Assembly (NCBI GenBank): GCA_029260025.1
Contig: JAJDDZ010000095.1
Location: forward strand, 1 to 37,965
Direction of reading: 5' to 3'
Source of the DNA: Phycisphaerae bacterium
GTDB lineage: Bacteria > Planctomycetota > Phycisphaerae > UBA1845
Length of the DNA stretch: 37,965 bases
The position numbers were made by a program, and so were the translations under genes. The notes below the pieces were generated by a model, which worked only from the letters and a program-made list of their open reading frames with translations, was not told where the DNA came from and searched no databases. Of the stretch, positions 1 to 37,965 are shown piece by piece (positions within the stretch are counted from its first letter, which is position 1; every line of letters starts with the position of its first letter).

Positions 1-1073
1 TCGAGTTTCCCGCTCCCCTTGCTATCAATCGAGTCCACCGTCAGCGCCGACTCCGCCAGCAACTCCTGCTCCGCCGCATCCGGCGCACCGGTTGGCCTCT
101 TCATTTTCCGACCAAAGATCGGACCCGTCGGCGAAATCTCAAACGAGTCACACCGTGGCTGTTCGACCGCGGCATCTTCCACAAGAAAACAAGCACCGTT
201 CGCATGTTTCCAGGCAACATCACCCGTCTCCAGTTTGTCAATCGACGTTATTCGAGCCGAAACGATTCGGTTAAAGAGTTCACTTTGAAATGATGAAAGA
301 TAAAGCTTACGCAAGGTATGGTTCACAGCTCCCCACGCCTTCTTCGCGTTCCCGCCGGTCCGGCCAAACGTCACACAAACACTGGCTTGTTCCGTAAAAC
401 CACGACCAGGCCAAGCTCGCGCCGACGCTTCGTAATCGCCGCGGTCAAACAGATTCCGCGCTTTGCGAATCGCATCATTATCGAATTCATTCGCCCGACC
501 AAGCATAACCTGAATCGCTTCGTCGTAGTCCTCGCGCAGAATCGCCCGACCGATCACGGCGTTGTCACCCCGTACCCCAAACCGCTGTGGCCCAAAATAG
601 TTCGGCGATCCTCTCTGAGAGAGAACATCAACAATCGCGCCAGCTCGATCAAGCCCATCGACGCAGGCATCGCGAATCCGAACAACGAACTTGTTCCCAG
701 CAAGGTGCCCCAGCTTGATCTTGTTCGTGTGCTTCGTGACGTCGAGAACTTCAATCCGGTCCAGCGAGAGCGACCGTACATGCTCAACATCAACGTGCTC
801 AACGCTCAACCACTGCCGAGTGATACCGTGAGCATCCTTAAGACCGGCGTATCCAATGTCGTTAGGATTCTTCCGAAGTCCCTTCGCAATATCGCGATTC
901 GCCCGAAGCGTAGTAAGACCCCGCTTTTCGACCAAGAAATATATGTGCGTTCCTTTTCCACTGGCGAGATACTGCGGAACCTCCTCAACAAGGAAGTCCT
1001 CGTCATATTTTTTAATAACCCCGCCAGTCCCGGCAAGGGCGGCGGTCAGATACGGCAGTGCGGTCACGTTCAT
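1..1073 (-). CDS. truD: tRNA pseudouridine(13) synthase TruD, 3' end beyond window
   Basis: This minus-strand frame is open from the ATG at 1073 to the window edge (about 357 codons, no stop), so the C-terminus is missing. TruD makes pseudouridine at U13 of tRNAs in the cytoplasm. The N-terminal GTGGVIKKYDEDFLVEE matches the family opening. GYAGLKDAHGITRQWLS holds the catalytic Asp (D80, equivalent to D80 of E. coli TruD). SPNYFGPQRFG is the second family signature, and LYLSSFQSELFNRIVSARI matches the helix after the insertion domain. SPTGPIFGRKM is typical of the C-terminal half. No clear ribosome site precedes the ATG. The gene is divergent from the barrel protein at 1270, leaving about 200 bases for both promoters. 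The predicted plus-strand frames across this region are shadows. Identification rests on motif recall; I consider it firm. Confidence 0.95.
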   Translation of the reverse strand, partial: MNVTALPYLTAALAGTGGVIKKYDEDFLVEEVPQYLASGKGTHIYFLVEKRGLTTLRANRDIAKGLRKNPNDIGYAGLKDAHGITRQWLSVEHVDVEHVRSLSLDRIEVLDVTKHTNKIKLGHLAGNKFVVRIRDACVDGLDRAGAIVDVLSQRGSPNYFGPQRFGVRGDNAVIGRAILREDYDEAIQVMLGRANEFDNDAIRKARNLFDRGDYEASARAWPGRGFTEQASVCVTFGRTGGNAKKAWGAVNHTLRKLYLSSFQSELFNRIVSARITSIDKLETGDVAWKHANGACFLVEDAAVEQPRCDSFEISPTGPIFGRKMKRPTGAPDAAEQELLAESALTVDSIDSKGSGKL

Positions 1074-1269
1074 CGCCGAAGTTTATGGAATATGGTGCCA
1101 CTTAACTAGAGATCGTAGGAATACGTCCGAACGCAACGAAAAATGATGCCGAAAGCATATTGACGCCGAGAGATTACTATGTAGCTTGTGCTTCATCGTG
1201 TAGCACCCGCTACATTTCCAGGCCTTGATCGATGGGAAATTGAGATTCTGAACTGAAAGCGAGCATTCG

Positions 1270-2157
1270 ATGAGAAATAGATGGCTAAGACTCATTAAGC
1301 GGCGCACATTGATAGCGTTCACATTATGTTGCCTGTGCACCGGCGTAGAAGCACACAGTCAGGATTCAAGCCCATTCGCAGAATGGCTTCGCCTGACAAC
1401 GACCGAACCGCTGGTAGGCCCACTGGTTACTGATCGCCCGGACTTTACTGAAAGTACGGACGCGATTCCCGCCGGTCATGCACAGGTGGAAGTTGGCTAC
1501 ACTTTTGCAGTCGATCGTGAAGGTAAGACGCGTGTTCGCAGTCAACAAGCGCCCGAGTTTCTCCTGCGATTGGGTGTGGCGAGCAATCTTGAGCTTAGGC
1601 TTGGGTGGGAGGGGTACGATTGGTCAAAAACGCGCGCCCCAACTCAAACCCGTGCGGGCCGAACGGTTGTACGCGAAGGATGGGATCAAGGCGCAAGAGA
1701 CGTTTCAATCGGTATCAAGTACAAGTTTGCTGAGCAAACGGCTGGCGTTCCCCACATGGGAATTATTGCTGCTTTGACCGCTCCCAGCGGCAGCGCAAAC
1801 GTTTCCGGCGGCAAGGTCGAGCCAGAAGTGGTGTTCCTTTGGGGGTTCGACGTGAGCGATGACTTCTCTATCGCCGGGAACGCAGGACTAGGCTTTCCTT
1901 CAGAGGATGGGAATCGGTACGCACAGGGCAAGGCGTCCCTTTCATTCGCCCACACGATCACCGAACGCGTCGGTGCCTACGTAGAGTATTTTGGTCTTTA
2001 TCCAAACACAGAAAACACGGATGCCGCACACAGCATCAACGGTGGCGTAACGTACTTGTTCAATGAGAACTTTCAGTTCGACGCGCGGGTCGGAGCGGGA
2101 CTAAACGAAGAGGCGGATGATTTCTTCGCCGGAGTCGGCTTTTCATTCAGATGGTAA
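1270..2157 (+). CDS. secreted beta-barrel protein, transporter/MetA-like outer-membrane family
   Basis: This 295-residue protein has an N-terminal signal peptide (basic start MRNRWLRLIKRR, hydrophobic stretch, likely cleavage after VEAHS). The mature part opens with VGPLVTDRPDFTEST, a pattern I associate with the 'transporter / phenol-degradation MetA-like' outer-membrane family. It continues as alternating short amphipathic strands (QVEVGYTF, NLELRLGWEGYDW, DVSIGIKYKF, SIAGNAGLGF, RVGAYVEYFGLYP). It ends in GVGFSFRW, with the terminal aromatic residue expected for Bam-dependent insertion. The predicted role is an outer-membrane barrel or channel; the substrate cannot be read. It is followed after 68 bases by a tiny lipoprotein gene. 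Only a weak ribosome site is seen (GAAAGCGAG). Confidence 0.75.
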   Translation: MRNRWLRLIKRRTLIAFTLCCLCTGVEAHSQDSSPFAEWLRLTTTEPLVGPLVTDRPDFTESTDAIPAGHAQVEVGYTFAVDREGKTRVRSQQAPEFLLRLGVASNLELRLGWEGYDWSKTRAPTQTRAGRTVVREGWDQGARDVSIGIKYKFAEQTAGVPHMGIIAALTAPSGSANVSGGKVEPEVVFLWGFDVSDDFSIAGNAGLGFPSEDGNRYAQGKASLSFAHTITERVGAYVEYFGLYPNTENTDAAHSINGGVTYLFNENFQFDARVGAGLNEEADDFFAGVGFSFRW

Positions 2158-2225
2158 ACCCAGTTGTGGCTTGAAAGAGAAAAAAACAACACTTTCAGCT
2201 GAACGACACTGCAGGAGAAACAGAA

Positions 2226-2393
2226 ATGCGACAACTTCATCGTTACTACAAGACCATGCAATTCGTGATGATGGCCGTCCTCACGCTAGCTTGCTGCACG
2301 GGCTGCACCATTGTGGACGCTCTTCTTGATGGCGTTTTTTTGGGGTTCAGCGAAGCAGTTAGCGCGCTCGTTAGCGCAACCCTTGGTGGTTGA
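2226..2393 (+). CDS. 55-residue putative lipoprotein
   Basis: This short frame starts at an ATG about 9 bases after an AGGAG ribosome site (around 2212-2216). The protein begins with basic residues, then MQFVMMAVLTLACCTGCTI, a hydrophobic signal with Cys residues that could serve as a lipobox (TGC). The mature part is only about 30 residues, rich in Ala, Val and Leu (VDALLDGVFLGFSEAVSAL), and could form one amphipathic or membrane helix. No known family is recognised. The good ribosome site and signal-like N-terminus argue it is real. It may be cotranscribed with the barrel protein upstream. Confidence 0.55.
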   Translation: MRQLHRYYKTMQFVMMAVLTLACCTGCTIVDALLDGVFLGFSEAVSALVSATLGG

Positions 2394-2509
2394 CTTCACT
2401 ATACGTGGATGCGTGAGAGCCTCCACTGCGAGAATCATTACTTGAAGATTCGTACACGTTTTGGGCAGCTAGTTGCCCGGAAGCGTCGACCATCATACCA
2501 TCCCGCCCC

Positions 2510-3817
2510 ATGCGTTGGGTTGCGAATGTCATCTACTTGCTCGCGGGAATCGCTTACCTACCGGTTCTCTTGTACGAGATGCTTTTTCTCGGCAAGAACC
2601 GCAGGGGTTGGCGTCAGCGGTTGGGCTTCGTTCCGTTCTTCAATCCGTCGGTGAAACGCATCTGGATTCACGCCGTCTCGCTCGGAGAGATGAACGCAAC
2701 GCAAACGTTGGTCGAGCACCTACGCTTGCGGCTGCCCGATGTCGAACTCGTTTTCTCGACAACAACAGACACCGGTTACGCACGAGGTTTGCAACTCTAC
2801 GGCCAGGCAAATGTTTTTCGCTTCCCTCTCGACCTGAGTTTCATCGTCTCGCGGGCGCTGAAACGAATCAGTCCGTCGTTGCTCGTACTTGTCGAGCAAG
2901 AAGTCTGGTACAATCTGCTGCACGGCGCGAACCGTCGCGGAATACCGGTTGCCATCGTCAACGGTAGACTCACCGAACGCAGCGCCGGAAGACTCGCACT
3001 GCTCGGTGGCGTCACTCATTCGATGTTCTCAAGACTTTCTTGGATCGGAGCGCAAGACGAAGCGATCGCCAATCGCTTCGCCGACCTTGGCGCGTGCAAA
3101 GAGAATATCCAAGTCACCTCCTCTCTGAAATGGGACTCAGCCTCAGTCGTCGATCGAGTGGATGGATCGGATGCGCTGGCGGCCGCACTTGGAATCACCG
3201 GCGAAGCTCCGCTCTGGGTCTGCGGGAGTACCGGCCCCGGCGAAGAGAAAATGATCCTCGATGCCTATTTGTCTCTGCTGGCAGAGAGCGAGGCGTCGGC
3301 TCAAATTCTGCAGCTCGCAATCATCCCCCGAAAACCCGAGCGATTCGATGAAGTCGCCCGTCTTATTCAGGCATCAGGGTTCAACTGCATTCGTCGCAGC
3401 GAACACGGCGATGGGGCAAGACTCTCAAGTAACAGCAATCGGGCCATCATCCTCGGCGACACGATGGGCGAGCTTCGCAAGTTCTACAGTCTTGCCGACA
3501 CCGTATTCGTCGGCAGAACGCTCGTCCCGATGGGGGGATCAGACCCGATGGAAGTCGCAGCCCTGGGTAAACCCATCATCATCGGGCCGCACACTGAGAA
3601 TTTCGCTTTGCCAGTCCAGGCGTTTCGCGAGAAAAACGCCATTCGCGAGATCGAATGCGCTGGCGTGCTCGGTAGTGCGGTCGCTTCGCTGCTCTCGGAC
3701 AAGGTTGCACGAGAAACAATGGGTCAGCAGGCAAGGCGGGTCGTGCTCGATAATCAGGGCGCAACTGCGCGAACAGTGGATGCACTCGTTCGAGTCCTCG
3801 AATCTTCAACACCGTGA
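2510..3817 (+). CDS. waaA: 3-deoxy-D-manno-octulosonic acid (Kdo) transferase
   Basis: This 435-residue GT30 glycosyltransferase transfers Kdo from CMP-Kdo to lipid A precursor at the inner face of the cytoplasmic membrane. A membrane-associating helix occupies residues about 4-27. WIHAVSLGEMNAT carries the conserved Glu (E60) that acts as catalytic base in the family. Next come STTTDTGYARG, then VEQEVWYNLL (matching the E-x-E/D-x-W element). The C-terminal half has VCGSTGPGEE and FVGRTLVPMGGSDPMEVAALGKP, the CMP-Kdo binding signature. Length is normal for the family. Its presence implies a Kdo-containing lipid A outer membrane. No strong ribosome site precedes the ATG. Confidence 0.95.
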   Translation: MRWVANVIYLLAGIAYLPVLLYEMLFLGKNRRGWRQRLGFVPFFNPSVKRIWIHAVSLGEMNATQTLVEHLRLRLPDVELVFSTTTDTGYARGLQLYGQANVFRFPLDLSFIVSRALKRISPSLLVLVEQEVWYNLLHGANRRGIPVAIVNGRLTERSAGRLALLGGVTHSMFSRLSWIGAQDEAIANRFADLGACKENIQVTSSLKWDSASVVDRVDGSDALAAALGITGEAPLWVCGSTGPGEEKMILDAYLSLLAESEASAQILQLAIIPRKPERFDEVARLIQASGFNCIRRSEHGDGARLSSNSNRAIILGDTMGELRKFYSLADTVFVGRTLVPMGGSDPMEVAALGKPIIIGPHTENFALPVQAFREKNAIREIECAGVLGSAVASLLSDKVARETMGQQARRVVLDNQGATARTVDALVRVLESSTP

Positions 3818-3995
3818 ACGACCGGCCGGACTTGTTTCCGGGCAGCCCACTTGCGTTACAATGTTTCATGGCTCTCGACCGAATCGCCATGGATCGACGC
3901 GCAACGGACTAATCAAGAAAACGGACTATTCAAGAAACTGGCACGCGCATTGTTGTGTTTATTGCGATGTCGATGTTAGTAAGGAGTGAATTGCC

Positions 3996-5948
3996 ATGAC
4001 CGATGCCCAGGTTTTTAATCCGCCGGCCTCTTTTTCAAAGCAAGCACACATCTCCACGCTCGACCAGTACCGCGAGATGTATCAGCGATCGATCGACGAC
4101 CCGGATGGATTCTGGGGCGAGATTGCAGAGGGGTTTTATTGGAAAGAAAAGTGGTCTAAAGTTTGCGAGTACGATTTCGAAGGCAAGATTGACATCAAGT
4201 ATTTCATCGGCGGCAAGACCAACATCGCCTACAACGCAATCGATCGACATCTCGATACCCGCGGCGACCAGACCGCGATCATCTGGGAAGGCAACGAGCC
4301 CAGCGAGGACGTGAAGATCACCTACCGCGAGCTACACACGCAGGTCTGCAAATTTGCCAACGTTCTTAAATCGTTCGGAATCAAGAAGGGCGATCGCGTT
4401 TCGATTTACATGCCCATGGTCCCCGAGCTTGCTGTGGCGATGCTTGGTTGTGCTCGAATCGGCGCGGTTCATTCGATCGTTTTCGGTGGGTTTAGTCCCG
4501 ATTCGCTCGCTGACCGCATCGTGGACTCGGAGTGCCAGTTTCTTGTCACAACGGACGGCGTCTTTCGCGGCAAGAAGCCCGTGGACCTCAAGAAAAACGC
4601 GGACGACGCGATGGTTATTGCTGAAATGCAAGGCGTTACGGTCAAGACATGCATCGTCACAAAGAGAGTCGGTGAGGAGCACGTTTCACCAAACATGAAA
4701 CCCGGTCGCGACCACTGGTGGCACGACGTCTTGGAGAAGGCGTCCCCCGACTGCGAGCCTGAGTGGATGGACGCAGAAGACCCGCTTTTTATCCTTTATA
4801 CGTCGGGTTCAACGGGCAAGCCCAAGGGCGTGCTCCATACGACCGGTGGCTACATGGTCTACACGGCCACCACGTTCAAATACATCTTCGACTATCATGA
4901 CGGCGACATCTACTGGTGCACCGCCGACATCGGATGGGTGACGGGTCATTCGTACATCGTCTACGGACCGCTCGTGAGCGGCGCAACGACGCTTATGTTC
5001 GAAGGAATCCCGACGTATCCAGACGCGGGGCGATTTTGGGATGTTGTCGATAAACACAAAGTGAATCAGTTTTACACCGCGCCGACCGCGATTCGTGCGA
5101 TCATGCGCGAGGGCGACGAACCCGTGAAAAAGCGCGACCGATCGAGTTTGCGGCTGCTTGGCACGGTGGGCGAACCGATCAACCCCGAAGCGTGGATGTG
5201 GTATCACCGCGTCGTTGGTGACGAGAGATGCCCGATCGTTGACACTTGGTGGCAGACAGAAACGGGGGGCGTGCTGATTACCCCACTACCCGGCGCGACG
5301 CCGACAAAGCCCGGTTCCGCGACGTTACCGTTTTTTGGAATCAAGCCAATCATTCTCGACGAACAGAATAAACGACTCGAAGGCGCTTGTTCGGGGGCAC
5401 TATTCCTCGCGGAACCTTGGCCCGGGATAATGCGAACCGTTTACGGTCAGCACGAACGTTTCAAGGAAGTCTACTTTTCTCGCAACCCGGGGATGTATTT
5501 CACGGGTGACGGATGTCGTCGAGATGAAGACGGGTATTACTGGATTACCGGGCGGATCGATGACGTGATCAACGTATCGGGTCACCGCATGGGGACAGCC
5601 GAGGTCGAAAGCGCACTCGTATCGCACCCAGCTGTGACTGAGGCTGCGGTCGTGGGTTTTCCTCATGAAATTAAGGGGCAAGGAATCTATGCGTACGTTA
5701 CGCTGGGCATCGGCCATGAGTATACGGATGCCTTGAAGAAGGAACTGGTCCAGCACGTTCGCAAAGAGATAGGCCCCATCGCCGCCCCGGACGAAATCCA
5801 CTGGGCACCGGGACTCCCCAAGACGCGAAGCGGAAAGATCATGCGCCGACTGCTGCGAAAGATCGCGGCGAAAGAAACGAGCGAAATTGGGGATACGTCA
5901 ACGCTTGCGGATCCGTCGGTCGTTGAGAATCTGATTGCGACGCGCTGA
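3996..5948 (+). CDS. acsA: acetate--CoA ligase (AMP-forming)
   Basis: This 650-residue protein is full length for acetyl-CoA synthetase, which converts acetate, ATP and CoA to acetyl-CoA in the cytosol. The N-terminal cap begins around residue 18 ([20 protein letters not shown]). The AMP-binding P-loop [11 protein letters not shown] lies near residues 268-278. WWQTETGG is the acetate/adenylate pocket motif. [20 protein letters not shown] is the hinge region, and [13 protein letters not shown] opens the C-terminal domain. PKTRSGK contains the catalytic Lys (K614), which is the target of reversible acetylation in related enzymes. An AAGGAG ribosome site (3981-3986) sits 9 bases before the ATG. 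No acetylation-system gene is adjacent. Confidence 0.97.
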
Positions 5949-6011
5949 CCTGCAGGCGTCTGCGTGCGCGATCATGAAAATCTCAAGAATGTTCAAATTT
6001 CGGTCGGGAGT

Positions 6012-6647
6012 ATGGTTCTGAGCGATAACGTCGATAACAAGTCAGTGATTCCTGATTCGTCAACGGAAGGTGAAAGTGAGGCACGCCATTGCCTGGACTG
6101 CGGCTATGACCTGCGAGGCCACGACGGAGATCCGATTCGTTGCCCAGAGTGCGGCGGGGAGAATACTCGTGCCGACCTGAGTATAGCGGCCAAACTTACA
6201 ACTAAGGATTTCGAGGAGTTCGAGACAGGCCCGACGTCCGCTATCGCCTGCTTCATTGCGATCCTCGTAGGCCTGTACATAATCTACGCGGGCGGCCTTG
6301 CGTGTGGCCTCGTACTTTTCCTTCCGGCGGCACCCGGCTGGCTCTTCGCTGCGATCGATTTCGGCAAGCGACACGGCTACAAGAATGGCTGGGTGGACAT
6401 ACTCGCTTGGTTTCACTTGACTATTCTTGCGATTGTCTCCGGAATCGTGGGATTCATAGTAGTTGGCGACAACATTCGTGGAGGAACGGGGCTCGGCGAT
6501 TCGATCATCGAAATCGCCATGATGCTTGTGCTACTTGTTCTTCTTCCGAAACTCCCGGAGAAACTGAACCCCTACTCGATTGCGAAATGCAAGCTAGCCG
6601 CCTTCGCGAGGCGATGTGCAGTGGAGAAGAAGAAAGCAGTCGATTGA
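6012..6647 (+). CDS. zinc-ribbon membrane protein of planctomycete type
   Basis: The protein begins with a soluble acidic segment followed by a four-Cys zinc ribbon (CLDCGYDLRG then CPECGG). Three or four hydrophobic segments follow (around AIACFIAILVGLYIIYAGG, LACGLVLFLPAAPGWLFAAI, LTILAIVSGIVGFIVV and IIEIAMMLVLLVLLP), with a basic C-terminus. The 'CxxCGYDLRG' ribbon fused to membrane helices is a recurrent architecture in planctomycetes; the function is not known to me. The start is uncertain: a GTG at 5964 would add 16 residues, and neither start has a well-placed ribosome site. It lies just downstream of acsA and convergent with the acyltransferase gene. Confidence 0.75.
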   Translation: MVLSDNVDNKSVIPDSSTEGESEARHCLDCGYDLRGHDGDPIRCPECGGENTRADLSIAAKLTTKDFEEFETGPTSAIACFIAILVGLYIIYAGGLACGLVLFLPAAPGWLFAAIDFGKRHGYKNGWVDILAWFHLTILAIVSGIVGFIVVGDNIRGGTGLGDSIIEIAMMLVLLVLLPKLPEKLNPYSIAKCKLAAFARRCAVEKKKAVD

Positions 6648-6661
6648 AGCGGGGCGCGGTA

Positions 6662-7438
6662 CTAGCGTGCTTGATTCACCGCGACTTCTCGACCATCGGG
6701 CGCGACGCGCGTGAATTCCGGGAGCATCCAGGCTTGCATGACGGCTTGTTTTTCGATTCCCTTCACGACTCGCGCGGGGACGCCGACGACGGTGGCCATG
6801 GACGGCACGTCGCTAATGACGACAGCGCCCGCGCCGATGACCGCCTCGCAACCAACGCGAAGACATTGGATGACCGTTGACCCGATCCCGACGAATCCGC
6901 CGGACTCGATCACGACGCGGCCAGCGATTCTTGCGCCGGGGCAAACGTGTGAAGCTGTTCCGACGACGGATTCGTGATCGACGATGGACCCTGTATTGAG
7001 AATGACCGAGTCGCCGATTTGGCAGTGAGCGCAAACGAGCGCACCGGCAGCGATGACGGTGTTGCGACCGATCGTTGCGGTCGAGGCGATGTTGGCGCTG
7101 GGATGAATCGCGCTGATGAGTTCGAATCCTTGAACGGAAAGCTGTTCGGCGAAATTCCGCCGTACGCCGTTGTATCCGACCGCGACAATCGCCTGGGTAA
7201 TACCAAGTTCATTCCGAAGACGCGGGAGGTCGTCCGGAGTTCCAAGAACCTCAAGCCCGTCGATGTGGCGGCCAGTCATTTCGCGGTTCGAATCGACAAA
7301 TCCAGCGAGTTCAATGTCGCCCGTCTGCCGCAAAATGTCCAAAACGACTCGCCCGTGTCCGCCGCAGCCTAGAATCACACAGCGGTTATTGTTTGGGTTT
7401 ATCGATGAGTTGTCTGCGGTCGAGTCCATAATTGACAT
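6662..7438 (-). CDS. NeuD/PglD-type sugar O- or N-acyltransferase
   Basis: The N-terminal half is a Rossmann-like sugar-binding domain with CVILGCGGHGRVVLDIL and AGFVDSNREMTG. The C-terminal half is a left-handed beta-helix of hexapeptide repeats (IGRNTVIAAGALVCAHCQIG, ARIAGRVVIESGGFVGIGS). DHESVVGTASHV contains the His expected to act as catalytic base. The ending VVGVPARVVKG is typical of acetyl-CoA-dependent hexapeptide enzymes. The family acetylates sialic or bacillosamine-type sugars during surface glycan synthesis. Two close starts are possible, ATG at 7438 and 7429; a frame extension to 7489 looks spurious. It is divergent from the EpsI-like gene, which suits an envelope polysaccharide role, but the substrate is unknown. 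Confidence 0.88.
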   Translation of the reverse strand: MSIMDSTADNSSINPNNNRCVILGCGGHGRVVLDILRQTGDIELAGFVDSNREMTGRHIDGLEVLGTPDDLPRLRNELGITQAIVAVGYNGVRRNFAEQLSVQGFELISAIHPSANIASTATIGRNTVIAAGALVCAHCQIGDSVILNTGSIVDHESVVGTASHVCPGARIAGRVVIESGGFVGIGSTVIQCLRVGCEAVIGAGAVVISDVPSMATVVGVPARVVKGIEKQAVMQAWMLPEFTRVAPDGREVAVNQAR

Positions 7439-7586
7439 CCGTCTTCGTCGCAACCTAAGATCTGCACACAACTTGCGCGCTCCTCCCATTTATCGGCCGT
7501 AGGCGATGGTGGCTGAATCGAATCGAGCTGAGCCCGGATTCATTGCCTTCATGGGAGAATTAGACGGTAAAAACCGCATCTGGGTC

Positions 7587-7650
7587 GCTTACGGGATGGA
7601 CCGACCCCCGCCCCAATGCCGATTGACTAGTACTGGGGCGAGCCGTAAGC
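7587..7650 (+). other. nested inverted repeats, possible structured RNA or operator
   Basis: An outer perfect 8-bp stem (7587-7594 GCTTACGG with 7643-7650 CCGTAAGC) encloses a perfect 7-bp stem (7609-7615 CGCCCCA with 7634-7640 TGGGGCG). The inner loop is 18 bases; between the stems lie 14 unpaired bases on one side and 2 on the other. The element sits 60 bases upstream of the EpsI-like start. It has no T-run, so it is not an ordinary terminator, and it matches no riboswitch I know. Confidence 0.45.
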
Positions 7651-7711
7651 TTTGGCCACGCGGCTAGGCGGGATGTTTCGACGTAATCCATTGCAAACAA
7701 ACCACTTAGAA

Positions 7712-8476
7712 ATGACAACATCAATCGAAACGCCATCCGCGCGACTCATCACCAAGCCGTTCCTCGTGGCTGTCATCATTCTTGGGGCAGCGGCGGTCCT
7801 CGCAGGTCCCGTGGGAAGTTGGCTTCAGTTTCGCCTCGAAAAATTACAGCTTGCACTGATCAAGCCGCTTGCCGCGATGAATGTCGATGCGATTTACCCG
7901 TATCGCCTGATGGATCGTCAGATGTTGGAGCCGAGCGTCGTTGAGGCTCTAGGAACGACCGAGTATATTCACTGGACGCTCGAGGATACCAACGTCGCGA
8001 AGTCTGATCCTCTTCGACGAGCGACGCTTTTTGTGACGTACTACACCGGCGGGCGTGACCTTGTCCCACATGTTCCGGATGAGTGTATGCTCGGCGCGGG
8101 GTATCAACCTGCTCAAGCTCATGAGAACACGAACCTCCGCTTGTCGGCGCTCATTCCGGAACACCCGACGGTACCAGTTCGGGTGTGTACATTCGTTCGT
8201 ACCGCGATCCACAATCGAACGAAGATGACCGTTGTCTATTCGTTCGCAGTCAACGGCACTTTTGCCGCGACGCGAAACAACGTGCGTCTGTTGACAGCCG
8301 ATCCGCGAAACACGCATGCTTATTTTAGTAAGGTCGAGGTGAGTTTCCCCGGCGCGACGCGCGAACAGAGTGTTTTGGGCGCACAAAAATTGTTAGATAC
8401 GGTGTTGCCGGTCTTACTTCGCGACCACTATCCCGACTTTGAAAAAGCGGAACAGGCAACCAACGAGAAAACATAA
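7712..8476 (+). CDS. exosortase-associated EpsI-family protein
   Basis: This protein has about 254 residues from the ATG at 7712; in-frame upstream ATGs (7652, 7673) lack support. One N-terminal membrane anchor (FLVAVIILGAAAVLAGPVG) is followed by a periplasmic domain. YYTGGRDLVPHVPDECMLGAGY is the EpsI hallmark, with conserved His, Pro and Cys. EpsI proteins accompany exosortases, which process PEP-CTERM-type proteins and couple to exopolysaccharide export. Here no exosortase gene is present within the window. The next gene, 64 bases downstream, is a giant TPR protein, recalling the PrsT-type TPR partner in exosortase loci. The family call rests on the motif; functional coupling is inference. 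Confidence 0.8.
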   Translation: MTTSIETPSARLITKPFLVAVIILGAAAVLAGPVGSWLQFRLEKLQLALIKPLAAMNVDAIYPYRLMDRQMLEPSVVEALGTTEYIHWTLEDTNVAKSDPLRRATLFVTYYTGGRDLVPHVPDECMLGAGYQPAQAHENTNLRLSALIPEHPTVPVRVCTFVRTAIHNRTKMTVVYSFAVNGTFAATRNNVRLLTADPRNTHAYFSKVEVSFPGATREQSVLGAQKLLDTVLPVLLRDHYPDFEKAEQATNEKT

Positions 8477-8540
8477 CAGTTTCGCATGCGACGACTGATT
8501 CGCCGTCAGCGCGAATCATTCGAAGAAGGAATCGAAGATC

Positions 8541-11500
8541 ATGGCCAAGCAATTAAACAAGAGTCTCATCGTTGCCTTAACGATTGCCGCGTTCGGCGTC
8601 ATTCTCGCGCTGTCGGTGGTTATGCTGCAGCGTATTGAACGAAGCGATCCGAAATACTTCGTCGAACTGGCTGAGCGCACCGCCGAAGCAGGTCAGTGGC
8701 AGGAGGCGGCGATCTTCTACAATCGCGCTTGGGAACTCAGCAACGATGCGAAGCACCTCGTGTCTGTGGGCGACATGCTGTTGGAAGACGGCGAAGTGGG
8801 TCGCGCGATCGGCTCTTGGGAGCAGGCGCTCGTACATCAACCGGGTTTGCTCCACGCCCACAAACGACTTGTCGACGTTCGTGTTGAACTTGGTGAGCTC
8901 TATGGAGATTCCAACAACTGGGAGAGCGTCCACGAAGCTGCTTTGGCGATGCTGAAGGTCGATGCCGAGCGTACGCCGCAGCAAGAAGCGTTCGCCCACA
9001 ACGCCAATGGGCTGGCGCTCATCGCGCTAAGGCGACGCGCCGACGAGAACGCCGCACAAGGTCTCTTGGAATTGGAAAAAGCGTATGAACTCGCTCCCGC
9101 TCTTGTTAAGCACGGTACGGAACTCGCTTTGGAGTACACGAGAATCTCGCGACTCGATGAGGCTGAGTTGCTTCTTCGGAAACTCGTGGCCGAGAACACG
9201 ACGCCCGGTGCGAACGCCTCCCAGGCACGTCTTTCGCTCGCAAAATTCCTAGCGCGGCAGCAGAAGCCCAACGAAGCAGGTCCGCTCTTTGGAGAGAGTG
9301 TCACGCTCGCCGGGGACGATCACGAGGCGCGTATCGACGCCGAAATCGGCCACGCCGTCTTCTTGTCAATTCGATGGGCTCGGGCGAGGCGCGACGGGCA
9401 ACCGGAAGAAGAATCGCAGCCATACTTCGATCATGCGGAGAAAATTCTGACCGACCAGATAGCGCGTGATCCGGACAACTTCAAATCCTATCGTCAACTC
9501 GCCATGCTCTACAAGGCGTCTTCGCGCTTGCAGGAGGTAATTGACATCTGCGAGCAGCGACTTGCCAGAGGATTGGTTCGCAAAGGCGTCAAAGCGACAC
9601 AGCATCGCGTGGATACGTTCATGCTTATGCTCAACGCATCCGAGGCGGCTGTTGTGTTAGCGCTTCGAGCCGGCGAAGACGGTGACAGCGAAGCCAAAGA
9701 TGACCTGCTCGACAAGGCGGAACAATACGTCGTGGACGCTCGGGGGGAAGCACCGACTCATCCTGCGGTCCTGAGTCAAGCAGGCCGGGTCAAGCTCGCG
9801 CGTGGACAAGATCGTGCAGCCATCGAAAACCTCACCGCTTCGCACGATGCGTACAAGAATTTCGGGGCGATCAACTGGGAAAACACGATGATCCTCGCGA
9901 ATACCCATCTTCGGCTAAACGAAGCAGGCGTCGCCCGTCAGTTGCTGGAAAATGTCCTGGACGAGGCCGCACGCATGCGGGCGAACGATGAAACATTCTG
10001 GAACCTCTACGCGCAGAGTCTTCTGCAAACGGGTGAACTCGACCGCGCGCTTCGCGTCGCCGACCGTGTCCTGGCAATCAATCCCAGCAGCAAAGATGCC
10101 GCGCTACTGAAGGCTGCTATCTATGAAAGACAGGGCAAGCACGCCCAGGCCGGGTTAATTCAAAAACAAGTGACCGGGTCACCAACAATTGACGCAATGC
10201 TTCGCGCTCGGGCTAAATCACTGGAAGGCGATAACGAAGGTGCGATTAGCCTTCTGCTCGAAGCGATCAAAACCGAACCCACGAATGCTCGTTTGGTCGG
10301 AATGACCGTGCACGAACTCGTCGGAGCAGATCGCCAGAAAGAGGCTTTCACGATAGCAAAGAACGCCGTCGAGCAAGCTCCCCAGAACCCATCGCTTCAG
10401 CAGGTACTAGTCTACGCGCAGCCATCGCTTTCGGAAACTGAAAGAAATACAGCGATGCTCTCCGCGATCGAATCCGAGGAAGATCCCTACAAGCGAGCGC
10501 TCGATAAGCTTATGTTCTTCACGCGAATCGAAGACAACGCGAGTGCCCTTGTCGCGATAGATAGCGCTCTTGGGCATGTTCGCGCCAGGGACACGCCGCA
10601 GGCCAAAAGCGCAACCGCCACCCAGCACCAGGTTCTCTTGAAAACAAAAATCCGTATAGCATCGCAATTAGACGATCGGGTCGCGATGGAAGCGGCTCGC
10701 GACGAAGGAGTCGAATTCAACGTCGATGGTGTCGGGGGCAAGACGGTCTTGGGATTGTACTACTTGCAGCAGAAGGATTTCGAACTTGCTGCCAATGCGT
10801 TTCGCGAAGTGATCTCCATTCAGCCAACCGACGCATCATCCCTCGCGCTTCTCGGCCAATGTTTGCAAATGCTTGGGCGTGACGACGAATCGTGGACCGC
10901 ATACGAACGAGCGATCCGCGCAAACCACGACGAAGGACTCGCCCATCTTGGCCTCGCCGTGCTCGCGCGCAAGAAGGACGACGACGTAACTTTCAATCGT
11001 GAGCTAGATGAGTGCGAACGAACCGTACCAAACGACCCTTGGGTTCGCGAACAGCTCATCGTCCGCACAGAAGAGGCGGATCCCCAGCAAGCGATCGCCC
11101 GCAGAGAGGCGATCCTACTGGACAACCAAGAAGACACTTACAACTTGCAGCGCCTAGCCAGTTTGTACGAAAAATCTGGCGCCAACGACAAAGCCGACGC
11201 CCAGCACGCAAGACTCGTCGAACTAGCGCCAGAAGATCAGCGAATTGCAACGTTGGCTGCCAGGTACTATCGCCGAACCGGGCGGGCGGATCGGGCGGTG
11301 GATCTTCTCGGCAGTTTCGCGCAGTCTCAAAAAGCCGATGTCGATAAGGCAAACGCACTCCGCCTTGTCGCAGCCGAATTAATTAACCAAGGAAGAAATG
11401 ACGCCGCTGAAAAAATACTCCTCGACGCGATCAAGTTAACTGAGACGTTTGAGTTGCAGCGGGCCCTCGCAGACTTTTATGTCCGCGTTTCGAACGATCC

Positions 11501-13097
11501 AGACAGGGCACTCCCTTGGCTGAGTAAATCGATCGAGCGAGCCGAAGCTGATTCGCCCGAGGCGATTCCTGGTCTTCTCGAATCGCGCGTCATTTGCAGA
11601 CTGCATCGCAATCTCAATGACACGGATGGCGCTCGCGAAGATGTCGAGGAACTCTTGCGGTCTCACAAGGACTTCGTTCGCGGACTTCTTTGGCAAAGCG
11701 AAGTCTTCGCCCGAACCGGCGAGATCGATCGGGCCGTCGAGTCGCTTACGTCCTATCTCGCCAAGCGTCCAGAAGACACATACGCCCTCTATTCGCGAGC
11801 GCAGCACTACATCGCGCGTGGCAACATCGCCCTGGCGATCGACGACCTCCAGCGCATCAAGAGAACTTCCCCCCGCGCACTTCGACTCAAACCCCGCATC
11901 ATGCTGGCGCGATTGCAAAGACACAGTGGCCACAAAGATCTTTGGATTCGCGAGCTCGAAGGCTTGCACAGCGAAGTACCGGGATCCAGCGCCGCCGCCC
12001 TTGCTTTGGCTGAGGCGTACATACAACAGCAGCAATTCGACGACGCGGACCGTCTTGTTACCGCGCAGATGAACCAAGTCGGGACTGCCGGTAAGTCTCA
12101 ATGGCTTTTCTTGCGCGGTCGGATTTCGTTGAGTCTCGATCGTCCGGACGACGCGCTCCGCGACTTCGGCCAGGCTGCCCAAGCGGACAACTTCGGCACA
12201 ACCACCGTCGCCTCGGTCCTGGGCATGTATGCCCAACTCAACCGAGATTCAGAAGGCGTGAAATACTACCAGTCTCTACCTGAAGCGTCCAAACACGGGG
12301 CGATCGCCAAAGCGAAGTATGCGAGATTGCTGGCGGGAGCGGGCGAATCGGATCAAGCGGTTGTGGAAATGCGTGAAGCGATGGCCCTTGCAACCGATAA
12401 ACCGCTAAACATTGTGCGCGCCTTGGTTAGCGATCTTTACCAAGGATTTGATGCCGAGGGAGCTGTTGCGCTCTTTGAGGGAAGCTCGCCGAGCGAATCG
12501 ACGGAGCGGGCGAACCAACGCCTGCTCGTTCGATTGCACGCCAGAGACGGAAATTTCGGTGAGGCGATAGAACTACTCGATCAACTACTAGCCACGGCGT
12601 CGAGCAATGTCGAACGATCAACCTTGCTCCATGAGAAGGGCGACGTTCTCGATGGATCTGGCGACGCAGCCGGGGCTGTCACCGCGTACCAAGGCTCCCT
12701 GAAATATGACGCGACTAATTGGGCGACGCTGAACAATATTGCGTTTCTCCTCTCGGACAAACTCGCAGATCATCAAGGCGCTTTGCGATATGCTCAGCGC
12801 GCTGTTGCGATTGTGGATAACTCGTTCACGCTCGACACGCTCGGATGGACGTACGTCGGTCTCGCACAATTTGATCTCGCAATTGCCGAACTGAGTCGTG
12901 CGGTGCGTGTGAACCCAGACTACGGATGGGCGTACTTGCATCTGGGTGAAGCGTACCGACGCAATGGGGCGTTCTCGCAAGCGTCTGATGTCTTGAGAAC
13001 CGGCTCAGATGTCGCGCATGCGTCGAAAGACCCGGAACTTGACGCCGCAATCGCTACGTCTACTGATCGCGTTCGATCTCGTGATCGCACCCCATAA
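8541..13097 (+). CDS. giant membrane-anchored TPR protein
   Basis: This 1518-residue protein has one N-terminal membrane segment (SLIVALTIAAFGVILALSVV, residues about 8-28). Nearly continuous tetratricopeptide repeats follow to the end, presumably periplasmic. Repeat units are visible at residues about 43-110 (AERTAEAGQWQEAAIFYNRA), around 760-830 (YYLQQKDFELAANAFREVIS and similar) and at the C-terminus (GWAYLHLGEAYRRNGAFSQA). A GAAGGA ribosome site (8525-8530) precedes the ATG by 10 bases. TPR scaffolds of this topology accompany exosortase/exopolysaccharide systems (PrsT) and also occur as general planctomycete envelope scaffolds. Its partner cannot be read from sequence, but the EpsI-like gene immediately upstream is the best candidate. 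It lies 54 bases before the CNNM gene. Confidence 0.9.
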   Translation: MAKQLNKSLIVALTIAAFGVILALSVVMLQRIERSDPKYFVELAERTAEAGQWQEAAIFYNRAWELSNDAKHLVSVGDMLLEDGEVGRAIGSWEQALVHQPGLLHAHKRLVDVRVELGELYGDSNNWESVHEAALAMLKVDAERTPQQEAFAHNANGLALIALRRRADENAAQGLLELEKAYELAPALVKHGTELALEYTRISRLDEAELLLRKLVAENTTPGANASQARLSLAKFLARQQKPNEAGPLFGESVTLAGDDHEARIDAEIGHAVFLSIRWARARRDGQPEEESQPYFDHAEKILTDQIARDPDNFKSYRQLAMLYKASSRLQEVIDICEQRLARGLVRKGVKATQHRVDTFMLMLNASEAAVVLALRAGEDGDSEAKDDLLDKAEQYVVDARGEAPTHPAVLSQAGRVKLARGQDRAAIENLTASHDAYKNFGAINWENTMILANTHLRLNEAGVARQLLENVLDEAARMRANDETFWNLYAQSLLQTGELDRALRVADRVLAINPSSKDAALLKAAIYERQGKHAQAGLIQKQVTGSPTIDAMLRARAKSLEGDNEGAISLLLEAIKTEPTNARLVGMTVHELVGADRQKEAFTIAKNAVEQAPQNPSLQQVLVYAQPSLSETERNTAMLSAIESEEDPYKRALDKLMFFTRIEDNASALVAIDSALGHVRARDTPQAKSATATQHQVLLKTKIRIASQLDDRVAMEAARDEGVEFNVDGVGGKTVLGLYYLQQKDFELAANAFREVISIQPTDASSLALLGQCLQMLGRDDESWTAYERAIRANHDEGLAHLGLAVLARKKDDDVTFNRELDECERTVPNDPWVREQLIVRTEEADPQQAIARREAILLDNQEDTYNLQRLASLYEKSGANDKADAQHARLVELAPEDQRIATLAARYYRRTGRADRAVDLLGSFAQSQKADVDKANALRLVAAELINQGRNDAAEKILLDAIKLTETFELQRALADFYVRVSNDPDRALPWLSKSIERAEADSPEAIPGLLESRVICRLHRNLNDTDGAREDVEELLRSHKDFVRGLLWQSEVFARTGEIDRAVESLTSYLAKRPEDTYALYSRAQHYIARGNIALAIDDLQRIKRTSPRALRLKPRIMLARLQRHSGHKDLWIRELEGLHSEVPGSSAAALALAEAYIQQQQFDDADRLVTAQMNQVGTAGKSQWLFLRGRISLSLDRPDDALRDFGQAAQADNFGTTTVASVLGMYAQLNRDSEGVKYYQSLPEASKHGAIAKAKYARLLAGAGESDQAVVEMREAMALATDKPLNIVRALVSDLYQGFDAEGAVALFEGSSPSESTERANQRLLVRLHARDGNFGEAIELLDQLLATASSNVERSTLLHEKGDVLDGSGDAAGAVTAYQGSLKYDATNWATLNNIAFLLSDKLADHQGALRYAQRAVAIVDNSFTLDTLGWTYVGLAQFDLAIAELSRAVRVNPDYGWAYLHLGEAYRRNGAFSQASDVLRTGSDVAHASKDPELDAAIATSTDRVRSRDRTP

Positions 13098-13151
13098 CTC
13101 AGTTACTAGGGCAACCATGAAAGACGCATACTTGGTGCGATTACAATAACG

Positions 13152-14411
13152 ATGATCTGGATCGCGCTTGTAGTTTTGGTTGTTTGTTCTGGGGCGGTCT
13201 CAGGTTCGGAGACGGTCTTGTTTGCGCTCACGCGCAAAGAACTTCAGGAAGCAAACGTTTCCGCCAGTCGCTCGCGTCGCCGCGCGTACGTATTGATGCG
13301 CAACCCGCGACACGTTTTGATGACCGTGTTGATGACCAACACCGCGATCAACGTGACAATTTTTTCCCTTTCGTTTCAGGCATCCGGCGCGCAACCGTCG
13401 CTGCATCCCTTGCTCGCCGCAGCCATCGGCGTGGGCGTCTTGGTTACGGTGATCCTTTTCGGAGAGATGTTGCCCAAGGCGCTTGCACTGCGAAATGCGA
13501 AGTCGCTTGCTCCCTACTCCGCCGCCCTCTTGAGTAGTTTGGAGGCGCTTCTTTCTCCGGTACAGCGCGTGTTGTCCTTTTTTCTTGTGGATCCGATTAC
13601 ACGGCTTCTCGCTCCTGAGACGTCTTCGCCGTCGAATGTTTCGATTGATGAGCTTCGGCTCCTCGTTGAACATTCTGCTCGCGAGGGACATATTGATGCC
13701 GCAGAGAATGACATGCTTCAGGCTGTTGTCGGCCTGACGGAGATTTCTGTTCGGGAAGTGATGACGCCGCGTGTAGATATTGAGAAAATTTCGCTCCACG
13801 GTGACCTCCGCAAGACTCATGCCATCTTCGCCAAGACCAAGAAACGGTTGCTCCCAGTGTGTGGCCGTGACCTCGATGACATTCGAGGCATTCTTCCAAC
13901 TCGGCGCGCCCTTCTTTTCCCAGACGCGAAAATCTCGACGCTATCGCATCCGCCGGAGTTTGTTCCCGAGCAGGCAAACCTTGCGCACGTAATGCAACAC
14001 TTTCGCACCGCCAGAAGTCACTTGGCGATCGTCGTTGACGAATATGGCGGAACGTCCGGTATCGTCACCAACGACAATCTCGTTGCCCGGATCGTAGGCG
14101 ATCTGCCAATGACTGATGACTCCGACGAACGTTCTTCCACAGAACGCATCGACGACAATAACTATCGTGTGGACGGTAACCTCAGCGTTCGCACGTGGGC
14201 AGAGCGTTTTGCCGTTGGCGAAATCGACGATCACATTGACACCGTTGGCGGGTTGATCCTCTCCAAGCTCGGCCGCATTCCACATGTCGGAGATGAGGTT
14301 CATGTGCGCAATCTAACCTTGAAAGTCGAGTCGATGTCGAGGCAGAGGATCCAACACGTCCTGATCAATCGAAACTCGAAGCAGAACAGTGGAACGGAGG
14401 TGCCCGCGTGA
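13152..14411 (+). CDS. CNNM/CorC-type hemolysin-family transporter, full length
   Basis: This 419-residue inner-membrane protein of the CNNM (DUF21) family is implicated in Mg2+/Co2+ transport. The transmembrane domain begins IWIALVVLVVCSGAVSGSETV and contains FGEMLPKALALRNAKSLAPY, the family signature. The CBS pair follows (VREVMTPRVDI, then LAIVVDEYGGTSGIVTNDNL). A C-terminal CorC_HlyC domain closes the protein (YRVDGNLSVRTW through DTVGGLILSKLGRIPHVGDE). Its stop overlaps the next start by 4 bases (GTGA), so the two paralogues are translationally coupled. No clear ribosome site precedes the ATG. Confidence 0.92.
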   Translation: MIWIALVVLVVCSGAVSGSETVLFALTRKELQEANVSASRSRRRAYVLMRNPRHVLMTVLMTNTAINVTIFSLSFQASGAQPSLHPLLAAAIGVGVLVTVILFGEMLPKALALRNAKSLAPYSAALLSSLEALLSPVQRVLSFFLVDPITRLLAPETSSPSNVSIDELRLLVEHSAREGHIDAAENDMLQAVVGLTEISVREVMTPRVDIEKISLHGDLRKTHAIFAKTKKRLLPVCGRDLDDIRGILPTRRALLFPDAKISTLSHPPEFVPEQANLAHVMQHFRTARSHLAIVVDEYGGTSGIVTNDNLVARIVGDLPMTDDSDERSSTERIDDNNYRVDGNLSVRTWAERFAVGEIDDHIDTVGGLILSKLGRIPHVGDEVHVRNLTLKVESMSRQRIQHVLINRNSKQNSGTEVPA

Positions 14412-15400
14412 GTTGGGTTGTGGTCATCGGACTTATAGTTGCGGCACTTTTTATGTCGGGTTTCTTTTCCGGTTCGGAAACGGGACTTTACTGTGTCAAT
14501 CGTCTTCGCCTACAGTTGGCGGTTCAACAGAACGACGTGAGGGCTGCGAGGTTGTCTCGATTGCTCGCCGACGAGCAGGGAGCTCTTTCCGCTACGCTCA
14601 TCGGGACGAACCTGATGAACTACATCACGACGACCGCCGTCGCCTTTCTTTTTACCAAGCTCATGCAACTCAGTGAAATCGATTCTCAGCTTTACACGAT
14701 CGTTCTTGTTACACCCATTGTATTTGTTTTTGGGGAGGTTGTTCCCAAGAATTTGTTTCAGCGTCACCCGGATGACTTGATGGTCAAGGCCTCGTTGACA
14801 CTGTCTGCCACGTTCCGTATTTTTCGCGCTCTTGGGGCGATTCAACTCTTCAAGGTGCTTACCAAGCTCGCGAATCGAATGACGGGCGGCTCGGTTTCGC
14901 AGCTGGGCCTTATCGAGCCAAAACGACGCGTAGCACTCTTGCTGCAAGAAGCGCTCGCGGACCATTCTCAAGGCGACGATCGGAGTGAAATGATCGATAG
15001 GGTTTGTCAGCTTTCCGAGACGCCGGTTCGTGATGTGATGATCCCGTTTCGTAGTGTGACATCGATCGCCGCGACCGCTACGCGACAGCAATTGATTCGC
15101 ATCGCTCGCGCTACGGGATACGCGAGAATCCCGGTCTACGGGGCACGAAAAACGCGCATCACGGGGCTCGTGAAATTGGATGAGCTGCTGCGTGATCGCC
15201 TGTGGGATCGCGTCGGCGAGCGACTGACGCCTGCGCTTTCGATTAGACCGCACAATAGCGTTGCGGTGGCGATCAATCGGATGCGAGCGGAAAAACGTGA
15301 GCTTGCAATCGTCACGGGTTCGGGCGACCATCTTCTCGGCATCGTAACGCTCCGTGATTTGTTGCAAGAGCTCATTGGTGAACAAAACGGCACGGACTAA
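14408..15400 (+). CDS. CNNM/CBS transporter paralogue without CorC domain
   Basis: This 330-residue protein starts at a GTG embedded in the stop of the preceding gene. The DUF21 membrane domain opens with VVVIGLIVAALFMSGFFSGS and carries FGEVVPKNLFQRHPDDLM. The CBS pair follows (VRDVMIPFRSVTSIAA; LAIVTGSGDHLLGIVTLRDL). The protein ends right after the second CBS domain, so the C-terminal CorC_HlyC domain of its upstream partner is absent. This arrangement, one long and one short CNNM protein in a coupled pair, suggests a heteromeric transporter; that is inference. The ion is not determined. Confidence 0.9.
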   Translation: MSWVVVIGLIVAALFMSGFFSGSETGLYCVNRLRLQLAVQQNDVRAARLSRLLADEQGALSATLIGTNLMNYITTTAVAFLFTKLMQLSEIDSQLYTIVLVTPIVFVFGEVVPKNLFQRHPDDLMVKASLTLSATFRIFRALGAIQLFKVLTKLANRMTGGSVSQLGLIEPKRRVALLLQEALADHSQGDDRSEMIDRVCQLSETPVRDVMIPFRSVTSIAATATRQQLIRIARATGYARIPVYGARKTRITGLVKLDELLRDRLWDRVGERLTPALSIRPHNSVAVAINRMRAEKRELAIVTGSGDHLLGIVTLRDLLQELIGEQNGTD

Positions 15401-15434
15401 TTGCCCAGTCTTGACGCTTTCTTGGCATCGCCTA

Positions 15435-15446
15435 ACGTGTACACGT
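15435..15446. repeat. 12-bp perfect palindrome between genes
   Basis: ACGTGTACACGT is its own reverse complement. It lies in the 111-base gap between the second CNNM gene and the folate enzyme, 66 bases before the latter's start. It could be an operator half-pair for a dimeric regulator; no regulator is identified. Confidence 0.35.
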
Positions 15447-15511
15447 CTTCGTGCGTGTGTTCGGTTCCGTTTGTCGTAGGGTTGGTATTGTATATTTGAT
15501 TGGGATGGGAA

Positions 15512-16153
15512 ATGGAAGACTTGACGAAACTTAGCATCGACGATTTTCTTAACAAAGTGGCCGATCGTACGCCGACACCAGGTGGCGGCGGCGTGACGGG
15601 GCTTGCCGGTGCGCTCTCTTGTGCGATGGCGCAAATGGTCGCTGCGTATTCCAAACGCAAGAGCACCTCAGCGGAAGATGGTGCTGCCATTGACGCGGCG
15701 ATGCTCAAGCTTCGCCGCACGGACGAAATTCTGCGAGCACTGATAAGTCAAGACGCTGCTGTCTATAAGGCGATGACGACAGCACGAAAGGCGTCGTTCG
15801 CAAGAGATCGGGAAGATCCTGATCTTGAGCAGGCGTATCAGGACGCGGTGCTTGGGGCGGTGGCGGTTCCCATGGAGATGGCTGCGACTGCTGCCCTGGC
15901 GATCGGCGAGATGAATAAGTTCAAGCACATCGCCAATCGGCACCTGCTGAGCGATCTTGCGATTGCTGCGGTCTTTGCTCGTGCGACAGCTCGGGCTGCG
16001 CGGTGTACGCTCTGGGTGAATGTCCCAGAGATTACGGATGGGGATCGGCGAGCTAAGCTGATGACAAACGTGGATCGCATAATCCTGCACTGCGCAAGTC
16101 ACCTGACTGCGATTGAGGCATTTGTACATCGCAGTTTGGAGGAAGGCGAGTAG
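15512..16153 (+). CDS. cyclodeaminase/cyclohydrolase family protein (FTCD_C)
   Basis: This protein has about 213 residues from the ATG at 15512; an in-frame TTG at 15500 adds four residues and is less likely. SIDDFLNKVADRTPTPGGGG followed by TGLAGALSCAMAQMVAAYS is the N-terminal signature of the formiminotransferase-cyclodeaminase C-terminal family (FchA-like), an all-helical dimeric enzyme. Members remove the formimino nitrogen from 5-formimino-THF or hydrolyse methenyl-THF to formyl-THF. The gene stands without its formiminotransferase partner, so cyclohydrolase activity in one-carbon metabolism is a reasonable guess but is not proven. The next gene begins 19 bases after its stop. Confidence 0.9.
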   Translation: MEDLTKLSIDDFLNKVADRTPTPGGGGVTGLAGALSCAMAQMVAAYSKRKSTSAEDGAAIDAAMLKLRRTDEILRALISQDAAVYKAMTTARKASFARDREDPDLEQAYQDAVLGAVAVPMEMAATAALAIGEMNKFKHIANRHLLSDLAIAAVFARATARAARCTLWVNVPEITDGDRRAKLMTNVDRIILHCASHLTAIEAFVHRSLEEGE

Positions 16154-16172
16154 GGCTGCCGATAGATCGGTC

Positions 16173-16424
16173 ATGGACGACTCACCTTCCTATCACCTCG
16201 ACGTTGACGGTCTGGAAGAACCATTGCCTCCCGGCGATTGTGGTGGTGGATTTCGTGGTCGTGCTTGGGTCGGGATTCTGTTCGATTGTTGCGGGGTGTA
16301 CACGAGGATCTATCGAAATCCCGATGGTACCGCTTACCATGGTTCTTGTCCCAGGTGCCTTCGGAAGGTCCGGTTGCGTGTTGGGGATGGGGGCACGTCA
16401 TCTCGTTTTTTTGTAGCCGAGTGA
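16173..16424 (+). CDS. small Cys-rich conserved-looking protein, 83 residues
   Basis: The ATG at 16173 gives a protein with a short acidic N-terminus and a compact core: WVGILFDCCGVYTRIYRNPD, then GSCPRCLRKVRLRVG, ending GGTSSRFFVAE. The Cys-Cys pair and the CPRC knuckle could bind one zinc. The dense mix of conserved-type residues suggests a real folded domain, and I believe similar short proteins occur in planctomycetes, but I know no assigned function. It sits between the folate enzyme (19 bases upstream) and the ABC exporter (45 bases downstream), on the same strand. An extension to 16113 would overlap the previous gene and is not favoured. Confidence 0.65.
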   Translation: MDDSPSYHLDVDGLEEPLPPGDCGGGFRGRAWVGILFDCCGVYTRIYRNPDGTAYHGSCPRCLRKVRLRVGDGGTSSRFFVAE

Positions 16425-16469
16425 TTTTCCGCTCTCACTTCCGCGCCATTTCGATTATGATCGTTTGGG

Positions 16470-18371
16470 ATGCGATCACTGCAATCATCCCGAAAGAAAC
16501 TGCACGCGTTCCGCGATGCAACGAAATCTGAAAAACGTAAGAAGCGCGGCGCGCCTTCTGATTCGACCCGTCCGGATGCGGAAGCGCCTGGCCAGCAGAC
16601 TCGGCGCGAGTCGTTGCGCGAGTATGCTCGGTGGTTGTGGCCTTATCGGTTGCGGCTAATCGTTGTGTTTGTTCTTGCTCTTGTGACATCCGTTCTGACG
16701 CTTGCTCTTCCGCTGGCGACGAAGTTCATTATCGACACTACACTTCCTGAGACGATTCGATCTCGGGGCGAGAAGATGAGCGAGTTGTTTTTCGTATGCG
16801 GTGGGATGATCTTGTTGATCTTGATCTCGCAGAGCGTTGATACGATTCGTCAGTATTTGATGGCTGTTTTGAATGCGAAGGTAATCTTTCGCCTGCGTCA
16901 GAAACTTTTTGACCGGTTCCTTCGTCTTCCTCTTTCTGTGCTTTCTGATTTGAAGTCGGGGGGGATCGTATCGCGTCTTTCGCAGGATACGGACAAGGTG
17001 ACGGGTCTTGTTCAGATGGCGTTGGTGACACCGGGTGTCGCTTCTTTGCGGGTGGTCTTGACGGTTGTTGTTTTGTTTGTTCTCAGCTGGCAGATGGCGC
17101 TGCTGGCGACGCTGATGATTCCGCCAATCGTTTTTATTAACGTGATCTGGATTCAGCGGGTACGTCCGATCTATCGCGCCATGGCGCACGATCGTGAGGA
17201 GATTGATGCGCGGGTTACGGAGACCTTTGGGGGGATTCGCGTCGTACGAGGATTTCAGCGTGAGCGGCGTGAGCAGCGTCAGTACGCGGTATCTCACCAT
17301 ACGGTGATTCGCAAGAAACTGCTTGCCGAGAAGCTTCAACTGGTCGTTAGTAGCGGTTGGGGTTTCTTGATCCCGGGTGCTTCTCTGGTGATTGTTGGTT
17401 TTGGTAGTTACCTGGTGATTGAGGGTCGCGGTACGGTTGGTGATATCGTTGCGTTTCAGATGTACGCGATGATGCTTCTTCATCCTGTTTCTATGATCGT
17501 AAACTCTTATAGTTCTACTCAGCAGGCGCTTGCTGCTATGGAACGTGTTTTTGACATTCTGCGGCGGCCTATTGAAAAACCTGATGTGCCCGATGCTCGC
17601 GAGACTCCTTGTCCGGTTGATGAGATCACTTTTGACTCGGTTGGATTTGAGTATCGTGAAGGGCTTTCTGTTCTGGAAAACATTTCCCTATCTGTTCCTG
17701 CGGGTAGTGTTGTTGCCCTTGTTGGTCCTAGCGGCGGCGGTAAGACGACGCTTACAGATCTTGTTGCTCGGTTTTATGATCCGACGTCCGGCGCGATTCT
17801 TGTGAATGGCGTTGATCTTCGTGATCTTCGGCTTGCTAGCTATCGGAGTCGGTTGGCGATTGTTCCTCAGGAGGTTTTTCTTTTTGACGGTAGCGTTCGC
17901 GAGAATATTTCCTATGGAAAGCGTCATGCGACGAACTCTGAGATTGTGGATGCCGCTCGGCGTGCGAATGCCCACGAGTTTATCGAGCGACTTCCGGAGA
18001 CTTACGACACGGTTATCGGGGAGCGCGGTATTAAACTTTCCGGGGGGCAGCGCCAGCGCCTTAGCATTGCGCGGGCGATTCTGGCGGACCCCGAGATATT
18101 GATTCTGGATGAGGCGACCAGTAACCTCGATACGGAAAGCGAACAGTTGATCCAGGCGTCGCTGGCGGATCTCTTTGCGAGTCGTACGACTTTTGTGATT
18201 GCACATCGACTGAGTACTGTGACGCATGCGGATATGATCGTGGTGATGGACGGTGGCTGTGTTGTCGAGATTGGGAAACACGACGCGTTGATGGGGGCTG
18301 GGGGACTGTATCGGGATATGGTTGAGCGGCAGCAGAGCTTTGCCGCCGGTGGCGCGGGTTCTGGGTTTTGA
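16470..18371 (+). CDS. MsbA-like ABC exporter (fused permease and ATPase)
   Basis: This 633-residue half-transporter is expected to act as a homodimer. A basic N-terminal extension (residues 1-50, RKKLHAFRDATKSEKRKKR) precedes six membrane helices (about 60-345). The ATPase domain has Walker A GPSGGGKTT (419-427), Q-loop IVPQEVFLF (Q467), signature LSGGQ (523-527), Walker B ILILDEATSNLD (D547, catalytic E548) and H-loop IAHRLSTV (H579). All residues needed for hydrolysis are present. The family exports lipids, lipid A or peptides; the substrate cannot be decided. Third codon positions are strikingly T-rich compared with genes before 13 kb. Confidence 0.93.
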   Translation: MRSLQSSRKKLHAFRDATKSEKRKKRGAPSDSTRPDAEAPGQQTRRESLREYARWLWPYRLRLIVVFVLALVTSVLTLALPLATKFIIDTTLPETIRSRGEKMSELFFVCGGMILLILISQSVDTIRQYLMAVLNAKVIFRLRQKLFDRFLRLPLSVLSDLKSGGIVSRLSQDTDKVTGLVQMALVTPGVASLRVVLTVVVLFVLSWQMALLATLMIPPIVFINVIWIQRVRPIYRAMAHDREEIDARVTETFGGIRVVRGFQRERREQRQYAVSHHTVIRKKLLAEKLQLVVSSGWGFLIPGASLVIVGFGSYLVIEGRGTVGDIVAFQMYAMMLLHPVSMIVNSYSSTQQALAAMERVFDILRRPIEKPDVPDARETPCPVDEITFDSVGFEYREGLSVLENISLSVPAGSVVALVGPSGGGKTTLTDLVARFYDPTSGAILVNGVDLRDLRLASYRSRLAIVPQEVFLFDGSVRENISYGKRHATNSEIVDAARRANAHEFIERLPETYDTVIGERGIKLSGGQRQRLSIARAILADPEILILDEATSNLDTESEQLIQASLADLFASRTTFVIAHRLSTVTHADMIVVMDGGCVVEIGKHDALMGAGGLYRDMVERQQSFAAGGAGSGF

Positions 18372-18790
18372 GGCTTGCGTCTTGACGAGTTTTGGGGGCA
18401 ATTCTTGGATTTAAGATGGGTTTTGTTGGGTTTGTTTTGTGACGGATCGTTTGTTTTGGGGCGTGAGGGGGGATACTGGGTTTGTTTGCGTGTTTGTCTT
18501 TCGGCGCTCCTGTGTGGACCTCTGGGGGTCGTCGTCCGATGGTTGGGGGCGGTGATGATTTGTTCCTTGTTGGGGTTTCCATTTTTCTTTCTCTTTCGGG
18601 CGCGGAACTCTCTTGCCTACTACCGTAATAACTTGACGGGTGATCGGTTAAGGGAATTTCTTAATAGCGCGCGTGGTTAGGGGCGGCTAGCGGGGTTGGC
18701 GTCTTGTCGAGGCAACTTCTGAAGCGATCAGGAGATTGGGGCGATGGCTGCGGGTTGGCTGAAGAGGCTACTTGGTGGTTTAAGGCGGTT
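18372..18790. other. gene-poor interval between ABC exporter and histidine kinase
   Basis: This G/T-rich interval of about 420 bases lies between two convergent genes. One frame (18375-18680, TTG start) encodes a Trp- and Leu-rich stretch with no ribosome site or family resemblance. I judge it non-coding. No clear terminator hairpin was found. Confidence 0.5.
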
Positions 18791-21064
18791 TCATCGGGAC
18801 TTGACTGCGGTTTGTTCGACGTGACGTGACCAATGTCGCTTGATCATGTCGATCAACTGTGCCCTGTTGATCGGCTTGGCGGCGAAGTCGTCACAGCCAT
18901 TTTCCAGACATCTTTGGCGGTCCTGGACCATTGCGTTTGCTGTCAAGGCGATGATGGGGGCGGTGTATCCCATTTCACGCATCAATCGTGTGGCCTCGAA
19001 CCCGTCCATAACGGGCATCTGCATGTCCATCAGGACGACGTCGAATGCTGGGTCATTGTCGGATGCGATGATTGCATCCAGGGCGAGCCTTCCATCCTTG
19101 ACTACGGTTACTCTGGCACCGGCTTTTTCCATGATGCCTTTTATCAAGACCTGGTTTGTCCGGTTATCCTCAGCGACAAGTATCCGACAGCCTGTGAGTT
19201 CCGTATCCGCGGTGATCGCGTCCGATGCGTAGAGCTGTCGTCGAGCCGCGCCGGATGTATTTGTCACCATTCTGACACCCTCTACTGGTCCGGTGGCGAT
19301 CGTGGCCCGGAAGGTACTCCCCTGATCGATTTCGGTTCGTATCAGCGTCACGTCGCCTCCGAGTAGTTTGGCGAACTGCTTGCTGATCGTCAGGCCCAAG
19401 CCAGTCCCTCCAAACTTTCGCGATGTTGACGCGTCAGCCTGCGAGAATTCAGCGAAAATGTTTTCTGCCTGTTGTTCTGTCATCCCGTGCCCTGTGTCGA
19501 TCACATCAAACTGTAAGCTGGGCGCATCGCTGCGTTCTAGAAAACTTGCGACGAGACGTACTTCGCCATAAGTGGTGAACTTGATCGCGTTTCCAACCAA
19601 GTTGATTAGTATCTGACGCAAACGCATGGGATCGCTCGTGACCGTTTCTGGAACTGGGGTCGCGAAGTCGACTGAGAAGGCTACCCCTTTCGACTCTGCC
19701 TGTTTCTGCATGAGTGACGTTACATCAGCAATAATGGTCGCCGGAGAACAGTCTGTGGACTCGATCGTCATCCCCCCCGCCTCGATCTTGGAGAGATCGA
19801 GAATGTCGTTGATGACGCCTAGCAGATGCTCGCCATTTCTTCGAATCGTGCGGATGGAGTTCATCTTCTCAGCCTGAAGGAGATTGGGCGCCTCCAAGTT
19901 TTCCGCGAACCCGAGGATTGCGGTCATGGGTGTGCGAATCTCGTGACTCATGTTTGCCAGAAACTGACTCTTTGCGCGGTCGGCTGCTTCGGCTTCTTCT
20001 TTTGCCTTGAGGAGTCGGTCCTGGGCGGCGTTGCGTTCGGTGATGTCGAGAATCATTGCCACGTAGACCGGCGAATCGCCTTGGAACAGTTGCAAATGAA
20101 CTTCTACGGGATAGGTGGAGCCGTCCTTCCTCTGATGGAAAGTCTCGAATTCCACCTTTTCCCGGGTGCCGGTTATCAGCGGGGAAAGCAACTTCTGAAA
20201 ACCATCAGCTGAAACGCCTGGTTTTATGTCGATTGGTGTGAGCGCCTGAAGTTCTTCGATCGTGTAGCCGAGGTTCTCTCGCGCACCCCGGTTTACCTCG
20301 ACGAAAAGGAGGGTGCTTGCGTCGAAAACGAAGACTTCAGTTAGCGATTCCTCAACCGCTCGACCGAGGCTTGCACGGTCTAACTGCTGGCGCCGTTGAT
20401 TTGTATTGTCGCGCACAATGAATTCGACTGTTGCACCAATCGGGTCGGGAATCATCGCCATCGAGAGTTGTCGATCGTGATCCTCAAATTCGAAGTTCGC
20501 TGGGCGGCCATGCTCAAGGGTTTCGGTTGCCCTGTTGTGCCACAGTTCTGGGATGTTTCGCCCGATGTTCGTGTTCCATGAACGGAGTAGACCGCGACTC
20601 GCGAGGTTTGCGTAGGCAACCTTCCCGCTTTGAGTTATTTGGATTACGGGCTCTGGATTCAGATCCCGATTCCTGGCAAGCTTGGCAGCCTCTTTCTCGC
20701 TCCCTCGCAATTCGCTATCGCTGCGGCGAAGGAAGAAGCCGAGGCATGCCACGGTCCAAATCGCATAAAGAGCGATAACACGGTTGAATATGACTTTCCA
20801 GGCATCGCCGCCTGGTGGAGAAAAGAAGAATCCTACTAGCGTGAGGATCGAGCAGGCCGCCGCGAACGTGAGTATGTCGCACCGCCGCGGCGAACTCAGT
20901 GTGACGAGGATGACTGTCACATACGGTACGGCGGCGGCTACGCCCAGCGGAATGCGCACGTCAATAACGAAGACCAGCGCGGCTGAAAGAGCGGCCACGA
21001 CAGTGACCCAGCGTCTTGGTTTTTGTGAAGTCAGCGCGGACTCGATCGCAATTCTCCGACTCAT
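18791..21064 (-). CDS. hybrid sensor histidine kinase with two PAS-like domains and receiver
   Basis: This 757-residue protein has several membrane segments in residues about 18-113, with no large periplasmic loop. PAS-like domains cover about 135-220 (degenerate) and 235-345 (ends MILDITERN). The HisKA motif FLANMSHEIRTPM carries the phosphoacceptor H374. The HATPase has LINLVGNAIKFT, VIDTGHGM and FGGTGLGLTI (around 487-560). The receiver (626-745) starts RILVAEDN and has the phosphoacceptor Asp (D680) in VLMDMQMPVMDG and Lys in AAKPI. No DNA-binding output and no cognate regulator lie nearby, so the partner is unknown. A ribosome site (AAGG) precedes the ATG. Confidence 0.95.
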   Translation of the reverse strand: MSRRIAIESALTSQKPRRWVTVVAALSAALVFVIDVRIPLGVAAAVPYVTVILVTLSSPRRCDILTFAAACSILTLVGFFFSPPGGDAWKVIFNRVIALYAIWTVACLGFFLRRSDSELRGSEKEAAKLARNRDLNPEPVIQITQSGKVAYANLASRGLLRSWNTNIGRNIPELWHNRATETLEHGRPANFEFEDHDRQLSMAMIPDPIGATVEFIVRDNTNQRRQQLDRASLGRAVEESLTEVFVFDASTLLFVEVNRGARENLGYTIEELQALTPIDIKPGVSADGFQKLLSPLITGTREKVEFETFHQRKDGSTYPVEVHLQLFQGDSPVYVAMILDITERNAAQDRLLKAKEEAEAADRAKSQFLANMSHEIRTPMTAILGFAENLEAPNLLQAEKMNSIRTIRRNGEHLLGVINDILDLSKIEAGGMTIESTDCSPATIIADVTSLMQKQAESKGVAFSVDFATPVPETVTSDPMRLRQILINLVGNAIKFTTYGEVRLVASFLERSDAPSLQFDVIDTGHGMTEQQAENIFAEFSQADASTSRKFGGTGLGLTISKQFAKLLGGDVTLIRTEIDQGSTFRATIATGPVEGVRMVTNTSGAARRQLYASDAITADTELTGCRILVAEDNRTNQVLIKGIMEKAGARVTVVKDGRLALDAIIASDNDPAFDVVLMDMQMPVMDGFEATRLMREMGYTAPIIALTANAMVQDRQRCLENGCDDFAAKPINRAQLIDMIKRHWSRHVEQTAVKSR

Positions 21065-21433
21065 AGAGACCTTGTTGACCCCGATGGCACGAGATTGAAG
21101 AACCGGTCTTTGGCGACGGAATTTCGCCGCCCAATTCTCGAACTATTCTCGGTGATCGGCCATGCGATCCCCCGAAGTTAACATTGCCTCATACCAATAA
21201 GTCTATTCCCAAAAATGGGAATCGGCGGTTCTCGTCCCGCTCTTTATTCACCTGTTACGCATTCTTGGAGCAATGTTTCGGAGGTCAATAATAGGCGTAC
21301 TGACGGCTTTGTGATGATCGGTGAAGTGGCGCTGTTGCTTCTTATTCTTGACTTGGCGTGCGACTGACTGAGGTTTTTCTTTAGGGGTACATTCTGCGTG
21401 CCGGGTGGTGCTAGACTTTTTTTGTGGGTGCTC
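21065..21433. other. intergenic interval upstream of the kinase
   Basis: This 369-base interval lies between the kinase start and the desaturase stop, both on the minus strand, and probably holds the kinase promoter. The only structure I see is the perfect hairpin at 21205-21222. No open frame with a ribosome site was found. Confidence 0.5.
21205..21222. repeat. perfect 7-bp inverted repeat with A4 loop
   Basis: ATTCCCA (21205-21211) pairs with TGGGAAT (21216-21222) around AAAA. It lies about 140 bases upstream of the kinase start. Without a T-run it is more likely an operator or cruciform than a terminator. Confidence 0.4.
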
Positions 21434-22585
21434 TTAGTTGTCGGGGATTACTGGGCAGAGGTCTGGTTTTCCCATTTGTTTTAGCCAGCGGAAGTGGGAG
21501 TTTATTCCTGAGAATATGCTTCCGTGGTCGTTGTAGCGGATGCCGTGTTTTGCGCAGGCTTCTTCAACCAATTTGGAGAGTCGGGGATAGTGGATGTGGC
21601 AGATTCTCGGGAAGAGGTGGTGCTCTACCTGGAAGTTCAACCCTCCTAGGAACCACGTTACCAGTGGATTTCTGCGTGAGAAGTCTACGGTTGTCTCTAC
21701 CTGATGGACGGCCCAGTCGCTTTCGACTTGTCCGGTTGACAATTCGGGGAGCGGGAAGTCTGCGGACTCTACTACGTGGGCGAGTTGGAACACTACGCTT
21801 ATCAAGACGCCCACGGTGCACGCGACGAGTGTGTAGATGGCGAGAGAGATCCAGATGGGATGGAACAACATCGGAATCAAGAAGGCAAACGAAAAGAACA
21901 CTATTTTTCCGCCGATGAAAACGGCTAAGTCTTTGCGCTTGGGGCGGGCGAACGGGTGGGAGTTTATCTTGCCCACGGCGACGTGATGAAAGTCGTCGAA
22001 GAGATGCCACTTGATGCCGAGAAAACCATAGAGTACCCACATGTAGAAGTGCTGGATGCGGTGGAGTGCGAATCGCTTTTGGTGTGGGGAGAAGCGACCA
22101 AGGAAACCTACCTGAATGTCGTCGTCGTAGTCGGCGATGTTTGTGTAGGTGTGGTGGAGGGTGTTGTGCTTTTTCTCCCAGACAAAGGAGCTGCCGCCGA
22201 CCAAATCTAAGCCCATCGCGGTGAGGCGGTTTATCCAGTTGTGACGTGAGTATGCTCTGTGCGAACCGTCGTGCTGAATGTTGAAACCGACGGCTGTGAT
22301 GGAAAGGGCTAGTGAGCCGGACAATAAGATCGTGTGCCACCAGGCGGTCGCTCCGAATACCAAGAGTCCGTAAGAACCGATGACCCAGGCGAAGATGATC
22401 GCGGACTTGATGTACATCTGGGGGCAGTCGCGCGGTGATCGTCCGGTAGATTCGAAATAGGTTGCGACGGTTTTTTTCAGGTCTGTGTAGAAGGGACTAT
22501 CTCTGGTGAACCTGATGGGTTTGGGGTCGCTGCGCAAAGCCTTGGCCGCTTTGGGCGGAGCGACTGGGCTCTTGCTTTCTGACAT
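21434..22585 (-). CDS. membrane fatty acid desaturase, front-end (QxxHH) type
   Basis: This 383-residue di-iron desaturase has the three histidine boxes: HDGSH (first), HNTLHH (second) and QVEHH followed by LFP (third). Gln in place of the first His of box three is the hallmark of front-end (delta-5/6-type, linoleoyl-CoA-like) desaturases. No cytochrome b5 domain is fused: the N-terminus is a short Ala/Lys-rich stretch, so electrons must come from a separate donor. Two pairs of membrane helices surround the boxes (AIIFAWVIGSYGLLVFGATA; ALSITAVGF; later FSFAFLIPMLFHPIWISLAI and following). It introduces a double bond into acyl chains at the membrane; position and acyl carrier are not determined. 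It is followed by the kinase on the same strand after 369 bases. Confidence 0.92.
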   Translation of the reverse strand: MSESKSPVAPPKAAKALRSDPKPIRFTRDSPFYTDLKKTVATYFESTGRSPRDCPQMYIKSAIIFAWVIGSYGLLVFGATAWWHTILLSGSLALSITAVGFNIQHDGSHRAYSRHNWINRLTAMGLDLVGGSSFVWEKKHNTLHHTYTNIADYDDDIQVGFLGRFSPHQKRFALHRIQHFYMWVLYGFLGIKWHLFDDFHHVAVGKINSHPFARPKRKDLAVFIGGKIVFFSFAFLIPMLFHPIWISLAIYTLVACTVGVLISVVFQLAHVVESADFPLPELSTGQVESDWAVHQVETTVDFSRRNPLVTWFLGGLNFQVEHHLFPRICHIHYPRLSKLVEEACAKHGIRYNDHGSIFSGINSHFRWLKQMGKPDLCPVIPDN

Positions 22586-22760
22586 TCGGGGATTCTAGAT
22601 GAAAGTGGTAGGGTCGGCAATGAAGTTTGCCGGAGATGGGGTCGTTCCGTTGTACCTTGATGTTTTGGAGTTGGGGTTGCTCGTTTGCGAATGGGAAGGG
22701 GGTGTGTTTTCTTGGTTTTTTATTTCGCTGTGGCGATTCTGTCGGGCTTTTTTTTTGCCG

Positions 22761-23492
22761 TTACTGGATTGCGTAGAAGGATCCATAGAGGAGGATTATT
22801 GTGTTGTAGGCGGCGTGGGTTCCTGCGGCTGCCCCGTAGCCTCGGAACCAGAAGACGGTTGCCAAGTAGACGCCTGCCAGTGCGCGGAATGAGAACGGGA
22901 CTAGTCCGAAGGGCTCGGTTCCGATCGGTGGGTGGTGGTGTGCTGAGAATAGAAGGGACGAGAGTATTATCGCGGTGATTGCGACGGTTGTTTTCTTGAG
23001 TTTGAGCAGGTCTGCTGCGACTACGACGATTAGGGATATCATGATTAGACGGAAAACTAACTCTTCGTAAATGCCAGCGCCGATTCCGACGGCTAGCTGA
23101 CTTATGAGTTGTCCTGGCTGCGGGGAGGATGCTGATAGACTTACTGCCCAACTTAGGGCTAGAAGGGGTCCTGTTGCGAGGATTGCTTCTGGGTACATCA
23201 AGAATACGCGACGCCAGCGGATAGACCATGGGCGGCGTGATGCGATATGGGTGGCTAATAGAATGATTACGATTGCCGCACCGGGTGCCCAGACGCCTAG
23301 GTGGCCGAAGTTTTGTAAGCACTGCCTGAGGAAATCGTAGGCGACAACTACCGTTGGTTGGAAGGCGATGGAGACTTCGTAGAAAATGATAAGGGGGAGT
23401 AGAAAGATCAAGCTGTCTAGCGGGCTTGCCAGGATTCGTCGATTGGGTGGGTCTTTTTCGATTGCTTGTTGTATTGGTTTTTTTGTGGCCAT
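22761..23492 (-). CDS. CPBP-family intramembrane metalloprotease
   Basis: This 243-residue polytopic membrane protein has about seven hydrophobic segments. GAGIYEELVFRLIM contains the EExxxR motif of the CPBP (Abi/Rce1-like) family, SALLFSAHHHP is not exact in the track-independent reading but the segment does read LLFSAHHHPP and gives the second metal-ligand element, and GTHAAYNTI gives the third conserved region. Members are glutamate proteases that cleave prenylated or membrane substrates, or serve in peptide self-immunity; the substrate here is unknown. The N-terminus is basic and Gln/Lys-rich. An AAGG sits directly before the ATG. It lies 175 bases upstream of the desaturase on the same strand, so cotranscription is possible. 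Confidence 0.9.
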   Translation of the reverse strand: MATKKPIQQAIEKDPPNRRILASPLDSLIFLLPLIIFYEVSIAFQPTVVVAYDFLRQCLQNFGHLGVWAPGAAIVIILLATHIASRRPWSIRWRRVFLMYPEAILATGPLLALSWAVSLSASSPQPGQLISQLAVGIGAGIYEELVFRLIMISLIVVVAADLLKLKKTTVAITAIILSSLLFSAHHHPPIGTEPFGLVPFSFRALAGVYLATVFWFRGYGAAAGTHAAYNTIILLYGSFYAIQ

Positions 23493-23916
23493 CCTTGGGG
23501 GTATGGTGGCGATGTTGTGGTTGGTTGCAAGTCGGGATGGATCGAGGTTTCTTTGTAGTCTTGGCGTGCTACATATTTTGACATGTGATTTTCGGTTGGT
23601 TTGATGATTGTGGGGGTTGGTGCTTTGGCAGAAGTTTTCGGCTGTCTTGTAGGGCGGTTTTGTTACATCAGCGCAACATGTGCCGAAGATATTCAGTTTG
23701 GGGCGGGCGGTAAGTCTTGGATTAACGCCTGCAAGCAGGTTGAATGCCTAGGATTTGGTGGTTCTGGTTGTTTTCCTAGTTGTTGGAATTGAGGCGTTGA
23801 GACCGTTTCGGGTTGAAAAAGATACAGAAATTGTCTATCTTGTCCTCTTGACTCTTGGCCTTGTTGGTCGGGGGTGTTTGATTTGAAACTTGATACTTCG
23901 GTGAAGGAGATTCTCT
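23493..23916. other. intergenic interval holding a promoter
   Basis: This 424-base interval lies between two divergent genes. The proximal 100 bases contain the promoter and ribosome site of the Cys-rich peptide gene. A frame at 23601-23792 (TTG start, no ribosome site) is not convincing. Nothing else is recognised. Confidence 0.5.
23813..23841 (+). promoter_or_regulatory. candidate sigma-70-type promoter for the Cys-rich peptide
   Basis: TTGAAA (23813-23818) and TATCTT (23836-23841) are separated by exactly 17 bases and lie 75 bases before the ATG at 23917. The match is 5/6 and 4/6 to the E. coli consensus; its use in this phylum is assumed. Confidence 0.4.
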
Positions 23917-24102
23917 ATGAGCAAGCAAATGATTCGTAAGATCAGCAGCATCGCCCTTGGTAGCGTTGCCATTTTCTTTATTGCGACTGCGCCTTTGGGT
24001 TGCTGTGCTACGAAGGGTTGTAGCAGTGGGTGTTCGAAGAAGAAGGGTTGTGCGGCTGGTTGCTCGAAGCCATGCTGCAAGAAAGCCTCCGCTAAGGGTT
24101 AG
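23917..24102 (+). CDS. Cys-rich mini-lipoprotein, possible metal-binding peptide
   Basis: This 61-residue protein has a strong AAGGAG ribosome site (23904-23909) 7 bases before the ATG. A signal segment (ISSIALGSVAIFFIATAPLG) ends at a Cys in a lipobox-like setting (PLGC). The mature part is a Cys/Lys/Gly ladder with a recurring GC-x-x-GCSK unit (TKGCSSGCSK, KGCAAGCSKPCC), nine Cys in about 33 residues. Such a sequence suits periplasmic metal binding or a redox/structural peptide; no known family is recognised. The stop is TAG. The 17 codons after it are an in-frame imperfect copy of the protein's tail (see the repeat entry). The gene has its own promoter-like element and a strong terminator, so it is probably monocistronic. 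Confidence 0.75.
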   Translation: MSKQMIRKISSIALGSVAIFFIATAPLGCCATKGCSSGCSKKKGCAAGCSKPCCKKASAKG

Positions 24103-24139
24103 AAGACTGGTTGCACGAAGCCATGCCGTAAGAATGCCT
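24056..24139 (+). repeat. 33-bp tandem direct repeat spanning the stop of the Cys-rich gene
   Basis: Copy one is at 24056-24088 and copy two at 24107-24139, offset 51 bases (17 codons), with 29 of 33 positions identical. The TAG at 24100-24102 separates them. The second copy stays in frame (KTGCTKPCRKNA) and ends at a TAG at 24139-24141. Confidence 0.8.
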
Positions 24140-24209
24140 AGTTGCGGCGGAGGGCGAGGATGCGGTGTTTTGACGCCTGTATTTCTTGCCGGCTGAACTG
24201 AATCGAATT

Positions 24210-24239
24210 ACGGGCGGTCTCTTGGCCGCCCGTTTTTTT
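24210..24239 (+). terminator. Rho-independent terminator
   Basis: The stem A+CGGGCGG (24210-24217) pairs with CCGCCCG+T (24226-24233) around an 8-base loop, and T7 follows (24233-24239). It lies about 108 bases after the stop of the Cys-rich gene and before the methyltransferase gene. Confidence 0.9.
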
Positions 24240-24319
24240 GTGCGCGGGTGGTGACCTTTGTGCTTTCTTCACTTTGGGTCGGGATGGACCGATAAGTATT
24301 TCATGAAGGTTTTTCGACT

Positions 24320-25027
24320 ATGAGTGCGCGCTGGCTTTTCGATCGACTCAGTTTGTCTGCGCCGCTTGCGCGATTGATTGGGTTGTTTGGTGGCGAACGT
24401 TTTTGCGCCCATGATTATTGGGAAGCTCGTCATCGTAGCCATCGCGGGAAACTTAGTGCTGTTGGGCATGCGCAACTTTCCGATTCGGCGAATGCTGCGC
24501 AGTACGAGACCAAGCGGGATCATGTAACACGGGCGATCGGGAAGCATGTTTCCGAACCCCAGGGGAAGACGCTTCTTGATGCGGGGTGCGGGATTGGGCT
24601 CTTGACTTCTGCGTTTGTCGATCTTGGGTTTTCTGTGACCGGGGCGGATGTATCGCGAACGGGGATCGCGGAGGCTGAGGCGCGCGAGGGGCGAGTGCAG
24701 TTTGTTGTGTCTTCGCTTGAGAGGCTTGCGCTTTCACAGGTGTTTGACGTTGTTGTGATCGTTGATGTGTTGTTGCATGTTGTTGAGCAAGACGCGTGGG
24801 TAGAATCTCTTGGGTCATTGTCGCGACATGTACGGGAGGGTGGGATTCTGGTTGTTGTTGACTCGATGCAGCGAGTCGATGACGGTAAGCCTGTGCATTG
24901 TAACTGGCGCAGGCTGGATGATATTAGCGAGACGGTTTTGGGTTTTGGTCTGACGCTGATTGATCATGTTGAGTTTGAACTCTCGCACGAGGGGTCTCGG
25001 AAAGACATCGCGATTTTTCGCCGGTAG
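24320..25027 (+). CDS. class I SAM-dependent methyltransferase
   Basis: This 235-residue protein has a Rossmann-fold SAM-binding core. Motif I is TLLDAGCGIGLLTSAF (near residues 88-103); the acidic motif II end is VTGADVSRTGI; motif IV is FDVVVIVDVLLHVV, and post-motif LSRHVREGGILVVVDS is typical. The N-terminal 85 residues are an extra segment with HDYWEARHRSHRGKLSAVG and no recognised domain. The substrate (small molecule, lipid or protein) cannot be told. A GAAGG ribosome site lies about 11 bases before the ATG. Its stop is about 100 bases upstream of the DUF4202 gene, and it is insulated from the Cys-rich gene by a terminator. Confidence 0.85.
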   Translation: MSARWLFDRLSLSAPLARLIGLFGGERFCAHDYWEARHRSHRGKLSAVGHAQLSDSANAAQYETKRDHVTRAIGKHVSEPQGKTLLDAGCGIGLLTSAFVDLGFSVTGADVSRTGIAEAEAREGRVQFVVSSLERLALSQVFDVVVIVDVLLHVVEQDAWVESLGSLSRHVREGGILVVVDSMQRVDDGKPVHCNWRRLDDISETVLGFGLTLIDHVEFELSHEGSRKDIAIFRR

Positions 25028-25126
25028 GGCTGCCTTGGCGACTTCATTTCTGTTGGTATACTCCCGCGCTGGGCGGTCTTGCTGAGCGATTGTCTCTACC
25101 GCGCCGCGATTCTGGGAGGTACCTCT

Positions 25127-25714
25127 GTGACCGATTACACATTTTTCGATCGAGCGATTCAGTCTATTGATGCCGCTAACGCGCAAGATCCTCGTACGGA
25201 ACTCGTTGATGGGGAGGCTCAACCGAAAGAGCTTTTGTTTGCTCAACGAGTGACGGGGTGGGTTTTGAAGCTGGTTGATGATCCGTCTGAGGCGCTGCTC
25301 CTATCGGCGCGGGGGCATACGATTCGTCGATGGAAGATTGCTCGGGATACTTATCCGAAAAACAAGATTGGGTATCGAGAATGGCGAAATGCGCTGGCGC
25401 AGTTTCATGCTGATGAGACGGCGGCGATTTTGCATGAGGTTGGATATGGTGATGAGATGATTTCGCAGGTTTCGGCGCTTATTTTGCGGAAAAATCTTCC
25501 GGGTGATGCGGAGGCGCATGCGCTTGAAGATGCGGATTGCCTTGTGTTTCTTGAAACGAAGCTCGCGGGGTATCTGGATGATTGGGGCGACGCTAAGACA
25601 ATTAATATTTTGCGCAAGACGGCGGCGAAGATGACTGCGGAGGGACTTGGGTTTGTTTCGAGTCTTGATTTGGATGCGCGTAGCCTGGAACTTGTTGAAA
25701 AGGCGACGAGCTAA
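25127..25714 (+). CDS. DUF4202 family protein
   Basis: The best start is the GTG at 25127, 6 bases after a GGGAGGT ribosome site (25114-25120); this gives 195 residues. The frame can be extended to a TTG at 25079, but without a ribosome site. TFFDRAIQSIDAANAQDP, ELLFAQRVTGWVLKL and ARGHTIRRWKIARDTYP open the protein. HADETAAILHEVGYGDEMI and ALEDADCLVFLETKLAGYL match the DUF4202 pattern of His and Asp residues, which suggests an HD-like metal-dependent helical fold. The function is uncharacterised. Its TAA overlaps the TAG of convergent selD by two bases. Confidence 0.85.
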   Translation: MTDYTFFDRAIQSIDAANAQDPRTELVDGEAQPKELLFAQRVTGWVLKLVDDPSEALLLSARGHTIRRWKIARDTYPKNKIGYREWRNALAQFHADETAAILHEVGYGDEMISQVSALILRKNLPGDAEAHALEDADCLVFLETKLAGYLDDWGDAKTINILRKTAAKMTAEGLGFVSSLDLDARSLELVEKATS

Positions 25715-26757
25715 ACCAAGATCACGGATTGCTGGGTCCTTGGGAGGCAACGGCCTATGATCGAGGAGGATTGGGTTTTGTTTTTCTTTAGGGCTGCTAC
25801 CAGGGCGTCTGCTTTTTCCTCTGCTACGGCGATCAGGAGGCCGCCTGAGGTTTGGGCATCTGCTAGGATGTTGACTAGCAATTGATCTACGCCGGTTGCT
25901 TTGAAACGGTCGCCCAGGGCTTCTATATTTGAGATGTAGGCGCGGGTTAGCATTTTCTTTTTGGCGAGGGCGAGGGTTTGCTCCAGGAGTGGTACCGCGT
26001 TTGCCTCTATCTCTATGGTGAGGTTGCTACCATCTGCCATTTCGCTTGCGTGACCGACTAGACCGAAGCCTGTGATGTCGGTTACGCCTTTGACGCCGAT
26101 CTGCTTGGCTGCTTCGCATGCGCCGGCGTTCAGGTCGGTCATGACATCTACTGCTTGCTGCAACTGTTCGACTGGGATTTTTCCGAGTTTGGCGGCGGAG
26201 GTTAGGATTCCGCTGCCGATTGGCTTACTTAGGACGAGGACGTCGCCGACTCTCGCCCCGTCGTTTGTCCAGATTTTCTCTGGATGAACGATGCCTGTGA
26301 CTGACAAACCGTATTTGATCTCGGCGTCTCGGACGCTATGCCCCCCCGCTGTCACTGCCTTGGCTGCGGTTACTCGCTCGGCGCCGCCTTTTAGGATCTC
26401 GCCTAGAATCTCTATGGGTAACTCGTCGTCTGGGAAGCCGACAATGTTGAGCGCGGAAATTGGTCGTCCGCCCATTGCGTAGACGTCGGAGAGGCTGTTG
26501 GCTGCGGCGATGCGGCCGAACTGGTAGGGGTCGTCTACCAGGGGTGGGAAGAAGTCTAGCGTAAGTACGAGCGCCGTCGTTTCGTCTAATCTGTAGACTC
26601 CAGCGTCGTCAAAGTGGTCTGTGCCTACTAGCAAGTTTGGGTCTGTTTGTTTGGGTAGATTGCGCAGAACCTGCGCTGTTGCTCCCATGGGGAGCTTTCC
26701 CGCTCAGCCCGCACAAGTTGCATAGTCTGTTAGTCTTTTTTTTCTACCGAATGCCAT
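25711..26757 (-). CDS. selD: selenide, water dikinase, predicted selenoprotein (in-frame TGA = Sec18)
   Basis: SelD makes selenophosphate from selenide and ATP for selenocysteine or selenouridine synthesis. The frame from the ATG at 26757 reads MAFGRKKRLTDYATCAG, then TGA (26706-26704), then AGKLPMGATAQVL and on through DPNLLVGTDHFDDAGVYRL, TLDFFPPLVDDPYQFGRIAA, AGGHSVRDAEIKYGL, DITGFGLVGHASEM and DAQTSGGLL. Codon 18 aligns with catalytic Cys17 of E. coli SelD (AGCGCK versus AG-U-AGK), and Lys21 matches its essential Lys20. Read through, the protein is 348 residues, normal length. A conventional caller would start at the internal ATG (26688) and lose the active site. No ribosome site is obvious. 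An A8 run in codons 5-8 is a possible slippage or sequencing risk. The stop overlaps the DUF4202 stop. Confidence 0.93.
26661..26703 (-). promoter_or_regulatory. candidate bacterial SECIS element of selD
   Basis: Directly after the TGA two hairpins can form in the mRNA. The near one is GCTCCC-CAT-GGGAGC, starting 9 bases after the TGA. The farther one is GCGCAG-GTT-CTGCGC, whose loop begins about 33 bases after the TGA and has G as its first base, which fits the published bacterial SECIS model (UGA-to-loop spacing of about 16-37, G among the first two loop bases). Which one binds SelB is not decidable here. Confidence 0.6.
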
Positions 26758-26935
26758 GGTCGGGAGGATAGCGGAAGCTGTTGGCGGATGGCAAGAGATG
26801 GATGCAACTTGTGACGAGTTTGTGGGTATGTTGGTTTGGGCGGAGTTCGCTGGATCGGGGTTGGTGGGTGGACATGGGTGTGTTTCTTGTGACAATGTCA
26901 TGCGTCGCTGGCGGAAGGTCCGATGTTGCGGTTAG

Positions 26936-27958
26936 ATGAAGTGTGGAAACTTGATGCTTAAAGCTTCTTTTTTATCGTTGATGGTGGTCGTTGGCGCTTG
27001 CCCAGCGATGGGTCAGGATCTGGGTGCGCTGGCCAATGTGCGGGCTCGAGTTCGCCCGGTTTCACGTCATGTACCGCCGAATCGCCCCGTGATGGTCCAA
27101 TTTCTTTTGGAAAACACGGGCGGGGAAGCTGTGACTCTTTCTGTTCCGGGAACCGCTCCTGAGATTCCTTCGCCTGAGGCTGGTCTTCCGCTTAGCCATG
27201 TCTTCAGCGGGGGGAGGGAGGTTTCTGGTGTTACGGTGACGACTGAGGCGGGTCGTCCTTGGAATCGGCCTGCTGGGTTTCGTAAACCTGACCGTGCTGC
27301 GATTTTGATTTTGGGCGCTCATAGCGTTGTTGGGATTACTGTTGATCTTCGTGATTTCTTTCCTTCGCTTCGTGGGTCGGGTCGGTTTGGCGTGAAATGG
27401 GCACCCTATGGCGAAGCAATCGCGAGCGAAGAAGTCTTCATCGACGTGAAGCCTCGAAAGCAGGTCGAGATAACTCTCGATGAGGGGAAGCTGCTGATCG
27501 ATCTTTTCTATGACGACGCGCCTGCGCATGTCGCGAACTTTCTTGATCTTGCGTCTTCTGGGTTTTACACTGGGAAGAACTTTCACCGTAGCGTGCCGGG
27601 GTACATGATTCAGGGGGGCTGTCCGCGTGGCGACGGAAGCGGGATTCGTCTTGACGGGAACCGTCTCGCTGGCGAGCTGAACGAACATAAACACAACAAG
27701 GGGAGCGTTTCTATGGCGCTTCTTGATGACGATCCGAACTCTGGTAGTTCCCAATTCTTCATCACGAATACGCGTGTTAAGGAATGGGACGAGCAATACA
27801 CGATCTTTGGCGAGCTTTCCGGGGATGAGTCGCTTGCGACGCTTGACCGGTTGATGAAGCTTGAGGTTGATGACGAGGGGCGACCTACGAAGTCCGTTTA
27901 TATGAGGACTGTTCGTGTGATCGATGCTCCGTCAGCACGCCAATATGCCAGTCCGTAG
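26936..27958 (+). CDS. secreted cyclophilin-type peptidyl-prolyl isomerase with N-terminal extension
   Basis: This 340-residue protein has a signal peptide (LMLKASFLSLMVVVGACPAMGQ; cleavage after AMG, or lipidation at VGAC). Residues about 30-170 form a beta-rich, possibly immunoglobulin-like domain (VMVQFLLENTGGEAVTLSVP; VGITVDLRDFFPSLRGSGRF) of unknown role. The C-terminal cyclophilin domain (about 178-330) has APAHVANFLDLASSGFYTG, NFHRSVPGYMIQGGCPRGDG (catalytic Arg in FHR) and GSSQFFITN. It isomerises Xaa-Pro bonds in periplasmic or surface proteins. An alternative start at 26954 (Met7) is possible. It is divergent from selD, with about 180 bases between starts. Confidence 0.9.
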   Translation: MKCGNLMLKASFLSLMVVVGACPAMGQDLGALANVRARVRPVSRHVPPNRPVMVQFLLENTGGEAVTLSVPGTAPEIPSPEAGLPLSHVFSGGREVSGVTVTTEAGRPWNRPAGFRKPDRAAILILGAHSVVGITVDLRDFFPSLRGSGRFGVKWAPYGEAIASEEVFIDVKPRKQVEITLDEGKLLIDLFYDDAPAHVANFLDLASSGFYTGKNFHRSVPGYMIQGGCPRGDGSGIRLDGNRLAGELNEHKHNKGSVSMALLDDDPNSGSSQFFITNTRVKEWDEQYTIFGELSGDESLATLDRLMKLEVDDEGRPTKSVYMRTVRVIDAPSARQYASP

Positions 27959-28373
27959 CCGTTTCCTCCGACCTCTAGCCTCCAAGGTGCCCCTATCTGC
28001 TTCCAATGCCTGTGAACGCGTGGACTTTCTGCGATCGTGCACGGCCGATTCACGTTTTGGCAATTGCCTGAGCTCTGTTCCGATAAGTGGATTCGAATTC
28101 TTTTTCTCGCCGGGGTCGAATTCAGGAAATGGATCGGGGTCGTAACTGCCTCATTTATCGGCCTGCCGCATCCCTTGAGGCGATGTGCCTGTTGATTTAC
28201 TGGGTCGAGCGCGGTGTTGGGTGAAATAGGCTGGGTATCGGACGCTGGTAGGCCCAACCGGGTCTCTGAAACTGTCGATGTTGTATACTGTGGTTCACCG
28301 CGTGGCTGTTTGGTTGGGGCTTGTTCCTTGATCTATTTGGTTGCAGGTTTTTGATAGCGGGGGTTTCTTGTTC
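27959..28373. other. intergenic interval between cyclophilin and HDOD genes
   Basis: This 415-base interval has no supported gene. A minus-strand frame (27932 to about 28147) encodes an acidic then basic stretch without a start codon or ribosome site. No terminator with a T-run was seen. Confidence 0.5.
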
Positions 28374-29480
28374 ATGGGTCTTTGGGATTGGATATTAGGC
28401 GCGATCATTGGCGATGAAGGATCTCGTGGTAGGGACCGTGCGGACTCCAGCGTTTCTGTGCTTGACGACGCGACTGACGATGGGTTGTTTGAATTCGGTG
28501 CGGACCCGCTCCCCCCCACCACCCTGCCTCTGCCGACGAACTCAGCTGAGACGGCTGACGAAGGTGATGCCTGCTGGTGGAAACCTCCTGGGGTTGATCG
28601 AACTGATTATACGTCGGGTGTTGATATGGATCCGCCGGCAGAGATACGTGTTGTCGAAGAGCTGTTGGTTTCTCACTTCGATGGGCATGACCTTGCGATG
28701 CCGCCGTTTCCTCAGGTGGCTGAGCGGGTCCTTAAACAACTTCGGGATCGAAAATGTAACATGACTCAGGTGGCGAACCTGATCGCAGAAGATCAAGTGA
28801 CTACGGCGAGCGTTTTGCGAATGGCGAACTCTCCTTTGTACCGTGGTCTGGATAAGATTACGTCGTTGCAGCAGTCTGTAACTCGCCTTGGTGCTAACGC
28901 TGTTCGTACACTGATGATGCATCATTCGTTGAAGGCAGCGGTTTTTGGAAAGAAGAGTTCAAACGAGAGTCTCATTGATTTGGTTTGGGGTGGATCGCTT
29001 GCGAGCGCGACTGTGATGCGGACGCTGGCGAAATTCACAGGGATTGATGCTGAAGACGCCTTCCTGATTGGGTTGATGCACGACATTGGGAATGTGATCG
29101 TTCTTCGGACCGTAACAGAAGAGGAACGACGCTTTCGGATGACGATTGATGTTCGCTCTTTCGAGTACCTATGCCATGTTTCTCATCAAGAGTTTGGTGA
29201 GCTGGTGGCTGACGCTTGGAAGCTGCCGGAGCGAGTTAAGGCGTTGATCTGCGATCATCACACTTATCCTGCGATTGATGATCCTCTGCGTACTGAGCGA
29301 CTGATGCTGATCGTGACGGATATGATTAACCAGATGTTGGGGTATGGTCCGGAAGCACAGTACGACCTACTTGGCACTCGGGCGGTCGAGGATCTTGGTC
29401 TTTTGAACTCTCCTCTGTTCGGTCGATGCCTTGCGGAGCTACCTTTGAAGATCGAAGAGATCACGAAGTCTTTGGCGTAA
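28374..29480 (+). CDS. HDOD-domain protein
   Basis: This protein has about 368 residues from the ATG at 28374, with a G-rich stretch upstream as a weak ribosome site; an upstream TTG at 28341 is less likely. The N-terminus MGLWDWILGAIIGDEGSRG is followed by an acidic, low-complexity linker to about residue 85. The HDOD domain spans roughly 105-300: MPPFPQVAERVLKQL, VTTASVLRMANSPLYRG, SLQQSVTRLGANAVRTLMM and IGLMHDIGNVIVLR. HDOD proteins are HD-GYP relatives lacking phosphodiesterase residues, used in signalling, chemotaxis and motility control. The HD pair is present but the GYP loop is absent. The partner is unknown. Confidence 0.9.
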   Translation: MGLWDWILGAIIGDEGSRGRDRADSSVSVLDDATDDGLFEFGADPLPPTTLPLPTNSAETADEGDACWWKPPGVDRTDYTSGVDMDPPAEIRVVEELLVSHFDGHDLAMPPFPQVAERVLKQLRDRKCNMTQVANLIAEDQVTTASVLRMANSPLYRGLDKITSLQQSVTRLGANAVRTLMMHHSLKAAVFGKKSSNESLIDLVWGGSLASATVMRTLAKFTGIDAEDAFLIGLMHDIGNVIVLRTVTEEERRFRMTIDVRSFEYLCHVSHQEFGELVADAWKLPERVKALICDHHTYPAIDDPLRTERLMLIVTDMINQMLGYGPEAQYDLLGTRAVEDLGLLNSPLFGRCLAELPLKIEEITKSLA

Positions 29481-29496
29481 CTCCGCAGGATCTTTT

Positions 29497-30513
29497 TTAC
29501 TTGGTTTCTTGCCCGCGCGGTCCTCGATTTGATTTTAAGTTCTCTGGGTGTGGGGTTTTAGTATTCCTTTCCGGCGGCGGGACCTGAACAATTGACACTC
29601 CCGATCCGTCTGGGTTCATCGTATACATCGCGTCCTCTTCCGCGCCGCCTCTTCGGGAGGTGAACAGGATTTTCTCTCCGTCTGGAGAGAAGACGGGCGA
29701 AACATCCATCCCGCCTTCATTTGTCAATCTTCTGACGTCGGTACCATCTTCGTTGGCGATGTAGATTTCCATTTCTGCTGGGTTGTAGGCGGGTTTCTCG
29801 CCGGGTTTCAACTTAACATGTCGCTGAGACGCGAAGGTGATTTTCTTTCCGTCTGGTGAGACATCTGGATGAAATTCGTAGTTCTTGCTGGTTAGGAGTC
29901 GTTGTTGGTTTGAACCGTCGGCATTCATTCGATAAATCTGGTCGTAGCTATCGCGACGGGAGACAAAAACGATGGTCTTTGCGTCGGGGAAAAACTTTGG
30001 TGAAAAGTCTGAGGCTTTGTTGTCGGTGAGTCGGATTACGCCCTTGCCGTCTATGGGTTTCTTGAAGATGTCGAAATTCTGGTCGTGAGACAGGTGGTTG
30101 CTTGCGAAGACGATCTGCCTTCCGTCTGGGGCCCATGCGGGGTCGCCTTCGTATCCGTGGAAGGTTGTTATCCTAGATTCGCGTCTTGTCTTGGTATCGA
30201 TGACGTAGATGTCGAACTCTTGCTCGTTGACAGGTAAGAGTTTGTCGTGCCCGTGGCCTCGGAAGAATAATAGCGTTCTTCCATCTGGTGACCAGACGGG
30301 GTGGAAATCTTCTGCGCGGTTGAAGCTGAAATGCGTTAGTCCCCCGGACTTTGTATCGATTACATAGATCTCGCGATCTCGTTCTCTGATCGCGTCGAAA
30401 GCGATGCTGGTTCCGTCGGATCGCCAGCTCTGAGCGTTTGCGTCAACCGCCATGACTCCGGCGCAGACCATCGCGGCGTAAATCGGGATCGCGCTCGGTT
30501 TCAACTTTCTCAT
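29497..30513 (-). CDS. secreted TolB-like beta-propeller protein (PD40 repeats)
   Basis: This 338-residue protein has a signal peptide (IPIYAAMVCAGVMAVDANAQ, cleavage after NAQ). Five to six propeller blades each carry the PD40 motif: HPVWSPDGRTLLFF, DPAWAPDGRQIVFAS, SPKFFPDAKTIVFVS, HPDVSPDGKKITFAS and SPVFSPDGEKILFTS. A Pro/Lys-rich tail ends the protein. The TolB domain that normally precedes the propeller in TolB proper is missing, and no tol/pal genes are near, so this is a periplasmic binding propeller rather than TolB itself. A GAAGGGAG element lies about 12 bases before the ATG. It is divergent from flagellin. Confidence 0.88.
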   Translation of the reverse strand: MRKLKPSAIPIYAAMVCAGVMAVDANAQSWRSDGTSIAFDAIRERDREIYVIDTKSGGLTHFSFNRAEDFHPVWSPDGRTLLFFRGHGHDKLLPVNEQEFDIYVIDTKTRRESRITTFHGYEGDPAWAPDGRQIVFASNHLSHDQNFDIFKKPIDGKGVIRLTDNKASDFSPKFFPDAKTIVFVSRRDSYDQIYRMNADGSNQQRLLTSKNYEFHPDVSPDGKKITFASQRHVKLKPGEKPAYNPAEMEIYIANEDGTDVRRLTNEGGMDVSPVFSPDGEKILFTSRRGGAEEDAMYTMNPDGSGVSIVQVPPPERNTKTPHPENLKSNRGPRGQETK

Positions 30514-30729
30514 CCTCTAACTCCCTTCCGCACACAAGCAGATTTGTCGCAATTGAGACGGTAGCGAATATTGACGCACGTTGTCAAACTCTCCGGCTTG
30601 TTGGATACGCGGACGTTGCGCTTTGAATCGAGCTAGTGGAATGATCGGACGTTGGGGCTTGAGAGATTCGGGAGGTCGTTTATCGACGAAAGACTTGCTT
30701 CGCCTTAGAAGATATTGAAAGATTCTTTC

Positions 30730-31527
30730 ATGCTAAGACCACTTTCGAGCTCGGCGGGTTTATCGGCGATTCATTCGTACCAGCGGAATCAACGGAACAT
30801 GAACCAAACGCTCACGCGACTCTCGACCGGGCGGCGTATCAACTCGGGGAAAGATGACCCGGCGGGTCTGATTTCTTCTGAGCGACTGTCGGCGGAGATC
30901 AAATCGCTCGAGGCGGAGAGTAGGTCTTTGGCGCGTGCGGATGCGAATGCGAATATCGCGGAGGGGCATGCTGCGCAGATGTCTGAGCTGTTTGGTGAGC
31001 TTCGTTCGCTTCAGATCGCCAGTGCAAATGACGCGGGTCTTACCGAAGGTGAGCGGGCTGCTAATCAACAGCAGGTGGATAGTATCGTTGATAGCATTCA
31101 ACGATTTCACGGAGACGCGACGGCATCATTGGACGGGATCTCAATGCCGGGGACCGGTAACGCAGATGTTGCGACTGCTTACGATGATGCTCTTGCGGCT
31201 GCTGTTAGCGTTCGGTCTGGTGGGGAGAACGATCTCTCGAGCGGAAACGCTACGGCGGCGATGGCTGCCCTTGATGCTGCATCTACCGGGATCGCTACCT
31301 CGCGTGGTCGGATTGGTGGGTTTCAGAAGAATGTTGTCGGACCTCGCCTTCGGTCGAATGAGATTGCGATTGAGAATCTTTCGGATAGTCGTAGTCGGAT
31401 CGCTGATGCTGATTACGCCGTAGAGCTGAGCCATTTGGCGCGGCAGGAAGTTATTGCGAAGGCTGGGATCAAAGTCTTGGGTATTGCGGCGAACCAGAGT
31501 CGGTCGATTCTTGATATGTTCAGGTAG
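30730..31527 (+). CDS. minimal flagellin
   Basis: This protein has 265 residues from the ATG at 30730. Conserved D0/D1 ends are present: N-terminal NQTLTRLSTGRRINSGKDDP then AGLISSERLSAEIKSLEAES, and C-terminal DADYAVELSHLARQEVIAKA then GIKVLGIAANQSRSILDMFR. The variable D2/D3 region is almost absent: only about 80 residues rich in Ala, Asp and Gly lie between. Flagellin is the filament subunit, secreted by the flagellar type III system and needing no signal peptide. The gene stands alone, without hook, cap or chaperone genes nearby. No convincing sigma-28 or sigma-54 promoter was seen upstream. Confidence 0.93.
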   Translation: MLRPLSSSAGLSAIHSYQRNQRNMNQTLTRLSTGRRINSGKDDPAGLISSERLSAEIKSLEAESRSLARADANANIAEGHAAQMSELFGELRSLQIASANDAGLTEGERAANQQQVDSIVDSIQRFHGDATASLDGISMPGTGNADVATAYDDALAAAVSVRSGGENDLSSGNATAAMAALDAASTGIATSRGRIGGFQKNVVGPRLRSNEIAIENLSDSRSRIADADYAVELSHLARQEVIAKAGIKVLGIAANQSRSILDMFR

Positions 31528-31599
31528 GTAGCATCTCTGTTCTCGATTACGCCTTGTTTGGGCGTACCTTTGTCTTTACTGCGTTCGGATGACTTGCGC

Positions 31600-32286
31600 C
31601 TAGCCAGAACTACCGAATAGCGCGTAGTTGAAGTATCGCCATGAGTTTTCGAATGGGATTCCGAACACATCGAGCGTTGTGTTGATAGAGTCCATGAAGA
31701 TTCGGCGGATTGGTTCGAAGGATAGCGCCAGGTAAAGGATGATTAGTCCCTTCCAGCCTAGTGCGTTGGCGCGATGGCGGGCGTCTGGGGTGAGATAAGG
31801 TTCGATCATGCCGTAGCCATCCAGAGGCGGGATGGGGATTAGGTTGAAGAAAACCGAGAAAATCTGGAGGACTGTCATTGCACATAGGAGCATGACCCAC
31901 ATGGGTTGCTGGATGGCGTTTGGATCTACGACGCCGGTGCGGGGGTGGACGATGGCTGCGAGAATTAGGAAGAGTATGAAATTCGAGGCGGGGCCTGCTG
32001 CGGAGACGAGGGCTGACCAGTTGCGACTTCGCAGTGAGGTTTCGTCAATGTAAACGGCGCCACCGGGAAGCGGAACGCCTCCTAGCATTAGAAAAATTGC
32101 GGGGACGAGTATTGATGAAACGGGGTGGACGAAGGCGAAGATGTTGAAGTGCAGGTAGCCCTTGTCTTTGACTGATTTATCGCCGCCGAGATAGGCGACT
32201 AGGGCGTGGGCGAACTCGTGGATGCATACGGAGAACATCCAGCAAATTAGAACGGCGCCGAAGAGCGGTGTTAGTCGGTTGGCCAC
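31600..32286 (-). CDS. site-2-protease-type (M50) membrane metallopeptidase
   Basis: This 228-residue polytopic protein has a GTG start at 32286, 10 bases after the Nudix-like gene stop. The zinc motif HEFAH (residues 23-27) lies in the first helix. GPASNFILFLILAAI and FFNLIPIPPLDGYGMIEP, with the third ligand Asp in PPLDG, are typical of the compact rhomboid-like 'YwhC/SREBP-type' M50B subgroup. No PDZ domain is present. Family members cleave transmembrane segments in regulated proteolysis. No anti-sigma factor is nearby, so the substrate is unknown. Close spacing suggests cotranscription with the Nudix-like gene. Confidence 0.9.
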   Translation of the reverse strand: MANRLTPLFGAVLICWMFSVCIHEFAHALVAYLGGDKSVKDKGYLHFNIFAFVHPVSSILVPAIFLMLGGVPLPGGAVYIDETSLRSRNWSALVSAAGPASNFILFLILAAIVHPRTGVVDPNAIQQPMWVMLLCAMTVLQIFSVFFNLIPIPPLDGYGMIEPYLTPDARHRANALGWKGLIILYLALSFEPIRRIFMDSINTTLDVFGIPFENSWRYFNYALFGSSG

Positions 32287-32296
32287 TCTTTGGGTC

Positions 32297-32938
32297 CTAT
32301 GCGGTGCAGCGGGTCATTTGGTCTAGTTTTTCGACGCACAGGCTGGACCAGGTTTCTAGCGTTTCGCGGATTTCGTGCAGCTCTCTTGCTGTCATGAAGG
32401 CTAGTTGTGTGATCATCTGCTCTTTTCTTGTTACCTTTGGTGCGTCCAGGTCCCACAGGTGGACGATGCCGAGGTGGACCTTGCCGACTTCGCTTGAATC
32501 ATCGTTCAGCAAGGCGACGACTGAGTTGGAATAGGTTGTGTCTACGTTGACTTCTTCATCAACTTCTCTTTTGACGGCGGCGAGGTAGGCGTCTCTAAAA
32601 TCGCTTCGTTCGACGGGAGCGTGGCCTGGGGGAGTGTGGTCTTCGGGATTGATATGTCCGCCGATTCCGATCGATCGTTTGCCTACGAGTCTTGTTTCAC
32701 CTGCCCTAGTCCCTCGAACGTAGCTGAGGTATTTGTCCCCGGATCGCATGATGACGTAGGGGATCAGCTGCTGGAAGTTTGGGTCGGTTTCTGCATCTGC
32801 TCTGGGGATGAAACGGGGGATGCCAGCTACGAAGAACGCGTCGAGATAGCGGTCTACGTCGAAGGCTAGTCCGTGGAAGTCGCCTACGGCATCGAAGACT
32901 TTTCGTTCTATGACGAGTACTTGTTCTTCTTGGGGCAT
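32297..32938 (-). CDS. Nudix-like hydrolase with a stretched Nudix box
   Basis: This 213-residue protein has an N-terminal segment LVIERKVFDAVGDFHGLAFD and a core with YVIMRSGDKYLSYVRG, RSIGIGGHI and YLAAVKREVDEEV. The REVDEEV half of the Nudix box is intact, with its metal-binding Glu residues. The upstream G-x5-E half is replaced by a longer loop (about 22 residues between GGHI and the helix), and the Gly after the EE pair is Asn. A similar architecture is seen in 'phosphoesterase' proteins of this family; substrate unknown. An AAGGGA ribosome site precedes the ATG. It is the upstream partner of the M50 peptidase. Confidence 0.78.
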   Translation of the reverse strand: MPQEEQVLVIERKVFDAVGDFHGLAFDVDRYLDAFFVAGIPRFIPRADAETDPNFQQLIPYVIMRSGDKYLSYVRGTRAGETRLVGKRSIGIGGHINPEDHTPPGHAPVERSDFRDAYLAAVKREVDEEVNVDTTYSNSVVALLNDDSSEVGKVHLGIVHLWDLDAPKVTRKEQMITQLAFMTARELHEIRETLETWSSLCVEKLDQMTRCTA

Positions 32939-33267
32939 ATCGTCGATCCCTTTTTGTTGGTCGCAAGTGGTGGGCTGTCATCAATCGCAAGCCCTCTTGC
33001 TCAAGTGACACGTTACCGGAGCGTACGTCGTCGGGCAAGGTGATTTCTTGGCACGGTAATTGCCTGCGATGCGGGGACTTGTGATTAACAGGTCGCGTGG
33101 GGTTGAGAAATCTCCTTTGGCTATTTTGTAATCCTAGACTTGTTGCTGGCAGTGGGCCGGGGACGTAGAATGCCCTTGCGTTTGCGGGGTAGGATTATCG
33201 CTTAGGGCGCGTGCGTCACCGCCTAGCGATCGGGCATTCTCGGCAATCGCCAAAGGAGTCCCTATCT
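32939..33267. other. divergent intergenic interval
   Basis: This 329-base interval lies between the Nudix-like gene (minus) and the four-heme gene (plus). It holds a candidate promoter at 33143-33171 and an AAAGGAG ribosome site at 33251-33257. No small gene is evident. Confidence 0.5.
33143..33171 (+). promoter_or_regulatory. candidate promoter for the four-heme gene
   Basis: TTGCTG (33143-33148) is followed after 17 bases by TAGAAT (33166-33171), about 97 bases upstream of the ATG at 33268. The -10 match is good and the -35 poor. Confidence 0.3.
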
Positions 33268-35685
33268 ATGCGCGCTCTTCTTCGAATGGTATCGGCGGGG
33301 TTTGTTTGCCTCGGTCTTCTTGCGACCATGTCCTGCGATCCGACGACCACACCGCCTGTCGATGAACCGATGGATGATGGTCCGGTTGCGGCGAATATCA
33401 TGGGTGCCCTTGGCGAGCCGCTTCCTAGTGCGACTTCTGAGCAGCTGGCGACGTTTGAGCGAGGAAAGGCTGTTTCTCTGAAGCGGTTTGATCTTGCGGA
33501 CGGTCTTGGTCCTGCTTTTAACGTTACTTTTTGCGGCGCTTGCCATGAGAGGCCTGTTTTTGGCGGGAGTGCTGGTTTGTACCGGAACTTTTTCCTTACG
33601 GGGCGTTTGACAGGTGACGGGGCGTTTATTGAAGGCGAATCTGCCGGTGAATCGGGCGGGGTTCTTCGTGTTTATAACTTTGGCGGGGATGAGCCTGCGC
33701 GGCCTGTCATTCCTGCTGAGACGACGATCTTTGCGCAGCGGAACGCGATTCCTACATTCGGGTCTGGGTTGATTGCGGAACTTGATGACGCGACAATCTT
33801 GGCGAACGCCGACCAGAATGACGCGGATGGTGATGGGATTAGCGGTCGGGCTAACTTTGATCGTGGATTCGTTGGTCGGTTTGGTCGAAAGGCTCAGACT
33901 GTTTCGATTGAAGGGTTTATTCGGGGGCCGTTCTTTAACCACATGGGCGTTACATCTGATCCTTTGACCGACGAGGTTCGTGCGAGTCTTCCGGTGGATA
34001 GTTCGCTGGCGAAACGTAGGTTTGTGGTTGATCCTGCGACGACGAAGGGAACAGTTTCTTCTCAGGCTGCTGCTCCCGATGGGCCTACTCTGGACGATGA
34101 CGGCGTTGCTGATCCAGAGCTTTCGGCGGACGATCTTTTTGATGTGATCAGCTTTGTGATGCTGCTTGCCGCTCCGGAGCTTGATGAACCGACGACCGAG
34201 AGTAACGCTGGGCGACTCTTGTTTCACGAGGCGGGTTGCTCTGCTTGTCATATTGCTAGGATAGAGGGACCTCGCGGGCCTCTTCCGCTTTACTCTGATT
34301 TGCTCTTGCATGACATGGGCGAAGAGCTCGCGGACGGTATTTTGCAAGGTCTTGCTAGCGGTTCTGAATTCCGGACTCAACCACTTTGGGGACTTGCCTC
34401 TGTTGGTCCTTATCTTCATGACGGGCGTGCGGAAACTGTGTCTGATGCGATTTTGGCTCATGGGGGTGAGTCGGAGTCGTCGCGGGATGCTTATGCGGCG
34501 ATGGGTGAGAGCGAGCAGGCGAGTGTTGTTGAGTTTTTGATGTCGCTTGGCGGGCGGTCGCAATTCACGACCGGGTTGGTTGCTTCGGATGAGCCGATCG
34601 GGGAGGTGGGGACGTATGGCGGTCCGCGTCGGGCGCTTACGTCTGGGGAACAGTCGCAGTTTCTTCGAGGACGCGAGCTTTTTGATCGCGATTTTGGTTT
34701 TGCGAGCGGGGCTGGCGCGCTTGCGGGAGAAGATGGCGGGGGTCGCCTTAATGGTGATAGCTGTCGGGCGTGTCATTTTGATCCGGTGATCGGCGGTAGC
34801 GGTCCGCGCGACGTGAACGTGATTCGACATGGGTCTGTTGATGGGAACGGTGTCTTTAGCCCACCATCGACGACGCCGAATACGATCTTGCATAAAGAGA
34901 TTCGTATCGGTTTCAACTTGCCCGAGCCCACGTCTGAGATCAATGTGCTCGAACATAGGCAGACGCCGGCTGTGTTTGGTCTTGGACTTGTTGATGCGAT
35001 TTCGGAAGCAACGATTCTTTCGAATGAAGACCCTGACGATCTGGATGGTGACGGGGTGAGTGGTCGGGCGCATATTCTTTCTGATGGTCGGGTCGGACGA
35101 CTTGGGTGGAAAGCTCAAGTCCCCAGCGTCGACGAATTTGTTCGGGACGCGATGGCTGCGGAGGTTGGACTTTCGATTCCTGAGCAAGAGGGGCTGACGT
35201 TTGGAATTACTTCTGACGATGATGGAGTTGCTGATCCGGAGCTGACGATTACCGAAGCAGAAGACTTGGCGTTCTATATGGGCATGCTGGCTGGACCGCC
35301 ACGTCAGGTGATAGCGGACGAGGATGCCGGTGCTGTTGCAACAGGTGAGATGCTATTTACGACGATCGGTTGTGCGGTGTGTCATGTGCCGACACTTCCT
35401 AGTTCCGTGGGCGATGTGAACCTTTACTCGGACCTGCTTTTGCACGAGATTCTACCTGTTGGGATGGCGGGGATTGAGGATGGGGATGCGTCACAGCGCG
35501 AGTTTCGGACTTCGCCGCTTTGGGGGATCAGTCAGACTGCGCCTTATTTCCATTCGGGTGAGGCTGATACGATTGGGGAGGCGATCCTGTTGCATGATGG
35601 TGAGGGGGCTGGGTCTCGTGGTGCTTATGAGGCGTTGGATGATGCTTCGCGGGCGGCGTTGCTTGCTTTTCTTGATTCGCTTTAG
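33268..35685 (+). CDS. tandem di-heme oxidoreductase (DHOR) fusion, four c-type hemes
   Basis: This protein has 805 residues from the ATG at 33268, chosen because AAAGGAG lies about 10 bases upstream. A lipoprotein-like signal (FVCLGLLATMSC) is followed by a Pro/Asp linker. There are four CxxCH heme sites: CGACH (89-93), CSACH (324-328), CRACH (499-503) and CAVCH (702-706). Each pair belongs to one DHOR/'thiol oxidoreductase' module: both modules repeat FGSGLIAELDDATIL / FGLGLVDAISEATIL, NDADGDGISGRANF / DLDGDGVSGRAHI, GRFGRKAQ / GRLGWKAQ and LYSDLLLHDMG / LYSDLLLHEIL. The gene is thus an internal duplication of a normal two-heme unit. It is expected in the periplasm as an electron-transfer or peroxidase-like enzyme; substrate unknown. 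Confidence 0.9.
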   Translation: MRALLRMVSAGFVCLGLLATMSCDPTTTPPVDEPMDDGPVAANIMGALGEPLPSATSEQLATFERGKAVSLKRFDLADGLGPAFNVTFCGACHERPVFGGSAGLYRNFFLTGRLTGDGAFIEGESAGESGGVLRVYNFGGDEPARPVIPAETTIFAQRNAIPTFGSGLIAELDDATILANADQNDADGDGISGRANFDRGFVGRFGRKAQTVSIEGFIRGPFFNHMGVTSDPLTDEVRASLPVDSSLAKRRFVVDPATTKGTVSSQAAAPDGPTLDDDGVADPELSADDLFDVISFVMLLAAPELDEPTTESNAGRLLFHEAGCSACHIARIEGPRGPLPLYSDLLLHDMGEELADGILQGLASGSEFRTQPLWGLASVGPYLHDGRAETVSDAILAHGGESESSRDAYAAMGESEQASVVEFLMSLGGRSQFTTGLVASDEPIGEVGTYGGPRRALTSGEQSQFLRGRELFDRDFGFASGAGALAGEDGGGRLNGDSCRACHFDPVIGGSGPRDVNVIRHGSVDGNGVFSPPSTTPNTILHKEIRIGFNLPEPTSEINVLEHRQTPAVFGLGLVDAISEATILSNEDPDDLDGDGVSGRAHILSDGRVGRLGWKAQVPSVDEFVRDAMAAEVGLSIPEQEGLTFGITSDDDGVADPELTITEAEDLAFYMGMLAGPPRQVIADEDAGAVATGEMLFTTIGCAVCHVPTLPSSVGDVNLYSDLLLHEILPVGMAGIEDGDASQREFRTSPLWGISQTAPYFHSGEADTIGEAILLHDGEGAGSRGAYEALDDASRAALLAFLDSL

Positions 35686-35759
35686 AATCAGCGCCGAACC
35701 GGCAGAGATCTGGCAAGGTGCTGTCTGATTGTCTTGCTTTCTTGTTCCTAAGAGGGGGC

Positions 35760-37965
35760 TTACGGACTAACGATTCGCGCCTTCTGTATGATGGTGACTG
35801 AGATTTTCGGGTCTGTGTCATCGACGATGGTTAGCACTATGTTTGCCAGCCTTCCGTAGAACTGGTTTGGATTCTCAAAGATCAGCCAGAAGTCGTTCAA
35901 GCTCTGGTTCACGCCGGGACTGATTTCTGTGAAGAGCGCGGCGCTCGACCTATCGATCACAAGGGTGCCGCCGTCCACCAATGAAATGTTCAAGTACACT
36001 CGGGCGCTGCCGCTTGGGGTGAAACCGATCGTGTTATAGCTTAGGTATAGCTCGCCGCCGCCCTGAAAACCGAACACTATGGGGATGTCTCCACCGTCGG
36101 GAATTTTGTTGTAGGGACTTCCGAGACCGAGTTCGATGTCGGGGGTGGCTGCGATGCAATAGGTGCCGTCGCAGTCTTGTCCCAAAGAACAGTCGGTCTG
36201 AACGACGCAGCAGCCGTCGGGAACTCCGTTGCTATCAGAGTCTACGCTGTCGTCGAATCCTTCGCAGAGATCGCAACCGTCGGGGACGGAGTCGGTATCG
36301 GAATCGATTCGGTCGTCGCTACCGGCGCATTTGTCGCAGTCGTCGGGGATTGAGTCGAGGTCGGCGTCGAGGGCGTCGTCGAATCCGGGGCAGGCGTCGC
36401 AGCCGTTTGGTGTTCCGTCGGCGTCAACGTCTTGGCGGTCGTCGGATCCGGGACAAAGATCGCAGGCGTCCGGAGTTCCATCCGAGTCTGCGTCTACGGC
36501 GTCGTCGCCTCCGGGACAGATATCGATGGACTCGCAAACGCCGTCGGCGTCTGAGTCGTCTGGGTTATCAACGGGGCAGGGGTCGCAACCGTCAGGTACC
36601 AAGTCGCTATCGCTGTCGATGTCGTCATCGAAGCCATCGCAAATGTCGCAGCCATCGGGTACGCCGTCGCCGTCGCCGTCTACTGCATCGTCGAAGCCTT
36701 CACAGTTGTCGCAGTCGTCGGGTTGACCGTCGGCATCGGCGTCGATCGTGTCGTCGAAACCGGCGCAGACGTCGCACGCGTCAGGAACGGTATCCAGGTC
36801 CGCGTCTTCCTGATTATCGCCGTCGCATGAATCGCATCCGTTGGGGACGCCGTCTTCGTCGGCGTCTTCGTTATCGTTGAAGTTCGGACAGATGTCGCAA
36901 GCGTTCGGCACGCCGTCGTTGTCGGAATCTTGTGTGTCGTCTGCGCCGGCGCAGACGTCGCATCCGTCGGGGACGGTATCGGCGTCAGTGTCTGTTGCAT
37001 CGTCCGACCCTGGACAGACGTCGCATCCGTCCGCGACCCCGTCTAGGTCTGAATCGACCCGGTCATCGAACCCGAGACATTCGTCGCAATCGTTGGGGAC
37101 TGTGTCCCCGTCTGAGTCTTGCTTGTCGTTTGAACCTGGGCATTTGTCGCATCCGTCGGGTACGGTATCGCCGTCTGTGTCAATCGCGTCGTCAGAGCCT
37201 TCACATGCGTCGCAAGCATCTGGGATGGTGTCGGCGTCGGTGTCGGTACTATCGGAACCGGAGAGGCAGATGTCGCAAGCGTTGGGGACACCGTCGGCGT
37301 CGTCATCGACTGTGTCATCGGCGTCTGGGCAAACGTCGCAGCCATCGGGTACGGTGTCTGAATCAGCATCAACGCTATTGTCATGGTCGCGGCAGCGATC
37401 GCACACGTCGCCAACGCCGTCGCCATCTGAGTCTGCTTGTCCGTGGTTTGGAATGTTGATGCAATTATCGCAGGAGTCGAGCCAACCATCGCCGTCGGCG
37501 TCTCCGCCCTCGCATCCGGGGGCTGGGACGCATCTTCCGTTCGTGCAGACGCTGCCGAGCGGGCATTCAGTATTGAGGGTGCACTCGGAGGGGATATCGC
37601 GAGGCGCTTCGGGATCAAAATCGGGGTCGCCGAATGTTCGCACGAATGAGACGCCCTCGTAGGGTTCTGCGAATCTTCCGCCGACTGCGTAGTACCGCCC
37701 TGCTCTGTCTGCCCATGCGCCGTGGATGGGTAGATCGGTTAAGGGGGTCATTTCTGTGAGGACTTCTGTGAATGGATTGTAACTTCCGAAGTAGCCGCTG
37801 ACGCCGCCGAGGACGGCTTCGTTTTCTTCGTCCATGCAGACTGCGTTTAGGCCTGGGATTCCTGGAGGCGCATGGGTTGTCCAGCTTGAGCCGTCGTAGA
37901 ATGCGTTGCGGGCGCTTGATCGGCCGCCCACTGCGACGATATGGTTTTCGCTGGTCCCCCAGAGG
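35760..37965 (-). CDS. surface protein with thrombospondin type-3-like calcium repeats, N-terminus beyond window
   Basis: The frame is open from the window edge to the TAA at 35760, about 735 residues seen, with no start in view (a GTG at 37931 is internal). The visible N-terminal part resembles propeller repeats (WGTSENHIVAVGG, then AWADRAGRYYAVGG). A Cys-rich module (CPLGSVCTNGRC) leads to about 21 repeats of about 21 residues, consensus D-x-D-x-D-G-x-P-D-x-C-D-x-C-x-G-x-D-D. These Asp ladders bind calcium, with a disulfide per unit. A second Cys module (DCSLGQDCDGTYC) and a beta-rich C-terminal domain (GGELYLSYNTIGF ... RLANIVLTIVDD) follow. No PEP-CTERM, LPXTG or type 9 sorting tail is visible. 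It is probably secreted or cell-surface. Confidence 0.9.
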   Translation of the reverse strand, partial: LWGTSENHIVAVGGRSSARNAFYDGSSWTTHAPPGIPGLNAVCMDEENEAVLGGVSGYFGSYNPFTEVLTEMTPLTDLPIHGAWADRAGRYYAVGGRFAEPYEGVSFVRTFGDPDFDPEAPRDIPSECTLNTECPLGSVCTNGRCVPAPGCEGGDADGDGWLDSCDNCINIPNHGQADSDGDGVGDVCDRCRDHDNSVDADSDTVPDGCDVCPDADDTVDDDADGVPNACDICLSGSDSTDTDADTIPDACDACEGSDDAIDTDGDTVPDGCDKCPGSNDKQDSDGDTVPNDCDECLGFDDRVDSDLDGVADGCDVCPGSDDATDTDADTVPDGCDVCAGADDTQDSDNDGVPNACDICPNFNDNEDADEDGVPNGCDSCDGDNQEDADLDTVPDACDVCAGFDDTIDADADGQPDDCDNCEGFDDAVDGDGDGVPDGCDICDGFDDDIDSDSDLVPDGCDPCPVDNPDDSDADGVCESIDICPGGDDAVDADSDGTPDACDLCPGSDDRQDVDADGTPNGCDACPGFDDALDADLDSIPDDCDKCAGSDDRIDSDTDSVPDGCDLCEGFDDSVDSDSNGVPDGCCVVQTDCSLGQDCDGTYCIAATPDIELGLGSPYNKIPDGGDIPIVFGFQGGGELYLSYNTIGFTPSGSARVYLNISLVDGGTLVIDRSSAALFTEISPGVNQSLNDFWLIFENPNQFYGRLANIVLTIVDDTDPKISVTIIQKARIVSP
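36200..37510 (-). repeat. about 21 tandem 63-bp coding repeats
   Basis: The repeats encode the calcium-binding units of the surface protein. Most units are 21 codons; two are 20 codons. DNA copies have diverged while the Asp/Cys spacing is kept, indicating an old array under selection rather than a fresh slippage expansion. Confidence 0.85.

Follow-up and report, generated by a model that had tools for sequence, protein, structure and literature searches.

We propose that the selD gene of a Phycisphaerae bacterium encodes a functional selenocysteine (Sec)-containing selenophosphate synthetase, in which Sec is inserted at an in-frame UGA by SelB with the aid of a SECIS element (probability about 97%). 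The gene lies in a contig of 37,965 nucleotides (the window, i.e. the whole stretch of DNA analysed), and the features relevant to its coding sequence are the following:

25711..26757, minus strand: selD, proposed Sec-containing selenophosphate synthetase, 348 residues when read through the UGA, with AIRS and AIRS_C domains.
26706-26704, minus strand: in-frame TGA, codon 18, proposed Sec18 at the catalytic position, aligned with Cys17 of E. coli.
26695..26697, minus strand: AAG codon of the essential Lys21; invariant.
26713..26715, minus strand: codon of Cys15, which gives a CxxU motif.

The minus frame opens with an ATG at 26757, ends with a TAG (25713-25711) and contains a single internal stop; its translation reads MAFGRKKRLTDYATCAG*AGKLPMGATAQVL... 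and places the TGA at the same coordinates as an earlier note on this DNA. The claim of that note that SelD sequence stands on both sides of the TGA in one frame is borne out by the NCBIfam selD model TIGR00476 (a curated model with a cut-off of 125 bits), which gives a whole-length match to residues 8-315 with 375.4 bits (2e-112) when the TGA is read as a residue, and the AIRS and AIRS_C domains are both matched by the read-through product. The alignment with E. coli SelD (PDB code: 3u0o) spans residues 7-322; in it U18 is matched to the C of GAGCGCK, and Lys21, three residues further on, to the Lys of the same motif, just as had been claimed for the catalytic position and its Lys. Cys17 of E. 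coli SelD is the catalytic residue, and the Lys of GAGCGCK is essential. Both U18 and K21, situated in the N-terminal loop of SelD, are invariant, and Cys15 of the CxxU motif is invariant across 78 close Sec-SelD homologues.

The earlier note also expected that standard gene calling would truncate selD at an internal ATG, which holds as far as the list of open reading frames goes: the longest conventional ORF (25711-26688, 325 amino acids) does start there. This ORF is what speaks for the internal ATG at 26688 as the true start, with a working protein of 325 residues devoid of the active-site loop; such a product, however, would contain neither the catalytic residue nor Lys21, the N-terminus and the UGA are conserved, and the internal Met is replaced by Val, Leu, Gln or Ala in relatives. 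We therefore regard the shorter protein as very unlikely and retain the full-length, UGA-containing frame as the coding sequence. Two genes flank this frame. A gene for a cyclophilin-type peptidylprolyl isomerase (26936-27958) adjoins selD, and such a gene occupies this place in 11 further genomes of the family; the two genes are divergent in the window and in one of these genomes (L019). On the other side, a DUF4202 gene (25079-25714) is convergent with selD, the ends of the two overlapping by 4 bases; it was considered as a selenium gene and rejected, being found beside selD in the closest relative only.

A SelD match with an in-frame TGA was obtained in 90 of the 150 related genomes searched, and in all 85 loci in which the N-terminus could be read, the TGA is the corresponding codon. 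Planctomycetota genomes, many of them labelled Phycisphaerae, are the nearest named relatives, and the closest of these (89% identical) has the TGA as well. Among the named planctomycete loci, 79 of 80 carry TGA and the remaining one TGT, a proportion that is not an unbiased rate, since the loci were gathered partly with a pattern that spans the Sec site (the residue being written as Cys) and partly with a second pattern located elsewhere. The flanks LTDYASCAG (before U) and AGKLP (after U) are conserved and the starting Met is kept in most sequences. Some relatives have another Sec form that is more distant, LTQMT.AAG-U-A.K. Nearly all of the planctomycetes sampled have Sec in their SelD, a near-fixation that adds to what was known.

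This conservation bears directly on a rival reading in which the TGA arose by an error of sequencing or assembly, or by a nonsense mutation in a selD of the Cys type. The draft genome that contains the window is fragmented (393 contigs), and errors of this kind may occur: selA of a relative (G001; L217:463-1812) has an in-frame TGA where the genome of the window has Gly, which is probably an error or a mutation because it is not a Cys position. The TGA of selD, by contrast, is shared by many separate assemblies (90/150 genomes, 79/80 named planctomycete loci) and both of its flanks remain conserved. Because independent assemblies share it, an error was rejected as an explanation, and we consider it extremely improbable; the TGA is a genuine feature of the gene.

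The single TGT belongs to a Singulisphaera assembly (L176:1501-2544), where Cys replaces Sec in an otherwise Sec-type SelD. It is most simply understood as a Sec-to-Cys change, because the sequence is nested within the Sec clade (the nearest support in the tree being weak) and the genome retains selB. Some relatives (L103 and L104) possess, alongside a Sec-SelD, a long open frame of about 750 amino acids with a Cys-type SelD, which is probably the known oxidoreductase-SelD fusion.

The earlier note predicted that selA, selB and selC should be present elsewhere in the genome, and all three were located in the assembly (4.13 Mb, 393 contigs, about 89% complete). The genes selA (573.6 bits) and selB (365.9 bits over the matched pieces) are adjacent on one contig (C104), selB being first, and a tRNA-Sec with anticodon TCA (66.1 bits) is on another (C195). 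Across the genomes searched, SelA is present in 81 of 90 with Sec-SelD versus 23 of 60 others (Fisher p 2e-11, uncorrected for relatedness). In several of these 23, the SelD is of the Cys type and sits in a long open frame; it is probably again the known oxidoreductase fusion. No clear SelA match was obtained in nine Sec-SelD genomes. Completeness is 87% or lower in eight of them; in the ninth, G004 (98%), selA may lie off the contig, because selB is close to the contig end and selA follows selB in the genome of the window. In eleven genomes of one family (f4), the selA match within a single open frame is split in two (about 1-259 and 267-453), a pattern that suggests an insertion within the protein.

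Further selenoproteins had likewise been foreseen, and family searches, which give a lower bound, yielded at least nine additional candidates with TGA at redox-active positions in the same genome: four thioredoxin/peroxiredoxin-like (FYRGHW-U-RYC, FFSPG-U-PPC, TYRAYW-U-PFC and FASW-U-AGC), one deiodinase-like (GSYT-U-PPF), one GPx-like (NVASY-U-GLT), two AhpD-like (CHY-U) and one SelW-like (CMQ-U). The first six of these genes came from an AhpC-TSA search; each contains a single TGA, located at a redox motif. Downstream of the nine candidates there are hairpins compatible with SECIS geometry. Among those of the six AhpC-TSA genes, five have GG at the start of the loop, and the energies range from -5.3 to -9.9 kcal/mol, so that some miss the published limit of -7.5 kcal/mol. 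Within the window, a scan that compared codon usage before and after each TGA passed six sites (four inside the spans of other genes and two in an unassigned stretch), none of them resembling a selenoprotein motif. A search for the UXPK-star selenoprotein family gave matches under the family cut-off. In this about 89% complete genome, the selenouridine synthase gene ybbB was sought and not found, and no Sec-type formate dehydrogenase was seen, the matches to the formate dehydrogenase alpha subunit being under the cut-off and free of in-frame TGA.

An in-frame TGA taken alone would also be compatible with UGA being an ordinary sense codon (Trp or Gly) in this organism, without any selenocysteine. 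Under such a reassignment, few genes would end in TGA and many would contain it, but the opposite is seen: TGA terminates 6 of the 18 window genes checked. In addition, the sole tRNA-Trp seen has the normal CCA anticodon, homologues have the catalytic Cys at the site of the SelD codon, nine other in-frame TGAs fall on Cys/Sec active sites, and both tRNA-Sec and SelB are present. Codon reassignment was rejected on the ground that TGA acts as a stop in window genes, and its chance of being correct is close to nil. Two hairpins can be drawn downstream of the UGA:

26662..26676, minus strand: predicted bacterial SECIS hairpin GCGCAG-GUU-CUGCGC, with the apical loop 33 nt past the UGA.
26681..26695, minus strand: second hairpin GCUCCC-CAU-GGGAGC, nearer the UGA; its pairing is complete in 22 of 83 sequences.

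The published bacterial SECIS model has a loop of 3-9 nt, a stem of 4-16 bp, a G in the first two loop positions, a distance of 16-37 nt from the UGA and an energy of at most -7.5 kcal/mol (PMC13188914). The 15-nt sequence GCGCAGGUUCUGCGC, with its 3-nt loop GUU, 6-bp stem, distance of 33 nt and energy of -8.0 kcal/mol, lies within every one of these constraints; 3.4% of random window positions score as well, and Rfam gave zero matches inside the window. Because the hairpin also encodes the conserved AQVLR, the decisive test holds the protein constant. Against synonymous shuffles drawn with the codon usage of each gene, pairing of the stem is superior in 80 of 83 sequences, with 5.6 of the 6 pairs formed on average versus 4.0 expected, and the hairpin codons GCG, CAG and CTG are kept at z values of 7.9, 5.9 and 8.4 relative to the genes' own usage, values that assume independent sequences although the genomes are related. 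The synonymous codons of the hairpin are held far beyond the need of the protein, i.e. a SECIS-like element is under selection. The nearer hairpin is somewhat favoured over synonymous shuffles.

In the standard mechanism, the SECIS is read by SelB and Sec is inserted. By analogy with the known families, from which both Sec incorporation and the catalytic chemistry are deduced here, SelB carrying Sec-tRNA-Sec would recognise the hairpin that lies shortly after the UGA of the selD mRNA, and Sec would be inserted at residue 18 in place of termination. Sec18 and Lys21, in the flexible N-terminal loop, would then help to convert selenide and ATP to selenophosphate, which SelA would use for the synthesis of Sec-tRNA-Sec. 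The enzyme would thus depend on its own product.

Catalogues that read TGA as a stop lose the SelD catalytic loop and interrupt at least nine further redox genes of this genome, and such annotation hides the use of selenium in planctomycetes. It is conceivable, if rather doubtful, that the Planctomycetota possess a large and little-described selenoprotein repertoire, with SelD fixed as a selenoprotein and maintained where both selenouridine synthase and a Sec-type formate dehydrogenase are lacking, and with the extra hairpin, between UGA and SECIS, tuning selD expression to selenium supply.

The apical part of the SECIS of E. coli fdhF (sequence taken from MG1655) is almost the same as that of selD, UGCAGGUCUGCA as compared to the hairpin described here; in fdhF, however, the loop is about 18 nt past the UGA instead of 33 nt, and in selD a second hairpin can form between the UGA and the SECIS. 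A report on two Porphyra-associated planctomycetes (PMC4807772) describes, in the same phylum, a full set of Sec insertion genes and several selenoproteins, as in the present genome; both organisms have a 2-selenouridine synthase and one a Sec-type FdhA, neither of which was found here. Zhang et al. reported that the Sec-decoding bacteria without FdhA all have Sec-SelD and most also the selenouridine trait (PMC1794560). The genome of the window appears to fit Sec-SelD without FdhA, but without the selenouridine trait; showing the first part of this pattern without the second, it is a test case for what maintains the Sec trait. Sec-containing SelD as a bacterial selenoprotein and the use of Sec in planctomycetes are both already known (PMC1794560, PMC4561486, PMC4807772): Zhang et al. 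2006 list 38 Sec-containing bacterial SelD (PMC1794560), and in the reference set of Mariotti et al. 2015, the Sec form accounts for 19% of the SelD proteins (PMC4561486). The SelD described here resembles the known Sec-containing bacterial forms in belonging to the same enzyme family, in having Sec at the same single position and the SECIS within the coding region, and in relying on the bacterial SelA/SelB/tRNA-Sec machinery. In contrast to E. coli SelD and the known Sec-SelD proteins, the planctomycete CAG-U-AGKLP has a Cys three residues before Sec and a Gly at the second Cys of E. coli, and, unlike in the known Sec-containing bacterial SelD, Sec is close to fixation in the sampled lineage. 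The new information consists of this near-fixation, the conservation of the SECIS and the selenoprotein candidates that occur together with it.
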